Assembly (NCBI GenBank): GCA_004769085.1
Contig: DUDS01000035.1
Span: forward strand, 1 to 64,000
Source of the DNA: Candidatus Melainabacteria bacterium SSGW_16
GTDB lineage: Bacteria; Cyanobacteriota; Vampirovibrionia; 2-02-FULL-35-15
Length of the DNA: 64,000 nt
Reading direction: 5' to 3'
Shown piece after piece: positions 1 through 64,000 of the stretch. The position numbers and the translations under genes were made by a program. The notes beneath the pieces are model-generated. The model was not told the DNA's origin and ran no database searches. It saw only the letters and a list, made by a program, of their open reading frames with translations. Numbering within the stretch: position 1 is the stretch's first letter; every line of letters begins with the position of its first letter.

Positions 1-656
1 ACTCTTGCACCTCCACCTCCACCAGATGAAGAACTGCTTGAACTTGACGACGATGAACTACTGCCTGATGAGCTGCTTGAACTTGACGAGCTACTCGTTG
101 TATTTCCTATTCCTCCACTCGATGAAGAACTGCTTGAACTTGATGACGATGAACTACTACCTGATGAGCTGCTTGAACTTGACGAGCTGCTCGTTGTATT
201 TCCACCTCCGCTCGATGAAGAACTGCTTGAGCTAGATGAACTACTCGTTGTATTTCCTATTCCTCCACTCGATGAAGAACTGCTTGAACTTGACGACGAT
301 GAACTACTGCCTGATGAGCTGCTTGAACTTGAGGAACTACTCGTTGTATTTCCACCTCCGCTCGATGAAGAACTGCTTGAACTTGATGACGATGAACTAC
401 TGCCTGATGAGCTGCTTGAACTTGACGAGCTACTCGTTGTATTTCCACCTCCGCTCGATGAAGAACTGCTTGAACTTGAGGAACTAAGCTGCGCGTATAC
501 AGGATTTATTAAATTAACCTCTTTTGAGAATGAAGGTATATAAAATAGATTTTTGAAATTTATATTTAGTGTTACAAGTATGGGAGTATTTACAAGAAAT
601 ACAAGACATATACTTAGCAATATTCTTACAATTTTAGTATTAAGTTCCCGCTTCAT
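1..656 (-). CDS. Secreted poly-Ser/Gly repeat protein (5' part only)
   Basis: Read on the minus strand from an ATG at 654-656, the frame stays open to the left edge, so only the N-terminal 218 or so residues are present. The first 55 residues look like a long Sec signal: MKRELNTK, a hydrophobic stretch (IVRILLSICLVFLV), then a polar segment ending VYA before QLSSS, a plausible AxA-type cleavage site. The rest is almost pure Ser broken by GGGNTT or GGIGNTT. At the DNA level this is five near-identical units of 96, 93, 57, 93 and 93 bp, all multiples of three. Just before the edge it reads GGGGGAR, perhaps the end of the linker. Ser/Gly linkers of this type usually join domains of exported or surface proteins; the functional domain must lie outside the window. 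No clear Shine-Dalgarno precedes the ATG. I am confident of the frame and not of any function. Confidence 0.72.
   Translation of the reverse strand, partial: MKRELNTKIVRILLSICLVFLVNTPILVTLNINFKNLFYIPSFSKEVNLINPVYAQLSSSSSSSSSSSGGGNTTSSSSSSSSSSGSSSSSSSSSSSSSSGGGNTTSSSSSSSSSSGSSSSSSSSSSSSSSGGIGNTTSSSSSSSSSSSSGGGNTTSSSSSSSSSSGSSSSSSSSSSSSSSGGIGNTTSSSSSSSSSSGSSSSSSSSSSSSSGGGGGAR
25..487. repeat. In-frame tandem repeat encoding Ser-rich linker
   Basis: Units begin with GATGAAGAACTGCTTGA (plus strand) at 25, 121, 214, 271, 364 and 457. Spacings are 96, 93, 57, 93 and 93 bp, so unit gain or loss keeps the frame of the minus-strand gene. The short 57-bp unit looks like an internal deletion of a 93-bp unit. 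Such arrays change length easily by replication slippage or recombination. Confidence 0.85.
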
Positions 657-1057
657 ATAATGCGAATAAAATATAATTTCTCTAAAAAGTTTCTAGAAAA
701 ATATTCCTTAAATAAACTAATGAAAAGCTGGTTTTCCTGTTTCTTTTAAGCTCAAGCTAATATTCTATTACCTAGTGACATAAATCCAAATCGAGGGCTG
801 GTTAAAAAAAAATGAATTCTAAAAATAATATTAAACCATGCTGTAATGTCTTACTGGTTCTAAGATTCTCTTAATCATTCAACCTCCCCATATCAGAAGA
901 ATTTTAATTGATTGGCTGTATTTTTAAAATCTATGCAAAGTCCTGGAAAATACATATCAGTAATTAATAATCCACATTAAAAACTTCTAATCAGAGAATA
1001 ATTTAGATTAACGTTTTCTCAGGAAATAAAAAACTTTAAACTTGAAAAATAAACTTA
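657..1057. other. Intergenic region between divergent surface protein gene and glpK
   Basis: About 400 bases with no convincing gene on either strand. It must hold the promoters for the minus-strand repeat protein and for glpK, but I cannot pick a clear -35/-10 pair. A short perfect palindrome, TTTCTAGAAA, lies near 692-701 on the side of the repeat protein. There is no tRNA-like T-loop and no copy of the 150-bp repeat. Confidence 0.6.
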
Positions 1058-2545
1058 ATGCCAGCTAATAAAAATTTCATTTTAAGTCTTGATCAGGGTA
1101 CAACCAGCTCAAGGGCCATTCTTTTTAATGATAAAGGCCAAATAATTGGAAAATCTCAGAAAGAATTCAGACAGATATTCCCTAAACCTTCCTGGGTAGA
1201 ACATGACCCTGTTGAAATATGGAATTCACAGCTGGAAACCGCAAAAAAGACCATATTCGAAAGTAAAATCAATACAGAAGATATAGCAGGGATCGGGATA
1301 ACAAATCAAAGAGAAACTGTTGTTGCATTTGATTCTATAACAGGGAAACCAGTTCACAATGCAATTGTATGGCAGTGCAGAAGAACTACAGAATACTGCA
1401 ATGAATTAAAAACAAAACATAAAAAGCAAATTAAAGAAAAAACAGGACTTGAAATCGATGCATATTTTTCAGCTTCTAAAATGAAGTGGGTTATTGATCA
1501 TGTACCTGAAGCAAAAGAATTAATTAAAACTAAAAGACTGAGATTTGGGACAATTGATTCATGGATTATATGGAATCTGACAAAAGGAAAATCATATTTT
1601 ACAGATCCATCTAATGCTTCAAGAACAATGCTCTTCAATATTTCAACAGGAAAGTATGATTCTGAACTGTTAAAAATATTTGATATTGAAGAATGGATGT
1701 TACCGGAAGTTATAAGCTCTGATGGAGACTTTGGTTCCACCGATGAAAGTATATTTGGAAGAAGGATTCCAATAAGTGGAGTTTTAGGGGATCAACAGGC
1801 TGCACTTTTTGGTCAGTGCTGCTTTAAAGAAGGAGATCTCAAGGTAACATACGGTACCGGGGGCTTTTTGCTCATTAACACAGGTACAAAACTTAAAATA
1901 ACTGATAATTTTTTAACTACAATTGCATGGGGACTTAAAAAAAATCAAAACTCTTTTGTATATGCCTTGGAAGGAAGTACATTTATTTCAGGGGCTGCTA
2001 TCCAGTGGCTAAGAGATGAGCTGGGAATTATAAAAGATTCATCTGAAACAGAAAAAATAGCTATAAGCATAAAAAGCAACGACAGTGTTTATTTTGTACC
2101 TGCTTTTGTTGGTCTTGGCAGCCCTTACTGGGATCAAAACGCTAGAGGAACCATAATAGGAATTACCAGGGGTACAACAAAAGCTCATTTGGTAAGAGCT
2201 GCACTTGAATCAATGGCATATCAGATAGCCGACTTGGTTATTCCGGTAAAAAATCTTTTACCAAAAGATATTTTTTTAAAAGCTGATGGAGGAGGAGCAA
2301 AAAACAATTTCTTACTACAATTCCAGGCAGATCTTCTAGAAATGCCGGTTACACGATCAAAACAAATAGAAGCAACTGCAGCAGGAGTAGCTTATCTTGT
2401 AGGATTAAATCTCGGTATATGGAATTCAACAGAAGAAATACAAAAAATGTGGCACCCAGAAGAACTTTTTTTACCGAAAACTAATAGAGAAAAGGAATAT
2501 AAGAAATGGGGAGATGCCGTTAAGAGAGCTCTCAATTGGACTTAA
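1058..2545 (+). CDS. glpK: Glycerol kinase
   Basis: ATP-dependent phosphorylation of glycerol to sn-glycerol 3-phosphate in the cytoplasm, feeding phospholipid synthesis or glycolysis. The 495 residues match the usual length of the FGGY-family kinase. Visible signatures are the N-terminal phosphate loop DQGTTSSRA (about 12-20), VWQCRRT (about 102-108), the catalytic-Asp motif GDQQAALFGQ (about 244), TYGTGGF (about 264), GLGSPYWD (about 352) and the adenine-binding DGGGAKNNF (about 409). No glycerol facilitator or glycerol-3-phosphate dehydrogenase lies beside it, so the pathway partners must be elsewhere. It converges on metE with only an 18-base gap and no obvious terminator. The family call is very secure. 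Confidence 0.97.
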   Translation: MPANKNFILSLDQGTTSSRAILFNDKGQIIGKSQKEFRQIFPKPSWVEHDPVEIWNSQLETAKKTIFESKINTEDIAGIGITNQRETVVAFDSITGKPVHNAIVWQCRRTTEYCNELKTKHKKQIKEKTGLEIDAYFSASKMKWVIDHVPEAKELIKTKRLRFGTIDSWIIWNLTKGKSYFTDPSNASRTMLFNISTGKYDSELLKIFDIEEWMLPEVISSDGDFGSTDESIFGRRIPISGVLGDQQAALFGQCCFKEGDLKVTYGTGGFLLINTGTKLKITDNFLTTIAWGLKKNQNSFVYALEGSTFISGAAIQWLRDELGIIKDSSETEKIAISIKSNDSVYFVPAFVGLGSPYWDQNARGTIIGITRGTTKAHLVRAALESMAYQIADLVIPVKNLLPKDIFLKADGGGAKNNFLLQFQADLLEMPVTRSKQIEATAAGVAYLVGLNLGIWNSTEEIQKMWHPEELFLPKTNREKEYKKWGDAVKRALNWT

Positions 2546-2563
2546 AGCTAGAAGAAAATAATC

Positions 2564-4849
2564 CTATACAGAGACCTTGCATTCTCTCATTGCTTTTGCC
2601 GCCTGTACCATAGCCTTAAGAGCCATAGTTGTTTCCTCCCACCCTCTTGTTTTTAATCCACAGTCAGGATTAACCCAGATATTTTCGCGGGGAAGAACTT
2701 TAACAGCTTTCTTAAGCAGATTTTCCATGTCTTCCTGTGTTGGCACACTTGGTGAATGAACATCATAAACACCAGGACCAATTTCATTTGGATACTTAAA
2801 TGCTTTAAAAGCATCCAGTAATTCCATCTGCGAACGTGATGCCTCAATGGAAATAACATCAGCATCCATTTCTGCTATTGCTTCAATAATGTCATTAAAC
2901 TCTGAATAGCACATATGGGTATGAATTTGTGTTTCATCTTTTACACCTGATGATGTCAGCCTGAAACACTCTACAGCCCACTTAAGATATGTTTGCCATT
3001 CAGATTTCTGTACAGGAAGTCCTTCTCTTATTGCAGGCTCATCAATCTGAATCATTTTTATACCAGCTGCTTCAAGATCCTGCACTTCATCCCTCAATAC
3101 AAGGGCAATTTGTCTGGCTGTCAGGGATCTATCCTGATCATTTCTGACAAACGACCATTGAAGAATAGTAATTGGTCCGGTAAGCATTCCTTTCACTGGT
3201 TTTTCAGTCAGGCTTTGAGCATATTTAATCCATTCGACTGTCATTTTTCTTGGTCTTTGTACATCTCCAAAAATTATTGGTGGTTTTACGTAACGTGAAC
3301 CATATGACTGAACCCATCCATTTTTAGTAAAAGCAAAGCCATCAAGCATTTCTCCAAAGTACTCAACCATATCATTTCTTTCAGGCTCACCATGAACAAG
3401 TACATCAATTCCTATCTCATTTTGTCTATTAATTGCATCCTTAATTTTTTCTTTCATTAATTTTTCATACATATCCTTTGCCAGTTCACCGGATTTATAT
3501 TTTGCCCGTGCAGCTCGTACATCTGGTGTCTGAGGAAAGGAACCTATTGTAGTGGTAGGAAAGGAAGGCAGTTTTAGTTTTTCTCTCTGGAGTTTTTGCC
3601 TTATCCTAAATAGGCTTTTTCTTGAATAATCAGCAGGAGAAATATTTTTCAATCTTTCCCTTACAGACTGAACAAATACTTTTTTACTTTCTCTCCTGGT
3701 TTTAAAGACTGTTTCGTTTTCTGCCAGTTCTTTTAATACAGACTGCCTTCCATGTTCAACAGCCTTCTGAAGAGTTACTATTTCTCTAAGTTTTTGTTTT
3801 GCAAAAGAAAGCCAGCTTTTTAGATCTGGCTCCATATTTGTTTCAAGATCCAAATCAAGAGGTACATGAAGAAGCGAACAAGAGGATGAAACAATTAGGT
3901 TCTCCTTACCTCTGGATTTAACTATCACCTCAAGGACCTCTAAGGCTTTACTGAATTCTGACTTCCATATGTTTCTGCCATCAACTACCCCTGCAGACAG
4001 AACAGTACTCTTAGGAAGTAATGAAAGTGCTTTGCTAAGCTGCTCCGGAGCTCTAACAAAATCAAGATGTAATCCGGGAACAGGAAGCTGTGAAATAAGT
4101 GAAATATTATCAGACAAAGGACCAAAATAAGTAGTAAGCATAATTTTTAATCCAGGCACTTTCTCTGAAAAATACCTGTATGCATCCAGGAATGCCTGTT
4201 TTGCTTCACTGTTTAAGTTCATTATCAAAGCAGGCTCATCTATCTGGACCCACTCCACGTCAAGCTGTTTAAACTTAAACAGTACTTCCTTATAGACCTC
4301 AAGCAAAGGTTCAAGAAGACTGAATCTAGAAAAACCTGATTCCTTTAACTTTCCAAGCAAAAGATAAGTAAGTGGTCCGATTATAACTGGTCTTGTTTTT
4401 ATACCAGCAGCTTTTGCTTCTTCATATTCAGAAAATGGTTTGTTTGAGGAAATTCTAAATTTCTGATTTTTATAAAATTCAGGAACGATATAGTGATAAT
4501 TTGTATCAAACCACTTTGTCATTTCCATTGCAGGCACTGACTGAAGTCCGCGAGCCATTAAAAAATATTTGTGTAAATCTATACTTTTTCCATCCGCAGC
4601 AAATCTGGGAGGGATTGCACCAAGCAATACTGACATATCAAGCATCTGATCATAAAAACTAAAATCATTTGATGAAATTATGCTTATACCAGCATTCTTT
4701 TGAGTATTCCAGTTTAAAAGTCTGATTTCTCTTGCTTTCTGCTCAAGATCAGATTCTTTTATTTCACCCTTCCAGAATGATTCTGTAGCCTTTTTTAATT
4801 CCCTGTTAGGGCCAATTCTTGGATAACCTAATACTGATGACTGTGCCAT
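2564..4849 (-). CDS. metE: Cobalamin-independent methionine synthase
   Basis: Transfers a methyl group from 5-methyltetrahydropteroyl-triglutamate to homocysteine, the last step of methionine synthesis, without vitamin B12. At 761 residues it is full length with both barrel domains: the N-terminal domain opens SVLGYPRIGPNRELKKA, and the C-terminal catalytic domain opens TTTIGSFPQTPDVR at about 433. The zinc ligands are present: HTHMCYSEFND (about 640-650) and the distal Cys in PDCGLKTRGW (about 730). A good Shine-Dalgarno, AGGAAGG, lies 8 bases before the ATG. Upstream, before the next gene, is a copy of the 150-bp intergenic repeat. I see no B12 or SAM riboswitch in that leader. Confidence 0.97.
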   Translation of the reverse strand: MAQSSVLGYPRIGPNRELKKATESFWKGEIKESDLEQKAREIRLLNWNTQKNAGISIISSNDFSFYDQMLDMSVLLGAIPPRFAADGKSIDLHKYFLMARGLQSVPAMEMTKWFDTNYHYIVPEFYKNQKFRISSNKPFSEYEEAKAAGIKTRPVIIGPLTYLLLGKLKESGFSRFSLLEPLLEVYKEVLFKFKQLDVEWVQIDEPALIMNLNSEAKQAFLDAYRYFSEKVPGLKIMLTTYFGPLSDNISLISQLPVPGLHLDFVRAPEQLSKALSLLPKSTVLSAGVVDGRNIWKSEFSKALEVLEVIVKSRGKENLIVSSSCSLLHVPLDLDLETNMEPDLKSWLSFAKQKLREIVTLQKAVEHGRQSVLKELAENETVFKTRRESKKVFVQSVRERLKNISPADYSRKSLFRIRQKLQREKLKLPSFPTTTIGSFPQTPDVRAARAKYKSGELAKDMYEKLMKEKIKDAINRQNEIGIDVLVHGEPERNDMVEYFGEMLDGFAFTKNGWVQSYGSRYVKPPIIFGDVQRPRKMTVEWIKYAQSLTEKPVKGMLTGPITILQWSFVRNDQDRSLTARQIALVLRDEVQDLEAAGIKMIQIDEPAIREGLPVQKSEWQTYLKWAVECFRLTSSGVKDETQIHTHMCYSEFNDIIEAIAEMDADVISIEASRSQMELLDAFKAFKYPNEIGPGVYDVHSPSVPTQEDMENLLKKAVKVLPRENIWVNPDCGLKTRGWEETTMALKAMVQAAKAMRECKVSV

Positions 4850-4890
4850 TATTAATCCTTCCTAAAATATCACAATTATTTTTTCTACCC

Positions 4891-5044
4891 ACCGCCCTCC
4901 TCGCTCATTCTTCGCTTGTCGGGCTTTGCAATGTGTATTTGGAACAATTCCTTATCACATTGCTCAGATTTTACCGAATAAATCGGATAAAATCTTACCT
5001 TTTAAATAGCTTATTCAAAAATGTTACCCTAGCTAGGTAGTAAC
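4891..5044 (+). repeat. Dispersed 150-bp structured repeat, copy A
   Basis: Opens ACCGCCCTCCTCGCTCATTC and closes with a GTAAC end. The central hairpin has arms GATTTTACCGA (4967-4977) and TCGGATAAAATC (4983-4994). A short outer-5' stem can form from GCCC (4894-4897) with GGGC (4921-4924). A 3' stem GTTAC/GTAAC encloses the palindrome CCTAGCTAGG. The copy lies between two minus-strand genes, antisense to their transcription and about 40 bases upstream of metE. Confidence 0.88.
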
Positions 5045-5100
5045 AAATTATTCATAAGCAATTATAACTGAAGAGAAATTATATAAAAAACCTCTTCAAT

Positions 5101-6591
5101 TTAGCAATGGAATTTTGTTTCAGTATTAACCATTAGTTCTATGCACTCAGAGGAGGGAGATATTTCATTAAGAATTTCTGTTAATTGATCTTTGTAGTAG
5201 TATTCCAGTTCCTTTTCATTTCGATACCTATACTCCATATTGTTATACTCTAATCTAGATTTTCTTGCATCCGATTCAATATTTGTACGGTTGACTCCTG
5301 CTCTTTTAGAAACACGGTTAACCAACATGTTGTGAAAAGACATATTAAGTTGCATTTCTTCAAGTTTTTTTGACAGTACATTAACCGAACTTTTTTTTAT
5401 CCAGTATTTCTTACAATTTTCCCTTATAAGTTTTTCATCATTTTTTCTTTCTTCGCATAGCTTTTTACATCTGATTCTTTCATCTCTTTCCTCTTCTTCT
5501 TTTCTCTCCTCAAATAATTCCTTGATAGAATTAAAAATAAAATTTGAGTATTCTTCCAGCATTTCAGAAATGTCACTAATACATGAAGAACACTCAGGAT
5601 CATTTATCAATCCCTGAACCTGGTTATGAGATTCCATGAAATTTCCCTGAATCCTAATCCTTTGTTGCTGAGTATAATTTGCATCCCCTCCAGCTTGTTG
5701 GTGTATGTGCATATTTTCAATAACAGGACTTACTACAGTTTGATTAAACTGCTGAATTGCTTGTTGGGTTTGAGCATTTTGTGGTTGATTTTCAAGTCCT
5801 TCCAGAGCATTACCTAGAGACTCAAGCGATCTTATAAAAGCTTCTTGTAGCCTCCTGTTTCTAAAAGGAGCGCATTGTCCCTGTCTTATACTCTGTGCCA
5901 TTTGAAGCAGCACTGCACTGTTTGGATCTCTCCTCCATTCTGCAATCAATTGACTAATATCCATATTTTTCAAATCTTGTCTTTGGCTTAATTTTTCAAT
6001 TTTTAAATAAAATTCACTAATAGCTTTTTTTGCTTCCGGTGACATTGATTTATTTAATTCCTCATTTTCTCTTACATCTCTCACAGCACGTTCTAAAGCA
6101 ATCGTCACATCTTTTACAATCACTTTTTTATCTTCCTGTGATTGGGGTCCATCACTTGTCGGAGTTGCTCCATTAATCAAATTAATAAAAGGAGAAAAAG
6201 CATTAAACATTGAACTGACAGTATCTGATATTTTTTTAACTTTACAAGCTACTTTACCTATCAGATCAGGAAATGCTGAAGTAGAAAATGCTCCACCATC
6301 TTGTTTAAAAGCAATACCTACTGCTTTATGAGTAGTACTTCCATCCTCAGCTACTGCCTGTTTGACTATTTGCGATACAGTATCAGAAGCAATCCTTTTA
6401 ACTGAGCCAACAAGACCATTAAGTGTTGAATAAGAATCTTCATTATTTCCTTCAGGTTGTTTACCCTTATTCTCTATTTGAGGTGGAGGATTTTGTGAAG
6501 CAACATTTTCAACGCTTATATTATGGTTTTTGCTCCTACGATTACACGAGCATGGATTTTGGCCAATATTACCAATCTGAAATTCTGGCAT
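5101..6591 (-). CDS. Orphan Gln-rich coiled-coil protein
   Basis: I do not recognise this 496-residue protein. There is no signal peptide and no clear membrane segment. Its N-terminus has a small Cys cluster (NPCSCNRRSK, residues 12-21). A middle part of about residues 40-160 is moderately hydrophobic and resembles a helical bundle (VGSVKRIASDTVSQIVKQAV). A Gln/Asn-rich stretch follows (about 260-330: QNAQTQQAIQQFNQTVV, YTQQQRIRIQ). A strongly charged coiled coil comes next (about 365-410: LFEERKEEEERDERIRCKK). Several Cys in the last third could form disulfides or bind metal. It stands alone between two non-coding gaps, with a repeat copy behind it. Codon use and base composition match its neighbours, so it is probably a real lineage-specific gene. 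Confidence 0.8.
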   Translation of the reverse strand: MPEFQIGNIGQNPCSCNRRSKNHNISVENVASQNPPPQIENKGKQPEGNNEDSYSTLNGLVGSVKRIASDTVSQIVKQAVAEDGSTTHKAVGIAFKQDGGAFSTSAFPDLIGKVACKVKKISDTVSSMFNAFSPFINLINGATPTSDGPQSQEDKKVIVKDVTIALERAVRDVRENEELNKSMSPEAKKAISEFYLKIEKLSQRQDLKNMDISQLIAEWRRDPNSAVLLQMAQSIRQGQCAPFRNRRLQEAFIRSLESLGNALEGLENQPQNAQTQQAIQQFNQTVVSPVIENMHIHQQAGGDANYTQQQRIRIQGNFMESHNQVQGLINDPECSSCISDISEMLEEYSNFIFNSIKELFEERKEEEERDERIRCKKLCEERKNDEKLIRENCKKYWIKKSSVNVLSKKLEEMQLNMSFHNMLVNRVSKRAGVNRTNIESDARKSRLEYNNMEYRYRNEKELEYYYKDQLTEILNEISPSSECIELMVNTETKFHC

Positions 6592-6746
6592 GATTTTATA
6601 TATTACTTAAATAAATAAAGTAGAAACTTTGTCCTGTCGATATATAAAACCAAGTATAGAAAACACTTTTGATAGCGTAATTGTATGGTTAGGGAAAAAA
6701 GTTAATTAAGAGTGGGTTAAATAAACTATTTATTAACATGCTATCC

Positions 6747-8138
6747 CTAGAAAATGTTGCCTGGAGCCATAATTCCAGATGGATCCAAGGACATTTTCAA
6801 AGCTTTCATGGCATCAATAATAGGTTCTGGGTACTGATATTTAACAAAATCTTTTTTTATTTTTCCTATTCCATGTTCTGCTGCAATTGTACCTCCCAGT
6901 GATACAACCTTTTTACAGGTTTTGTGTACGACATCAAGAATTTGTTTTTTCTCAGAAGAATTTTTTGCAATAAAATTATAATGCGGATGTCCGTTACCTA
7001 TATGACCATAAATTACAGGTTCTTCTATTTTGGCTTCCAATGCAAGATTGTGCGCATAATTAATAATTTCATGGATTTTATTTACTGGAACTGACCAGTC
7101 AGTAGAAACTTTCCCGCCACCATCATTTACAAACCGTGCACCTTCTTCAAATAAATGGCTTGGCACCATATGTCTAAGCCTTCTAAGTTCCTCCTGCTGT
7201 TTTATATTTCCAGCTATAACAGTATCATCTGACAGAGACCTGGATTTCCCCATAAATGACAACCACTGATCCAGGATATTTTCAAAACTTACATTAGAAT
7301 CATATTCCTGCTCAAAAAATATTGCTGCCTTACTACTTTCCGGTATTTTAAAAGAAGAGTCGTTTTTTATAATTGATAATCCATGATGATCAAAAAGTTC
7401 AACTGCTCTGGGCATGATTAAAGGGGTAACTTTCTTTAATTCTTCACGTACAGCAACAACAAAATCAAGCGCATCATTTAAAGAACCAAAAAATACCATG
7501 CCACCAAAAAAATTTTCAGGTTTTTCAATTAATCCTACCTCTGCTTTTGTTATAACACCTAATGTTCCTTCTGAACCTACAAATATATCAACCATATTCT
7601 GAAATGGTAAATAACCAAATGTATTTTTTTCAATCTGCGGTCTTCGTACATTCAGCACTTTGCCTGTTGAAAGAACCACTTCTAATGCTCTAACATATTT
7701 TCTCGTGGAGCCATATTTAAATGTTCTTGAGCCTGAAGCATTTGTAGCAATTGAACCGCCAAAAAAACATTCCTTTTCACTTGTAGGATCAGGAGCATAA
7801 AACAAACCTTCATCAAAAACAGTTTTTTTAAAATCCGAAAGCATTATTCCAGGCTCTGAAACTGCAAATTTTTCTTTATGATTTATTTCTGTAATTTTTG
7901 CCATCTGGCTTGTATCCAGAATCCAGCCACCTTCAGGCGAGGCAGATCCTGTTAAACTGCTTCTATTACCTATTGTTGTTATAGGTATTTTTTTTGAATT
8001 TGCTTCTTTTACAATTTCTATAACATCCTGTAGTGACTTTGGTCTTATCAGAGCTTCAGCATGACCAGGATAGTTTGATGCATCTGAAAAATATCCTTTT
8101 AAAATATCTTTGTCAGTTATTAATTCAATATTTGCCAT
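6747..8138 (-). CDS. FAD-linked D-2-hydroxyacid dehydrogenase (GlcD/LDHD family)
   Basis: A flavoprotein that oxidises D-2-hydroxy acids such as D-lactate, glycolate or D-2-hydroxyglutarate to 2-oxo acids, passing electrons to quinone or another carrier. The 463 residues match the GlcD length. The PCMH-type FAD domain is visible: ALIRPKSLQDVIEIVKEAN near 29, GSIATNASGSRTFKYG near 127, and FVGSEGTLGVITK near 185. The C-terminal oxidase domain has YGHIGNGHPHYNF (about 378), carrying metal/substrate His residues, and the family signature AAEHGIGK (about 416). No GlcE or GlcF subunit is adjacent, so a stand-alone LDHD/D2HGDH-like enzyme is likelier than the three-subunit glycolate oxidase. It is divergent from an aminotransferase/aldehyde dehydrogenase pair. 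Exact substrate unknown. Confidence 0.9.
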   Translation of the reverse strand: MANIELITDKDILKGYFSDASNYPGHAEALIRPKSLQDVIEIVKEANSKKIPITTIGNRSSLTGSASPEGGWILDTSQMAKITEINHKEKFAVSEPGIMLSDFKKTVFDEGLFYAPDPTSEKECFFGGSIATNASGSRTFKYGSTRKYVRALEVVLSTGKVLNVRRPQIEKNTFGYLPFQNMVDIFVGSEGTLGVITKAEVGLIEKPENFFGGMVFFGSLNDALDFVVAVREELKKVTPLIMPRAVELFDHHGLSIIKNDSSFKIPESSKAAIFFEQEYDSNVSFENILDQWLSFMGKSRSLSDDTVIAGNIKQQEELRRLRHMVPSHLFEEGARFVNDGGGKVSTDWSVPVNKIHEIINYAHNLALEAKIEEPVIYGHIGNGHPHYNFIAKNSSEKKQILDVVHKTCKKVVSLGGTIAAEHGIGKIKKDFVKYQYPEPIIDAMKALKMSLDPSGIMAPGNIF

Positions 8139-8156
8139 AAGAATCTAGAACTATCT

Positions 8157-8162
8157 TATAAT
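8157..8162 (+). promoter_or_regulatory. Candidate -10 box for the aminotransferase operon
   Basis: TATAAT matches the sigma-70 -10 consensus and lies 57 bases before the aminotransferase ATG, in an 81-base divergent gap. A TTGCCA 19 bases upstream is only a weak -35. On the other strand the overlapping TATAAG could serve the dehydrogenase gene. There is no strong Shine-Dalgarno before the ATG at 8220. Confidence 0.4.
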
Positions 8163-8219
8163 ACACCTATACATCAGCTTAATTAGTTTTTCTCCATCAT
8201 ATTTTTTCAACACATTTTT

Positions 8220-9503
8220 ATGGTAACAAGCCAAGGATCAAATTTAAAAGAATTACTGGCCAAAGATGAGCAGTTTTTGTCTAGTGCTTTATACAGGGTT
8301 TTTCATATAGTTACAGAAAAGGGTGAAGGTCCTTATTTATACACAACAGAGGGTGTAAAGTACCTTGATCTTACCTCTGGTATTGGAGTAACCCAGCTGG
8401 GACACTGTCATCCAGAAGTAGTAAAAGCAGCTCAGGAACAATTATCACAGCTTATACATATAAGCTGTGTAACTCATCATCCAGGAAATATAAAACTTGC
8501 TGAAAAGATTGCAGATATATTACCCGGAGATCTGGATAACACATTTTTCTGTAACAGCGGTGCAGAAGCTGTTGATGGTTCAATAAAACTAAGCAGATAT
8601 GTTAATCCTGGAAGACCAAACATTGTTGCTTTCAGGGGTTCATTTCATGGCAGAACACTTGGAAGTACAGCTTTGTCATCTTCAAAATCACTACATAGAA
8701 TAAATTATGATCCACTTCTTGCCGGAATAAATTTTGTTGATTTTCCTAATTGCTGGAAATGTCCTGTATTTAAAGATCCTTCTTCCTGTGAACTTGAATG
8801 TATGGATTTACTAACCAGAATGTTCAAATTAAACCTGCCACCAGAATCTATTTCAGCAATTATTATTGAACCAATAGTCGGTGAAGGCGGTTATGTACCT
8901 TCGCCCAACCACAGGTTTAATTACCTGAAAGAGCTAAGGAAAATTTGTGACGAGTACAATATACTTTTAATTTTTGACGAAGTACAGTCCGGTATAGGAA
9001 GAACAGGTAAGTGGTTTGCCTGCGAACATTATGGTGTAGTACCTGATGTAATAACTATTGCAAAAGGAATTGCAAATGGTCTGCCAATGGGCGCGTTTTC
9101 AACGCGGAAGAAATTAATGTCCCTTATGCCGCCAGCTTCTCATGGAAGTACATTCGGGGGAAATCCAGTTAGCTGTGCTGCAGCACAAAAAACACTTGAA
9201 ATTATTCAAAGAGACAGACTGCTTGATTATGTATTTAAAACAGGTTCTGAACTAATGAAACATTTTCAGTCTGAACTTGAGAAAAAAGTAAAAGTAAGAG
9301 GCTATGGTCTTATGATAGGACTGGAATTCACTGACAAAGAAAAAGTAGAAAAAGTAATTGATCTATGCTTTAAGGAAAAAATGCTTCTTTTATCTGCGGG
9401 TACAGAGCAGAAAGTAATAAGGTTTATTCCACCATTAAACATTGAGAAGAATATTTTATTTGATGCAGCAGATAAAATAATAAACATAATTAAAAAAACT
9501 TAG
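8220..9503 (+). CDS. Class III PLP-dependent aminotransferase (GABA/omega-amino acid type)
   Basis: A fold-type I PLP enzyme that moves an amino group from an omega-amino acid (4-aminobutyrate, 5-aminovalerate, ornithine or similar) to 2-oxoglutarate. At 427 residues it is full length. Visible are NSGAEAVDG (about 109, phosphate binding), IIEPIVGEGGYV (about 217), FDEVQSGIGRTG (about 253, cofactor Asp), the Schiff-base Lys in IAKGIANG (about 281) and HGSTFGGNPV (about 309). An insertion with NCWKCPVF and CELEC (about 177-194) gives four Cys; a similar insertion is typical of archaeal-type GABA aminotransferases and related amino acid racemases. The aldehyde dehydrogenase follows 14 bases later and is the natural next step. 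Substrate is inferred from the pairing only. Confidence 0.9.
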   Translation: MVTSQGSNLKELLAKDEQFLSSALYRVFHIVTEKGEGPYLYTTEGVKYLDLTSGIGVTQLGHCHPEVVKAAQEQLSQLIHISCVTHHPGNIKLAEKIADILPGDLDNTFFCNSGAEAVDGSIKLSRYVNPGRPNIVAFRGSFHGRTLGSTALSSSKSLHRINYDPLLAGINFVDFPNCWKCPVFKDPSSCELECMDLLTRMFKLNLPPESISAIIIEPIVGEGGYVPSPNHRFNYLKELRKICDEYNILLIFDEVQSGIGRTGKWFACEHYGVVPDVITIAKGIANGLPMGAFSTRKKLMSLMPPASHGSTFGGNPVSCAAAQKTLEIIQRDRLLDYVFKTGSELMKHFQSELEKKVKVRGYGLMIGLEFTDKEKVEKVIDLCFKEKMLLLSAGTEQKVIRFIPPLNIEKNILFDAADKIINIIKKT

Positions 9504-9517
9504 GAGATTTATTAATT

Positions 9518-11014
9518 ATGCCTACAGCAACATTAACCTATAAAAACAATATTGGCGGCAACCTTTCAGAGAGTTCATCAAAAGACTTTTTTGAAAAATA
9601 CAATCCTGCTGATAAATCAGAACTACTTGGAAAATTCCCAAAATCAAATCAAAAAGATCTCGATAATGCTGTAAGTATTGCAAAAAAAGCCTTTGAGATA
9701 TGGCGTTATACACCTGCGCCAAAAAGAGCTGAGATACTTTATCGTGCAGCAGAAATAACAAAGGATCAAAAAGAAGAACTTTCAAGAATTCTTACCAAAG
9801 AAACAGGTAAACCTATTGTAGAAGCCAGAGGAGAAATCCAGGAAGTAATTGATACTTATTTATTTTTTGCTGGTGAAGGCAGAAGAATTTATGGGCTTAC
9901 AGGTCAAAGTGAATTACAAAACAAATCAATAATTACAATCAGGCAGCCAATTGGAATATGCGGATTAATAAGTGCCTGGAACTTCCCTGCTGCAGTTCCA
10001 AGCTGGAAAGTTGCTCCTGCACTTATTTCAGGAAATGTAGTGATTTTAAAACCATCAAAAGATGCACCAATGTCTGGTTATATGCTCATAGAAAACTTAT
10101 ATAAAGCGGGTCTTCCGAAAGGTTGTGCAAGTATACTATTTGGCACAGGAGAATTTGGGGATCTTATTGTCAGACATCCTGACATAAAAGTTATAAGCCT
10201 CACAGGCTCCGTTGAAGTAGGGAAAATGGTTTATGAAACTTGTGGGAGAATGCTTAAAAAATGTGCTCTTGAGCTTGGTGGAAAAAATGCAATTATAGCC
10301 CTTGAAGATGCAAATCAGGATTTGCTTCTGGAGGGAGTATTATGGGGGGCATTTGGCACCACTGGTCAAAGATGCACTTCAACAAGCAGACTCATATTGC
10401 AAAAATCTTCCTGGAGCAATTCTTTTTTAGAAAAGTTTGTAAATGCTGCAAAAAAATTAACCGTTGGAAACGGACTAAATGAAAAAACCCAGGTCGGACC
10501 ATTAATTACAAGCTCACATAGAGACAATGTTCATGATTTTGTAGAAAGAACAGTTAAAGAAGGTGGTAAAGTTCTTTGTGGCGGGAAATCCCTGACTGGT
10601 GGCGAATATGACAAAGGTAATTTTTATGAACCCACCATTGTTTCAAATATAAAACCAAATATGGAACTTGCCTGCAAAGAAGTTTTTGGTCCTGTTTTAG
10701 CAGTAATAGAAGTTAATGATATTAATGAAGCTGTAAAAGTTGCAAATAATGTTGAGTACGGTTTATCACTTTCCATTTACACAAAAGATATAAATTTAGC
10801 CATGAAAGCAGGAAATGAATTTGAATCCGGCATTGTTTATATTAATGCTCCTACAATTGGTGCTGAATGCGGTGGTGCTGCAGCATTTGGCGGGTGGAAA
10901 AATACCGGAAACGGAACCCGCGAAGGTGGGGTAATGGCACTGGATACTTACACACAGTACAAAACTATTTATATTGATTATTCAGACAGACTGCAAAGAG
11001 CACAGATTGATTAA
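9518..11014 (+). CDS. NAD(P)-dependent aldehyde dehydrogenase
   Basis: Oxidises an aldehyde, probably the semialdehyde made by the preceding aminotransferase, to a carboxylate. The 498 residues cover the whole ALDH fold: ISAWNFPAAVPSWK (about 151), the NAD loop KPSKDAP (about 178), GSVEVGK (about 229), the general base in ELGGKN (about 251), the catalytic Cys in GQRCTSTSR (about 285) and EVFGPV (about 389). The C-terminus (INAPTIGAE, then TGNGTREGG and a VDYS-like end) resembles the semialdehyde/piperideine-6-carboxylate branch rather than betaine aldehyde dehydrogenases. AGGAG lies 11-12 bases before the ATG, so the two genes are one operon. With sucCD elsewhere in the window, a GABA-to-succinate route is plausible but unproven. 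Confidence 0.93.
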   Translation: MPTATLTYKNNIGGNLSESSSKDFFEKYNPADKSELLGKFPKSNQKDLDNAVSIAKKAFEIWRYTPAPKRAEILYRAAEITKDQKEELSRILTKETGKPIVEARGEIQEVIDTYLFFAGEGRRIYGLTGQSELQNKSIITIRQPIGICGLISAWNFPAAVPSWKVAPALISGNVVILKPSKDAPMSGYMLIENLYKAGLPKGCASILFGTGEFGDLIVRHPDIKVISLTGSVEVGKMVYETCGRMLKKCALELGGKNAIIALEDANQDLLLEGVLWGAFGTTGQRCTSTSRLILQKSSWSNSFLEKFVNAAKKLTVGNGLNEKTQVGPLITSSHRDNVHDFVERTVKEGGKVLCGGKSLTGGEYDKGNFYEPTIVSNIKPNMELACKEVFGPVLAVIEVNDINEAVKVANNVEYGLSLSIYTKDINLAMKAGNEFESGIVYINAPTIGAECGGAAAFGGWKNTGNGTREGGVMALDTYTQYKTIYIDYSDRLQRAQID

Positions 11015-11139
11015 TTAAAATCGGATTTATCTTTCCATTACTACTTAACAAGATTTAATTAAACCTATACCTCTTAACATATTAAAACAAACTTGTGATA
11101 CAATAAATTCATAGTTAAAAACAGGGTGATTTTTAATCC

Positions 11140-11192
11140 GGAGGGTGACTCAAAACTAGCTCCTGAGCTAGTTTAGTCATGTTTTGCCAATG
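11140..11192 (+). promoter_or_regulatory. Leader hairpin between Shine-Dalgarno and start codon
   Basis: GGAGGG at 11140-11145 is a strong ribosome-binding sequence but lies 44 bases from the ATG at 11190. Between them is a nearly perfect hairpin. The inner arms are AAACTAGCTC (11153-11162) and GAGCTAGTTT (11165-11174). The outer arms are TGACT (11146-11150) and AGTCA (11175-11179), with a two-base bulge. If it folds, the Shine-Dalgarno ends up about 10 bases from the ATG, or 4 from an in-frame TTG at 11184. No T-run follows, so it is not a standard terminator. Confidence 0.6.
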
Positions 11193-11684
11193 GAAGGCAG
11201 ATGGGTACGTGAAATTAATTTTGAAGAAAATCTTTTAGATAATCATGTTAATTACAGTAAAAATAAAAAGCTAAAAGAACAACTTGAAGTTATCACCGAT
11301 GAAATTATTACTATTTGCTATCAGATAGAAAAGGAAGTGCTTACAAAAGGTTATATTTCTAATGAATTACTAACTCGTTTTGAAGCACTTAATGAATTAA
11401 ACTCAGTTTATAAAAAAGCACTGGGCTATGAAAGTCCTTATATAGTAGATTTTCCAAAAGAACTAATAATAGAGTATAAAATTTTAAAAGAAAAAACAGA
11501 AAAAATTATTGATAATACAAAGAAACAAATAGAGATTATTGGTGGTGTAGAAGAAAGTGAAGTGCTGGTAGAAATTCTAAATTACAGATTTAAATCACTT
11601 TGCATACTTTGTCTTCATTATCAGAGAATTCTTGCTGTAAGCAATAGTTCTCATAGCCTAAGTGCAGAAGAAGTTATGAGCTAA
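11190..11684 (+). CDS. Orphan small helical protein
   Basis: About 165 residues, not recognised. It is rich in Glu, Lys, Ile and Leu with heptad-like spacing through most of its length (LKEQLEVITDEIITICYQIE, EYKILKEKTEKIIDNTKK), so it is probably an all-helical cytoplasmic protein. There is no signal or membrane segment, and two close Cys occur late (LCILCLHY). The start is uncertain: an in-frame TTG at 11184 is also possible, but the ATG fits the folded-leader spacing better. Its 3' end overlaps ribH tail to tail by 11 bases. It may encode a small lineage-specific helical factor; I infer no function. Confidence 0.72.
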   Translation: MEGRWVREINFEENLLDNHVNYSKNKKLKEQLEVITDEIITICYQIEKEVLTKGYISNELLTRFEALNELNSVYKKALGYESPYIVDFPKELIIEYKILKEKTEKIIDNTKKQIEIIGGVEESEVLVEILNYRFKSLCILCLHYQRILAVSNSSHSLSAEEVMS

Positions 11685-12177
11685 ACCTTGCGGGACTTAT
11701 ATTGCTTGATTTCACCTTAAAAGTTACATCAACCATTTCAAGTGCTGCTAAAGCTGCTTCAGAGCCTTTATTCCCAGCCTTTCCACCTGCTCTGTCCAAA
11801 GCCTGATCAATAGTATTTGTAGTAATTATTCCAAAAATTACAGGCATTCCACTAATAGCAGAAAGGCTGCCAATTTGATTGCTTACAGAACTACAAATGT
11901 AATCAAAGTGAGGAGTTTCACCACGGATTACAGCTCCAAGACAAATAACAGAAGAATATTTCTTAATATCAAGAAGGTTTTTTACAATAGCTGGTATTTC
12001 AAATGCCCCTGGCACTTTAACAATATCAATGTCTCTATCTTTAACCCCATATTCCTTCAGTGTTTTTAAACAACCTTCCAAGAGTTTTTCAGTAACAAAT
12101 CCATTAAATTTACTTACAACAACTGCAAATTTATTGTTTTGTCCAGGTTCTGGTTTTCCTTCAATAATATCTGTCAT
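11674..12177 (-). CDS. ribH: 6,7-dimethyl-8-ribityllumazine synthase
   Basis: Condenses 5-amino-6-ribitylaminouracil with 3,4-dihydroxy-2-butanone 4-phosphate, the penultimate step of riboflavin synthesis. The 167 residues match the family, with a short extra N-terminus. Active-site motifs are visible: VSKFNGFVTEKLLEG (aromatic pocket), VPGAFEIP, GAVIRGETPHFDYI containing the catalytic His, and DRAGGKAGNKG near the end. It follows ribBA after 6 bases in the same operon. The C-terminal tail (KVKSSNISPARFSS) extends past the usual end and overlaps the neighbouring convergent gene. Confidence 0.96.
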   Translation of the reverse strand: MTDIIEGKPEPGQNNKFAVVVSKFNGFVTEKLLEGCLKTLKEYGVKDRDIDIVKVPGAFEIPAIVKNLLDIKKYSSVICLGAVIRGETPHFDYICSSVSNQIGSLSAISGMPVIFGIITTNTIDQALDRAGGKAGNKGSEAALAALEMVDVTFKVKSSNISPARFSS

Positions 12178-12183
12178 AGAAAT

Positions 12184-13452
12184 TTAATTTTCTTTCTTCT
12201 TAAGACTTATTACATGACCCATTTTTTCATTTTTTGTCTTTAAATAGTTTTCATTGTGTTCAGTACAGATTTCAATTGGAACTCTACCTGTAACTGTCAG
12301 TCCATAACCTTCAATTCCTACAATTTTTCTTGGATTATTGGTCATAAGTCTTATAGTGGTTAGTCCTAAATCAGTCAGGATCTGTGCACCAACTCCGTAT
12401 TCTCTTAAATCTGCTTTAAAACCAAGCTTTTCATTAGCTTCTACAGTATCATAGCCCTCATCCTGAAGTTCATATGCTTTTATTTTATTTATAAGACCAA
12501 TTCCTCTACCTTCCTGTTTTAAGTAAACCACCACACCAAGTCCTTCCTTTGCAATTTTTTCAAGCGCAAAATGGAGCTGATCATTACAGTCACAGCGGAG
12601 GCTTCCAAAAGTGTCTCCAGTAAGACACTCACTGTGCACTCTTACAAGCACATTTTCTTTATCTTTTATATCTCCACAGACAAGAGCAATGTGCTCTTTA
12701 TTATTTAAAGTATCCCTGTATGCAAATATTGTGAATTCTTTTTCGTGTTTTTCCGCGATTTTGTTTGGCAGTTTTGCTCTTGCTTCACGAATTACAAATC
12801 TTTCCTTGTTTAATCTATAGGAAATAAGCTGTGCAACAGTAATCAGTTTCAGATTATGCTTTCTGGAAAAGCGAAAGAGATCAGGTCTTCTAGCCATAGT
12901 TCCATCTTCATTTAAGATTTCACAAATAACACCGGCTGATTTAAATCCTGCAAGTCTTGCAAGATCAACAGATGCTTCTGTCTGACCCACTCTCTTCAGT
13001 ACTCCACCCTTCCTTGCTCGTATAGGGAAAATATGTCCGGGTCTTGCCAGATCAGATGGAACAGACTGATCATTTATAGCAACCTGAATGGTCTTTGCCC
13101 TGTCACTGGCTGAAATCCCTGTGGTAGTGCCGAATTTTTTATCTGCATCAACACTTACTGTAAAGGCTGTCCCGAAACTGCTTGAATTTTTGTTTACCAT
13201 TTCATGAAGTTCAAGCCTGTTTGCAATATCTTCCTGCAAAGAAAGACAAATAAGTCCACGTCCCTCTTTTGCCATAAAATTAATAATTTCAGGTGTTATT
13301 TTTTCAGCAGCACAGACAAGATCACCTTCATTTTCCCTGTCCTCATCGTCAGCAACAATTATTATTTTGCCAGCACGAACATCTTCTATAGCATCTTCTA
13401 CAGAATCAAATAACTGTTCTTTTAAACCAAGCCCCTGAGTATCTGCTTTCAT
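12184..13452 (-). CDS. ribBA: Bifunctional DHBP synthase / GTP cyclohydrolase II
   Basis: Supplies both precursors of riboflavin. The N-terminal RibB half (about 1-210) makes 3,4-dihydroxy-2-butanone 4-phosphate from ribulose 5-phosphate and shows the acidic metal motif [10 protein letters not shown] (about 36) and RPGHIFP. The C-terminal RibA half (about 211-410) opens the GTP ring and has the zinc Cys cluster in [17 protein letters not shown] (about 272) and [10 protein letters not shown]. At 422 residues the fusion is complete, with both active sites intact. Its ATG overlaps the ribE stop by 4 bases, which supports translational coupling. Confidence 0.97.
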
Positions 13453-14081
13453 TTATTACCTCTTGCTCCGGAAAGTTTTAACGTGTCAGAATGTTTTAAA
13501 CAGTTAACTATATATCTGCTGATTAAATCCACTTCTAAGTTTACTAAATCAGCAGTTTTTAGCAAGCCCAGATTAGTATTATCTCTTGTAAAAGGGATTA
13601 AAGTAAAGCTAAAAGAATTAATATCAGAATCAATCACTGTAAGGCTTACACCATTTACAGAAATACTGCCCTTTGGTGCAATAAAATATTTGTATTCTTC
13701 AGGAAATAAAATTTTAACAATAATATTGTCATCATCTGAATTTACAGCCAGAACTCTGCCAGTACAATCAATATGGCCTGTTACAATATGTCCATCAATT
13801 TTTCCATCAAAATTTAATGACGGTTCCAGATTAACAAATATACCTTCTTTTAATCCATAAAAATTGGTTTTGTTTATTGTTTCTTCTGTTAGCTGAACTA
13901 TAAAACTTGAAGCTGAGGAATCAAGGCTTGTTATGGTAAGACAACAACCATTTACTGATACACTATCCCCTACATTCAGGCTCTTAAAAATCTCCTGACA
14001 CGAGATATTAAATTCAATAATATTGCCAGATGATTTAATGGCTTTTATGATGCCTTGTTCCTTTATAATGCCTGTAAACAT
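13449..14081 (-). CDS. ribE: Riboflavin synthase alpha chain
   Basis: Dismutates two lumazine molecules into riboflavin, the last step of the pathway. I place the start at the ATG giving [10 protein letters not shown], the canonical N-terminus of this family. An upstream TTG would add nine atypical residues. The roughly 210-residue product shows the expected internal duplication: two lumazine-binding repeats, each with VNGCCLTI or VNGVSLTV and a GHIDCTGRV-type segment. It is the first gene of ribE-ribBA-ribH. No ribD deaminase/reductase is in the window. I see no FMN riboswitch in the short upstream gap. Confidence 0.95.
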
Positions 14082-14177
14082 ATGAATAGATTGTAGTTCA
14101 AAAGGCAAACTTTTTCAGTTGTTTTACCGATTAAAAAATTCTTAATTAAGGAAATTACTTGCCAATGAAGCTCGAGA

Positions 14178-14192
14178 TGACACTTCGTGTCA
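14178..14192. repeat. Short perfect palindrome at gene end
   Basis: TGACAC-TTC-GTGTCA, six-base arms and a three-base loop, covers the stop codon of the 104-residue gene. Outer arms TGAAG (14166-14170) and CTTCA (14193-14197) could extend it. No T-run follows, so a standard terminator is not supported. A similar sequence occurs near 32522-32547. Confidence 0.55.
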
Positions 14193-14504
14193 CTTCATAG
14201 GATTAAAGCCTTTATAGATAACATCCATTGCACCTTTTTTATAAGCTGTTCCACCTGTAAAAAAGTTAACAATAACCATTCTTTCTGCTTTTAAATAAGT
14301 GTCTCTTCTCCTGATTAACTCTTCCTGCTCAGGTGTTAAGCTGCTCTTTTTCTCAAAAAGGTGTCTGCTGTCAATAACATTGAAATTACTATCAGGAGGT
14401 TTAACCCTTTCTTCCTGCTGCATCTTAGAAAAAGGAATCAGACTCCTGTTGAATGAATAAGTATCATTCTGGTGTTTTGCTAATGTTGCTGTTCTGGCTG
14501 ACAT
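14190..14504 (-). CDS. Orphan small polar protein
   Basis: 104 residues, not recognised. The first half is polar and probably disordered (MSARTATLAKHQNDTYSFNRS). The second half has a helix-forming stretch LTPEQEELIRRRDTYLKAER, then a short hydrophobic patch MVIVNFFTGGTAYKKG. There is no signal peptide. It sits between the riboflavin operon and a repeat copy, on the same strand as both neighbouring genes. The reading frame looks coding, with codon use like its neighbours, but no family comes to mind. Confidence 0.65.
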   Translation of the reverse strand: MSARTATLAKHQNDTYSFNRSLIPFSKMQQEERVKPPDSNFNVIDSRHLFEKKSSLTPEQEELIRRRDTYLKAERMVIVNFFTGGTAYKKGAMDVIYKGFNPMK

Positions 14505-14594
14505 AAATAAAAAATATAAGGTCCTTTCAGACCTCGATGGTACTATTACAGAACATTGTTAAAACAAGGTTAAAACAGGGATTAATAATCTAAA

Positions 14595-14748
14595 GTTAAT
14601 GCCTACCTAGGGCAACACTTCCGAGTAAACTACTTATAAAGTAAGATTGTATCCGATTCATTCGGTACAATCTGAATAATGCGACAAGAAGCTGTTCTAA
14701 GTGGACATTGCAAAGCCCGACAAGCGAAGAATGAGCAAGGAGGGCGGT
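14595..14748 (-). repeat. Dispersed 150-bp structured repeat, copy B
   Basis: The only copy in reverse orientation, 154 bases, the same length as copy A. Its ACCGCCC end begins at the first base of the fthC stop codon region, so it lies in sense orientation immediately after that gene. The central hairpin arms are GATTGTATCCGA (14645-14656) and TCGGTACAATC (14662-14672) on the plus strand. Relative to copy A, one arm base and its partner have both changed, so pairing is kept. Confidence 0.88.
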
Positions 14749-15311
14749 TAGCTAATTACAACCAAATCAACCTTTACATCCCACTCATCCTGAGGAAGTT
14801 CATCATATAAAGATTCTCTTGAGCAACAACCAATTTTTTTACTGTCCGGATTAAGCTTTAAGAACTTATCATAATAACCGCCACCATACCCAATTCTTGC
14901 ACCCTTTTTATCAAAATAAAGACCAGGTACAAGAATTAAATCAATTGGAATTTTTCTTTGGATTTGATCAAAGCATTCGCTCATTTCTGCTACAGGCTCC
15001 ATTATTCCGAATGCACCTTTACTAAGCATTGTTTTTCCATCCTCATATGAAGTCAGAACAAGGGAAGAATCTTTCACTAAAGGTACAAACCAGTGTTTAG
15101 TTTTATCATTGAAAAGACTGTTCAAAGATACCTCACTATCTTTTGCAAGATATGACATAACAGTCTTAGCAGATTTGAACTCTTCTAGCCTGGATATCTT
15201 CTCAGAAATAACAAGGCTTATTTCTTTAAAATCAAGTTTGGTCTTTGCTGCTCTTGCAAGCACTCTGTACTTTTCTTTTTCAGTAAATTTATTCATATCT
15301 TTCTTATACAA
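14748..15311 (-). CDS. fthC: 5-formyltetrahydrofolate cyclo-ligase
   Basis: ATP-dependent conversion of 5-formyl-THF to 5,10-methenyl-THF, returning a stored folate to the one-carbon pool. The 187 residues match the YgfA/MTHFS family. Visible are a basic ATP-binding segment near the N-terminus, LILVPGLYFDKKGARIGYG (about 128-146) and the signature GYGGGYYDKFL (about 145). An internal ATG five codons in (MNKFTEKEK) could be the true start. It is divergent from the spermidine-synthase-like gene across a 60-base gap. Its stop abuts repeat copy B. Folate use links it loosely with metE and gcvH. Confidence 0.92.
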   Translation of the reverse strand: MYKKDMNKFTEKEKYRVLARAAKTKLDFKEISLVISEKISRLEEFKSAKTVMSYLAKDSEVSLNSLFNDKTKHWFVPLVKDSSLVLTSYEDGKTMLSKGAFGIMEPVAEMSECFDQIQRKIPIDLILVPGLYFDKKGARIGYGGGYYDKFLKLNPDSKKIGCCSRESLYDELPQDEWDVKVDLVVIS

Positions 15312-15371
15312 AAAATAAACTAATACTCTATACTATTACATGTATTTTTTTGTAGCAAGCAGGAGAAGATA

Positions 15372-18300
15372 ATGGCAAATACTTCGACCATAACCATGCA
15401 AAGATCAGCAAAAAATAAAAGCACTAATGAGATGGCATACAGATTTGTCTATATTGTTGTTTTCACATGCTTTCTGTTTTCCGGCATAAGCGGACTTATA
15501 TATGAAGTGGTCTGGACCAGAATGCTTACTTATGTTTTTGGCGGTACTACCCTTGCGGTCACCACAGTATTAACTGCATTTCTTGGCGGATTGGCTATAG
15601 GAAGTTACTTTGGTGGAAAATTTATTGATCATTTTAAAAAACCTTTGCTTGCTTACGGTTTACTTGAACTTGCTATCGGAATTTATGGTCTTCTTGTCCC
15701 TATAATCTTTAGCAACAATTTTCTTGCCCCAATATGGCAGACCGTGGTACAGATGTTTGAAAATGTTCAGTTTATTTCTTATCTTGTCAGATTTGTAATT
15801 TCAGTGGTTCTCCTTGCAATTCCTACTGTTCTCATGGGTGCAACCTTACCAGTTCTAAGTAGGTACCTCACTAATGTAAGATCCGACATATTAACTTTTA
15901 ATGTTGGCGCACTGTACACAATAAATACTGTTGGTGCAGTAATCGGGACATTTCTTGCAGGATTTATTTTCCTGCCAGCTGTAGGAGTAAATCTTACAGT
16001 TTATATTGCAGCCTTTTTAAATTTGCTGCTTGCTTCTGCAGTAATATTCCTTGCATCAGCCAACAAAAAAGTCCAGGCTGACACTGTTATTAGTGATGAT
16101 GAAGATCATTCAAACCTAGAAACTCTTATTAGTGAATCCGAAGATGAAATCCCTCTTCATCTGATTAAACTCTCAATGCTAGCTATTATAGTAAGCGGAT
16201 TTGTAGCTCTTACTTTTGAGGTAGTCTGGACCAGAACACTGACTCTCGTCTTTGGTTCTTCAACATATGCATTTTCAACCATGCTTGTTACTTTTCTTAC
16301 AGGGCTTGCTCTTGGCACTGCAATTATGACAAAGTATGTTGAGAAAATCGGCAGACCGGTACTGTGGGTAGGATTAATTTTATGTGGTATAGGAATTGCT
16401 GGTTTTGTAACCGCATGTTTTTTTAATGAACTACCATGGGCATTTCTTTCATTGGCACAAAAACTCCCTGACGATCCTGCCCTAGGCTGGTTTCTTATGA
16501 CACTTCATAAGTTATTTCTGTCAAGCATGATAATGTTTCCACCAACAATTCTTTCAGGAATGCTGTTCCCGCTGGTAATAAGAATTTATTCTGCAAGACC
16601 TGATCATGTTGGTGAGACAGTAGGAAAACTGTATTCGTTAAATACATTAGGTGCCATTCTTGGATCATTTTTTACTGGTTTTATTTTTATACCATTCTTT
16701 GGAATGTTTGGAAGCGGGATTCATACAACAACAAAGCTGGTAATTCTGTTTGCAGTTGCTTTTGGGTTATATCTTATTTATGCAGATGTAATAAACAATG
16801 ACAAACTAAATGAGAAGCAGAGAAAAATATCCACCTCCTGGGTTTATATCTCCAGTGCCGTTGCTCTAATTTCAACTTTAATACTCATGCCGTCATGGGA
16901 CAAATCTCTCATGACAACAGGTGTTGCAATCTATCATTCACTTTCCTATAAAACACTTTCAAAAGAGCAGTTTTTTAAGATTTTTAAATTTGATAACACA
17001 AAAGAAAAAATAAAATTCTACAAAGAAGGACTTACTACTGTCGTATCAATTAATGTAGATGAAAGCGGAAACACTACTCTTTTAAAAAATAATGGTAAAG
17101 TCGATGCAGGCGTTCCGACAGATGGAGATGGACCGTCACAGGCAGACATGGTTACACAGGTATTGCTTGGACAATTACCCCTTATCCTTCACAAAGGTGA
17201 ACCTGAGAATGCACTGGTTGTAGGGCTTGGAAGTGGATGTACCACGGGTTCAGTCCTGAGGTACCCATCATTAAAAAGTGTAAAAGTATGTGAAATTGAG
17301 AAAGCAGTAATAGACGGAAATAAGTTTTTTGAACCTCCAGCTGAAAAAAGTCCTTTTGACGGGAATGGCTCTCCGTTAAATAAAGCAAGGAATCCCTTAG
17401 CCAGTAAAGTAAAAGCAATACATACAGATGGCAGAAATTACTTGCTCACTACGAAGGAAAAATTCGACATTATCATCTCACAGCCAGCTGATCCATGGGT
17501 AAGCGGTGCTTCCCAGCTTTTTACAAAAGAGTTCTGGGAACTCGGTTCAAAACATCTAAAGAAAAACGGGTTGTTCTGTGAATGGATTCAGCTTTATTCA
17601 ATTACGCCTGAATATCTGGGAGTTTTAATCAATACATTCAAACAGGCATTTGGCAAATATGAAAACGGAAAAAAAGTTAAAGACGGTTATGTATATTTAT
17701 TCAGACCCGGGAATGCAGGAGAAATTATTTTAATTGGTTCAAATGAGCCTCTAAAGCTTGATATAGGGAAAATTGAGGAAAGAATCAAAACAAGCTTTAA
17801 GGCAAAGAATAAAGAAGGAAAAGAAGTAGAAGTAACCACCCTTGATGACTTATCAAGGATTTCAATTCATAATGCCGTTGATTTTGTGGCAGAATTCCTT
17901 TTAGGAAACAAGGAAATCGCAAAACTTGCAAAGTCAGCCACCAGCAGTGTTTCCCGTTTAAAATCTCTGCCTCTTGAAAAAAGGGTAAACACAGACGATA
18001 ACGTAATTATTGAATTTGAAGCACCAAAGAAGCTTCATTTATTCTATGCACCAATTGGAGATAACCTTATCTCCATTGGAAAAGCAACTGACGGAAATAT
18101 AGAAAAATATTTGACTAATTACGGGAATACTGACCGTGAAAAAGCAGGTTTTCTGGCAAAGCTGGCAATTGTACATGCTAAAAAAGCAAGTTTCCAGGAT
18201 GCTAAAAAAACAGAACAGGATCCTAATTTAAGAACTGCGGAATATCTTGCAAACAGAGCTCTTGTTCTCTCTCCTACAGTCGAATCATATATTGCAAAAT

Positions 18301-19277
18301 ATACAGTTCTATCCAGAATGGGGAATGATCTTGAAGCAAAAAATTATTTCAACAAAGCAAAAAACGTGCCCGCAATATCTCTTGATGACTGGATTAGTCT
18401 GGGACAAATAAGAGCTACAGAAGACAATTTGGATGGTGCAATTGCAGCGTTCAGAACTGCTACACAGCTAAATTCTAAATCCGACAAAGCATGGGCAAAA
18501 CTTGCTGAAGCAATATTTAACAAGGCACAAGCTGTAAATAACAAATCACTTTTTGATCAAAGTCTTGAGTATTTTAAAACAAGTCGTGATCTTTTTAAAT
18601 ATAATGTTGAAGCATGGTCAGGGGAAGGAAATGTTTATTTCAGTTATGCAAGCAGATTTAAAGATTTCGACTATATACCACTTGCCGAACAGGCATATAA
18701 AAAATCCTTTAAGGCTGATCTTAATTATTGGCCAAGCCGTTTAAATTATGCAAAGATTCTTTACGGTCAGGGAAACAGTCGTTTTGACGATGCAAAAAAA
18801 GAATTTAATCACGTTATCTCGAGGCTTAATCCACAGAACTCGGAATCCCGCTATCTTGTTGCAAAAATATACCAGGAGCAGGGGGATTTAATCGCAGCCT
18901 ATCAGCTGTACCAGACAGCCATTCAGGTTGGGCTTGGAGAAAACCAGCAGGCGGATGCCCAGGAACAGCTGACAATTATTCAACAAAGACTTCAAAACCC
19001 ACAAGCATCACAACCTGCACCTCAACCACAAGAACAAAAAAAAGAAGAACTAAAAAATCAGGACAATGAGCAAATGACGGAAGAGGAAAAGCCAGATGAT
19101 ATTTCAAAAACAATTGAAGAGGATATAACCGGGAAAAACCTAACAAAGGATAAACCCAAGACAGAAGAACAGATTAATGGAAATGAAATACAACCTGCAA
19201 ATGATAAACAAGGAATGACAGTAACTGTCCGTACAAATCCTCCGATAAAGAAAAAAAGAGGATTGTTCTCAAGATAA
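15372..19277 (+). CDS. Membrane-anchored spermidine-synthase-like protein with TPR tail
   Basis: A 1301-residue fusion. Residues about 28-240 and 260-490 form two similar multi-pass membrane halves; each starts with an SGxxxLxxEVVWTRxLT-type motif (SGISGLIYEVVWTRMLT; SGFVALTFEVVWTRTLT). About 540-850 is a spermidine-synthase-like Rossmann domain, with the SAM/dcSAM loop VVGLGSGCTTGSVL (about 614) and an acidic CEIEKAV strand end. About 960-1215 has TPR-like helix pairs (AIAAFRTATQLNSKSDKAWA). The tail is Pro/Glu/Lys-rich and disordered. Fused permease-like/aminopropyltransferase proteins are known but their reaction is mostly unproven; polyamine synthesis cannot be assumed. AGGAG lies 6 bases before the ATG. 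ychF follows after 10 bases. Confidence 0.88.
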   Translation: MANTSTITMQRSAKNKSTNEMAYRFVYIVVFTCFLFSGISGLIYEVVWTRMLTYVFGGTTLAVTTVLTAFLGGLAIGSYFGGKFIDHFKKPLLAYGLLELAIGIYGLLVPIIFSNNFLAPIWQTVVQMFENVQFISYLVRFVISVVLLAIPTVLMGATLPVLSRYLTNVRSDILTFNVGALYTINTVGAVIGTFLAGFIFLPAVGVNLTVYIAAFLNLLLASAVIFLASANKKVQADTVISDDEDHSNLETLISESEDEIPLHLIKLSMLAIIVSGFVALTFEVVWTRTLTLVFGSSTYAFSTMLVTFLTGLALGTAIMTKYVEKIGRPVLWVGLILCGIGIAGFVTACFFNELPWAFLSLAQKLPDDPALGWFLMTLHKLFLSSMIMFPPTILSGMLFPLVIRIYSARPDHVGETVGKLYSLNTLGAILGSFFTGFIFIPFFGMFGSGIHTTTKLVILFAVAFGLYLIYADVINNDKLNEKQRKISTSWVYISSAVALISTLILMPSWDKSLMTTGVAIYHSLSYKTLSKEQFFKIFKFDNTKEKIKFYKEGLTTVVSINVDESGNTTLLKNNGKVDAGVPTDGDGPSQADMVTQVLLGQLPLILHKGEPENALVVGLGSGCTTGSVLRYPSLKSVKVCEIEKAVIDGNKFFEPPAEKSPFDGNGSPLNKARNPLASKVKAIHTDGRNYLLTTKEKFDIIISQPADPWVSGASQLFTKEFWELGSKHLKKNGLFCEWIQLYSITPEYLGVLINTFKQAFGKYENGKKVKDGYVYLFRPGNAGEIILIGSNEPLKLDIGKIEERIKTSFKAKNKEGKEVEVTTLDDLSRISIHNAVDFVAEFLLGNKEIAKLAKSATSSVSRLKSLPLEKRVNTDDNVIIEFEAPKKLHLFYAPIGDNLISIGKATDGNIEKYLTNYGNTDREKAGFLAKLAIVHAKKASFQDAKKTEQDPNLRTAEYLANRALVLSPTVESYIAKYTVLSRMGNDLEAKNYFNKAKNVPAISLDDWISLGQIRATEDNLDGAIAAFRTATQLNSKSDKAWAKLAEAIFNKAQAVNNKSLFDQSLEYFKTSRDLFKYNVEAWSGEGNVYFSYASRFKDFDYIPLAEQAYKKSFKADLNYWPSRLNYAKILYGQGNSRFDDAKKEFNHVISRLNPQNSESRYLVAKIYQEQGDLIAAYQLYQTAIQVGLGENQQADAQEQLTIIQQRLQNPQASQPAPQPQEQKKEELKNQDNEQMTEEEKPDDISKTIEEDITGKNLTKDKPKTEEQINGNEIQPANDKQGMTVTVRTNPPIKKKRGLFSR

Positions 19278-19287
19278 AAATAGTACT

Positions 19288-20394
19288 ATGTATAAAGCAG
19301 GAATCGTTGGGCTTCCAAATGTAGGAAAATCAACCTTATTTAATGCACTAATCAAAAACCACCAGGCAGAAGCAAGCAATTATCCATTTTGTACAATTGA
19401 ACCAAATGTAGGAATAGTAAACCTTCCTGATGAAAAATTAATTAAACTTGCAGCAATTGTAAAAACAAACAAAATAGTCCCTGCTGCTTTTGAATTTATA
19501 GATATTGCAGGGCTTGTAAAGGGTGCAAGCAAAGGAGAAGGGCTTGGAAACCAGTTTCTGAGTCATATAAGAGAAGTTGATGCAATCGTTCATGTTGTCA
19601 GATGCTTTAGCGATCCAAACATCACACACACAGAAAATACTGTGGATCCATTAAGAGACATTGAAATAATAAACATTGAGCTTGCATTAAGTGACTTACA
19701 GTCTATCGAAAAGAGAATCGATAATGTATCAAAAAAAGTAAAAGGAAACGATAAAGAAAGCAAAAGACAGCTTGAAGTTCTTGAAATAATAAAGAATACA
19801 CTGAGCAGCGAAAAGCCTCTTAGTTCAATACAACTTGAGAAAGAAGATATTGATTTTTACAATTCATTATTTCTGTTATCAGCAAAGCCAGTTATTTATG
19901 CAGCCAATGTATCGGAAGAAGATTTTGCAGATACAAGAAAAAATAAATACTTTGAAGAAGTAAAAAAACATGCTGCAAAGTTTAATGCAAAATGTGTCCC
20001 AATCTGTGCAAGGCTTGAAGAAGATTTAATTACTTTCAGCAACGAGGAAAAAGCTGAGTTCTTAAATAAAAATGGTTCGATTCAGGTTTCAAGCGGTGTA
20101 GATAACCTTATAAGAGAAACTTTTGATTTACTTGGATTAATGACATTTTATACTGCAGGTGAAAAGGAAGCCAGAGCCTGGACAATTCTAAAAAACACAA
20201 AAGCCCCACAGGCAGCAGGTGTTATTCATACAGATTTTGAAAAGGGTTTTATAAAAGCAGAGGTAATAAAATATGATACTCTGCTTAAACTTGGATCAAA
20301 AACCGCGGCGAGAGAAGAAGGATTAGTTAGACTTGAGGGTAAAGAATATACAGTTCATGCAGATGATGTAATTGAATTTAAATTTAACGTTTAA
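19288..20394 (+). CDS. ychF: Redox-responsive P-loop ATPase YchF (Obg family)
   Basis: A conserved translation-associated nucleotide-binding protein that binds ribosomes and prefers ATP over GTP. The 368 residues match the family. The G1 loop GLPNVGKST is at about 8-16, the G3 motif DIAGLVKGAS at about 71, and a helical insertion covers about 125-180. The TGS domain (about 280-366) ends TVHADDVIEFKFNV, a very characteristic C-terminus. It is only 10 bases behind the large membrane fusion gene, so probably co-transcribed, and converges on ssb with an 11-base gap. Confidence 0.97.
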   Translation: MYKAGIVGLPNVGKSTLFNALIKNHQAEASNYPFCTIEPNVGIVNLPDEKLIKLAAIVKTNKIVPAAFEFIDIAGLVKGASKGEGLGNQFLSHIREVDAIVHVVRCFSDPNITHTENTVDPLRDIEIINIELALSDLQSIEKRIDNVSKKVKGNDKESKRQLEVLEIIKNTLSSEKPLSSIQLEKEDIDFYNSLFLLSAKPVIYAANVSEEDFADTRKNKYFEEVKKHAAKFNAKCVPICARLEEDLITFSNEEKAEFLNKNGSIQVSSGVDNLIRETFDLLGLMTFYTAGEKEARAWTILKNTKAPQAAGVIHTDFEKGFIKAEVIKYDTLLKLGSKTAAREEGLVRLEGKEYTVHADDVIEFKFNV

Positions 20395-20405
20395 AGTTGT
20401 TATTG

Positions 20406-20849
20406 CTAAAACGGTATCTCTTCAGTACTATTAACAATTTCGTCCAGCTCTGAAATCTTCCCAACATCTGAATTATCAGTTTTCTGAACTTCGGTACTTT
20501 TCACATTCACAGAAGAAAGTAAATCATTTAACAAGGTAATTGAGGTTGCATCAATTTCTACTTCCTTTTTTTTCTTTCCTTCATTACTAGTATATGCATT
20601 AATCTGAACTCTGCCTGTAATAAGAATTTTGTCACCTGTTTTCAGCTTCTTTTCACAAAGCTCTGCAAGCTCACGCCAGGCATTAACACGAATAGTCTGG
20701 GTAGGTAAACTATCCTGATTATTTTGAGATCCACGCGGCACATATGAGACTTCAACTAATAAATTAGTAACCGGAATATTTGTAGGAGTAAATCTTTTTT
20801 CTGGATCTTTTTTGAGTGTCCCGCTGATGGTTATGGAACTCAGGCTCAT
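20406..20849 (-). CDS. ssb: Single-stranded DNA-binding protein
   Basis: Binds ssDNA during replication and repair. 147 residues: an N-terminal OB fold (ISGTLKKDPEKRFTPTNIPV, VNAWRELAELCEKKLKTGDK, ILITGRVQINAY) and an acidic, flexible tail. The tail ends EEIPF, close to the conserved acidic DDIPF tip that recruits partner proteins. Its ATG overlaps the rpsF stop by 4 bases, the usual rpsF-ssb arrangement. rpsR, normally the next gene, is missing here. Confidence 0.95.
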   Translation of the reverse strand: MSLSSITISGTLKKDPEKRFTPTNIPVTNLLVEVSYVPRGSQNNQDSLPTQTIRVNAWRELAELCEKKLKTGDKILITGRVQINAYTSNEGKKKKEVEIDATSITLLNDLLSSVNVKSTEVQKTDNSDVGKISELDEIVNSTEEIPF

Positions 20850-21172
20850 TTGAGGTTCTCTTTCTTGCTATCTTTTCTTACAAGAATGTAACGAAGCACA
20901 TCATCTGCTATCGACAGGGTTCTTTTCAGCACATTTGGCAATTCAGGAGGAGAATTAAATACTACCGAAACATAGTAACCTTCTTTTACTCCTTTAATTC
21001 TGTGGGTAAAAGTCCTTCTCAAAGGCTCTCCAATTTTAATGATGTTTCCACCATAGTTCTTAATAGCTGTTTCAACCTGGGAAATATTTTTCTCAAGTTC
21101 ATCATCATCAATGTTTGCCTTAAATACTACAAATACTTCGTAAAGATTTTTTGCTTGTGTACTAACTGCCAT
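20846..21172 (-). CDS. rpsF: 30S ribosomal protein S6
   Basis: A primary 16S rRNA-binding protein of the small subunit platform, where it pairs with S18. I start it at the ATG giving MAVSTQAKNLYEVFVV. This ATG has AGGAGAG directly upstream at good spacing, while the ATG eight codons earlier has none. The core shows IIKIGEPLRRTFTHRIKG and GYYVSVVFNSPPELP, then VLRYILVRKD near the end. The length (108 residues) is typical of S6. It is the first gene of an rpsF-ssb pair without rpsR. Confidence 0.95.
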   Translation of the reverse strand: MAVSTQAKNLYEVFVVFKANIDDDELEKNISQVETAIKNYGGNIIKIGEPLRRTFTHRIKGVKEGYYVSVVFNSPPELPNVLKRTLSIADDVLRYILVRKDSKKENLK

Positions 21173-21176
21173 GAAA

Positions 21177-21183
21177 CTCTCCT
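21177..21183 (-). promoter_or_regulatory. Ribosome-binding site deciding the rpsF start
   Basis: AGGAGAG on the minus strand, four bases before the ATG at 21170-21172. It supports the shorter S6 start over the upstream in-frame ATG at 21194-21196. Confidence 0.75.
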
Positions 21184-21225
21184 GATTTAAGAACATTTAG
21201 TATAACATAGGGCTAATAAAGGGAT

Positions 21226-21684
21226 TTACACATCATCATAAATACCAGATTCAATAATAATTTTCCTTTTATTTGCTGAATTATCCCCTCCATTTTCATT
21301 TAAATATTGAATATACACTCTTATATCTGTTTCTAATTTTTCATTAAACGCAATTGAATAATTTTCAAACCACTCTATTAAAATAACTGCACCATTTCTG
21401 AAAAAGTTTTTAATTATTTTTAAAGGAGTTACTTTTTTATAAAAATCCATATGAACAAATGACATCCTGCCTGAGTAATATTCACTTACGCCCAGAAATG
21501 TAGGACTTGTAATAAGTTCTTTTACTCCAAGTCCATGAGCAAAACCTTTTGTAAAAACTGTTTTGCCTGTACCCATTTCACCTGAAAGACCTACAATAAC
21601 AGGAGAAGATAATTTTACCCCTAGCTCTCTTCCGATATCCTGAGTTTCACTGGCAGATTCTGATATTTTAAGAAGGTGTTTCAT
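21226..21684 (-). CDS. tsaE: tRNA threonylcarbamoyladenosine synthesis ATPase TsaE
   Basis: The P-loop ATPase that works with TsaB and TsaD to make t6A37 on ANN-decoding tRNAs. Visible are ISESASETQDIGRELG at the N-terminus, the Walker A loop GEMGTGKTVFTKGF, ITSPTFLGVSEYYSG (the conserved SPTF) and FVHMDFYK, with IEWFENY later. I prefer the ATG giving MKHLLKISES because it yields the usual length of about 152 residues. An ATG at 21753 would add 23 residues and overlap the upstream lipoprotein gene by 47 bases. The tail after IEW is longer and more charged than usual. Confidence 0.88.
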   Translation of the reverse strand: MKHLLKISESASETQDIGRELGVKLSSPVIVGLSGEMGTGKTVFTKGFAHGLGVKELITSPTFLGVSEYYSGRMSFVHMDFYKKVTPLKIIKNFFRNGAVILIEWFENYSIAFNEKLETDIRVYIQYLNENGGDNSANKRKIIIESGIYDDV

Positions 21685-21706
21685 GAAATGGTCAGAAACT
21701 AATTCA

Positions 21707-22306
21707 TCATGGCTGAAGACCTTCAGTTTTTTCAAATTTCTGAGTATAGTCATTAATCTTTGTCAGGGGTTGTGTTACCTCCAGGCCTTCTCCGCCAATG
21801 GTTTTAACCGGCTTACCATCAACCAGGAGATAGACTTCCTTAAATGGTGCAATTTTTTTTAGTGTTTTATAGATTTGAAGATATCTCAACTGCATAGTAG
21901 CTGAGCCACCTCCAGCTATATATTGGGATGAAATATTCAGATGGATTTCATCGCCACTTTCTTCTATATTTATCAGGCGAGTGCCAAGAGGTATTTCAGT
22001 CATTATTTTTTTTAGCTCTTCAGATTTTGTAGGTCCAAGAAACAGCTCTTTTACAGAAGCATAAACCAAACTGTCATCCTTAGAGATTTTCCGGGCTACA
22101 GGCACTAATGCTATTTCTCCAGGACCTTTTGACTTTGTGAAGTAAACTTTTATTTCCTGGCTATTACTATCAAATATGCCACCTTTTTTTCCACCTTTAC
22201 CAGTCTTTGTACTATCAGATGGACCCAGGCTACAACCAAAAAATAAAACTGCTGGAGCTAGCAAGATACACAAAATATAAAGTATTTTTATAATATGATT
22301 TCTCAT
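21707..22306 (-). CDS. GerMN-domain lipoprotein
   Basis: A 199-residue probable lipoprotein. A hydrophobic signal (IIKILYILCILLAPAVLFF) ends in a lipobox with Cys25 (LFFGC), followed by a Gly/Lys-rich linker. Residues about 55-185 match the GerMN (sporulation/spore germination) fold: IKVYFTKSKGPGEIALVPV, SVKELFLGPTKSEELKK, IPLGTRLINI, then a LRYLQIYKTLKKIAPFKEV helix and VYLLVDGKPV. GerMN proteins also occur outside spore formers, including cyanobacteria, as envelope proteins of poorly known role. It directly follows the DUF2993-like gene (its ATG is one base past that stop), and both products look exported, so a shared envelope role is plausible. Confidence 0.85.
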   Translation of the reverse strand: MRNHIIKILYILCILLAPAVLFFGCSLGPSDSTKTGKGGKKGGIFDSNSQEIKVYFTKSKGPGEIALVPVARKISKDDSLVYASVKELFLGPTKSEELKKIMTEIPLGTRLINIEESGDEIHLNISSQYIAGGGSATMQLRYLQIYKTLKKIAPFKEVYLLVDGKPVKTIGGEGLEVTQPLTKINDYTQKFEKTEGLQP

Positions 22307-23191
22307 TTAACTTACAACTTCCGGTAAAAGTCTGCTTTCAATTTCAAATATAATATTGTTTGATTCAAATAACAGCCTCACAGTATCTATTGTATGGCCA
22401 TTCTTTTCATATTTGCCAAAATTAAAAATCGGATTTATTAAATCTTCTAAAAATTCGCTGAATGCTATACCTATATCAGAGTCTTTTGTAAATATATCTT
22501 TAATTTCAGTTTCAAGATTATTTGCAATTAGTTTCTTACCATCAAGCGCAAGGTTACCCGTAAACTGCAACTGCAGTGGTTCAGATTCAGGATTTACAGT
22601 ACTCCTTACCTCAGCAAATGCATCGATTCTCCCATTTTCATCAATTTTAATACTTATATTATTAATTGAGATTTCTGTTTCTCCAAATGGCGGAATCGGA
22701 AGTTCAAGCCGGGAAAATATTTTTCTCCACTTAGGTAGATTATTAATAATTTCATTTACTTTGCTCAGATCAACCTTAACCGAAGAAATAACTCTTACCA
22801 CTGATAAAACTCTTTTTTTCCTAAAGCAAACAGGATCATTAACGGATATTTTTATATTTTCTATCGGAATATTACGTATAAATAATTTTTCAGCATTAAT
22901 ATTTAAAGACTTTGCTTTTTTCAAAATCAGATCAAGTGCACTATAAATCTTTAAATCAACATTAATTCTTTCAGGCTGTGTTTTTATTTTAATTACACCC
23001 TTAATCAAAGACTCGCTTAAAAAATCTGTTATCAAATTCAAGCCCAGATATTTTTGGATATTAACTGATATTTTCCCGGAAGACTTGCAGTTGTTTTGTA
23101 TTACCTCTATATCCTCTGCTAAAGCATTACAAGTACAAACAGAAAAAATAAAGAATAAACAAATGTGTTTCCAGGTATGCTTTGTCTTCAT
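22307..23191 (-). CDS. Secreted DUF2993 (LmeA-like) protein
   Basis: I start it at the ATG giving MKTKHTWKHICLFFIFSV, because this makes a clean signal peptide ending CNALA before EDIEV. The longer frame would run into the permease gene. The mature part alternates strands and helices (KIKTQPERINVDLKIYSALD, INNISIKIDENGRIDAFAEV), the pattern of the DUF2993 family, whose LmeA member binds phospholipid and is common in cyanobacteria and actinobacteria. The role is probably lipid handling in the envelope; I call the family with moderate certainty. It lies 10 bases behind the ABC permease and one base before the GerMN lipoprotein gene. Confidence 0.75.
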   Translation of the reverse strand: MKTKHTWKHICLFFIFSVCTCNALAEDIEVIQNNCKSSGKISVNIQKYLGLNLITDFLSESLIKGVIKIKTQPERINVDLKIYSALDLILKKAKSLNINAEKLFIRNIPIENIKISVNDPVCFRKKRVLSVVRVISSVKVDLSKVNEIINNLPKWRKIFSRLELPIPPFGETEISINNISIKIDENGRIDAFAEVRSTVNPESEPLQLQFTGNLALDGKKLIANNLETEIKDIFTKDSDIGIAFSEFLEDLINPIFNFGKYEKNGHTIDTVRLLFESNNIIFEIESRLLPEVVS

Positions 23192-23201
23192 TTTATATAA
23201 A

Positions 23202-24080
23202 TTATTTACCTTGATAAAAAACTCTTTTACCAAATTCCCTGAATGCAAGCCAAGTAAAAAATACAACAATCAGGAATAAAATCCACGCCATCGCTGATGC
23301 ATAGCCAAATTTAAAATCTTCAAATGCATTCTGGTATGCATATAATGAGTAAAAGGTGGTTGCATACTGGGGTCCACCTGAAGTCATAACATATGCAGGA
23401 ACAAAGTACTGAAAAATAGATATTATACCAACAACAAGATTAAAAAATATTGTAGGAGTAAGCATTGGAATTGTAATAAAAAATAATTTCCCGAAAAAAG
23501 TTGCTCCATCCAGATCTGCTGCTTCATATAAAGTGTGAGGAATGTCCTGTAATCCGGCAAGGTAAATTAACACAGAGTTGCCAACCGACCATAAACCCAT
23601 AATTATTAGTGCTGCAAGTGCCCATTTTGAATCACTAAGCCATAAGGGACCTGTAATATTCATCTTATTTAAAAAGTAATTAATTAGTCCTCCCTCATCT
23701 CCCCTGAATATCCAGAGCCATATTATTGAACTTGCAACAAGCGGGATAATGCTGGGCAGATAAAAACAGGTTCTATACACAGAGATTCCGGCAATTTTTT
23801 GATTTAAAAGAAGTGCAAGAGAAATACCTGCAATTACAGACAAAGGCAGAAAAAAGAATGCATAAATAAAAGTTACACTTAACGATTTCCAGAATATAGG
23901 GTCCTGAAATAAAAGAGTATAATTATCAAAGCCTGTCCATACTGGCTTTCGTAAAATATCATATTCGGTAAAACTCAGGTAAAATGATGCACTTATAGGA
24001 CCCAGCAAGAAAACAAAAAAACCAAAAAGCCACGGAAGCAGAAATCCAAGTACTAAAATAGATCTGGAAAAATTAAACAT
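23202..24080 (-). CDS. Sugar-type ABC transporter permease (UgpA/MalF family)
   Basis: An inner-membrane permease of a carbohydrate or glycerol-phosphate importer. The 292 residues contain six membrane spans: ILVLGFLLPWLFGFFVFLLG at the N-terminus, then spans near 75-100, 105-130, 155-175, 205-230 and 260-282. The cytoplasmic EAA loop EAADLDGATFFGKLFFITIP (about 183-202) contacts the ATPase. The usual partners (second permease, binding protein, ATPase) are not adjacent. Its ATG shares the tetranucleotide CATG with the divergent cyclase gene, so the two have no intergenic DNA. Confidence 0.92.
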   Translation of the reverse strand: MFNFSRSILVLGFLLPWLFGFFVFLLGPISASFYLSFTEYDILRKPVWTGFDNYTLLFQDPIFWKSLSVTFIYAFFFLPLSVIAGISLALLLNQKIAGISVYRTCFYLPSIIPLVASSIIWLWIFRGDEGGLINYFLNKMNITGPLWLSDSKWALAALIIMGLWSVGNSVLIYLAGLQDIPHTLYEAADLDGATFFGKLFFITIPMLTPTIFFNLVVGIISIFQYFVPAYVMTSGGPQYATTFYSLYAYQNAFEDFKFGYASAMAWILFLIVVFFTWLAFREFGKRVFYQGK

Positions 24081-26244
24081 GAAGAAACAACAAAATTTGT
24101 TTATAAGAACTTTTGTTTACTCATCAATAATTATATTGATATCTATCTGTTCTTTCTTTGGTAATCTTCCTTTAATAAGCAATTATTTACATGATATTGA
24201 AAATAAAACTTATGACTTGTTCTTTATTGCAAGAGACAAACTTAATTTAAATCCCAAGCCACCAGATAACATTGTAATCGTAGGAATAGATGCTACATCA
24301 ATTGATAAAGTTGGCATACCTTGGCCATGGCCAAGACAGTTTCATGCATCGCTTGTAGATGCACTGGTATCAGCAGGGGCAAAACTAATAGTATTTGACA
24401 TTATATTTGATACAATTTCTCCACTAAGTTTACAGACAGAAGACATATCAGGCAAAGACGTCATTGCAAAAACATCTTTTGATGCAGGCAAGGAAGATGA
24501 CGAAATTTTTGCATCTTCATTAAAAAAAGCAATGAACCTGATATTAGCCTGTGAAGCTGAACCATTATCAAAGAATGATTATTACCCAGTCACTCCAATC
24601 AAAGTATTTATTAATGCATTAAATAACGATATTAGCTCCCTGGGAAATACCAGTGTTAAATATGACAGGGATAATTTTGTAAGAACTGCTGAGATAGTTT
24701 ACCCGGAATTTTATAAAGATCCTGCAATAAGCAGCTCAATTACATTAAGAGCATTACAAAAATATCTCAATATAAGAGCCCAGATACAGCCAGATAATTC
24801 AGCCTTACTCGGGAAGAAAAAAATTCCTGCCCACTTTTTAATAAATTATCACGGACCTGCTGAAACAATAACCACTATTCCATTCTGGAAAGCACTTGAA
24901 TTAATTTACAAAGGTAAAAGTTCCATATTTAAAGACAAAATAGTTTTTATTGGAAGAACAAAGCTAAAGGCATCAATAGATCCATTTAGCGTCCGTTCAC
25001 CTGATTCTTTTGCAACACCATTTGCAAGCATTACTCCTAACTTTTCCGGGGTAGAGATCCAGGCAACTATATTTTCAAATCTGCTAAACAGCTCATTTAT
25101 AGTAAAAATGAGTAATCAACTGTTCCTGCCGATAACATTATTTATTTCACTGATTGTAATACTAATAGTCTGGAGGTTCAGACAGAGACTAATTGCCTGT
25201 TTCTATCTGTGTACATTTTTTTCATTAATATATTTATTTCTATCATTTGAACTGTTTATATTTTCAAGAATTTCTATTCCACCAACATATCCAATATATG
25301 GAATTATATTGCCTATTTTCTTTATAAATTTCCTGGATCAGTATTTGTTTGTTGACAGAGCTAGAAGAAGGCAGGCAAAAATTTTCAGGCAACTAGTACC
25401 AGCACAGGTTGCCGATGAAATAGAAGGAATGGATTTTGATCAACTTGCACTGGGAGGAAAAAGAAGAGAAATTACTATTTTATTTACTGATATAAAAAAC
25501 TTCACGAGACTTTGCGAAAGATGCTCTCCTGAGCAGGTTGTAAACATACTGAACCAGTTCTTTACTGAAATGGTTAAGGTAATTCATAAACATAATGGGC
25601 TTGTAGACAAATTTATAGGTGATGCCATAATGGCAATCTGGGGCACACCAAAGTCACTCGAAAAGGAATTTCAGGCAGAACTTGCTGCAAAATGTGCTCT
25701 TGCAATGAATGATGAACTTAAAAAACTCAATCAACAATGGAATAATCAGGGCTTTAACGAAAGGATAAGCACAAGGATTGGAATTAATACAGATGAAGCA
25801 ATAACCGGAAATATAGGATCACTTGAAAGAATTCAATATAGTGCAATTGGGGATGCTGTAAACATAGCAAGCAGACTTGAATCCGCAAACAAAATTTACG
25901 GAACAAACATTTTATTATCAGAGAATACTGCTTCACTCATAAAAAATAAATTTCAGATGAGAGAGATAGATACCGTTATCCTGCCCGGAAAGGATAAGCC
26001 GATAAAGATTTTTGAATTGATAAATCAGGAACAATTTATAAGCGACCTTGTTAATCATTACTCCATAGGACTTGAAAGTTACAGAAACAGGGATTTTGAA
26101 GGATCAATAAGAGAATGGCAAAAATGCCTGGAAATTAATCCTCAGGATGAACCTTCAAATGTTATGTTAAACAGAACAATAAAATTTAAAGGACTAAAAG
26201 AAAATACTAACTGGTCACCGATATGGGAAATTGAAAATAAGTAA
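24079..26244 (+). CDS. CHASE2-sensor class III adenylate/guanylate cyclase
   Basis: A membrane receptor that makes a cyclic nucleotide in response to an extracytoplasmic cue. 721 residues: an N-terminal membrane span (about 12-30), a CHASE2 sensor domain (about 35-340, with PPDNIVIVGIDATSIDKVG and WPWPRQFHASLVDAL), three further spans (about 350-420) and a cyclase domain (about 455-640). Metal-binding Asp residues are in LFTDIKNFT (about 467) and GDAIMAIWG (about 515). The Asn-Arg transition-state pair is in NIASRLES (about 595). The substrate Lys/Asp pair is not resolved by eye, so ATP is likely but not proven. The tail has one TPR-like repeat. It overlaps the divergent permease start at CATG. 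Confidence 0.93.
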   Translation: MKKQQNLFIRTFVYSSIIILISICSFFGNLPLISNYLHDIENKTYDLFFIARDKLNLNPKPPDNIVIVGIDATSIDKVGIPWPWPRQFHASLVDALVSAGAKLIVFDIIFDTISPLSLQTEDISGKDVIAKTSFDAGKEDDEIFASSLKKAMNLILACEAEPLSKNDYYPVTPIKVFINALNNDISSLGNTSVKYDRDNFVRTAEIVYPEFYKDPAISSSITLRALQKYLNIRAQIQPDNSALLGKKKIPAHFLINYHGPAETITTIPFWKALELIYKGKSSIFKDKIVFIGRTKLKASIDPFSVRSPDSFATPFASITPNFSGVEIQATIFSNLLNSSFIVKMSNQLFLPITLFISLIVILIVWRFRQRLIACFYLCTFFSLIYLFLSFELFIFSRISIPPTYPIYGIILPIFFINFLDQYLFVDRARRRQAKIFRQLVPAQVADEIEGMDFDQLALGGKRREITILFTDIKNFTRLCERCSPEQVVNILNQFFTEMVKVIHKHNGLVDKFIGDAIMAIWGTPKSLEKEFQAELAAKCALAMNDELKKLNQQWNNQGFNERISTRIGINTDEAITGNIGSLERIQYSAIGDAVNIASRLESANKIYGTNILLSENTASLIKNKFQMREIDTVILPGKDKPIKIFELINQEQFISDLVNHYSIGLESYRNRDFEGSIREWQKCLEINPQDEPSNVMLNRTIKFKGLKENTNWSPIWEIENK

Positions 26245-26254
26245 TCAAAAAGCT

Positions 26255-26362
26255 TTATGTTTCGCCTTCATCATGATGCGACAATGTTCCAATAAGATAA
26301 ACAGTTAAAACAACCCCTCCAAACAGTAAAAGTGATAATGAAACTGAAAGTACAACATCCAT
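26255..26362 (-). CDS. Candidate 35-residue single-span membrane protein
   Basis: A short frame, ATG at 26360-26362 to TAA at 26255-26257. It encodes one clear membrane helix (VVLSVSLSLLLFGGVVLTVYLIG) and an acidic, His-containing end SHHDEGET. Support comes from its own promoter at the expected distance and a modest ribosome-binding sequence (AAGGG about 10 bases upstream). Small one-span subunits of respiratory complexes and transporters look like this, but I cannot name the family. It lies on the opposite strand between the cyclase and the next membrane protein. Confidence 0.5.
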   Translation of the reverse strand: MDVVLSVSLSLLLFGGVVLTVYLIGTLSHHDEGET

Positions 26363-26402
26363 AGTTAATTAACCCTTATTCCTTAAAAGCATTAGTCCCC
26401 GA

Positions 26403-26431
26403 AATATACAGCTACTAACAGACTATTACAA
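26403..26431 (-). promoter_or_regulatory. Sigma-70-like promoter for the 35-residue protein
   Basis: On the minus strand TTGTAA (26426-26431) and TATATT (26403-26408) are separated by exactly 17 bases. Start of transcription would fall near 26396, giving a leader of about 34 bases to the ATG at 26362. Confidence 0.5.
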
Positions 26432-26457
26432 AGTTAGTATAAATTATATAAGACAGC

Positions 26458-26658
26458 ATGGATATCCCCTTACTTAAAACCTTTATAAAATACTGGGATC
26501 TTCTATTTAGAAACCATCCTTGGGTAGAAGCCTTTATGCTTTCTGTTTTTATCCATATAGTTTTTCTTTCTTTTTTATGGCTATGTTGTGAAATTCACTC
26601 AGTTATATTCCCTCAAAAAGTTATACAAAAAATGATTCAGATAGAATTTATTAAATAA
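26458..26658 (+). CDS. Small membrane protein resembling a TonB N-terminus
   Basis: 66 residues: a polar N-terminal 22, a strong membrane helix AFMLSVFIHIVFLSFLWL (about 23-41), then a short end with VIQKMIQIEFIK. TonB-family energy transducers start this way (a helix with an xHIxFLSFL pattern, followed by a strand ending IEF) but continue for 150 residues or more. Here a stop comes at once, 30 bases before cinA. It may be a truncated relic, a free-standing anchor or an unrelated small protein. The start has no good Shine-Dalgarno; an AT-rich promoter-like stretch (TATAAATTATATAAG) ends just before it. Confidence 0.55.
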   Translation: MDIPLLKTFIKYWDLLFRNHPWVEAFMLSVFIHIVFLSFLWLCCEIHSVIFPQKVIQKMIQIEFIK

Positions 26659-26688
26659 ATTTAGTATTTATAGTAGTATAGGCAGTAA

Positions 26689-27948
26689 ATGAAGGCAGAA
26701 ATTATTTCAATTGGAACTGAACTTCTTCTTGGTGAAATACTAAACTCTAATTCACATTTTATTGCAAATGAATTAAAAGAAATTGGAATAGATTCATTTT
26801 TTCAGACTACTGTGGGAGATAATACAAAAAGAATTCATGAGGTCTTAGAACAGGCACTAAGAAGATCAGACATCATAATTACAACTGGTGGACTTGGACC
26901 AACTGATGATGATTTAACACATGAAGCAATTAGTTCATTTTTTAATGAAAAGCTTTTAAAAGATACAAAAACTATTAAAGAATTAGAGAAAAAATTTTAC
27001 TTAAAAGGCTATAAAAAAATCCCCACAAGTAATTATAGGCAGGCATACAAACCAAAACAAGCAAACTGGATAGCAAATGCAGCAGGTACTGCTAAAGGAA
27101 TAATTTGGAAAATTAAAACTGGTTTGTCAAAAGATTCAAAATTAATCCTTACATTTCCCGGCGTACCAAGCGAGATGAAAGATATGTGGGGTAAAACTGC
27201 AAAACCATATTTAAAAAAGCTCTCAGGAGGCAATGTACTTTACAGCAGAATCCTCAAATTCACAGGGATAGGAGAATCAGCTCTTGCAGAAAGAATAAAA
27301 AGTTGTTTTAAATTAAAGAATCCAACTGTTGCCCCCTATGCTGCCCTAGGTGAGGTACGAATCAGGGTAGCTGCAACAGCAAATAATATAAAACTTGCAA
27401 AAAAAATTGCAGAGCCTGTTATAAAAAAAATACTCTCAAAAACAAAACAATATTACTTTGGCACAGACAATGAGACACTTGAAAGTCTTATAGGTACACT
27501 GCTTACCAAAAGAAATATTTCAATATCAACAGCAGAATCATGCACAGGCGGATTAATTTCAAAAAGGCTTACAGATATTTCAGGCAGTTCAAAATACATA
27601 AAGTTTAATGCAGTAACTTACTCAAATAAAGCTAAAGAAAAGATATTAAATATAAAAAGTAAAACAATAAAAAAATATGGCGCTGTCAGCAGTCAGACTG
27701 CTAAAGAAATGGCTGAAGAGATAAGAAAAATTGCAAACACAGAAATTGGTTTATCCGTAACCGGAATAGCAGGACCAACAGGTGGAAGTAAAGAAAAGCC
27801 AGTAGGACTTGTTTACTTTGGGTTGTCCAAAGGAACTAGGGTAAAAACACAAAAAGTAAACTTTGGTTCAAACTCAAGCCGTGCTGATATAAGATGGCTA
27901 GCTTCTCAGTTTGCATTAAAATGGTTGTTAGATGAACTTAAAAATTAA
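26689..27948 (+). CDS. cinA: CinA family nicotinamide-nucleotide amidohydrolase
   Basis: A two-domain protein of 419 residues. The N-terminal COG1058/MoCF domain (about 1-170) opens MKAEIISIGTELLLGEILN and has TTGGLGPTDDDLT (about 66-78); in related proteins it is an ADP-ribose pyrophosphatase. The C-terminal CinA domain (about 255-415) has the amidohydrolase signature STAESCTGGLIS (about 279) and SVTGIAGPTGGS (about 359). Together they recycle damaged or excess pyridine nucleotides; the link with competence is historical. Its stop nearly meets the convergent lpxC stop. Confidence 0.95.
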   Translation: MKAEIISIGTELLLGEILNSNSHFIANELKEIGIDSFFQTTVGDNTKRIHEVLEQALRRSDIIITTGGLGPTDDDLTHEAISSFFNEKLLKDTKTIKELEKKFYLKGYKKIPTSNYRQAYKPKQANWIANAAGTAKGIIWKIKTGLSKDSKLILTFPGVPSEMKDMWGKTAKPYLKKLSGGNVLYSRILKFTGIGESALAERIKSCFKLKNPTVAPYAALGEVRIRVAATANNIKLAKKIAEPVIKKILSKTKQYYFGTDNETLESLIGTLLTKRNISISTAESCTGGLISKRLTDISGSSKYIKFNAVTYSNKAKEKILNIKSKTIKKYGAVSSQTAKEMAEEIRKIANTEIGLSVTGIAGPTGGSKEKPVGLVYFGLSKGTRVKTQKVNFGSNSSRADIRWLASQFALKWLLDELKN

Positions 27949-27949
27949 A

Positions 27950-28762
27950 CTACCTGCTGAAAAGGTTATTTAGTTTTTTTGCAAGTTCAACATTAAGTTC
28001 ATGCCCGCTTTTAAAGCCAATTACATGCATATTTATACTAAGAGGATTAACCCCGCTAAGACTAAGATCTCCTACTATATCCAAAATTTTATGATAGAGA
28101 GGTTCAAGAGGTTCATGTAATGATTTATTAAAGCTCTTTTCCTGCAAAGTTAGCAGCCTGTTACTTGCACCAAAATAATCATTTTCTTCTTTTGTAGCAA
28201 ATGATCTTGCTCTAAGCAGTTTTTTAATATCATCACCAAGTTTCCAGCTTGCAAATAATTTCCCCAATGAAGGATGATCCCAGTCCATAAAATAACTGAC
28301 CTTGAAGCCTTTATGAGGTATGGCAACAATTTGTTTATTTTCTTTTTTACAAAAAATTGTTTCTATAAGGGCATGTCTGTTTTTAGTGAAATCACCTTTT
28401 ATTTCCAGAAAACTATCTGCTTCCTGAAAAGCTTCATACCAGTGCATTGCACTACCATCACCAAAAACAAGCTCAGATTTATCAACTTCAACAGTCAATC
28501 CATCTAAACCATTTAAAGAACATGCAGCAAGAAAATGTTCAACAAGACATATATTCTGACTTCCTGAAGAAAGTACAGTATTCCTGTTTGAGTTAGATAC
28601 ATTATGAACAAGAGCCGGAATAATCTGATTATTTAGCCTGAATTGTATACCAGGTCCTTTTAATTCTTTATTAATTAAAACAGTAACTTCATCTTTCGAG
28701 AATAATCCTTTACCATGAATCTGTAGTACACCGTTTTTTATTTTCCACTTAGTAGCAGTCAT
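27950..28762 (-). CDS. lpxC: UDP-3-O-acyl-N-acetylglucosamine deacetylase
   Basis: The committed step of lipid A synthesis, a zinc amidase in the cytoplasm, and evidence for an LPS outer membrane. The 270 residues are close to the family's lower length. Visible are the first zinc His in VEHFLAACSLNGLDGL (about 77), a YHKILDIVGDLSLSG stretch with the second zinc site (about 227-241) and KSGHELNVELAKKL with the catalytic His near 258. The usual EPE/acidic general-base segment is less clear by eye. No other lpx gene is next to it. It shares its start CATG with the divergent mlaE-like gene. Confidence 0.9.
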   Translation of the reverse strand: MTATKWKIKNGVLQIHGKGLFSKDEVTVLINKELKGPGIQFRLNNQIIPALVHNVSNSNRNTVLSSGSQNICLVEHFLAACSLNGLDGLTVEVDKSELVFGDGSAMHWYEAFQEADSFLEIKGDFTKNRHALIETIFCKKENKQIVAIPHKGFKVSYFMDWDHPSLGKLFASWKLGDDIKKLLRARSFATKEENDYFGASNRLLTLQEKSFNKSLHEPLEPLYHKILDIVGDLSLSGVNPLSINMHVIGFKSGHELNVELAKKLNNLFSR

Positions 28763-29561
28763 GTTAGTTAAAGAATATCATAAAAGCCCAAGCAGCCTTC
28801 CAGAAAACATACCACCGGTTAAAAACCAGTTCAGTGTAATAGGCCTGAGTTTAATTTTATTAACAAAAAGCTATTTTTCGATTTTTTTATTTAAAGTTCC
28901 ATTTAAACAAATAATTGAACAGATAGTAATCATTGGTTTTAATACATTACCAATGGTAATTTTAATGACAGGATTTTCAGGTATGGTCATCTCACTTGAA
29001 ACATCAGACTGGCTTCAAAAATATGGTGCCAGAGATACTGTGGGAGCACTAATATGCTTAAGCTCTGTTGTTGAAATTGCACCTGTTTTTGTAAGCTTTG
29101 CTATAGGTGCACAAGCAGGCACTGCTATTACTGCAGAACTTGCTCATATGCAAATCACTGAACAAATATCTGCTATGAGGCTTTCAAAAGTCAGCCCAGT
29201 AAATTATCTTATAGCACCAAGACTGGTTGCCATGATCTATGCTCTCCCAATTGCAATTATTATAGGAGCATTCTGTTCAATTATTGGTGGGATGTTTATT
29301 GCATCTCTTCATGCACAGATTGAATACAGTGTTTACATTGATTCTGTCTGGAGAAGTCTGAGGGTAAAGGATATGTGGTACTCACTGATTAAAGGATTTA
29401 TACTTGCAAATTACTTAATTGCCATACACACTGCATTTGGATTGGGTACTCGTGGAGGTGCAAAAGAGCTTGGTTCAATGACATCAAAAAGTACAATCTG
29501 GGTTGCAGTTGGTGTAGTTCTTATAGATACAATTCTGGATTATTTTATGTATATTGATTAA
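28761..29561 (+). CDS. mlaE: MlaE-family ABC permease
   Basis: An inner-membrane permease of the Mla/Mce lipid-transport type, which moves phospholipid between inner and outer membranes. 266 residues with five or six spans and the family core: TLPMVILMTGFSGMVIS (about 62-78), EIAPVFVSFAIGAQAGTAIT and LAHMQITEQISAMRLSKV, then PRLVAMIYALPIAIIIGAF. No MlaF ATPase or MlaD substrate-binding gene is adjacent; in cyanobacteria these genes are also often scattered. Its ribosome-binding site would have to lie inside lpxC, because the two start codons overlap. Its stop shares TTAA with the next convergent gene. Confidence 0.92.
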   Translation: MLVKEYHKSPSSLPENIPPVKNQFSVIGLSLILLTKSYFSIFLFKVPFKQIIEQIVIIGFNTLPMVILMTGFSGMVISLETSDWLQKYGARDTVGALICLSSVVEIAPVFVSFAIGAQAGTAITAELAHMQITEQISAMRLSKVSPVNYLIAPRLVAMIYALPIAIIIGAFCSIIGGMFIASLHAQIEYSVYIDSVWRSLRVKDMWYSLIKGFILANYLIAIHTAFGLGTRGGAKELGSMTSKSTIWVAVGVVLIDTILDYFMYID

Positions 29562-30265
29562 GTTGCTTTTGCTGCTGCTAGAGGTTTCTTGGTTTGAATT
29601 TTTGGAATTAAATGATTTTTCAAAAAGAGTTTTTCCAAACCTAAGTTAATAAAAAGTTGTTCTCCAAATCTGGTTGCAAAACCAACAACAGGATTTGCAG
29701 ATAATGGTCTTATAACTCTTCCTAGTGACCTGCTGAAAAACTCATCAGGAGTATCAGCAATATCAACATCAGCAGGATCAACTACATTTAATACTACAAG
29801 TGCTATCCTTGCGCCAAATCTGACAGCCATATTTAAAAACCCTACTCCAACTCTTGCTACTGTGTTTGAATATTTATTTGGTTCAAACACAGTAGTTGCT
29901 ATAGCATTCTCCAGTGTCCTGCGAACAACACCAAGTTTTACACTTTTGGTCATCTGTTTATTATCCATTACACTTTGTACTGAGGCTGTTGCTCCATTTC
30001 TAACAAACTCAGTTGCAATTCTGAATGGTACTCTTACGAACTGGTTGTCAGAAACTACATCGAACATTACTTCAGCCTGCCGACTAGCAGCACGAAATCC
30101 TGAATCAACAATATTTCTTATCCATCCCTTGTCTTCATTACTCATTTTTGATACAAAGCCACCGGGCTGATTTGCAGGCATATTGATTTTTTTAGGGCCA
30201 GCATTTCCCAGAATTGGTGGTCTTGCATTTACTCTTGTTAAAGGTGCTTCTTGACCAACTCTCAT
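29558..30265 (-). CDS. Orphan 235-residue protein with amphipathic helices
   Basis: Not recognised. The first 45 residues are Pro/Asn-rich and polar (LTRVNARPPILGNAGPKK). The rest is predicted helical and amphipathic, with Arg/Val/Phe-rich segments (FRIATEFVRNGATASVQSV, GVGFLNMAVRFGARIALVVL) that are too broken for certain membrane spans, though 135-160 could insert. A Lys-rich, Ala-rich end follows (IQTKKPLAAAKAT). It lies head to tail, across a 289-base gap, with another orphan (588 residues) on the same strand; the two may belong together. Lineage-specific, function unknown. Confidence 0.72.
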   Translation of the reverse strand: MRVGQEAPLTRVNARPPILGNAGPKKINMPANQPGGFVSKMSNEDKGWIRNIVDSGFRAASRQAEVMFDVVSDNQFVRVPFRIATEFVRNGATASVQSVMDNKQMTKSVKLGVVRRTLENAIATTVFEPNKYSNTVARVGVGFLNMAVRFGARIALVVLNVVDPADVDIADTPDEFFSRSLGRVIRPLSANPVVGFATRFGEQLFINLGLEKLFLKNHLIPKIQTKKPLAAAKAT

Positions 30266-30554
30266 TTTTTGAACTAACTCCCCTATAGCCTGTGGATTGT
30301 GATAACTACATCAGGAAACTTATCTTTCATTTAAAGGCACTTGCTTTATTCTGCTGAACACTATAAGCAGTACCTAAGGTGTTAATTTATCAAAGCAAGA
30401 CACTAAAAAAGTGAAATATACATGCGAGGATTAAAAATTTTAAGGATTAAGATAAAACATTAAATTCATCTAAATTACATATATGTATATATGTTATGTA
30501 TCATGAAAAGATATTCAGGTAATTAATTAAATCTCATATTAATACGCGTAATAG
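30266..30554. other. Intergenic gap between two orphan genes
   Basis: Nearly 290 bases with no gene I can support. An AT-only inverted repeat lies at 30477-30494 (ACATATAT-GT-ATATATGT), a possible operator or simply AT-rich promoter DNA for the 235-residue gene on the minus strand. There is no copy of the 150-bp repeat. Confidence 0.5.
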
Positions 30555-32321
30555 CTAATTAATAAAAGCTGCTTTTATTAAACTTTCTTCTCCGCGACCA
30601 CCTGAAACTACACTTTTTACTTTTTCATAAGCACTTGCAACTGTAGATAGATAAGGTATTTCACTTTGTCCACCTGGTTTTGGCGCACTAATTTCTCTTG
30701 CTCTTTCATCAAATTCAGCATCGCTAATTCCTGCATAATCTTCAGCCTTTATTTCCCTTGATCCATAAATATGCGAGGCTGCCATTAAATTAAGATTTTC
30801 AATTCTGCCCATACATTCTCTTCTTCTGGAGAATAATCTAACCAGTCCATTATCGTTAAATTTTATGAGTATATTAAATAAAAACTTTGCAAATCTGTTT
30901 TCTTGAAAACCTCCACCGAAAAGATGGAGAAATGGTTCTAAAATATTGCCTGCTGCAACAGACATACCAAATAAACCATTTGCATATCTTGCTCTCAATG
31001 CAGAATGTAATTCCCTTAAAGCCTTATTTGGTGCCTGACCATTAGGATTTGAATCCATAAATCTCTCAAGTGAAACATGCCTGCCGCCTTGTTTCATTTC
31101 TTCCCATATAAATCTGTAAATGTAATTCACCATTGAAAGTGATTTTCTTGAGGCTGATAAAGCACTTATCAAATTCTTTCCAGTTTCTATACCAGCAACA
31201 TTCCATAGAACCCTTAATGGTTCAAAAACAAAAGAACCAACTAAACCAAGCCCACCACAGATTGGACCAGTAAGATCCGTCATTGAACGCATCCACTGGT
31301 GATTAACATCCTCTTTAGAATCTTCAAGATCCTCTTTAGACTTTGTAGAATTTAGATTTACATATCCCTTGCCAAAAGTTTTATTCCTGTCAGCATCTTT
31401 TTCGGCTTTTGTTACTGATTCTAAATAACCATCTTTTACTTTTTTCTCAAGGACTGCCCTTGGATTTACAACTCCCTGCCAGTGTTCTTTCATCCTGTCA
31501 AATAGCATTGAAAAATATACACCAAGACCTGACTTGCCATTTAAGTTATGCGTACCATTATATTTATTCTTAAAATAAGTTTGCGCCAGGTTTTGTGCTT
31601 CTCCTACTTTATTTCTATATTCTGCTGCTCGCTCCCCACCAAAGATTGACATAACCTTTAGTTTTAAAAGATCCCAGACAGTCGTAACAAAGTTTGCATG
31701 CAGCGCTCCGGGATTAAATCTTAAACGCCATAAGGCTCTGCTTGGGGTTTCTTCAGCAGTTTCAATTGCTGTTTTCCATTTATCCGGAAGAAATGAGGTA
31801 ACCATGAACAGGAATGGCTTAATACCAGCCATAGTAGTTGCCCAGCTCCAGAATTTAGAAATAATTCTTTCCCCTCGTTGTACCCGAAGTAATTCATTTT
31901 CCATAAAGTCATCCCTGAATGAATTAGGGTTATTATGTTCCTGATTTGCCACCTGTGAATCAGAGATTTTTCCTTTGGCAACATCAGTTAAACCTTCAGC
32001 ATAAACTTCTTCATACATTCTTTTATCTCTGAAGCCATCTAGAAAACCAGAGAATGCTCCAAGAAGTTTCGAAGTAACTGATGAAAAAATATTGTTTTCA
32101 GGATCAAGAAAACAGGTAAAATAATTTCTTAAAATATCAGTAAAAAACGACAGCTCCAGATAGTTTGAACTTTCACCACCTGCTCTTATATTTGCTCTTG
32201 TCCATTCTCTGCCAGTATGGGCACTACTATGCAAAGGTTCTTCTTCACCAGGAGCATTGTAGTTCTGGTTATGATAAACACGGTGAGGCTTTATTCGGCC
32301 ACTGTCAATTGGATAAACCAT
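30555..32321 (-). CDS. Orphan 588-residue protein
   Basis: Not recognised. There is no signal peptide at the start (MVYPIDSGRIKPHRVYHN is polar). Hydrophobic patches recur through the protein (FWSWATTMAGIKPFLFMVTS at about 155-175, GLVGSFVFEPLRVLWNVAG at about 357-375, GLFGMSVAAGNILEPFLHLF at about 450-470). They are separated by long charged segments such as ADRNKTFGKGYVNLNS and TKSKEDLEDSKED. Repeated short hydrophobic helices in a basic, helical context could mean peripheral membrane association. It is preceded by a modest AAGG ribosome-binding site. Codon use matches the neighbours. Confidence 0.78.
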   Translation of the reverse strand: MVYPIDSGRIKPHRVYHNQNYNAPGEEEPLHSSAHTGREWTRANIRAGGESSNYLELSFFTDILRNYFTCFLDPENNIFSSVTSKLLGAFSGFLDGFRDKRMYEEVYAEGLTDVAKGKISDSQVANQEHNNPNSFRDDFMENELLRVQRGERIISKFWSWATTMAGIKPFLFMVTSFLPDKWKTAIETAEETPSRALWRLRFNPGALHANFVTTVWDLLKLKVMSIFGGERAAEYRNKVGEAQNLAQTYFKNKYNGTHNLNGKSGLGVYFSMLFDRMKEHWQGVVNPRAVLEKKVKDGYLESVTKAEKDADRNKTFGKGYVNLNSTKSKEDLEDSKEDVNHQWMRSMTDLTGPICGGLGLVGSFVFEPLRVLWNVAGIETGKNLISALSASRKSLSMVNYIYRFIWEEMKQGGRHVSLERFMDSNPNGQAPNKALRELHSALRARYANGLFGMSVAAGNILEPFLHLFGGGFQENRFAKFLFNILIKFNDNGLVRLFSRRRECMGRIENLNLMAASHIYGSREIKAEDYAGISDAEFDERAREISAPKPGGQSEIPYLSTVASAYEKVKSVVSGGRGEESLIKAAFIN

Positions 32322-32616
32322 TTTATATTTGCCTTAAATTGACTTTTATTATAAAAATGTAAGCTGGATAATTTTGAAAACAAGAATTTTCAAAGCAATA
32401 ATCTAGCAAGACACTTAACTTGATTATTTACAGTTTTATAACCCTAAGTCAATCTTTTCTTAATAATTTAATTGGGATTTAAATAGGTATATTCTCTTTC
32501 TTAACCTAAGTAAGCATAGCAAGCTCCTGACACTTTTGTCATGTTCATTTTAAGATTTTTTTTATATTTCAGGAAGTCCCATAAACCAGTCTTCAGTAAA
32601 AGCCTGGTAATTACTC
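32322..32616. other. Divergent intergenic DNA, left of repeat copy C
   Basis: No gene seen. It contains a small hairpin TGACA-CTTT-TGTCA at 32528-32541, inside a segment (AGCTCCTGACAC, then GTCATGTTCAT) that resembles sites near 11159 and 14169. A promoter for the 588-residue gene must be here but is not clear by eye. Confidence 0.5.
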
Positions 32617-32763
32617 ACCGCCCTCCTCGCTCATCCTTTCCGCCATAGGCAGACCCGTCCTTTGGCGGGCGCGGGCTTTGCAATGTACATTTGGAGCATC
32701 TTCTTACTACATTGCTCAGATTTTAAATAGCTCGTTCAGAGATGTTCTAGCTAGGTAAGTAAG
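32617..32763 (+). repeat. Dispersed 150-bp structured repeat, copy C (rearranged)
   Basis: Keeps the ACCGCCCTCC start, GGGCTTTGCAATG, ATTGCTCAGATTTT and a CTAGCTAGGTAAGTAAG end. The central hairpin is missing: CAGATTTTA runs straight into AATAGCTCG. In contrast, the 5' stem loop has an insertion that can itself pair (CCGCCA with TGGCGG), while the outer GCCC/GGGC pair is kept. It lies in a divergent gap, with its 3' end about 35 bases before sucC. Confidence 0.82.
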
Positions 32764-32797
32764 AAATTAAGATAAATCAAGCTAAAATAAAAAGCCT

Positions 32798-33904
32798 ATG
32801 AAATTATTTGAATATGAAGCAAAAACAATAATGGGTTCAGTAGGAATTCCAGTTCCTAAAGGTCAAATTATTAAAGTAGCAGAGGAAGTCTTAACCCTTA
32901 AACTAATTTACCCAATAGTACTAAAGTGCCAGGTTCAGACAGGTGGCAGAGGAAAAGCAGGTGGAGTTAAGTTTGCAAATAATGTGGATGAAGCATATGA
33001 GATTTCAAGAAATCTTTTAAATCTTGAAATCAATGGAATAAAAACCAGTTCAGTATTAATTGAACCAAAGACAGAAATTGAGAAAGAACTTTATGTTGCA
33101 ATTACCCTGGACAGAGGGAAAAAGTGTCACATACTTCTTGGATCCTCAGAGGGCGGAGTTGAAATTGAATCATCATCAAGCATAAAGATTGTTTCTGTAA
33201 AAGATGGTTACAAGCCTTATCTTGGAAGAAAATTATCCAAATTAATGAATTTGAGTCAAAACAAACTTCAAATGGTAAGTGAAGTTATTAATAAATTATA
33301 TTTTCTTTATGAGGCACATGATTTGGACCTGGCAGAAATAAATCCTCTTGTTTTTACAAAAGATGGAAATATTCTTGCCCTGGATGGAAAAATGACAGTA
33401 AATGATGATGCAATAGGCAGACAAAATTTCTTCCAGGGATGGGAAATAAACCATATGACTGATCTTAGTGAAAGAGAATTAAAAGCAAAAGTTGCAGGAC
33501 TAAATCTGGTTGAACTAAACGGAAAAATTGGAATTATTTGTAACGGTGCAGGGCTTACAATGGCTACAATGGATCTTGTTAAAAAGCATGGGGGAGAACC
33601 GGCTAATTTTCTGGATGTTGGTGGTGGTGCAGATGAAGCCCGTGTGAAAAGAGCTTTAAAACTTGTTGCAAACAACCCAAATGTAAAAATTATGCTTATG
33701 AATATTCTGGGCGGTATTACAGCTTGTGATGAGGTTGCAAAAGCACTTAAAGCATTTTCAGAAAATAATCCTGACAGAAAAATTGTAGTGAGACTTCTCG
33801 GTAACAACCAGGACAAAGCCAGGGAAATCATGAAAGGGACAGGAATAAAATCCATAGATGATCTGGATACAGCAGTTAAAGAAGCAGTTGCTTTGTGTAA
33901 ATAA
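32798..33904 (+). CDS. sucC: Succinyl-CoA synthetase beta subunit
   Basis: With SucD it interconverts succinyl-CoA and succinate, making ATP or GTP in the TCA cycle. 368 residues, slightly shorter than E. coli SucC. An ATP-grasp domain covers the first two thirds: LFEYEAKTIMGSVGIPVPKG at the start, QVQTGGRGKAGGVKFA (about 46-61), then AEINPLVFTKDG. The CoA-ligase domain has CNGAGLTMATMDLVKKHGG and LDVGGGADE (about 270). No strong Shine-Dalgarno is seen. sucD follows after 9 bases. Confidence 0.96.
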   Translation: MKLFEYEAKTIMGSVGIPVPKGQIIKVAEEVLTLKLIYPIVLKCQVQTGGRGKAGGVKFANNVDEAYEISRNLLNLEINGIKTSSVLIEPKTEIEKELYVAITLDRGKKCHILLGSSEGGVEIESSSSIKIVSVKDGYKPYLGRKLSKLMNLSQNKLQMVSEVINKLYFLYEAHDLDLAEINPLVFTKDGNILALDGKMTVNDDAIGRQNFFQGWEINHMTDLSERELKAKVAGLNLVELNGKIGIICNGAGLTMATMDLVKKHGGEPANFLDVGGGADEARVKRALKLVANNPNVKIMLMNILGGITACDEVAKALKAFSENNPDRKIVVRLLGNNQDKAREIMKGTGIKSIDDLDTAVKEAVALCK

Positions 33905-33913
33905 GGGAAAATT

Positions 33914-34798
33914 ATGGCAGTACTTGTAAACAAAGAAACAAAAATAATAGTACAGGGCATTACTGGTAACATGGGCAAGACTCATACAGGACACATGCTT
34001 AAATATGGAACAAAAATTGTTGCAGGTGTCACCCCGGGTAAATCAGGACAGGAAATTCATGGCGTAAAAGTATATGACACAGTTCTTGAAGCAAAAGAAA
34101 AAACAGGAGCAACAGTAAGCTGTATTTTTGTGCCTGCATACTCAGTGCTTGATGCTGCTTACGAAGCATTTGATGCAGGAATGGAATTGGTTGTAATTAT
34201 TACAGAAGGTATCCCACCACATGATGAGGTAAAAATAATAAGAAAAGCTGAGGAATTAAAAATAAAAGTAATAGGACCTAACTGTCCCGGAATAATTACA
34301 CCTGGAGAATGTCTAATTGGGATACACCCAGGAATCATCTACAAACAGGGTAAAGTAGGGATGATAAGCAGAAGTGGAACACTTACCTATGAAATTGCAC
34401 TTGCACTTACAAATAACAACATTGGTCAGTCTACTTGTATAGGAATTGGCGGAGACCCCGTAATAGGGCTTGGATTTATAGAATGCCTGAAACTATTTAA
34501 TAATGATAAGGATACAGAAGCAATTGTTTTAATAGGTGAAATTGGCGGCACTGCAGAAGAAGAAGCTGCAGAATTTATAAAGAAAGAAATCAAGAAACCT
34601 GTTATTGCATATATAGCAGGGCGCACAGCACCTCCAGGAAAAAGAATGGGACATGCAGGTGCAATTATTTCAGGCGGAAAAGGAACTGCTGACTCAAAAG
34701 TAAAAGCATTTGAAACTGCAAAGGTAGAAGTAGCTGACATTCCAAGTCAGGTTGTGGACCTTATAAAAAAAATAATTAAAGTGCCAGCTAAGGTTTAA
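33914..34798 (+). CDS. sucD: Succinyl-CoA synthetase alpha subunit
   Basis: Carries the CoA-binding site and the phosphorylated His of the synthetase. 294 residues, typical length. The N-terminal Rossmann fold has VQGITGNMGKTHTGHMLKYG (about 13) and GVTPGKSGQEIHG. GPNCPGIITPGECLIGIHPG (about 118-137) and MISRSGTLTYEIA follow. The active-site His is in KRMGHAGAIISGG (about 245). AAGGGAAA precedes the ATG. Its product succinate joins the output expected from the aminotransferase/aldehyde dehydrogenase pair. Confidence 0.97.
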   Translation: MAVLVNKETKIIVQGITGNMGKTHTGHMLKYGTKIVAGVTPGKSGQEIHGVKVYDTVLEAKEKTGATVSCIFVPAYSVLDAAYEAFDAGMELVVIITEGIPPHDEVKIIRKAEELKIKVIGPNCPGIITPGECLIGIHPGIIYKQGKVGMISRSGTLTYEIALALTNNNIGQSTCIGIGGDPVIGLGFIECLKLFNNDKDTEAIVLIGEIGGTAEEEAAEFIKKEIKKPVIAYIAGRTAPPGKRMGHAGAIISGGKGTADSKVKAFETAKVEVADIPSQVVDLIKKIIKVPAKV

Positions 34799-34808
34799 TT
34801 AAAAATTA

Positions 34809-36803
34809 TTAGCTCAAATAACCAGATGCCTCTTTCATCTTCATAGAAAGTTTACTGGGTGGAGATGTTTCATGAAGTTCTACAGGTACTTTTTTAGTTA
34901 AAAATAAATACCATTTATGGAGTGAATCTAATAAAACAATTACAGCCAAGCCTAAAATTGTAGACAGTAAAATAATATTTACCGTGCTGCTTGAGACCAA
35001 ATCCTGTGACGATGCAGGATTTATAATTTTTGCCACCATACCAAAATCAGAGTGAAAAATCTGCTCAAGTGTACATGTAATCGTTACAACAAACATAAAA
35101 ACCATTGGAATTAGTGATACCCAAAGGTATTTAGCTTTTCCCATCTTAATTAAAATGGTTGAACCAATTGCAAGAGCTATTGCAGAAAGCAATTGATTTG
35201 CTACTCCAAAGACAGGCCATATAGTTGCTACATTTCCGTAGTAAATTAAATATCCCCAACAAATTACAACTAAGAGACTGCCAAGAACATTAGTTACTTT
35301 GTTTTTATAATCTGCTAATGATGGATTAATAATTTTTAGTGATTCCTGAAATAAAAATCTTGAAACTCTTGTACCAGCATCAATTGTAGTAAGAATAAAT
35401 AAAGCTTCAAACATAATTGCAAAGTGATACCAGATAGCAGCAATAGATCCCATAAAAGGCAAGCTGCTAAATACTTTTGTCATACCTACAGCAAGACTCA
35501 CTGCACCTCCAGTTCGTCCTATAAGGTTTTCTTCACCTACCATTTTTGTTAGTGAATCCAATTCAACAGGCATAACCCATGCTGGCATTATATTGGAATT
35601 AATTGCATAATAATCATTAGGATATAAAATACATGCTGCAATCAATGCCATAATTGCAACAAATCCCTCCATAAGCATTCCACCATAACCAATAAACAAA
35701 CACTCAGATTCTTTTTTTATCATTTTTGGTGTAGTGCCAGAACCTATTACAGAGTGAAATCCTGATATAGCACCACAAGCTATTGTTATAAATAAAAACG
35801 GAAAAAGTTTTCCGGGTAAAACAGGTCCACCGCCATGAATAAACTCAGTAACTTTTGGCATTTCCAAATTTGGTGCTACACAAATTACACCAATTGCAAG
35901 TAAAAAAATTACACCGATTTTTAAAAACGAGCTTAAATAATCCCTTGGCGCAAGTAAAAGCCAGACAGGAAGAGACGCTGCAAAAAAACCATAAACTGCA
36001 AGCATAATAGTAAGGGTTTTTCCATCATATATAAAATATTTTGCAATTGCTTCATTCTCCTGAACCCATTGCCCCCCTATCACTCCAAAAATCAAAAGCA
36101 CAAATCCAATTATCGAAGCTTCAGTTGTCTTTTCAGGTCTTAAAAACTTCATATAAATGCCTATAAATATTGCAATTGGAATTGTTGCACTAATAGTAAA
36201 TAACCCCCATGCACTATCTTTAAGAGCATTGACTACAGCCAGCCCAAGACCTGCCATTGCAACAATCATAATGATAAATATTGCAATGCCGCTGGCTATT
36301 CCACATACAGGTCCAATTTCTTCAGATGCAAACTGGGATATAGATTTTCCATCTCTTCTAATTGACATAACCAAAATAATCAGGTCATGCACAGCACCTG
36401 CAAAAACCGATCCAACCAATATCCACAAAAAACCTGGCAGATATCCAAACTGTGCTGCAAGTACTGGCCCCATAAGTGGTCCAGCTCCAGCTATTGCAGC
36501 AAAATGATGACCAAAAACCACATATTTATTTGTAGGGACATAGTCATGTCCATTATTTAAACGATTACTTGGAGTAGTTCTTGTGTCATCAAGGTTTAAA
36601 ATTTTACTTGCAATAAATGTTCCATAGAACCTGTAACCAAGAACCAGAAAACAAACTGAAGCAATAGTAAGCCATAAAGCATTAATTTTTTCATGTGGAT
36701 TAAATATTCCAGCTACGACAGCAAAAGAATAAGCACATAAAATTGACACAGAAAGCCAAAACATTGGCTTAAAGAGAAATATGTTTTTTAAAATAGATAC
36801 CAT
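34809..36803 (-). CDS. cstA: CstA-family carbon starvation protein / pyruvate or peptide permease
   Basis: A large multi-pass inner-membrane transporter. E. coli CstA and its relative BtsT take up peptides or pyruvate under carbon limitation. The 664 residues match CstA, with about 16 hydrophobic spans. Conserved segments include FGHHFAAIAGAGPLMGPVLA (about 96-115), FLWILVGSVFAGAVHDL, GFHSVIGSGTTPKMI (about 350) and WPVFGVANQLLSAIAL (about 535-550). A short basic tail ends it. No BtsSR-like sensor is adjacent. It converges on sucD with a 10-base gap. Confidence 0.93.
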   Translation of the reverse strand: MVSILKNIFLFKPMFWLSVSILCAYSFAVVAGIFNPHEKINALWLTIASVCFLVLGYRFYGTFIASKILNLDDTRTTPSNRLNNGHDYVPTNKYVVFGHHFAAIAGAGPLMGPVLAAQFGYLPGFLWILVGSVFAGAVHDLIILVMSIRRDGKSISQFASEEIGPVCGIASGIAIFIIMIVAMAGLGLAVVNALKDSAWGLFTISATIPIAIFIGIYMKFLRPEKTTEASIIGFVLLIFGVIGGQWVQENEAIAKYFIYDGKTLTIMLAVYGFFAASLPVWLLLAPRDYLSSFLKIGVIFLLAIGVICVAPNLEMPKVTEFIHGGGPVLPGKLFPFLFITIACGAISGFHSVIGSGTTPKMIKKESECLFIGYGGMLMEGFVAIMALIAACILYPNDYYAINSNIMPAWVMPVELDSLTKMVGEENLIGRTGGAVSLAVGMTKVFSSLPFMGSIAAIWYHFAIMFEALFILTTIDAGTRVSRFLFQESLKIINPSLADYKNKVTNVLGSLLVVICWGYLIYYGNVATIWPVFGVANQLLSAIALAIGSTILIKMGKAKYLWVSLIPMVFMFVVTITCTLEQIFHSDFGMVAKIINPASSQDLVSSSTVNIILLSTILGLAVIVLLDSLHKWYLFLTKKVPVELHETSPPSKLSMKMKEASGYLS

Positions 36804-37096
36804 AAAGAATTATGTCTTCTTAACACATATATCCAGGGTTTAATACTATTTAACAAGCAATATATAATAATGTGCTTTTTTAGTTAAGTTTAAACTAATC
36901 TTATCAAAATAATACTAATCTTAACCTGGTATCCCTTTTTAATTTATCTTGGGAATAAAGCTATATGATAATATCTTTATCTATCAAATACACAAGGATT
37001 TTAGCCTCTACTTGAACCATAAAAGCACAATCAAATCACCTGAAATTCAAACTAAGCAGATCCTCTCAACCGTTGTTTTAACAGGCTTCTGAACAT
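36804..37096. other. Divergent promoter region between cstA and the CorC-like gene
   Basis: About 290 AT-rich bases with no gene and no repeat copy. Several TATAAT-like boxes occur on both strands (for example TATATGATAAT near 36963) but I cannot choose one with a convincing -35. Regulation of cstA by CRP-like factors is known elsewhere; I see no clear CRP palindrome. Confidence 0.45.
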
Positions 37097-38482
37097 ATGG
37101 ACATTTATTTAGGAATACTTTTAGGCTTTATTTTAATTCTCTTAAATGGATTCTTTGTAGCAATTGAATTTGCACTTGCCAGGGTTAACAAAACAAGAAT
37201 TGAACAAAAAGTAAAAGAAGGAAGTAGAACTGCGCAGTTAATATTAAGTGCACTAAATAAAATTGATAGCTACATTTCAGCAGCACAGGTTGGAATAACA
37301 ATTTCAAGCCTCATGCTTGGTGCAGTTGGCGAAATTACAATAGCAAAACACTTGACTCCTGTTATAGAAACCTATATTTCTCCTGAGCTTACAGACTTTG
37401 CTGCTCACAGTATTGCATTACCGCTGGCGCTGTTAATTGTTACTTATTTCCATGTTGTAATTGGGGAAATGATTCCAAAAACAGTAGCATTTGTAGATCC
37501 TGAAAAAACAGCTTCTCTGCTCATATGGCCACTTGAAATATTTAAATTTATAACAAGTCCCTTGGTTAATTTTTTGAATCTTTCAGCATCAAGTATTTTA
37601 AGACTTTTTGGGATTACAGATCTAAGAACCACTTTTGTTTATACTGAAGATGAATTAAAAATGCTTTTAAACGTAAGCCAGGAAGAAGGTGTTCTTGAAG
37701 AATCAGAGAAAGAAATGATTACAAACATTTTTGATTTTCCCGACACTGTAGCCAGAGAAATTATGACACCAAGAACAGATGTAATATGCATAGAGGCTAA
37801 TGAGACAATTGAAAATGTGATCAAAACAATTATTGAATCAAAGCATTCACGTATCCCCATATATGAGGAAAATATTGACAACATAACGGGAGTAGTTACC
37901 ACAAGGGATATTCTTGAACAATTCAATCTTGGAAATACAAAAAACCCTGTAAGAGATATTGCAAAACCAGTAATCAAAGTGCCAGAAAGTAAGCCAATCG
38001 ACGATCTTTTAACTGAGTTAAAACGAAAATCATTGCAGCTTGCAATTATAATAGATGAATTTGGCGGCACATCAGGTCTTGTAACAATAGAAGATATAGT
38101 AGAAGAGATTGTAGGTGAAATTCCTGATGAATATGATACCGATATAGAAGCTGTTCAAGTTCTCCCTAATAAGGATATACTTGTGGACGGGAGACTATCA
38201 ATAGATGAAATTAATGAAAAGCTTGGAACAAACTTCTCAAAAGAACATTATGACACCATAGGCGGGATCACCTTTGGTTTAATCGGAAAGGAGCCAAATA
38301 TTGGTGATGAAGTGGAAACAAATGGTTATATACTAAAAGTAGAAGTAAAGGACAAACAAAGAATTAAGTTAGTCAGACTAAGAAAAATTCAGCAGCCAAA
38401 AGAAGAAAGTCCAAATAATAAAAAATCTAAAAATCTTAATAAAAATGAGACAAAGCAGGACATCGTAAAAGTAAAAAATTAA
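37097..38482 (+). CDS. CorC/HlyC-type CNNM-CBS membrane protein
   Basis: A predicted divalent cation (magnesium/cobalt) efflux-related protein. 461 residues in the standard order: a CNNM/DUF21 membrane domain (about 1-190, with GFFVAIEFALARVNKTRIEQ and a HVVIGEMIPKTVAF segment), a CBS pair (about 210-330, with REIMTPRTDVICIEA and SRIPIYEENIDNITGVV), and a C-terminal CorC_HlyC domain (about 345-435, with GRLSIDEINEKLGTNF). The tail is rich in Lys and Asn. coaX begins 4 bases after the stop, so the two are co-transcribed. Bacterial members of this family are often labelled hemolysin, but transport is the better supported role. Confidence 0.93.
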   Translation: MDIYLGILLGFILILLNGFFVAIEFALARVNKTRIEQKVKEGSRTAQLILSALNKIDSYISAAQVGITISSLMLGAVGEITIAKHLTPVIETYISPELTDFAAHSIALPLALLIVTYFHVVIGEMIPKTVAFVDPEKTASLLIWPLEIFKFITSPLVNFLNLSASSILRLFGITDLRTTFVYTEDELKMLLNVSQEEGVLEESEKEMITNIFDFPDTVAREIMTPRTDVICIEANETIENVIKTIIESKHSRIPIYEENIDNITGVVTTRDILEQFNLGNTKNPVRDIAKPVIKVPESKPIDDLLTELKRKSLQLAIIIDEFGGTSGLVTIEDIVEEIVGEIPDEYDTDIEAVQVLPNKDILVDGRLSIDEINEKLGTNFSKEHYDTIGGITFGLIGKEPNIGDEVETNGYILKVEVKDKQRIKLVRLRKIQQPKEESPNNKKSKNLNKNETKQDIVKVKN

Positions 38483-38486
38483 ACAA

Positions 38487-39269
38487 ATGAACATTGAAAC
38501 AAAAGAAACAATTTATGTAATCGATATAGGAAACACCAGTATTCACACCTGTTACATAAATAACGGTGATTTATCTGACGAATATAAAAGATATAAACAT
38601 GGGGAAATCAGTCTCCTGCCGTGGGAGGACATTAAAAAAAATAACTTTACATTAGTTATTGCTAGTCAGCTTGCTCATATGACTGATTCAGTTCTTAATA
38701 CAGCAAAAGAATATAGAGTTAATACTGTTGAAGTTACAACTGAAAAACAAACAGTAATAAAAGACACATACCCAACGCTTGGCATTGACAGGATTTGCAA
38801 TTTAACAGCAGCAATTAAATTACTTCAAAATAATACCTCTCCAATTGTAGTATTCGACTTTGGAACTGCTACTACAGTATCAGCCTGCAACAAGGATGGT
38901 AAATTCTTAGGCGGCATTATAACCACTGGCTGTGAAACAGAACTAAAAGCACTTTCAGGACACACATTTACATTGCCACATGTTGAGATTGCAAAAGAAC
39001 AAAAAATAGAGAAGTTGAGTGTTCTTACAAAAAACACAGAAGATGCTATTTTACACGGAGCAATAGCAGGACAGGTTGCATTGACTGAATATTTTCTTAC
39101 AAATTTTGAAAAGGAAATAAAACAAAAACCAAAGATAGTTTTTACAGGGGGTAATTGCCAGATTATTTCAAGATTTTATAAAGAAAAGGTTGATTTAATT
39201 GATCCATCTTTAACTGTAAAAGGGATTTATTACTGCTATAAATCTATATTTCAATCACTCAAAGCATGA
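38487..39269 (+). CDS. coaX: Type III pantothenate kinase
   Basis: Phosphorylates pantothenate, the first step to CoA, and belongs to the potassium-dependent type that is not inhibited by CoA. 260 residues. The ASKHA-fold motifs are clear: the phosphate loop YVIDIGNTSIHTC (about 10-22), TLGIDRICNLTAA (about 92), DFGTATTVSACN (about 124) and LGGIITTGCETELKALS. The C-terminal VFTGGNC is also present. It overlaps the convergent glycosyltransferase gene by 11 bases at the 3' ends. Confidence 0.95.
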   Translation: MNIETKETIYVIDIGNTSIHTCYINNGDLSDEYKRYKHGEISLLPWEDIKKNNFTLVIASQLAHMTDSVLNTAKEYRVNTVEVTTEKQTVIKDTYPTLGIDRICNLTAAIKLLQNNTSPIVVFDFGTATTVSACNKDGKFLGGIITTGCETELKALSGHTFTLPHVEIAKEQKIEKLSVLTKNTEDAILHGAIAGQVALTEYFLTNFEKEIKQKPKIVFTGGNCQIISRFYKEKVDLIDPSLTVKGIYYCYKSIFQSLKA

Positions 39270-40032
39270 GTAATTTATTCTTGTTATTTGCTGCAAGTTT
39301 GTATTTGTTAAAAACATACTTACTATATGCTAAAACCAGATCAAACCCTGTTTTGCCTTCCAGAAACCCCAGTCTGCAAATATATCTGTAAAAGAAGGCC
39401 CATAATGCCCTGATAAAAGGCATATAAACTTTCTTCTTTTTTATTTCTTTACTTGCAAGAACGGCATATTTATCAAGTGTTTTAGAATATTCTTCAATAT
39501 TTTCATATGCATAATGCTCGATTGGATTTTTAAGATATCCGATTTGACCTTCCAGTGAAATGCTTTCATGAACCTCCCTATCATTAATATATGCCTTGCC
39601 ATTATTTTTAAAAAGTCTTAGCTGGTAATCCGGGTAGTAACCACCATATCTTATACATCTGTTACCAATATAAAACCTCCTTTTGATTTTATATCCGTCA
39701 AAATCAGAACTATGTTTTATTGCCTCTTTTATTTCAGTACTTAATGGATTAGTGACTACTTCATCAGCATCCAGCATCAGAATCCACTTTCCACGACATT
39801 TTGAAATAGCAAAACTTCTTTGCTGAGAATAACCTTTCCATTTCTCCTCGTAAAGAACCACATTAAATATTTCAAGAAGACTCTTTGTATTATCCGTACT
39901 ATATGAATCAACAACTACAATTTCATCAACCCAGTTATGAATAGCAGAAAGGGTTTTTTCAATGATTCTTTCCTCATTAAATGTAATTATAGCTACAGAT
40001 AAATAAGGCTTATCTATCCCTGACTTTTGCAT
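39259..40032 (-). CDS. Family 2 glycosyltransferase (WaaE-like)
   Basis: Transfers a sugar from a nucleotide donor to an envelope acceptor. 257 residues with a GT-A fold: SVAIITFNEERIIEKTL (about 12), VDEIVVVDSYSTDNTKSLLE (about 33) and the metal-binding DXD-like motif MLDADEVV (about 86-93). YKIKRRFYIGNRCIRYGGYY (about 123) and a C-terminal LDKYAVLASKEIKKKKV helix resemble the WaaE/KdtX lipopolysaccharide core glucosyltransferases. An LPS role fits with lpxC in the window. It begins inside the end of the histidine kinase gene (23-base overlap). Confidence 0.9.
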   Translation of the reverse strand: MQKSGIDKPYLSVAIITFNEERIIEKTLSAIHNWVDEIVVVDSYSTDNTKSLLEIFNVVLYEEKWKGYSQQRSFAISKCRGKWILMLDADEVVTNPLSTEIKEAIKHSSDFDGYKIKRRFYIGNRCIRYGGYYPDYQLRLFKNNGKAYINDREVHESISLEGQIGYLKNPIEHYAYENIEEYSKTLDKYAVLASKEIKKKKVYMPFIRALWAFFYRYICRLGFLEGKTGFDLVLAYSKYVFNKYKLAANNKNKLLML

Positions 40033-41737
40033 CTAGTTTTTGTTTTTCTTTTAATTCTGAGTGCAATTTAGGAGCTTCAAAAGGTATATGTGGATTAACC
40101 GGAAGAATTACATAGAACACACTTCCCAAATCAACTCCTGGTTCACACCATATGGAGCCATTATACAATTCCACAATTTTTTTACTTACAGCAAGTCCCA
40201 AACCTATACCAGGAAATTCTCTGGTTACAGAATTATCAGTTCTGTAAAATGGCTCAAACACTTGAGCTGTCTGTTCTTTTGTAAGTCCCACACCCTGATC
40301 ACTTACAGATATTGTCACTCTCTCACCATCATTTAATATCTTTACAGAAATCTTTCCACCATTAGGACTGTACTTCAGTGAGTTATTAATCAGGTTTCCA
40401 AAAAGCTTTTTCACATTTTGTGCTTCAGTAATAACTATAGGTTCAAAACCCAGACAGTTTAATTCAAAGTCGAAATTATATGTATTAAAGTTTAATTTCT
40501 CTTCTTCATAAGCTACCCTAATCAAATCAGCAAGATTTACAGGCATTGTATAAAGTTTGTTGTTTGAAGACACACCAAACTGATTTGAGGCAACATCCAG
40601 ATAGTCAGTAATAAGGCGATCAAGATTTTTTGCAGAATCATTGATTTGCTCTGCGTAATTTCTGGCTGATTCAGGATCAACTTCCCTATTAAGTATAAGC
40701 TCACTGAAACCAAGTATAGTTGAAACAGGTGTTTTAAGTTCATGACTTACAACAGAGAGAAGATCAGTTTTAATTCTGTCAGCCTCAAGAAGTCTTTTGT
40801 TTACTTCTGTAAGTTCTGTATTTCTTTCCCGAAGTTTGCAAATGAGCTGCTTATTAAGGTTATCAAGCTTTTTAAGCTCAGTTATATCCTTAAATGTGAA
40901 GACAAAACCGCTTGGCCTCTCAATCTCATCCTTAAACAAAGAAACATTGACCAGCAGTAACTGTGGTTTTTTACCAGCCAAATTCAGGCTAATTTCAGAC
41001 TGCCACTTTGACTGCCTGGTAACTTCTGAAACTGCACTATTAAAGAGCTCATCCGTAAGTATTTCTCTCACAGAATTTTCTTTTAGCACAGATGCAAAAT
41101 TTTTGTTAAAGCATCTGTTTGTTTCTTTTATATTTCCTGCCAAATCAGTAATTATTATTGATTCATCGGTAAAGGAAATTGCCTCAAGTATTTTTGACTG
41201 GTTAACCCTGTTGCTATCGTGCAGTGCATTAATAAGCAAAGCTTCCTGAAATCTGCTTATGCAGTTTGGATCTGTATTATATCCCTGAGCATTTTTAAGT
41301 TTTATCAGTAGTTTCTTTTCTTTAACAGACAAAACTCTGCAATAGTTCTTATAAAAATATCCAAAAACCGTATGTATTATAAAAGGATCAAATGTAAGGA
41401 AAAATCTCGATTGCTGAGTTGAAATGCCCTGTTCATGAGGTTCTGGCTCATCAAATAAAACCAAAAATGCCATAAGATCTGAAAGTCCTATATAAAGCTG
41501 TTCATTTGATGCTCTGTTTTGCAAAGGCACAGAGAGAAGAAATGATTTGTTTATTTTTTTAAGCGTTAAATTAGAAATTTGATTATTTGTCTGGAGTAAA
41601 AAGGCAGACTGATCAGAGCCTTTATAAAACTGTTTCAGAAGTTTTTCTAAAGTTTCAACAGGAAAACGAAAATTTAGTTCTCGAGATTTAAAATTTAATC
41701 TCTCAAGCAGGTTAAAAAATGATTTTGGTGTTGCCAC
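40010..41737 (-). CDS. PAS-containing sensor histidine kinase
   Basis: A 575-residue two-component sensor with no membrane span, so it is probably cytoplasmic. Residues 1-200 are an unrecognised, possibly GAF-like input region. A PAS domain spans about 205-295 (DESIIITDLAGNIKETNRCF; GFVFTFKDITELKKLD). A coiled coil leads to the HisKA His box SVVSHELKTPVSTILGF (about 333). The ATPase domain has the N box NLINNSLKYSPNGG (about 449), VSDQGVGLTKEQ, and G2 PGIGLGLAVSKKIVEL (about 510). No response regulator is next to it. The phosphatase upstream on the same strand is a plausible partner in signalling. Confidence 0.93.
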   Translation of the reverse strand: MATPKSFFNLLERLNFKSRELNFRFPVETLEKLLKQFYKGSDQSAFLLQTNNQISNLTLKKINKSFLLSVPLQNRASNEQLYIGLSDLMAFLVLFDEPEPHEQGISTQQSRFFLTFDPFIIHTVFGYFYKNYCRVLSVKEKKLLIKLKNAQGYNTDPNCISRFQEALLINALHDSNRVNQSKILEAISFTDESIIITDLAGNIKETNRCFNKNFASVLKENSVREILTDELFNSAVSEVTRQSKWQSEISLNLAGKKPQLLLVNVSLFKDEIERPSGFVFTFKDITELKKLDNLNKQLICKLRERNTELTEVNKRLLEADRIKTDLLSVVSHELKTPVSTILGFSELILNREVDPESARNYAEQINDSAKNLDRLITDYLDVASNQFGVSSNNKLYTMPVNLADLIRVAYEEEKLNFNTYNFDFELNCLGFEPIVITEAQNVKKLFGNLINNSLKYSPNGGKISVKILNDGERVTISVSDQGVGLTKEQTAQVFEPFYRTDNSVTREFPGIGLGLAVSKKIVELYNGSIWCEPGVDLGSVFYVILPVNPHIPFEAPKLHSELKEKQKLDAKVRDR

Positions 41738-41892
41738 TATTTTATACTCTGATTATCTTCTATGTACCTCAATCTTGGAGAAACAACTCAAAAATTAAAT
41801 TGTTTTAAACCAACAGTAAACCTGATATCTCTTCTCATCCATTTGCTGTAGTCTTATCTACCGAGTTTTATAACACATATCCTAAGGAGTGA

Positions 41893-43164
41893 TTAAGAAG
41901 AAAACTCAAGTAACAAAGCTAGACGAGGTGCGATTTTAGCTGTTCCATTTCCTGATAATATGCTCTTCAGACTACTATGCATTTCAGATAAAGATAAAGT
42001 ACTCACTGTTTCAAGCACCTGTGGAAGCCAGTTTGAATCATATCTGTTTCCAATGGTTGCAGCCATATCCAGAAATCCTTTAGTACAGATAACTATTCTT
42101 GAAGCATGAGAAATATTTAACTCTGATTCTGTAAATATCGAATTTAGATTTACTCCAAGTGGGTTTCCTTTCTGAGATGAAGGATCGGCCAGCTTTGAAA
42201 CATGCTGCTCTAGTGATATTACAAAAGGATCCGGGTGATTTGCATTTGAAAAACTTACTGTCTTTGCTGACACCTTTAAAACACCATACCAGGCATTAAT
42301 AGTTATACCAGTGCCTTTAAAAACAAAATTCAATGAGGCATTTAAATATTTCATTACTTCAGAAGGTTTCCTGCACAAAACCGGATTGTTTTTCAATCCA
42401 TTCAATTCTCCAAGTATATAACCACCTATTAGTGCAGATGGCAATCCCGCACAATGAACCTGTGCAATAAAAATAAGATTAATATCATCTTTAAGATTTG
42501 ATGTCCACCATATATTTCCATTGAATACAGAATCCTCATCTTCAAGCACCATACACTTAAGTCCGCTTAAAGAATTTTCAGATACTGACTTTTGAAGTTT
42601 CACTGTAAGCTTCAAGTCTGATTTAATTTTCCCCCGGATATCTTTTAACAAACTTGTCCGATCATAAAGAACAATTTTCGTAAAAGCCATTGAAGCAAGC
42701 CTGGACAATATATTGAGTCTTAGATTTAATTCTTTTACCGCGCTAAAATCAGTTTCTTTTGCATTAATAACAACAGTTCCATGATTAAGTTTCCTGCCAT
42801 TATAAAAATCAATAAGAGGAATAAAAATAAACTGTTCATTATTACTGACGTTGAGAAATGCAGGTTTGTTTTGTTCACAGACCCATGTAATAACCTCAGA
42901 AGACATAGCCATTTTTAAGGTTCTCGCCATAAAATTTTCATTTCCCAGTTGGCTTACTACTCTCAAATCATCTGGTTCTTTATCAACCATTAATACAAAA
43001 TTTATTTGAAGAAGTTTACTAACCGTATTTAGTAGTAATTCAGCGATTTCATTCTTTGAAGATATCTTTTCCAGCGCTGTTGAGAAAAAATTGATTTCAC
43101 CAAACCTATCAGTTGAAATATTTTTCTCTAACTCAGTGAAAATATTTAATCTGTTACTCATCAA
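41893..43164 (-). CDS. GAF-type sensor with SpoIIE/PP2C-like phosphatase domain
   Basis: 423 residues. The first half looks like a GAF sensor domain (about 20-170: AELLLNTVSKLLQINFVLMV, NKPAFLNVSNNEQFIFIPLI). The second half (about 185-420) follows the RsbU/SpoIIE pattern: DINLIFIAQVHCAGLPSALI, NASLNFVFKGTGITINAWYG, TVSFSNANHPDPFVISL and RIVICTKGFLDMAA. In RsbU the metal-binding acidic residues lie in DVxGHG and TDGL motifs; here these read QVHCAG and TKGF. So several metal ligands look altered and the enzyme may be inactive or act as a pseudophosphatase. It could be a partner-switching regulator. Confidence 0.75.
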   Translation of the reverse strand: MMSNRLNIFTELEKNISTDRFGEINFFSTALEKISSKNEIAELLLNTVSKLLQINFVLMVDKEPDDLRVVSQLGNENFMARTLKMAMSSEVITWVCEQNKPAFLNVSNNEQFIFIPLIDFYNGRKLNHGTVVINAKETDFSAVKELNLRLNILSRLASMAFTKIVLYDRTSLLKDIRGKIKSDLKLTVKLQKSVSENSLSGLKCMVLEDEDSVFNGNIWWTSNLKDDINLIFIAQVHCAGLPSALIGGYILGELNGLKNNPVLCRKPSEVMKYLNASLNFVFKGTGITINAWYGVLKVSAKTVSFSNANHPDPFVISLEQHVSKLADPSSQKGNPLGVNLNSIFTESELNISHASRIVICTKGFLDMAATIGNRYDSNWLPQVLETVSTLSLSEMHSSLKSILSGNGTAKIAPRLALLLEFSS

Positions 43165-43270
43165 TATTTAAAGACTTAACTAAAAGCAAAATGTTACATA
43201 ATTAAATCTGGTTTCGATTTATCTGTATTTTAGACAATACCAACAACTTGAAGCTATACTTAAAGTCCCT

Positions 43271-44101
43271 ATGTTTTCAGAGTCTTTAAGACAAAGATAT
43301 CCGCTACAAACAGATTTTTTCAAGAATGCCATTTTAAAGAACAAGCTGGCCAATTCATATATATTCATTTCCAGAAGCAAAGATGATTTATTTGAATTTT
43401 CACTTGAAATTGCAAAAATTCTAAACTGTAAAGAAAACGCTTCTAAAAAAAAAGAGCCCTGCAACATTTGCATAAACTGCAAATGGCTTAACAGCAATTC
43501 ACACCCACATGCATTAATAACTATTCAGGTTGAAAAAGAAAGCAAAAAAGAACAAATAAAAATTGACAGTATAAGAGAACTGCTCGGTAATCTGCAAATC
43601 TCCTCAGATCATTACAAAGTTATTTTCTTTGAAGAATCAAATCTTAATATACTTTCTGCTGAAAGTTGTAATTTATTGCTAAAAAAAGTTGAGGAAACAC
43701 CTCCAAAAATACTATTCATTTTTGGAAGTTCAACAAAGAATGATATTCTTCCTACAATACTAAGCAGATCTCAGATAATTTACCTGAACAAACAATACAC
43801 ATCACTGTTGGAGCCTGTTACAAGTAGTCATATCCCAGAAGATCTTTCCTTCCCTCCATCAAATATTAAAGAGGCTCTGGACAAAGCAAAAGCCACATTT
43901 GAACACATAAATGAGAATAACTTAAGTATGAAGGATTTTTTAATTTCACAGGCTTTTTCACTTTATTCAAAGGGGGGACATCCGGATGGAAAAGATTTTT
44001 TAAGATTGTATAAGAACTTAAATGAATCATATATGAAACATAGAGCATTTATTCAGAACAAGACAGTAATTGAAGATCTTTTTATTAACTCAGTAAAATA
44101 A
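43271..44101 (+). CDS. holB: DNA polymerase III delta' subunit
   Basis: A clamp-loader subunit that, with delta and tau/gamma, opens the beta ring. 276 residues, shorter than E. coli HolB. The AAA-like domain shows LANSYIFISRSKDDLFEFSL with no functional Walker A, as expected for delta'. A zinc module has Cys near 54 and a CNICINC cluster (about 65-71). HPHALITIQ, IDSIRELLGNLQIS, NLNILSAESCNLLLKKVEE and PTILSRSQII (the SRC-like sensor, here SRS) follow. The normal ATPase partner DnaX is not in the window. It converges on fliO with adjacent stops. Confidence 0.9.
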   Translation: MFSESLRQRYPLQTDFFKNAILKNKLANSYIFISRSKDDLFEFSLEIAKILNCKENASKKKEPCNICINCKWLNSNSHPHALITIQVEKESKKEQIKIDSIRELLGNLQISSDHYKVIFFEESNLNILSAESCNLLLKKVEETPPKILFIFGSSTKNDILPTILSRSQIIYLNKQYTSLLEPVTSSHIPEDLSFPPSNIKEALDKAKATFEHINENNLSMKDFLISQAFSLYSKGGHPDGKDFLRLYKNLNESYMKHRAFIQNKTVIEDLFINSVK

Positions 44102-44944
44102 TTACTTTACAGAATTCTGGAGCAAGGATTCCTTAAAATTAACTTTCTTTTTAAATGAACCTCTTCCCGAATGAACAGAAAATTCCCTTGTAACTTTCTG
44201 TTCCGGTATATCAATCTGTGCAGATTCTTCTTTTAAAGTCTGAAGATTTGGTTCAAAAAACGGTGACTGTTGTATATTCTCTTTATGAATTTGATTGTTT
44301 GGGAGCTGGTTTAGTAAATTATATTTTTTCTGGCTTTGAAATTCTTCTGTTTGTTTGCCAGATAAAAGAGAAGCTTTACTTCCTACAGATTCATTTTTTG
44401 CTGTTAGATCCGCGAGAAACTGAACCCCGCCATATTGGGTCGCACCAAGTAAAAGTCTTTTACCATCAACTTCAACCAGATAAACATTCTGACCAGGGGC
44501 AAGTATAAGGCTTTGTTTCAAAGTTAAACCACCAAGTTGTGAGGCAAAAGCAGATAAATTACCACCAAATTTTTCTGCTATCCCTTCAAGAAACCCACCT
44601 CCTTGAATAACACCACGTCGTTTTGCAAATATTTTTACAGTTCCAAAGATTGCAAGCAAAATCAAAACAATCATAGAAACCTTGAATAAAAGTGCCTGGA
44701 AAGTGCTGCTTTCACTACTATTAAAAGTACTGTCATTAAGCTCAAGAGGATTTCTTTTTTGTAAATATTTTTTCCTTTTTACAGGTGGATTATAACTTTC
44801 TGTATCAGAGGAGTCACTCTCTTCAAATACAGAGTAATCATTACTACCTGAATCAGCAGCAATAACTTTGTATTCAAATAAAGTAAATAAAAGCAAAATC
44901 GAAATTAAAAGGAAAACATATTTCCTTAAAGATAAGAGATTCAT
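44102..44944 (-). CDS. fliO: FliO-family flagellar export protein
   Basis: FliO helps assemble the FliPQR gate of the flagellar type III export apparatus in the inner membrane. 280 residues: a hydrophobic N-terminal signal (YVFLLISILLLFTLFEYKV), a low-complexity acidic/Ser segment, a membrane span at about 85-105 (LLFKVSMIVLILLAIFGTV), and the cytoplasmic FliO core at about 140-195 (LTLKQSLILAPGQNVYLVEV, DGKRLLLGATQYGGV). The tail is long, polar and Gln/Ser-rich. It is the only flagellar gene here, so fliP/fliQ/fliR must be elsewhere. A 47-residue acidic gene lies just upstream on the same strand. Confidence 0.85.
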   Translation of the reverse strand: MNLLSLRKYVFLLISILLLFTLFEYKVIAADSGSNDYSVFEESDSSDTESYNPPVKRKKYLQKRNPLELNDSTFNSSESSTFQALLFKVSMIVLILLAIFGTVKIFAKRRGVIQGGGFLEGIAEKFGGNLSAFASQLGGLTLKQSLILAPGQNVYLVEVDGKRLLLGATQYGGVQFLADLTAKNESVGSKASLLSGKQTEEFQSQKKYNLLNQLPNNQIHKENIQQSPFFEPNLQTLKEESAQIDIPEQKVTREFSVHSGRGSFKKKVNFKESLLQNSVK

Positions 44945-44980
44945 ATAATTGTATAGAAGTTGCTTTAAAAAAGAAGTTCC

Positions 44981-45124
44981 TTATCCTTCTTCCTCTTCAA
45001 GCCATTTATGTTTAATTCTGTTTGGAACCGAGGATAAAATCTCTTCATCCTGTTCTAAATCATGTTTCTGTCTCTCCAGTAGATCGTCTACCCAGTTTTC
45101 TTTCTTATCTTTATCTTTATCCAT
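44981..45124 (-). CDS. Small acidic/charged protein before fliO
   Basis: A 47-residue frame, ATG at 45122-45124 to TAA at 44981-44983. It is almost wholly charged and helical: MDKDKDKKENWVDDLLERQK, then HDLEQDEEILSSVPNRIKHK and an acidic end WLEEEEG. A good ribosome-binding site, GGAG (45132-45135), lies 7 bases before the ATG. The frame ends 36 bases before fliO on the same strand, so the two are likely co-transcribed. No family recognised; its position suggests a flagellar or regulatory accessory role, but that is only context. Confidence 0.6.
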   Translation of the reverse strand: MDKDKDKKENWVDDLLERQKHDLEQDEEILSSVPNRIKHKWLEEEEG

Positions 45125-45154
45125 GGCTTTTCTCCATTTTTCTATAACCAAATG

Positions 45155-45194
45155 CCAAAAACAAATAAAGCCAGAGCAAACTTTGCCCTGGCTT
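45155..45194 (-). terminator. Terminator-like hairpin before the 47-residue gene
   Basis: On the minus strand the arms AAGCCAGGGCAA and TTGCTCTGGCTT pair fully if one G-U wobble is allowed, followed by TATTTGTTTTT. On the plus strand the same site has an A-C mismatch and no T-run, so the minus strand is the functional one. It lies about 20 bases upstream of the ribosome-binding site of the small gene, the position of an attenuator or of the end of a short upstream RNA. Confidence 0.65.
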
Positions 45195-45215
45195 AAAAGT
45201 CGATTTGAGGATCTT

Positions 45216-45245
45216 TAAAAATCAGTTTCTGGCCTTTTAAACTGA
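45216..45245 (-). terminator. Second terminator-like hairpin upstream
   Basis: Minus-strand arms TCAGTTT and AAACTGA (45239-45245 and 45222-45228) with a ten-base loop, followed directly by ATTTTTAAAG. The stem is short and AT-rich, so weaker than the one downstream. Tandem with it, it suggests a leader RNA with two stop points. Confidence 0.45.
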
Positions 45246-45436
45246 CTATACTCTTTTTTATTTTAAGTCAGTTGTATTTATATACTTACCCAAAAAGTTA
45301 GAAAAATTTGCTTTTTCTCAACCTTTAATAGGATTTTCATATAGAAAAATTATCATTTGGTTAAAAGTAAACATAAAAATTCTTGGTTAATTCACAAAAA
45401 TTCAGGGTTTTTGAAATAAAATAAATCAAAGACATT

Positions 45437-45841
45437 ATGAAAAATATGGATTTTCCTAAAGAATTAAAATACTCAAAATCACACGAGTATTTAAAAGCCT
45501 TACCTGAAAACAAAGCCATTGTTGGAATTACAGCCTATGCAAGTTCTGAGCTTGGAGATGTTGTTTTCATAGAACTTCCAGAGGCAGGGAAAACCTTTAA
45601 AACAGGACAGAAATTCGGGGTAATTGAATCAGTTAAATCTGTTTCAGATCTCTACATGCCGCATGATGGGAAGATCCTGGAAATAAACACCGATCTAAGT
45701 GACCATCCTGAATATATTAATCAGGATACTTACGGAAAAGGCTGGATGTTAAAAATAGAACTTACATCAAATTTAAATCAAAACAAAGATCTAATTTCAG
45801 CAAATGAATATTCAACATTTGTGCTGGCTGAAGCTCATTAA
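45437..45841 (+). CDS. gcvH: Glycine cleavage system H protein
   Basis: The lipoylated carrier that shuttles the aminomethyl group between P, T and L proteins of glycine cleavage; in some bacteria it is also a lipoyl relay. 134 residues. The lipoyl domain is intact: YSKSHEYLKAL, VGITAYASSELGDVVFIELP, and the lipoylated Lys67 in FGVIESVKSVSDLYMP. GKGWMLKIEL lies near the end. The other gcv genes are not here. Only a weak ribosome-binding sequence precedes the ATG. It converges on nuoM with an 8-base gap. Confidence 0.95.
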   Translation: MKNMDFPKELKYSKSHEYLKALPENKAIVGITAYASSELGDVVFIELPEAGKTFKTGQKFGVIESVKSVSDLYMPHDGKILEINTDLSDHPEYINQDTYGKGWMLKIELTSNLNQNKDLISANEYSTFVLAEAH

Positions 45842-45849
45842 TAAAGAAA

Positions 45850-47385
45850 TTAACTTGGAATTATTTTAGTAACAATGTCTAGCAAAGCCTTTGAACTCGG
45901 CTCATAAAGATTACTTAGTGAAAAAGGATAAACACCATAAAGAATTACTAAAGCCATAAGTATGCTAAGCACTGCAACTTCAGACAACCTCAGATCATTT
46001 AATTTTGACCACCTGGTATTTTCCGGCCCCATAAAAACCTTTTGAAGTAACCAGAGCATATATCCAGCTGTTAAAATTACACCCAGCGATGAAAATAAAA
46101 CACATATTTGTCCATAATTAAAATAAAGTCTGGTTGGAAATTCAGCAAAATATTTTGAACTAAATGCACCATAAAAAACCAGACTTTCACCTACAAATCC
46201 TGATAAAGCTGGTAGCGCAAGATTTGCCATACTGGCAAGGGTAAAAAAGTAAAAGCACTTTGGCATATATTTTGTCATTCCGCCATAATCAGAAATAAGT
46301 CTGGTGTGAGTTCTTTCATATAAAGTCCCGACAAGCATGAAAAGTGCAGCACTGATTAACCCATGGCTGAACATCTGAAAAATGCCACCACTAAACCCTG
46401 CTGCAGTAAGAGATGCAACACCAAGAAGAACAAAACCCATATGTGAAACAGAAGAATAAGCTATGATTCTTTTCATATCATCCTGAACAAGACATGCTAT
46501 TGCAGCTCCTACAATGTTTACTGCACCAAGAAGAGCAATCCACAAGCCAAATTCAGCCAAAATATCCGGGAAGAAACCAACACAAATTCTGTAAATGCCA
46601 TATCCGCCCATTTTTAAAAGTATTCCAGCCAGTAACATTGATACAGGTGTTGGTGCCTCAACGTGAGCATCAGGCAGCCAGGTATGAAAAGGAAATGAAG
46701 GAAGTTTTATTATAAAGCAAACAAAAAACAGGAAAAAGCTTGCAACCTGAAATGTATAAGGAATGTTTTTTGAAAATTTTGACAGAACTTCCATATCAAA
46801 TGTACCTGCACCGCTTGCAAAGAACATTACAAGAACAGCTGCAAACATACATATTCCTGCAGTAAAGGTATAAATTAAAAATTTCATTGCAGCATATTCC
46901 CTGTTAGGACCTCCCCAAATTGCAATGAGGAAGTACATTGGAATAAGCTCTAGTTCCCAAAACAGGAAAAATAAAAACAAATCCTGTGCAACAAATACGC
47001 CCAGCACGCTTGTTGTAAGAAGCATAAGCATTGAGTAATAAAGTTTTGGTTTTTCTTTTGCAATTGATTCACTTGCAATTATTGTTACAGGCAGCAGGAT
47101 TGCCATAAGCAAAACCATTGCAATACTTAAGCCATCACAGCCAAGTTTTATTCTTATGGTATCTCCAAACCATCTGTAATTCTCTACACACTGAAGAGCA
47201 GGCAAAGATGGATCAAACTTTGTAAAAATCAAAATAAGGATATTAGCCAGGATGAAAAGAGAAAAAATAAGAGTGACTTTTCTACAAATATGTTCTTTTG
47301 AAGGCAAAAAAGAAATAACTACAGGTGCAACAATTGAGGCTATAAGAATTATGCTTAGTGAATGTTGTAAAAAGAAATTAAACAT
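45850..47385 (-). CDS. nuoM: NADH dehydrogenase chain M (NuoM/NdhD)
   Basis: An antiporter-like proton-pumping subunit of complex I in the inner membrane. 511 residues with about 14 spans. The family core is clear: KLPSFPFHTWLPDAHVEAPT (about 223-242), KMGGYGIYRI, and CLVQDDMKRIIAYSSVSHMG (about 305-325), the last with conserved Lys. It follows nuoL on the same strand, but 184 bases apart with repeat copy D between them, unlike the tight spacing of most nuo operons. nuoK and nuoN are not in the window, so the operon may be split, as with some cyanobacterial ndhF-ndhD clusters. Confidence 0.95.
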   Translation of the reverse strand: MFNFFLQHSLSIILIASIVAPVVISFLPSKEHICRKVTLIFSLFILANILILIFTKFDPSLPALQCVENYRWFGDTIRIKLGCDGLSIAMVLLMAILLPVTIIASESIAKEKPKLYYSMLMLLTTSVLGVFVAQDLFLFFLFWELELIPMYFLIAIWGGPNREYAAMKFLIYTFTAGICMFAAVLVMFFASGAGTFDMEVLSKFSKNIPYTFQVASFFLFFVCFIIKLPSFPFHTWLPDAHVEAPTPVSMLLAGILLKMGGYGIYRICVGFFPDILAEFGLWIALLGAVNIVGAAIACLVQDDMKRIIAYSSVSHMGFVLLGVASLTAAGFSGGIFQMFSHGLISAALFMLVGTLYERTHTRLISDYGGMTKYMPKCFYFFTLASMANLALPALSGFVGESLVFYGAFSSKYFAEFPTRLYFNYGQICVLFSSLGVILTAGYMLWLLQKVFMGPENTRWSKLNDLRLSEVAVLSILMALVILYGVYPFSLSNLYEPSSKALLDIVTKIIPS

Positions 47386-47396
47386 TTTTATTACCT

Positions 47397-47551
47397 ACCG
47401 CCCTCCTTGCTCATTCTTCGCTTGTCGGGCTTTGCAAAGTGCACTAAGAAGTTCATCTTGTCACATTGCTCAGATTTTACCGAATAAATCGGATAAAATC
47501 CTACCTTGTTTAACAGTTTACTCGGAAAGGTTATCTTAGCTAGGCAGTAAC
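47397..47551 (+). repeat. Dispersed 150-bp structured repeat, copy D (between nuoL and nuoM)
   Basis: 155 bases with ACCGCCCTCCTTGCTCATTC, TTGTCGGGCTTTGCAAAG, a central hairpin identical to copy A (47473-47483 with 47489-47500) and a GCAGTAAC end. TTAC before it and GTAA at its end form a short terminal inverted repeat. It is antisense to the nuo genes, and its minus strand carries AAGGAGG 16 bases before the nuoM ATG, longer than ideal for a ribosome-binding site. Confidence 0.88.
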
Positions 47552-47569
47552 TAAACATCTTCATTACCT

Positions 47570-49516
47570 CTATTTAAATTTTGTCAGCATAAACATGATA
47601 GAAAAAAGAACTGAACCAAAAATCACAAGGGCATAAAGCTGTCCTCTTCCTGTCTCTATAAGCCTTAAACCACCACCAACTATTGAAACAACTCTTGCTG
47701 ATCCATTTACAAACACACCATCTACAATAACTTTATCTATAACATTCCAAAGTACTCTATATGCAGGAAGAATAACCTTATTAAGAATTCCAGAATAAAT
47801 TTCATCGATATACCACTTATTAAAAGAAAGGTTATAAACAAAACTAAGATTCTTTTGGATATAAGTATTTAAAGCAAAACCTTTTCTATAAACAAGCCAT
47901 GCCATAAAAGTACCTATAACAAATGCACCAAGAGGTACAAGTCCCTGCACAGACATAAGTTCATGAATAAAAACATTCATTCCCCATTCATGATGTAAAT
48001 GAGTCTCTCCAAAATGTATAAAGGATGAGAATTTATCTCCCCCAGGAATAAGCGGAGAACCAATAAGCCCTATAAAAACAGAAGGCACTGCAAGGCAAAC
48101 AAGAGGAATTGTTATTGAAGGGGTTGTTTCATGGGGATGAGCATGCCCTCTATATTTCCCGCTAAATGTCATGAAATAAAGTCTGAACATATAAAATGCT
48201 GTGAGCAGTGCAGTAAATGAACCCAGTATAAAAAGTGGTTTATTGTGCTCCCATGCACTTGCAAGAATCATATCTTTTGACCAGAACCCACTCATCAAGG
48301 GAAAACCAGATATTGCAAGCACGCCTATAAGACAAGTAAGAGAAGTAATCGGCATATGTTTTTTCAGCCCGCCCATTTCCCTCATATCCTGCTCATGGTG
48401 ACATGCAACAATAACTGAACCTGAGCAAAGAAAAAGCATTGCTTTAAAAAATGCATGTGTCATTAGATGAAAAAGACCTGCAGAATATGCACCAAGACCA
48501 AGTGCCATAACCATATACCCAAGTTGAGAACACGTGGAATATGCAAGCGCTCTTTTAATATCAAACTGGCTTAAAGCAATTGTTGCAGCAAAGAGTGCGG
48601 TAATTCCACCAATCCATGCAACAGTACCCATTGCAACAGGACTACTAACATACAATGGATATGTTCTTGCAATTAAATAAACTCCAGCAGCCACCATTGT
48701 TGCAGCATGAATTAGTGCTGAAATAGGCGTCGGACCTTCCATTGCATCAGGAAGCCATATATGAAGAGGGAACTGTGCAGACTTTGCCATTGGTCCCATT
48801 AAAACAAAAATTGCAATGGTAGTAATGCTAATTACTCCAACGACAGGAAGAATCCCTGAATGAACAGAATAATCAATTGCATTTTTTAGTTCACTAAATG
48901 CAAGCGTGGTTTTATCTGACCAGAATTTCTGTGTTGAAAAATAAAACATCAGAAGTCCTATTAACAGACCTGCATCACCAATTCGGTTTACAACAAATGC
49001 TTTTGTACATGCATTTGCTGCAGTTTTCTTATACCACCAGAAACCAATAAGCAGATAGCTACAAACTCCCACAAGCTCCCAGAAAATATAGCTCTGGAAA
49101 AGATTTGTAGAAAGAACAAGACCAAGCATTGAAAAAGTAAATAAAGACAAATACGCATAAAACTTGCTGTAAGAGGGATCTTCTTTCATGTAACCATGGG
49201 TATAAACCTGCACAAAAAAGCTAACAGAACACACTACAACAAGCATCATTGCACAAAGCGGATCAATTAAATAGCCAACAAAAAGCTTAAAAGCCCCTGC
49301 ACTTATCCAGGGAAAATTTACCTCAATTGTTTTCCCGGGATTTATATAAGTAAAATACAAAACGAGTAATGAATGAATTAAGCCATAAGCAACTGAACCA
49401 ATTGATAAAAAAGCACTTAGTTTTTTTGATGAGTGAAAAAAGAAAATAATTAAAATAGCAGATATAAGGGGTACTGCTGCAATTAGCCAGGAACAATATA
49501 AAATCGAGTCTGACAT
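47570..49516 (-). CDS. nuoL: NADH dehydrogenase chain L (NuoL/NdhF)
   Basis: The large antiporter-like subunit of complex I, with the long lateral helix at its C-terminus. 648 residues. Visible are FWELVGVCSYLLIGFWWYKK (about 145-164), WLPDAMEGPTPISALIHA (about 252-270), FDIKRALAYSTCSQLGYMV (about 318-336) and MTHAFFKAMLFLCSGSVI (about 355-372). The last 120 residues hold the amphipathic helix and final span (GRGQLYALVIFGSVLFSIMF). Followed by nuoM after repeat copy D. Confidence 0.96.
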   Translation of the reverse strand: MSDSILYCSWLIAAVPLISAILIIFFFHSSKKLSAFLSIGSVAYGLIHSLLVLYFTYINPGKTIEVNFPWISAGAFKLFVGYLIDPLCAMMLVVVCSVSFFVQVYTHGYMKEDPSYSKFYAYLSLFTFSMLGLVLSTNLFQSYIFWELVGVCSYLLIGFWWYKKTAANACTKAFVVNRIGDAGLLIGLLMFYFSTQKFWSDKTTLAFSELKNAIDYSVHSGILPVVGVISITTIAIFVLMGPMAKSAQFPLHIWLPDAMEGPTPISALIHAATMVAAGVYLIARTYPLYVSSPVAMGTVAWIGGITALFAATIALSQFDIKRALAYSTCSQLGYMVMALGLGAYSAGLFHLMTHAFFKAMLFLCSGSVIVACHHEQDMREMGGLKKHMPITSLTCLIGVLAISGFPLMSGFWSKDMILASAWEHNKPLFILGSFTALLTAFYMFRLYFMTFSGKYRGHAHPHETTPSITIPLVCLAVPSVFIGLIGSPLIPGGDKFSSFIHFGETHLHHEWGMNVFIHELMSVQGLVPLGAFVIGTFMAWLVYRKGFALNTYIQKNLSFVYNLSFNKWYIDEIYSGILNKVILPAYRVLWNVIDKVIVDGVFVNGSARVVSIVGGGLRLIETGRGQLYALVIFGSVLFSIMFMLTKFK

Positions 49517-49578
49517 TTACAGTGTGATTATATCTTTAAGGGAAAATTATTCCTAATGCATAACAAAAATAGTTATAT

Positions 49579-50943
49579 TTACATTCCACCAACAAGAGCA
49601 TTTTTAATTCTTATATGGGGTCCACCTACACCTACAGGAAGTCCATTCTGACCACACTTCCCACAACTACCGGTTGAAAAAGTTAAATCATCTCCTACAG
49701 CTTCAATATCTTTTAATGTCTGAAATACATTACCGCTTAACGTTACATCCGATACAGGTTCAGCAATTTTTCCATCTCTAATCATAAACGCTTCACCACT
49801 TGCAAAGGTAAAAAGCTCACCATTTGTCTGGCCACCAAGCATTCTTATTGCATAAATCCCTTCTTTTATATCAGATATCATTTCACTAAAACTTACTTTA
49901 CCAGCATCTATATAAGTATTTGTCATTCTTGGAATAGGGGAGAATTCTGTTGTAAGAGCTCTTCCATTCCCTGTTACAGATTCAGACATCTTCGCGGCAG
50001 TTTCCCGGGAATGTAGTTTGTCTTTTAAGATCCCATTTTCAATTATTACTGTTTTCTTTCCAGGAACACCTTCATCATCAAATAAAAAAGTCCCTGGTTG
50101 ATTTGGAACAAGAGAACTATCAATAACAGTTAGCCCAGAAACTGCAATTTGTTTTCCAGGTGTAAGAATCTGTCTCATCTTTTCATTTTCATATACATTA
50201 TCACCTTCTGAAAGGTGTCCAAAAGCTTCATGAATAAAAACTCCTGTAAGTCTTGGATCTAATACAACAGTATATGAACCACCTGAAACACCCTTAGCAC
50301 CAAGCTGCCTTATAGCACGATCAGCTGTTTCACTTATTACTTTATCCAGGTTCATAACTGCATCATAAGATTCTCTGCTTGAAATACTTTCAAAAGCCTG
50401 TTTTATAATTCCTCCTTCGCTGGCAATAACATTAAATCTCCCGATTACATCAAGCCTTTCCTGTTCAACATAAACTCCAAGCGAATTTATAAAATAGGTT
50501 GTTTTAATTTCATCTCTGTAACTTACCTGTGTGGATTTAATTTTTTCTGATTTAGACAAAAGTAGTGAATTATAATGCTCAAAAAGTTTTTTCTTCTCAC
50601 TTAAGGATATTGTCCGCGGGTCCTTTTTAATTTCTGCTTTTACAGTTATATCTATTGGGCTTGTTTCTTTAAAAGATACTTCAGAGCTTCCTGCAATTTT
50701 TGCCTGTCTGATTGCAAGCAATACTTTTTCTTCAAAATTATCCAGACTATTAAAACTAACAAACCCCCAACCACCCTTATATAAAGCTCTTATGCAACCT
50801 CCAAAGTTTGTTAAATTTGTTAAATTATCAAGCAGCTTTCCCTGAAAAGAAATCAAAACTGATTCTTTTTTTTCAATTCTGATTTCAAGATAATGAATAT
50901 GATTCTTAAACTTATTTAAGGTTGAAAATAAAAAGTCTTTCAT
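49579..50943 (-). CDS. tldD: TldD-type zinc metalloprotease
   Basis: TldD with TldE (PmbA) forms a cage protease that trims unfolded peptides; it was first known from microcin B17 and CcdA processing. 454 residues. The zinc motif is HEAFGHLSEGD (about 238-248), followed by GVPGKKTVIIENGILKDKL. The C-terminal CGKCGQNGLPVGVGGPHIRI (about 425-444) is diagnostic of TldD and supplies a Cys ligand. Its partner TldE is not in the window. A single gene with about 200 non-coding bases upstream. Confidence 0.94.
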   Translation of the reverse strand: MKDFLFSTLNKFKNHIHYLEIRIEKKESVLISFQGKLLDNLTNLTNFGGCIRALYKGGWGFVSFNSLDNFEEKVLLAIRQAKIAGSSEVSFKETSPIDITVKAEIKKDPRTISLSEKKKLFEHYNSLLLSKSEKIKSTQVSYRDEIKTTYFINSLGVYVEQERLDVIGRFNVIASEGGIIKQAFESISSRESYDAVMNLDKVISETADRAIRQLGAKGVSGGSYTVVLDPRLTGVFIHEAFGHLSEGDNVYENEKMRQILTPGKQIAVSGLTVIDSSLVPNQPGTFLFDDEGVPGKKTVIIENGILKDKLHSRETAAKMSESVTGNGRALTTEFSPIPRMTNTYIDAGKVSFSEMISDIKEGIYAIRMLGGQTNGELFTFASGEAFMIRDGKIAEPVSDVTLSGNVFQTLKDIEAVGDDLTFSTGSCGKCGQNGLPVGVGGPHIRIKNALVGGM

Positions 50944-51143
50944 TAATTATTTTGTATTCTTTTTAAATTGATATTGACAGTAAATTTGTAACTATTCATT
51001 ATTAATTTAATAAATTTATACCTCAAAAATTATTAAATTAACATTATATTTCCTTGTTTATCCCAATAAAGTACTAAGCTTAACTGGCAGTTTAGGACAT
51101 ACAAAAATCATACGAAGAAAAATGTATTTACGAGAAGGTTATT

Positions 51144-51659
51144 ATGGGCGCAGTTAGAAATTTAGCTAATTTACCGGGTCAACTTCCACCACTTAGAAGA
51201 ACCAACCTAAAACTTTATTGGCCCGAAGATGAAATCTTACTAACAGGACCAGTTTCAGATCAACGAACTCCGACTCGATTAACTGGAAATGAAGCCGGGC
51301 TTGATAATACCCCTCTAAAAAGTAACAGGGATTCAGGAGGCAGCAATAACGATAGTGGTCCTCCAGGAGGTCCCCCATCAGGCCGTATACCAACAACTAT
51401 TAAAATGCCGCAGGGTTCATCTCCAAGAAAAGAACATTCAAATCTGCCTATCACAATAACCTTCTTAGCAAGCACAGGACTAGCAATATTTACTCACCTT
51501 AAAGAAGATGTCTTTGGGAGCATGACAAAAGCTTCCAAAATACTTTTTACCTTTTTAGCAATGTTTACAGGTACTGTGGGATTTGCTTCAATGCTCCAGA
51601 ACAATAGTCAACCAGAAGAACAAAGCTTTCAGATTGATTCTGCACACGGCTTACATTAA
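51144..51659 (+). CDS. Orphan Pro/Ser-rich protein with C-terminal membrane segments
   Basis: 171 residues, not recognised. The N-terminal 100 residues are polar and Pro/Gly/Asn/Ser-rich (DSGGSNNDSGPPGGPPSGR), so probably disordered. Then come two hydrophobic segments, LPITITFLASTGLAIFTHL (about 102-120) and ILFTFLAMFTGTVGFASML (about 132-150), and a short polar tail ending in His. This suggests a tail-anchored or hairpin membrane protein with a long flexible region facing one side. A good Shine-Dalgarno, AAGG, sits before the ATG. It converges on rpsP. Lineage-specific as far as I can tell. Confidence 0.72.
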   Translation: MGAVRNLANLPGQLPPLRRTNLKLYWPEDEILLTGPVSDQRTPTRLTGNEAGLDNTPLKSNRDSGGSNNDSGPPGGPPSGRIPTTIKMPQGSSPRKEHSNLPITITFLASTGLAIFTHLKEDVFGSMTKASKILFTFLAMFTGTVGFASMLQNNSQPEEQSFQIDSAHGLH

Positions 51660-51683
51660 TAACATTAAAAAGAATTGAGCAAT

Positions 51684-51905
51684 TTATTTTTTTAATAAAG
51701 CTTTTATTGTATCTGTAGGAATTGCACCTTTTTTAATCCAAGCTTCAGCTTTTTCTTTATTTAAAATAAGCTGTTTTGTTTTAGGGTTATAAGTACCGAT
51801 TTCTTCAATAGGTGCACAATTTCTTTTTTTTCTCATATCAGTTATAACTATCCTGTAAAAAGGGACCCCTTTTTTACCTTTTCTTGAAAGTCTGATTCTA
51901 ACCAT
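51684..51905 (-). CDS. rpsP: 30S ribosomal protein S16
   Basis: A small-subunit protein needed for 30S assembly. 73 residues, slightly short, with the usual features: VRIRLSRKGKKGVPFYRIVI, IGTYNPKTKQL and AEAWIKKGAIPTDTIKALLK. Its usual neighbours (rimM, trmD, rplS) are absent; instead ndk lies upstream on the same strand beyond repeat copy E. The repeat therefore probably lies in or near the rpsP leader. Confidence 0.97.
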   Translation of the reverse strand: MVRIRLSRKGKKGVPFYRIVITDMRKKRNCAPIEEIGTYNPKTKQLILNKEKAEAWIKKGAIPTDTIKALLKK

Positions 51906-51980
51906 AATTTATTTATCCTTATTATCTAACAAGGTAACCATTATATCAACAATAAAATAATTTCAAAACATGTTTTTACT

Positions 51981-52133
51981 CAGGTGGCTCGCTCATAATT
52001 CGCTTCGCCACCTTTCCAGAGTGTACTAAATATCTGCTTCTTACTACGATGTCCAGGTTTTGCCGAACAAGTCGGACAAAACCTTCCCTGATAAATTGCT
52101 ATTGTGGTCATTTTATGGATGGTAAGTAGTTAC
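51981..52133 (+). repeat. Dispersed 150-bp structured repeat, copy E (divergent)
   Basis: Less similar in sequence but with the same plan and length. A strong 5' hairpin pairs AGGTGGC (51982-51988) with GCCACCT (52007-52013), enclosing CGCTCATAATTCGCTTC. A central hairpin pairs AGGTTTTGCCGA (52055-52066) with TCGGACAAAACCT (52072-52084). A GTTAC follows at the end. Both stems differ from copies A-D by paired changes. It is in the ndk-rpsP gap, antisense to both. Confidence 0.72.
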
Positions 52134-52146
52134 AAAAATATTAAAA

Positions 52147-52596
52147 CTACTCATAAATCCAATTTTGTATATCCTGCTTCCAATCCACAATTTCACTTGA
52201 TTCAAAGAAAAGATTGATTTCTTTTTCTGCACTCTGGGGTCCATCTGAACCATGTACCACATTTCGTCCTATATCAATTCCATAATCACCCCTTATAGTC
52301 CCATCCTCTGCATCAAACGGATTTGTCTTACCCATCATTTTTCTTACAGTGCTTATTGCATTTTTTCCTTCCCAAACCATTGCAACAACAGGGCCCGATG
52401 TAATAAATTCAACAAGATTTTTAAAGAAAGGTTTTTCCTTATGCTCACCATAATGCTTTTGGGCAAGTTCGTTAGTCACCAGAATAAATTTCATGGCAAC
52501 AAGTTTAAGACCTTTTTTTTCAAACCTTGAAATAATTTTCCCAATAAGACCTCTCTGAACACCATCAGGTTTTATTGCAACAAAAGTTTTCTCCAT
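52147..52596 (-). CDS. ndk: Nucleoside diphosphate kinase
   Basis: Balances NTP pools by passing phosphate through a His. 149 residues: [19 protein letters not shown] (start), [11 protein letters not shown] (about 70), the catalytic His115 in [18 protein letters not shown], and an extended [20 protein letters not shown] tail. AAGGGG lies 7 bases before the ATG. It is divergent from the pilin gene across 117 bases and upstream of rpsP. Confidence 0.97.
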
Positions 52597-52713
52597 AAAA
52601 TCCCCTTTTAAACAATATTGTTATTCACATTTTTACATTACATCGTATAAGGTAGAATATTACTTGTATTATTCTTAATCAAAGATATTTGTAAATCTGA
52701 AGGAGAAAATAAA

Positions 52714-53199
52714 ATGAAAATTACACATAAGAGAAATACTTACGGTTTTACACTTATTGAACTTTTAGTTGTAGTTGTAATTATAGGTATACTTATTACA
52801 CTTGCAGTACCAAATCTTATAGGAGCACAGGACAGGGCTAAAAATGCAAGTGTTAATGCAAGCGTACAGGCACTTAGAGCTAATATTGCCATAGCAACAG
52901 TAGATATGAGTGGTATTGTCCCAGTAGATTCAGCAGAGATAGTTAGAGATGGTCTAACAAAAAGCCTGGTTAACCCATTTACAAATGAACAAACTGAAAT
53001 TGTTGACGGGCTTGAAGCAGATAAAGCTGGTTCGATTTGCTACCTGCCTGATGTAACTCTTGCAGAACCATTTATACTTGGAAAAAGCAAAGAAGTCGTT
53101 ACACAGGAAACCCTGGGAGGGTTTGTCTTGGCAGGTTACGGCATTGTAATGGGAATGCCAGGTGTTATCATAGCTTTGGACAATGGAGGAGCACAATAA
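52714..53199 (+). CDS. Type IV pilin-like (class III signal) protein
   Basis: A prepilin-type protein for a type IV pilus, type II secretion pseudopilus or competence system. The leader MKITHKRNTYG is followed by FTLIELLVVVVIIGILITLA, with the cleavage Gly11, N-methylated Phe12 and Glu16 of the family. After the hydrophobic helix come ASVNASVQALRANIAIATVD and a 100-residue globular part. The protein has a single Cys, so the D-loop disulfide of classical pilins is absent. AAGGAG precedes the ATG at good spacing. No pilB, pilC or pilD gene is nearby. rpsT follows after 13 bases. Confidence 0.88.
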   Translation: MKITHKRNTYGFTLIELLVVVVIIGILITLAVPNLIGAQDRAKNASVNASVQALRANIAIATVDMSGIVPVDSAEIVRDGLTKSLVNPFTNEQTEIVDGLEADKAGSICYLPDVTLAEPFILGKSKEVVTQETLGGFVLAGYGIVMGMPGVIIALDNGGAQ

Positions 53200-53212
53200 T
53201 TAGCTAAAAAAT

Positions 53213-53506
53213 ATGCCCATACTTAAATCAGCAATTAAAAGAGTAAAAGTTTCCGAGAGGAATGCATCAAGAAATCTTTTATATAAAACACAAATTAAGA
53301 CACTTATTAAAAAAGTCAGTGATCTTGTTTCAAAAAAAGATTCAAAAGCAGCGCTTGATACAGCTAACGAAGCTTTTGCCATTATTGATCGAGCAACATT
53401 TAAAAATGTTATTCATATGAACAATGCTGCCAGAAAAAAGTCAAAAATATCCAAATGGTTAAAGAGTCTTGAACCTCAGACCAAACAAAAACAAACTAAA
53501 GGATAA
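53213..53506 (+). CDS. rpsT: 30S ribosomal protein S20
   Basis: A small-subunit protein that binds the 5' and 3' domains of 16S rRNA. 97 residues, basic and helical: SAIKRVKVSERNASRNLLYK at the start, KTLIKKVSDLVSKKD, then DRATFKNVIHMNNAARKKSK (the conserved KGxIHxNxAARxKS motif) and a basic tail. It follows the pilin gene, and murC begins inside its last codons. Confidence 0.96.
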   Translation: MPILKSAIKRVKVSERNASRNLLYKTQIKTLIKKVSDLVSKKDSKAALDTANEAFAIIDRATFKNVIHMNNAARKKSKISKWLKSLEPQTKQKQTKG

Positions 53507-54905
53507 AAAAATCCATTTTATAGGGATTGGGGGCATAGGAATGAGTGCCCTGGCAAGGTATTTTAATATCTATGGTTCACAAATATCAGGATCTGATAAA
53601 GAGAGTTCATTACTTATAGACCAACTCATAAATGAAGGGATTAAAAACATATGGATCCCTCACAATAAAAAAAAAGTTCAGGATCTGAACCCGGATTACA
53701 TAATTTACTCTACAGCAGTTACAGATAAAAATGATGAATTAGCCTGGGCTAAAGAAAATAAAAAACAAATACTGCATCGATCTGATTTACTGGAAATTGC
53801 AATCTCAGATCAGAAACCAATTGCAATTTCTGGTACACACGGAAAAACAACAACAAGCACAATGATATTTGAAGTACTTAAAAAAGGAGGAAAGGATCCA
53901 TCAGCATTTGTCGGTGGCATAATAAACGACTTAAACACAAATGTTGTTGCCGGAAACGGGGAATATTTTATTGTTGAAGCAGATGAAAGTGATAAAAGTT
54001 TCTTAAAGGTTAATCCTTATATTTCAGTAATAACTAACATAGAACCGGACCATCTTGAAAACTATCCAGGTGGTTTTCAGGAAATCAAGGATTCCTTTAT
54101 TCAGTTTGCAAAAAATGGAGTTAAAGATAAAGGACTTATAGCCTGTATGCAGGACCCGGTCACTTATGAACTTATTTCATCAAACTTCAGCTTAAATGAT
54201 GAAAAAATAATCACCTACAGCATAGACAATAATCCTATAAAAACCACAGTATTTGCCAGGGAGAACAAAAATAAAGAGACGTGGGACTTCTATTATAAAA
54301 ATGAATTAATAACATCAATAAAGTTAAAGATCCCCGGTTTTCATAATGTTTTAAATGCGCTTGCAGCATTTTCAGCAGGCTCCCTGCTTGGAATTAATCC
54401 TGAAAAAATTAAAAAAGCTCTTGAAGAATATTCCGGCGTAAGAAGAAGATTTGAGATCATAGGAAAAATAAATAACATAACAATAGTTGATGATTATGCT
54501 CATCACCCTACTGAAATTGCATTTACAATAAAAGCAGCAAAAGAATTAAATCCAAAAAGACTTATTGTTGTAATACAGCCACACCAACCTTTACGATTAA
54601 AATTTCTATGGAATGAGTTTATAAAAACTCTAAGGAATGAAGACTGCCAGATATTTATTACTGAAACATATATTGCCAGGGGTAGCTATATTGATGGGGT
54701 TACCAGCATTAAACTTGCAGAAGAAATTAATAAATCAAATGTTAACTATCTTTCTGGTAACACTAATGAAATTGCAGAATCTCTTTTAAAACTTATAAAA
54801 CCAGGTGATTTGGTACTTTTAATGGGTGCTGGTAATATAACAGATGTGGGATCAAAATTATTAAAATTACATGAAGGGCTTGCTTCAAAATTTGGGAAGA
54901 ATTAA
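53469..54905 (+). CDS. murC: UDP-N-acetylmuramate-L-alanine ligase
   Basis: Adds L-alanine to UDP-MurNAc in peptidoglycan synthesis. 478 residues. Rossmann motif IHFIGIGGIGMSALARYF (about 15-32), ATP loop ISGTHGKTTTSTM (about 120-132), EADESDKSF (about 175) and VDDYAHHPTEI (about 342). The start is unusual: a stop codon lies in frame at 53460-53462 and the first possible start is TTG at 53469, inside rpsT (38-base overlap). An ATG only occurs within GGIGMS, too late. A weak AAAGAG precedes the TTG. Translational coupling with rpsT is likely. Confidence 0.95.
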   Translation: MNLRPNKNKLKDKKIHFIGIGGIGMSALARYFNIYGSQISGSDKESSLLIDQLINEGIKNIWIPHNKKKVQDLNPDYIIYSTAVTDKNDELAWAKENKKQILHRSDLLEIAISDQKPIAISGTHGKTTTSTMIFEVLKKGGKDPSAFVGGIINDLNTNVVAGNGEYFIVEADESDKSFLKVNPYISVITNIEPDHLENYPGGFQEIKDSFIQFAKNGVKDKGLIACMQDPVTYELISSNFSLNDEKIITYSIDNNPIKTTVFARENKNKETWDFYYKNELITSIKLKIPGFHNVLNALAAFSAGSLLGINPEKIKKALEEYSGVRRRFEIIGKINNITIVDDYAHHPTEIAFTIKAAKELNPKRLIVVIQPHQPLRLKFLWNEFIKTLRNEDCQIFITETYIARGSYIDGVTSIKLAEEINKSNVNYLSGNTNEIAESLLKLIKPGDLVLLMGAGNITDVGSKLLKLHEGLASKFGKN

Positions 54906-54982
54906 CATTAAGCTGACCAGGAAGTACAATCATTGGGAACAAATTTATCTGCTATAAGGACTAATAAAAAACACGATAAGAA

Positions 54983-55927
54983 ATGAAAATAATTGAAAAA
55001 TCTGAAGTAGCATCACTGACAACAATGAAAATTGGTGGTGTTGCCGACAGAGTTTGTTTCCCTGCTTCCACTGAAGAACTTATTTGTTTAATGGATAGTG
55101 TTAGATCAGGAAATGAGCCATGGTCTCTGATTGGTGGTGGATCAAATGTACTTGTATCTTCGCATGATATACCAGGAACTGTAATTTGCACAACAGGTTT
55201 GAACTGGATAGAACAAATAGGTCGTGATTTACTTTTTGCCGGTGCAGGAGTAAGGCTGCCGAGGCTTTCTGCATATGCAGCAAAGCTTGGTCTTTCAGGT
55301 ATGGAATTCTTTGAAGGTATTCCAGGCACTGTGGGCGGAGCTGTAGTAATGAATGCAGGTGCTCATGGGCATAGTACAAGCCAGATACTTGAATCTGTAA
55401 CCATATTAAACTTAAAAACAGGAAAGATAGAGGTACTGACTCATAAGGACATTCAGTTTGGTTACAGAATGTCAAGTGTTAATCCTTCAGAACAAATTGT
55501 AATCTGCGGAAGGTTCAGGATGTTACCTGATACCGAGGCCTCAATTAAATCAAGGATGAAAGAGAACAATTTAGCCAGACAAAGAACACAGCCAATTAAA
55601 GATCCAAGTGCCGGCTGTACATTCAGCAATCCAATAGAAATAAATATTCCGGCAGGAAAACTCCTAGATTCAATAGGAGCAAAAAACTGGCGTATTGGTT
55701 CTGCACAGGTATCATCAATGCATGCAAACTTTATTATTAATCTTGGAAATGCAAGTTCACAGGACGTATGTAAACTGATAACTAAAATGCAGGAAGCGGC
55801 AAAAGAAAAATATAATATTCTTCTGAAACCTGAGATTAAACCTATTGGAGTATTTGACAAGTCTGAAGCAATTATTTGGACAAACTCTGATCAAACCGTC
55901 ACAAGCTCATTTATAATTACAAGATAA
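54983..55927 (+). CDS. murB: UDP-N-acetylenolpyruvoylglucosamine reductase
   Basis: Reduces the enolpyruvyl group to make UDP-MurNAc with NADPH and FAD. 314 residues, type II MurB. The FAD domain has LTTMKIGGVADRVCFPAS and SLIGGGSNVLVS (about 47-58). FEGIPGTVGGAVVMNAGAHG (about 111-130) and QPIKDPSAGCTFSNP (about 200-214) follow. In the last motif Cys stands where Ser is the proton donor in many MurBs; this Cys also occurs in other type II enzymes. The final catalytic Glu is in a KPEIKPIG stretch. It follows murC after 77 bases on the same strand. Confidence 0.95.
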   Translation: MKIIEKSEVASLTTMKIGGVADRVCFPASTEELICLMDSVRSGNEPWSLIGGGSNVLVSSHDIPGTVICTTGLNWIEQIGRDLLFAGAGVRLPRLSAYAAKLGLSGMEFFEGIPGTVGGAVVMNAGAHGHSTSQILESVTILNLKTGKIEVLTHKDIQFGYRMSSVNPSEQIVICGRFRMLPDTEASIKSRMKENNLARQRTQPIKDPSAGCTFSNPIEINIPAGKLLDSIGAKNWRIGSAQVSSMHANFIINLGNASSQDVCKLITKMQEAAKEKYNILLKPEIKPIGVFDKSEAIIWTNSDQTVTSSFIITR

Positions 55928-56032
55928 TTGTTTAAAGATCAGTAAAATATGAGAAAAAGTTTGATTTTATGTTATGTTATTGAGATCATGAGGTAAACAA
56001 TCTTAATGAGAGCAAATTGAAATCTTAGATTT

Positions 56033-58414
56033 ATGAAATCAGAAAAAAAATCAGGTAAATCACTTGTAATTGTTGAGTCACCAGGAAAAGTAAAAACAAT
56101 CAGCAAGTTTCTTGGCAGTAATTACACGGTAAAAGCAAGTATTGGACATATACGTGACCTGCCGGGAAAAGGGCTTGGTATAGATATTAAGAAAAATTTT
56201 GAACCGGTTTATGAAATTCTAGAAGGTAAGGAAAAAATTGTAAAAGAACTGAAGGAACTGGCAAAAAGTGCAAATAAAATTTACCTTGCTCCAGATCCTG
56301 ACAGAGAGGGAGAAGCAATTGCATGGCATTTGTCTGAGATTCTTGGCAAGCCTGATAAAACTCTTCGTATTGAATGTAATGAGATTACAAAAGAAGCAGT
56401 AAAAAATGCAATTAAACATCCAAGAAAAATAGACAAGGACCTTGTTGCAGCACAACAGGCAAGAAGAATTCTTGACAGGCTAGTAGGTTACAAAATCAGT
56501 CCTCTCCTCTGGAGAAAGGTAGGAGCAAAATCCGCTGGAAGAGTACAAAGCGTTGCATTAAGACTTGTTATTGAAAGAGAAAAAGAGATCAATGCATTTA
56601 TAAAGGAAGAGTACTGGTCAGTTCATGCAGAAATAGAAAAGGACAAAGTTTCATTCCTGGCTAACTTATATAAATGGGATTCCAAAACAATAATAAGTCC
56701 AAAACAAAGAGAATCTAAATCATCTATGGTCATTAAGGATGAAGATACTACAAAAAATATCGTTAATGAACTTAAAAAATCAGATTTTATTGTCGATAAT
56801 ATAGAAGAGAAACAGAATCAAAAAAATCCTCTTCCTCCGTTCATTACAAGTACACTGCAGAGGTCATGTGCAAATGCTCTTGGCTTCACTGTAAAAAAAG
56901 TAATGAAAATTGCCCAGGAGCTATATGAAGGTATAGATATCGGTGAGGAAGGCCCTGTAGGTCTAATCACCTATATGAGAACTGACAGTACTAGGATTTC
57001 AAAAGAGGCTCAGGAAGAAGCAAAAGATTTCATATTAAAAACATTCGGGGATGAATATTATCCAGATGAACCAAGAGTTTTTAAATCAAAGAAAAAGAAT
57101 GTTCAGGATGCTCACGAAGCTATAAGAGCTACGAGCATTACCAAGACTCCTTCATCAGTTAAACAATTTTTAAATGTTGATCAATACAAAGTTTACAAAT
57201 TAATCTGGGAAAGATTTCTTGCAAGCCAGATGTCAGGAGCAAAGCTTCTAACAAAAACAGTTGAAATAAAAGCAGGTAAAGGAATATTTCATTCAAGTGC
57301 AACAGAGATACTCTTTGATGGATTCCTAAAAGCTTTTGAACCAGGAGATGAAGTAATTGAAGAAGAAGAGGACGATAAAGAGAAACAAAAAGATCAGATT
57401 CTTGATGAAGAAATAAAAGTACTCCCTGGTTTAAAAATCAAGGACAAACTTATCTTAATCGAACTTACACCAAAACAACACTTTACAGAGCCTCCAAGCA
57501 GATTCAATGAAGCTAGTTTAGTAAAAAAGCTTGAGGAGCTTGGTATTGGAAGACCAAGCACCTATGCCAGCACAATAAGCACCATACTGGACAGGAAGTA
57601 TGTACACAAAATTGACAAAAAAGCTCTTGCACCAACAAAGCTTGGCGATATAGTCACAGAACTTTTAGTAAATCATTTCCCAAAATATGTGGACTATGAT
57701 TTTACAGCTGAAATGGAACTTAATCTGGATAAAATTGAAGAAGCAAAACAAAAATGGGATAAAATGATTTCTTCATTTTATGAAGGTTTTAGCAAAAACC
57801 TGAAAAAAGCACAAATTGATCTTCAAAAAGTAGAAATCAAATCAGAACACAATTGTCCAAAATGCGGAAAACCTATGGTTTTAAAAGGTGGCAGGTTTGG
57901 TCCATTTTTAGGCTGCTCTGATTACCCTGCCTGTAAAACAGTTTTAAACCTTACAAAAGAAGGTACTCCATTCCCTGAAGACAGGGATTCAGATGAAAAA
58001 TGCCCTAAATGCAGCGAAAAAATGATTATAAAACATGGTCCCTACGGGGAATATCTTCAGTGCAAAAACGAAGAATGCAAGCACAGAAAAACACTTTTAA
58101 AAACAATAGGAATTAAATGTCAGCGCGAAGGCTGTCCGGGTGAAGTAGTACAAAAAAGATCAAGGCACGGCAGGTTTTTTTATGGATGTTCATCCTGGTC
58201 AGAGACTAAATGCACCTCTGTTTTCTGGAACAAACCATTACCCATAAACTGCCCCGAGTGTAATTCTGTTCTCACTCTAAAAGAGACAGCAAAATCTACT
58301 TTAATATTATGCTCAAAGAAAGAGTGTCAGTTTAAGAGAGAACCAACTCCTGATGAACTAGTAAAATTTTCTTCTGGCAGACTAATAAAAGAAACTACAC
58401 AAGCAGCAACTTAA
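56033..58414 (+). CDS. topA: DNA topoisomerase I
   Basis: Relaxes negative supercoils. 793 residues. The TOPRIM domain (about 9-125) has VIVESPGKVKTISKFLG and PDPDREGEAIAWHL (about 84-97). The active-site Tyr is in LITYMRTDSTRIS (about 313). DAHEAIRATSI (about 362) and RPSTYASTISTIL (about 507) follow. The C-terminus has four CxxC zinc ribbons from about 606 (CPKCGKPMVLKGG; CPKCSEKMIIKHG; a CQREGCPG variant; CPECNSVL), one or two more than the shortest TopA proteins. Fully intact. Confidence 0.97.
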   Translation: MKSEKKSGKSLVIVESPGKVKTISKFLGSNYTVKASIGHIRDLPGKGLGIDIKKNFEPVYEILEGKEKIVKELKELAKSANKIYLAPDPDREGEAIAWHLSEILGKPDKTLRIECNEITKEAVKNAIKHPRKIDKDLVAAQQARRILDRLVGYKISPLLWRKVGAKSAGRVQSVALRLVIEREKEINAFIKEEYWSVHAEIEKDKVSFLANLYKWDSKTIISPKQRESKSSMVIKDEDTTKNIVNELKKSDFIVDNIEEKQNQKNPLPPFITSTLQRSCANALGFTVKKVMKIAQELYEGIDIGEEGPVGLITYMRTDSTRISKEAQEEAKDFILKTFGDEYYPDEPRVFKSKKKNVQDAHEAIRATSITKTPSSVKQFLNVDQYKVYKLIWERFLASQMSGAKLLTKTVEIKAGKGIFHSSATEILFDGFLKAFEPGDEVIEEEEDDKEKQKDQILDEEIKVLPGLKIKDKLILIELTPKQHFTEPPSRFNEASLVKKLEELGIGRPSTYASTISTILDRKYVHKIDKKALAPTKLGDIVTELLVNHFPKYVDYDFTAEMELNLDKIEEAKQKWDKMISSFYEGFSKNLKKAQIDLQKVEIKSEHNCPKCGKPMVLKGGRFGPFLGCSDYPACKTVLNLTKEGTPFPEDRDSDEKCPKCSEKMIIKHGPYGEYLQCKNEECKHRKTLLKTIGIKCQREGCPGEVVQKRSRHGRFFYGCSSWSETKCTSVFWNKPLPINCPECNSVLTLKETAKSTLILCSKKECQFKREPTPDELVKFSSGRLIKETTQAAT

Positions 58415-58437
58415 TACACAAATTTGTTTTAATATGC

Positions 58438-59055
58438 CTATTCTGGTTCCGGGGTTATTTCTGCAGGTTGAATTTCAAGATCATCTGGTAGAGTTTCTTT
58501 TCCAGCATTATCTATAAGCTCCTGAGGAGGAACATCTTTGGGCGGTTGTTTAACTTCTTCTACTACTGGTTCAATTGGAAAAGGTGCAATCGGTTCCCCT
58601 CTTTTTCTTTTTTTACTTTCAACAAGTTCATTTACTATTTTTATAAGCTCTTCTTTTTCAATTTCTCCAACCTGAATCTTAAAAACAGAACCGTCAGCTC
58701 TAATAAATGCCGTAGTTGGAATTCCTTTCACCTGAAACCTGTTTGTTATATTTGAGCCTTCTGTATCTTCAACATCAATATTTAAAAACAAAGCCTTATC
58801 TTTAAGTTCATCTTTAACTTCAAAGAATACAGGCTTGTATTGTCTGCAGTGAGGACACCATTCAGCAGTAAAGGAAATTGCCATAGGTGTTTTGTTTTCA
58901 ATAGCTGTTTTTACTTCAGACACATATTTAGATTCAGGCAGACCATCAAAAACAGAAATTTTAAGTCCTTTTTCCCTGCACCCACCCGAAAAAATCAAAA
59001 TTAAAAAACACCCTAAACAGTAAATGATTTTCTTAAAACAAAGACTATTCCCCAT
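58438..59055 (-). CDS. Thioredoxin-fold lipoprotein
   Basis: 205 residues. A hydrophobic signal (IIYCLGCFLILIFSGG) ends in a lipobox with Cys26 (FSGGC), so it is probably anchored outside the inner membrane. The thioredoxin domain (about 48-140) has SFTAEWCPHCRQYKP with a redox-active CPHC (about 67-70), VEDTEGSNITNRFQV, the cis-Pro in GIPTTAFI and a DGSVFKIQVGEIEKEELIKI helix. The last 55 residues are Pro/Glu-rich and low complexity. It may reduce or isomerise disulfides in the envelope. It is divergent from gshA across repeat copy F. Confidence 0.92.
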   Translation of the reverse strand: MGNSLCFKKIIYCLGCFLILIFSGGCREKGLKISVFDGLPESKYVSEVKTAIENKTPMAISFTAEWCPHCRQYKPVFFEVKDELKDKALFLNIDVEDTEGSNITNRFQVKGIPTTAFIRADGSVFKIQVGEIEKEELIKIVNELVESKKRKRGEPIAPFPIEPVVEEVKQPPKDVPPQELIDNAGKETLPDDLEIQPAEITPEPE

Positions 59056-59106
59056 AAAACCTCTGGCTTTCCACTTAAAGGCAATTAAACATTAATAGTT
59101 TCTGTA

Positions 59107-59262
59107 ACCGCCCTCCTTGCTCCTTCGTCGCTTGTCGGGCTTTGCAAAGTGTTCCTGAGCTACTTCCTATAACATTATACAGATTTTACTCCGCCCAAGG
59201 CGGATCAAAATCTTACCATATAAGTTGTTTGCTCGGGAATGTTACGTTAGGTAGACAGTAAC
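59107..59262 (+). repeat. Dispersed 150-bp structured repeat, copy F
   Basis: 156 bases: ACCGCCCTCCTTGCTCCTTC, GGGCTTTGCAAAGTG and a central hairpin GATTTTACTCCGCC (59182-59195) with GGCGGATCAAAATC (59199-59212). The hairpin is longer and more GC-rich than in A or D but pairs as well. A 3' stem GTTAC/GTAAC closes the copy. It fills the divergent gap between the thioredoxin lipoprotein and gshA. Confidence 0.88.
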
Positions 59263-59350
59263 CATTAATAGTTTACTAAGCAACGTATCATTTTTACTGT
59301 TTTGCTATATGCTATTAGCAACTATTTCTGGTTTCCTTAGCGAGATAATA

Positions 59351-60499
59351 ATGGCTAAACTCTTAAAAAAAGGGCTTGAAATTGAACTCTTTGGTGGCAC
59401 AAAAGACGGTGATGTATTACCTTTATCAAAAACTTTAAATGAAAATTTTCCGGAAATATCCCAGGAGCCAGATCAAAGAAATTTTGAATATATAACAAAT
59501 CCAGTAACTGAATACGATGAACTTTTTAGTGAAATAATTAAACCAAGGATAAAATACAGGGATTTTTTAAAAAAAAATGGAGATCTCACATTAATTCCGG
59601 GTAGCACAATCCCTTTAAATATTGAAAAAAAGTTTTATCGGTCAAAACCTGATGATTCATATCATGAATACATAGAGAAAAATTATCAGACAAGGATTAT
59701 TACAACGAGTCTTCATATTAATATAGGAATTGAAGATTATGAAAATTTGTTCCGGCTTATTTGTGCATTAAGACTCGATGTGCCTTTAATACTAGCTTTA
59801 AGTGCTTCATCCTGTTTCCACGATAGTCAGCTGACAAACTGTAACTCGTACAGATGGTACTCTTTCCCAAAAACACCTGCATTTGTACCATTTTTCACAG
59901 ACCATAAAACATACATTGAATGGACTAATGCCCAGCTGAAAAATAATTCAATGCAGAATGTAAGACATTTATGGACCAGTATAAGACCAAATGGAATTGA
60001 TCGACCATATGATCTGAATAGAATTGAAATAAGGATTTCCGATTTGGTTACTGATGTAAGAAAATGCATTGGTATTGTTGCCTTCATAGAATGTCTTGCT
60101 CAAAATTATTTATTAAACAATCAGTGGCCAAAAATATTAAACAAGGATAAGGCATCATTAGATAACCTGGTTAATCATTTAGAAAACCAGGAAGAGATTA
60201 CAGCAAAAGACGGATTAAATGCAAAAATTTGGGACTGGCGTAATGATACAGAAGAAAAAGCTTTTAAAGTAATTGAAAGTTTGTATAAAGATTTAACAAT
60301 TACTGCAAATAAGCTAAATATTGGTAACAATATAAAACCTATAACTGAAATCATCACCGAAGGAAATGAAGCAATGAGTTTTATTAAAATGTACAACAAA
60401 AACAATTCAATCAGAAAAACAGTACAATACTTTATTCAGGAGTATGAAGCTTCAGATTTAAAATACTATAATCTTATAAAAAATAAAATAAATATCTAA
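59351..60499 (+). CDS. gshA: Cyanobacterial-type glutamate-cysteine ligase
   Basis: Makes gamma-glutamylcysteine, the first step of glutathione synthesis, in the GCS2 fold. I start it at the ATG giving MAKLLKKGLEIELFGGTKDG, which matches the family's N-terminus; an ATG 14 codons earlier gives an atypical hydrophobic extension. The EPDQRNFEYITNPVTEYDEL segment (about 39-58) and TLIPGSTIPL (about 77-86) are close to the cyanobacterial family. Further on are LHINIGIEDYENLFRLICA and RPNGIDRPYDLNRIEIRISD. 382 residues. gshB is not in the window. A main support for a cyanobacterial relative. Confidence 0.88.
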   Translation: MAKLLKKGLEIELFGGTKDGDVLPLSKTLNENFPEISQEPDQRNFEYITNPVTEYDELFSEIIKPRIKYRDFLKKNGDLTLIPGSTIPLNIEKKFYRSKPDDSYHEYIEKNYQTRIITTSLHINIGIEDYENLFRLICALRLDVPLILALSASSCFHDSQLTNCNSYRWYSFPKTPAFVPFFTDHKTYIEWTNAQLKNNSMQNVRHLWTSIRPNGIDRPYDLNRIEIRISDLVTDVRKCIGIVAFIECLAQNYLLNNQWPKILNKDKASLDNLVNHLENQEEITAKDGLNAKIWDWRNDTEEKAFKVIESLYKDLTITANKLNIGNNIKPITEIITEGNEAMSFIKMYNKNNSIRKTVQYFIQEYEASDLKYYNLIKNKINI

Positions 60500-60506
60500 T
60501 CAAAGT

Positions 60507-61520
60507 ATGAGACAGATCTTAGAGCAAAATTTAAATATAAAAAAAATCGGTTGGCCTGATTTCTTCAGATGTATAAATGAAGAACTGGTTATTCTGGAAG
60601 ATAATCTAAGGAACAAGCTTCCGACAAAAAGCAGTCTTTTAAAGGAAGTAATAAGTTACATTTTTAATGCTGGTGGGAAAAGACTCAGACCTGCTATATG
60701 CTTTCTAACCGCTAAAGGTACAGGAAGAATTACTGATAAACATATAATCCTTTCAGAACTAACAGAACTAATACACACAGCAAGCTTAATTCACGATGAC
60801 ATAATTGACTCAGCTAAACTAAGAAGAAAAAGAGAAACCATAAATAGTCTTTGGAACGATAAAATATCGGTTATTACTGGTGATTTTTTATTTGCACAGG
60901 CTTCGATTCGCCTAGGAAAACTGGAAAATACAGAAATCGTAAAGATCTACGCAAAGGTTCTAAGTGATTTGTGTGATGGTGAAATTGAACAATATTCATT
61001 GTTATTTAACATAAATATTTCATGGGAAGATTATATAAATAAATCCACAACAAAAACTGCAAGTTTATTTGCAGCATGTTGTAAATCTGCAGCTATACTG
61101 AATGAAATGGATACTGCAAGCATTACAATGGCTCATGAATATGGTAATTTTCTTGGAATTGCTTTTCAAATTGTTGATGATATTCTGGACTTTACAGGCA
61201 GTTCAGCTGAACTGGGTAAAGAAGCGGGTTCAGATTTAAAGCAAGGGATAATAACAGCACCAGCACTTTTTGCCCTGAAGAGCAATGATAACAGGGCAAG
61301 ACAGCTGAAAACTATTATAGAAAATAAATTTGATGAAAGTACAGAAGATTTTAAAAAAGCTGTTCAGCTTATACATGAACTTGGTGGGTGTGAAAAGGCA
61401 AAACGTCTTGCTATGGAATATTCAGAGAAATCAAAGGAAACACTTTATTTTATAAGAGATCATGAAATTAAATCATTTATGTTACAAGCAACTGATTTTG
61501 TATTGGAAAGAATCAGCTAA
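60507..61520 (+). CDS. Trans-polyprenyl diphosphate synthase (solanesyl type)
   Basis: Condenses isopentenyl diphosphate units into the side chain of menaquinone, plastoquinone or similar. 337 residues with both Asp-rich motifs: LIHDDIIDSAKLRRKRETIN (about 92-111) and FQIVDDILDFTG (about 219-230). The GGKRLRP substrate-binding motif is near 57. The spacing before the first motif and the sequence ISVITGDFLFAQASIRLG resemble cyanobacterial solanesyl diphosphate synthase. It follows gshA after 7 bases, and its stop shares CTAA with the convergent rodZ-like gene. Chain length is inferred, not shown. Confidence 0.92.
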   Translation: MRQILEQNLNIKKIGWPDFFRCINEELVILEDNLRNKLPTKSSLLKEVISYIFNAGGKRLRPAICFLTAKGTGRITDKHIILSELTELIHTASLIHDDIIDSAKLRRKRETINSLWNDKISVITGDFLFAQASIRLGKLENTEIVKIYAKVLSDLCDGEIEQYSLLFNINISWEDYINKSTTKTASLFAACCKSAAILNEMDTASITMAHEYGNFLGIAFQIVDDILDFTGSSAELGKEAGSDLKQGIITAPALFALKSNDNRARQLKTIIENKFDESTEDFKKAVQLIHELGGCEKAKRLAMEYSEKSKETLYFIRDHEIKSFMLQATDFVLERIS

Positions 61521-62311
61521 TCAATCATTATTCTTTTAAACTGTTGAACAGTTGTTTTATTATGGGTGATAGCAGCCCTTAATGGTATGGGTTTTACAAC
61601 AATCTTTGAAGTTAAAACAGGCTTGGGTTTCGCTGTTCTCTGAATTTTCTGTATTTTTGGAGAAGAGCTTATTTTACTTACAGGTACATTTTTTGTTTTT
61701 GAAATATTGTGCAACGTTTCTTTCCTGGCTACCCCTGTAACCTCTTCTTCCTGCGCCCAGTTTTCAACCTCATTTAAATTTATATTTGTTTCAGGCTCTT
61801 TGAAGACAGGCTTTATATCTTTATCAACCAATACATGTGAAAACTTGTTCTGATCATTAGTTATTTTTCTAAACTCTTTAAAAACCACATACCCTGCAGT
61901 AGATAGAAGAAACAACAAAGCAAAAACATAAATATTCCCGAATGTTTTTTGCCTGGTTTTAATTTTTACTACCTTGCTATTAGTTCTATTTGAAAACAGT
62001 GAATCAAAACCATCTTCATTTTTTGTCCTAATATAAGAAGACAACTCATTAAAAATGAGCTCATCTTTCAAGTTAAGTGCTTTTGAATATTTTTTTATGA
62101 ATCCAATTAGAAAAACATCCTCGGGCAAATGTTCTCTTCTGCCATTTTCAATACAGTCCAGATGCTGTACATGTATGCACGTCAAATCTCTAATATCATT
62201 TAGTGTTAAAAGTTTTTTCTCCCTGACTCCTTTTAAGAAACTTCCGAGCCTATAGAGAAGCTTTGAATCAATTATGTCTTCAGATTTATTTTTTGCTGTT
62301 GAAGATAGCAT
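61517..62311 (-). CDS. RodZ-like helix-turn-helix membrane protein
   Basis: 264 residues in the RodZ layout. An N-terminal HTH_25 domain (about 18-85: LGSFLKGVREKKLLTLNDIR, VQHLDCIENGRREHLPEDVF, FIKKYSKALNL) is followed by a basic juxtamembrane stretch (KVVKIKTRQKTFG), one membrane span (about 124-143: NIYVFALLFLLSTAGYVVF), and an outer segment that is Lys/Thr/Pro-rich and probably disordered. RodZ bridges MreB to the cell-wall machinery; a C-terminal domain of the usual kind is not obvious here. It begins inside the end of the pseudouridine synthase gene (26-base overlap). Confidence 0.82.
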   Translation of the reverse strand: MLSSTAKNKSEDIIDSKLLYRLGSFLKGVREKKLLTLNDIRDLTCIHVQHLDCIENGRREHLPEDVFLIGFIKKYSKALNLKDELIFNELSSYIRTKNEDGFDSLFSNRTNSKVVKIKTRQKTFGNIYVFALLFLLSTAGYVVFKEFRKITNDQNKFSHVLVDKDIKPVFKEPETNINLNEVENWAQEEEVTGVARKETLHNISKTKNVPVSKISSSPKIQKIQRTAKPKPVLTSKIVVKPIPLRAAITHNKTTVQQFKRIMID

Positions 62312-63035
62312 ATGCTTCCTGTCTACTGATTTCCTTATAGTTACCTTTTTTTAAATCTCCAAGTGAAATTGATCCTATACTTGTTCGAAGTAATTTCACT
62401 ACCGGATACCCAATTTGCTGAAACATTCTCCTTATTTGCCTGTTAAGTCCCTCATGTATGACGGTTTCAAAAAGCCTATGTTTCCTTTTGCTTCTTGTAT
62501 CAAGCTGGATTTCTCTCGCATAATCAGCTTTTACAAGTCTGCCATCTAAAACAACACCGGATAATAGTTTATTTACAATGTTACTTGCTTCACTTACTGA
62601 GATATCACCATTAATCCATGTCATATATATTTTTTTAACATTACCACTCGGATGAATAACTTTATTTATATAGTCACCATCATTTGTTATCAGTAAAAGT
62701 CCCTCAGTATCTCTATCAAGTCTGCCAACTGGTTTTAAATGCCTCAATGAAGCAGGGAAATAATCAAGAACTGTTTTTCTTCCTGACTCATCTTTTACAG
62801 TAGTAATACAACCATCGGGCTTATAAAAAACAAAATACTGGTGTTTTAATTTTTTTATAATTTTGTTATTAACGGTAATAGCATCATCAGGAGAAACTTT
62901 ATATCCTAAATCAAGAATTACTTTGCCGTTTACAGCAACCATTCCTAATTTTATTAACTCATCAGCTTTTCTTCTTGAGGCTATTCCACAGGATGAAATT
63001 GCTTTGTTTAGTCTTGTTCTGAATCCTTTTTCCAT
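62286..63035 (-). CDS. RsuA/RluB-family pseudouridine synthase
   Basis: Converts a uridine in 16S or 23S rRNA to pseudouridine. 249 residues: an S4 RNA-binding domain (about 5-60: LNKAISSCGIASRRKADELI, VAVNGKVILDLG), YFVFYKPDGCITT, and the catalytic Asp in PVGRLDRDTEGLLLIT (about 97-112). GLNRQIRRMFQQIGYPVVKL (about 196-215) is typical of the RsuA/RluB/RluE/RluF group. Whether the target is 16S or 23S RNA cannot be told from sequence alone. It is divergent from the ABC permease. Confidence 0.94.
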   Translation of the reverse strand: MEKGFRTRLNKAISSCGIASRRKADELIKLGMVAVNGKVILDLGYKVSPDDAITVNNKIIKKLKHQYFVFYKPDGCITTVKDESGRKTVLDYFPASLRHLKPVGRLDRDTEGLLLITNDGDYINKVIHPSGNVKKIYMTWINGDISVSEASNIVNKLLSGVVLDGRLVKADYAREIQLDTRSKRKHRLFETVIHEGLNRQIRRMFQQIGYPVVKLLRTSIGSISLGDLKKGNYKEISRQEAYAIFNSKK

Positions 63036-63067
63036 ATTTAAAACTACATAATGTGTATAAAAATTAG

Positions 63068-63075
63068 ATTATAAT
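63068..63075. promoter_or_regulatory. Palindromic -10 element shared by two divergent genes
   Basis: ATTATAAT is its own reverse complement, so both strands show a TATAAT box. Rightward it lies 6 bases before the permease ATG (63082), so its transcript would be leaderless or nearly so. Leftward it lies about 33 bases before the pseudouridine synthase ATG. No convincing -35 is seen on either side. Confidence 0.45.
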
Positions 63076-63081
63076 AAAACC

Positions 63082-64000
63082 ATGAGTACCGGAGGATATA
63101 TTTTTAAAAGGGTTTTTTCGGCTATTCCTTTGTTATTTATTGTATCAATAATAAGTTTTGGGATAATAAGACTAAATATCACTATTAATAGTATAAATCT
63201 CTTTTTACTCCTGTTCTGGATAATTGCACTTATAATATTTTATTTAATTTCAGGCAAAAAAAATCTTTTAATCTGGCTGAGTATAATCTCACTGGTTTGG
63301 TTCTCGCTTTATCTGTCAAAATTTAATTTGTTACCATTTGATTTTATTCTAAGAAATAAAGGACTATTACTATTTTTGAACTTTTTCTTTATTTTTCTAT
63401 TTCTTTTTACTTACTGGTTACAAGCTTTTATTACCAAATCGTCTTTTTTGTCAAAATGCATTGTTCTAATTATGCTTCTTATCATGTCAGTAATTGCAGG
63501 TAATTATTTACATTACAATATTCCTGTTAAACAGATTGTTTTGAAGTCGGGAGATCCTCTTGCAGACCTAAAATTCAATCCGGCAATAAGTAAAGAAGTG
63601 CTTGAACTTGAAGTCAAAAGGCTGGGTCTTGATGAGCCTTTGCACATTCAGTACCTGTTCTGGTTAAAAGGATTGATGCATGGTGATTTAGGTATAACCC
63701 AGCAAAACCAGTCAGTAATAAAAGTAATTCAAAAACCTATTTTTAACACACTTATCCTAAGTCTATGCACACTAATATGCACATGGACCATAGCAATCCC
63801 TCTTGGAATCTGGGCAGCATTAAAACAAAATAAATTCATTGACAGGTTTTTTGCAATACTTACAACATGTGGTATGTCCACACCAACGTTCATACTTGCT
63901 GTTATTGGGTTACTATTTGCATTAAGCACACAGTTAATTCCAATCGGCGGTTTAACAAGCTTCGATTTCTCTGAGATGAACAGGATTGAAAGGTTTTTTG
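63082..64000 (+). CDS. DppB/OppB-family ABC permease with N-terminal insertion (3' end missing)
   Basis: Open from the ATG at 63082 to the right edge, 306 residues so far. It starts like a peptide/nickel-type permease (GYIFKRVFSAIPLLFIVSII). Before the usual GDPLADLKFNPAISKEVLEL / RLGLDEPLHIQYLFWLKGLM / HGDLGITQQ block there is an insertion of about 115 residues with several membrane spans (INLFLLLFWIIALIIFYLI, LLLFLNFFFIFLFLFTYWL). Standard members have only about 30 residues there. The transport core follows (TLILSLCTLICTWTIAIPLG and on). There is no Shine-Dalgarno. Partner genes should lie to the right. Confidence 0.85.
   Translation, partial: MSTGGYIFKRVFSAIPLLFIVSIISFGIIRLNITINSINLFLLLFWIIALIIFYLISGKKNLLIWLSIISLVWFSLYLSKFNLLPFDFILRNKGLLLFLNFFFIFLFLFTYWLQAFITKSSFLSKCIVLIMLLIMSVIAGNYLHYNIPVKQIVLKSGDPLADLKFNPAISKEVLELEVKRLGLDEPLHIQYLFWLKGLMHGDLGITQQNQSVIKVIQKPIFNTLILSLCTLICTWTIAIPLGIWAALKQNKFIDRFFAILTTCGMSTPTFILAVIGLLFALSTQLIPIGGLTSFDFSEMNRIERFF

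Follow-up and report, generated by a model that had tools for sequence, protein, structure and literature searches.

Within the window (the whole 64,000-nucleotide stretch of DNA that was analysed), a gene for a 164-aa, predicted helical protein lies between a gene for aldehyde dehydrogenase (ALDH) on the same strand and ribH on the opposite strand (Table 1). The helical-protein gene and ribH are convergent, and their 3' ends overlap by 11 bases (11674-11684). The leader between ALDH and the helical-protein gene carries a Shine-Dalgarno (SD)-like GGAGGG, a hairpin and a short spacer, which follow one another directly and end at the start codon.

Table 1. Features of the locus, with positions numbered from the first letter of the window
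Feature	Position	Strand	Sequence or remark	Basis
ALDH gene	9518-11014	+	upstream neighbour	
Putative extended -10 promoter	11096-11104	+	TGATACAAT (TGnTACAAT)	sequence (putative)
Distal SD	11140-11145	+	GGAGGG	anti-SD match strength and 16S tail
Hairpin, proposed to bridge	11146-11179	+		sequence; counterpart at same place in three orthologues
Hairpin outer stem	11146-11150 / 11175-11179	+	TGACT / AGTCA	
Hairpin bulge	11151-11152	+	CA, 2 nt	
Hairpin inner arms	11153-11162 / 11165-11174	+	AAACTAGCTC / GAGCTAGTTT, CT between; 100% complementary	
Inner stem as formable	11153-11161 / 11166-11174	+	loop CCTG, 11162-11165	
Unpaired spacer, stem to start codon	11180-11189	+	TGTTTTGCCA, 10 nt	sequence
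Helical-protein gene (164 aa)	11190-11684	+	start ATG 11190	ORF
ribH	11674-12177	-	downstream neighbour	

The AlphaFold model of the 164-aa protein shows four long helices (mean pLDDT 82.8). The protein matched no Pfam or NCBIfam family and no PDB fold at E<=0.001, and searches of PHROGs and of PDB by sequence and fold returned nothing convincing on its function. Homologues with 25-38% identity to the window protein (25-36% over the full alignment) were present in 6 of the 11 genomes of the family/order that were examined; none was found in 49 other genomes of the class, and a search of genome contigs with the protein detected no further homologue. The family (window 11190-11684; L009, L010, L023, L041, L042) is lineage-restricted and fast-diverging, has four helices and no known relative, and occurs in roughly half the genomes of the family, usually located between ALDH and ribH. 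The neighbourhood's named relatives are Candidatus Melainabacteria/Caenarcaniphilales MAGs. Four of the six homologues, those of the window, G001 (L009), G007 (L023) and G008 (L010), adjoin the same ALDH gene.

The start of the helical-protein gene is well constrained, because, after the in-frame stop TAG 11175, TTG 11184 and ATG 11190 are the only common start codons ahead of the homologous core. M1 is common to all six homologous proteins, and four of them begin with M-x-Q. Other readings of the initiation region were considered and rejected. TTG 11184 would keep the frame, but its counterpart in G001 falls within the hairpin. The frame read from ATG 11179 is short and overlapping, and this ATG is absent from G001. 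For a leader peptide translated from the SD, the interval 4-12 nt downstream of GGAGG offers no start codon, and the tiny GTG/ATG frames that abut the SD in the window and G001 are absent from G007 and G008.

GGAGGG has the strongest anti-SD match of the entire intergenic leader (-9.8 kcal/mol). The anti-SD GGATCACCTCCTTT is present at the 3' tail of the 16S rRNA in the window's genome, as in all 11 family genomes, and the tail contains CCTCCT. The preliminary description had placed GGAGGG, the hairpin and the ATG where the sequence bears them out, and the 44-base gap that it gave between GGAGGG and the ATG was confirmed; the stem lies 10 nt from the ATG. It had also counted 15 pairs in the 34-nt hairpin; the hairpin stands, but the count does not, since a 2-nt loop cannot close, which leaves 14 formable Watson-Crick pairs (9 inner and 5 outer). 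A wobble pair, G11145-U11180, is optional at the hairpin base. The putative -10 sequence suggests that the transcript begins near 11111, upstream of the SD. A simple promoter scan, which needs a -35, did not pick up TGATACAAT at this site; G001 has an identical TGTGATACAAT at the corresponding position.

A common layout precedes all four ALDH-adjacent orthologues, in which a G-rich SD-like motif is followed 0-2 nt on by a hairpin, with 7-11 nt remaining to the ATG. The leaders consist of GGAGGG, a 34-nt hairpin and 10 nt before the ATG in the window; AGAGGA, a 33-nt hairpin and 9 nt in G001; GGGGGT, a 25-27-nt hairpin and 10-11 nt in G007; and GTGGGA, a 31-nt hairpin and 7 nt in G008. Across the four, the SD-ATG gap is 38-44 nt unfolded and about 7-13 nt in the predicted folds. 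The stem sequences of the window, G007 and G008 are mutually unrelated, and a MAFFT sequence alignment of the four leaders misaligned the stems. G001 keeps TGACTCAAA and GTCA, that is, the outer TGAC/GTCA, and both arms of its inner helix have been replaced. At this place, the intergenic regions of both the window and G007 have their strongest anti-SD match and, beside it, their strongest local hairpin; the SD-like motif of G001 ties for the strongest anti-SD match of its intergenic region, and that of G008 is weak (-3.3 to -4.0). None of the four syntenic leaders has a canonical SD at a spacing of 3-12 (best +0.1 to +1.0 kcal/mol). In contrast, the homologues in G009 and G010, which lie in other genomic places, are preceded by canonical SDs (-6.9 and -5.6) and show neither the bridged layout nor such a hairpin. 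The conservation of motif, hairpin and spacing in four leaders with differing stems, together with the missing canonical SD, gives good comparative support to the earlier proposal that folding shortens the SD-ATG distance. In a relative without the gene (L013), ALDH and ribH are 15 bp apart, so that there is no room for the hairpin.

The frequency of this layout was estimated against 662 ORFs (crude calls) from 779 kb (~0.78 Mb), about a third of the genome. With lenient thresholds (SD <= -3.3, hairpin <= -6 kcal/mol, a gap of 0-2 nt and 6-11 nt to the start), which were chosen after inspection of the four leaders (n=4, orthologues that share ancestry), the layout was detected in 10 of the 662 ORFs (1.5%), mostly with overlap of coding sequence or a weaker score, and at 17 of 932 internal start-like codons. 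The window leader ranked first (-24.4), and the runner-up (-19.9) lies in upstream coding sequence. Among the 386 ORFs (~58%) that have no canonical SD at starts within their first 25 codons, even though the anti-SD is intact, two passed, namely the window leader and one weak case. Dinucleotide shuffling reproduced the layout in 3.6% of trials for the window leader (142/4000) and in 1.1, 1.2 and 0.6% for the other three; overall, the rate in shuffled leaders was 0.3-4%, and the picture was stable across the thresholds tried, with the G008 leader failing at SD <= -4.5. The window hairpin had the lowest energy at its place among 268 ORFs and was equalled in none of 150 shuffles. Given that 3.6% of shuffles of the window leader show the layout at lenient thresholds, a single leader is only modest evidence, and the orthologues carry the weight.

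We conclude that the leader is probably a split (non-contiguous) ribosome-binding site, in which the hairpin serves as a structural spacer that brings a distal SD within working distance of the start codon. The mRNA, probably transcribed from near 11111, would bear GGAGGG 44 nt before ATG 11190, and the 34 intervening nt would fold in the cell so that the hairpin base abuts the SD and lies 10 nt from the ATG. With the hairpin folded, the 30S subunit would find the SD and the AUG about 10-11 nt apart; GGAGGG would pair with the 16S rRNA while the hairpin stays folded, and this placement of the SD would raise translation. A further-reaching statement, which we hold tentatively and at somewhat less than even chances, is that this chromosomal gene needs the bridging hairpin, and that shape and spacing alone have been selected over genus-level divergence while stems were replaced and an ordinary SD took over in homologues elsewhere.

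The abundance of ORFs without a canonical SD counts against bridging, since starts independent of an SD appear to be common in this genome and the gene might not need one; the preliminary description therefore overstated the case when it called the unfolded gap impossible. One could envisage recognition of ATG 11190 within an A/U-rich spacer free of structure, with the hairpin acting as a 5' stability or standby element and the G-rich motif being incidental. The window AUG is predicted to be unpaired (0.96-1.00), and the motif of G008 is weak, both of which agree with such a start, yet the G-rich motif abuts the hairpin in all four leaders at a folded spacing that suits an SD, and it is the strongest or joint strongest intergenic anti-SD match in three of them. 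We regard an SD-independent start as unlikely, although it is the most serious competitor. A chance juxtaposition of unrelated hairpins and G-rich stretches would fit the single-leader shuffle rates, which are not extreme, and the ORFs and internal codons that pass the lenient thresholds; the layout in 4 of 4 syntenic orthologues, as against 1.5% of ORFs generally, and a window score that is top by far make coincidence the least probable explanation of all. Only slightly more credible is that the hairpin is an intrinsic terminator or attenuator, or a DNA operator palindrome. A simple scan marked 11153-11174 as terminator-like, and the sequence is palindromic, but there is no real U-tract, the tail AGTCATGTTT passes a lenient scan only, and the orthologues have none; moreover, the hairpin accompanies the downstream gene rather than the upstream one, and the stem sequences do not show the conservation expected of an operator. 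A terminator of ALDH was rejected on account of this association with the downstream gene and of the 15-bp ALDH-ribH spacing in L013, which lacks that gene, and a minus-strand terminator of ribH was rejected because a T-run is absent after the hairpin and the end of ribH is ~500 nt off. Even with 3 mismatches allowed, the 22-nt core occurs only once in the window's genome, arguing that the hairpin is not a repeat or MITE. As a separate observation, GGAGG[C/T]TATCTCAAA recurs many times, with copies in G001 and G010 and at L049 (G009:C1 near 8066), where it forms one end of a ~200-bp MITE-like stretch with inverted ends GGAGGTTATCTCAAAA ... TTTTGAGATAGCCTC; a search of the window's genome that allowed 2 mismatches gave no copy.

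The response to temperature, a ligand or a protein that the preliminary description raised found no support, as the leaders have no conserved loop or aptamer-like sequence and an Rfam search gave no match at the gathering threshold or at E<=1. Neither the SD nor the AUG lies within the hairpin, where an RNA thermometer would hide the SD or the AUG, and in three of the four leaders the inner helix is predicted to be present throughout the range of 10 to 60 C. A regulated form of bridging could nevertheless be drawn, in which alternative folding (SD paired with 11128-11133 versus the bridging fold), a protein, an sRNA or temperature toggles the spacer. Folding of the full leader yielded rivals to the bridging fold, which also weigh against bridging itself. 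It predicted for the window a competing structure that sequesters the SD, with GGAGGG and TGACTC paired to an upstream AUUUUU in a G-U-rich helix, and the mean unpaired probability of the SD in the window is predicted to be 0.33-0.55. For the outer stem in the window, the in silico probability was 0.04 at 10 C and reached 0.94 at 50-60 C; melting of the rival fold makes this stem likelier, rather than less likely, as temperature increases, which is no more than a weak lead. The competing fold is built on tandem G-U pairs, and this weak SD pairing was seen in the window only, the same structure being absent from G007 and G008; in G001 the outer helix is predicted to be ambiguous, with rival pairings that partly include the AUG. 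Together with the missing conserved loop and Rfam match, this makes regulated bridging improbable, and the most likely role of the hairpin is as a constitutive structural spacer rather than a switch.

If the split-site interpretation is true, RNA shape is used as a spacer by bacteria, beyond T4-like phages, and the stem sequences turn over. Gene finders and models of ribosome-binding sites usually treat SD spacing as linear sequence, and the four leaders provide natural variants of an SD-hairpin-spacing layout in a relative of cyanobacteria (Melainabacteria, Caenarcaniphilales) that is little known and does not photosynthesise. Hairpin-bridged SDs have been described so far mainly in phage T4, and a literature search of incomplete coverage found no chromosomal example; the leader is apparently a new, chromosomal instance of this known but rare arrangement. 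It shares a hairpin at the initiation region with SD-sequestering leaders (RNA thermometers, T4 gene e, homing-endonuclease genes and translational riboswitches), but these hide the SD or AUG in the hairpin, whereas here both are outside. In T4, structure shortens the SD-AUG spacing from 27 to 11 nt in gene 25 (Nivinskas 1999; Malys & Nivinskas 2009, reviewed in PMC3014915) and from 22 to 5 nt in gene 38 (PMC3014915). Weakened structure lowers translation of both genes, and the bridging structure is common to close T-even phages and missing in more distant ones (PMC3014915). Three marks of this type of leader, a distant motif complementary to the anti-SD, a bridging hairpin (here predicted) and no other SD at canonical spacing, are found in the window. 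The gene 38 leader resembles the present one in having structure that shortens the distance between SD and AUG, but is a proven phage case with a shorter gap and a smaller structure. Another close parallel is T4 gene 25, which likewise combines a distant SD with intervening RNA structure and no other SD, in a layout that close relatives retain and distant ones lack. Unlike that experimentally proven phage site, the present leader is bacterial and apparently chromosomal and is known from sequence and predicted folds; its unfolded gap is larger (44 nt), and its stems differ between relatives.
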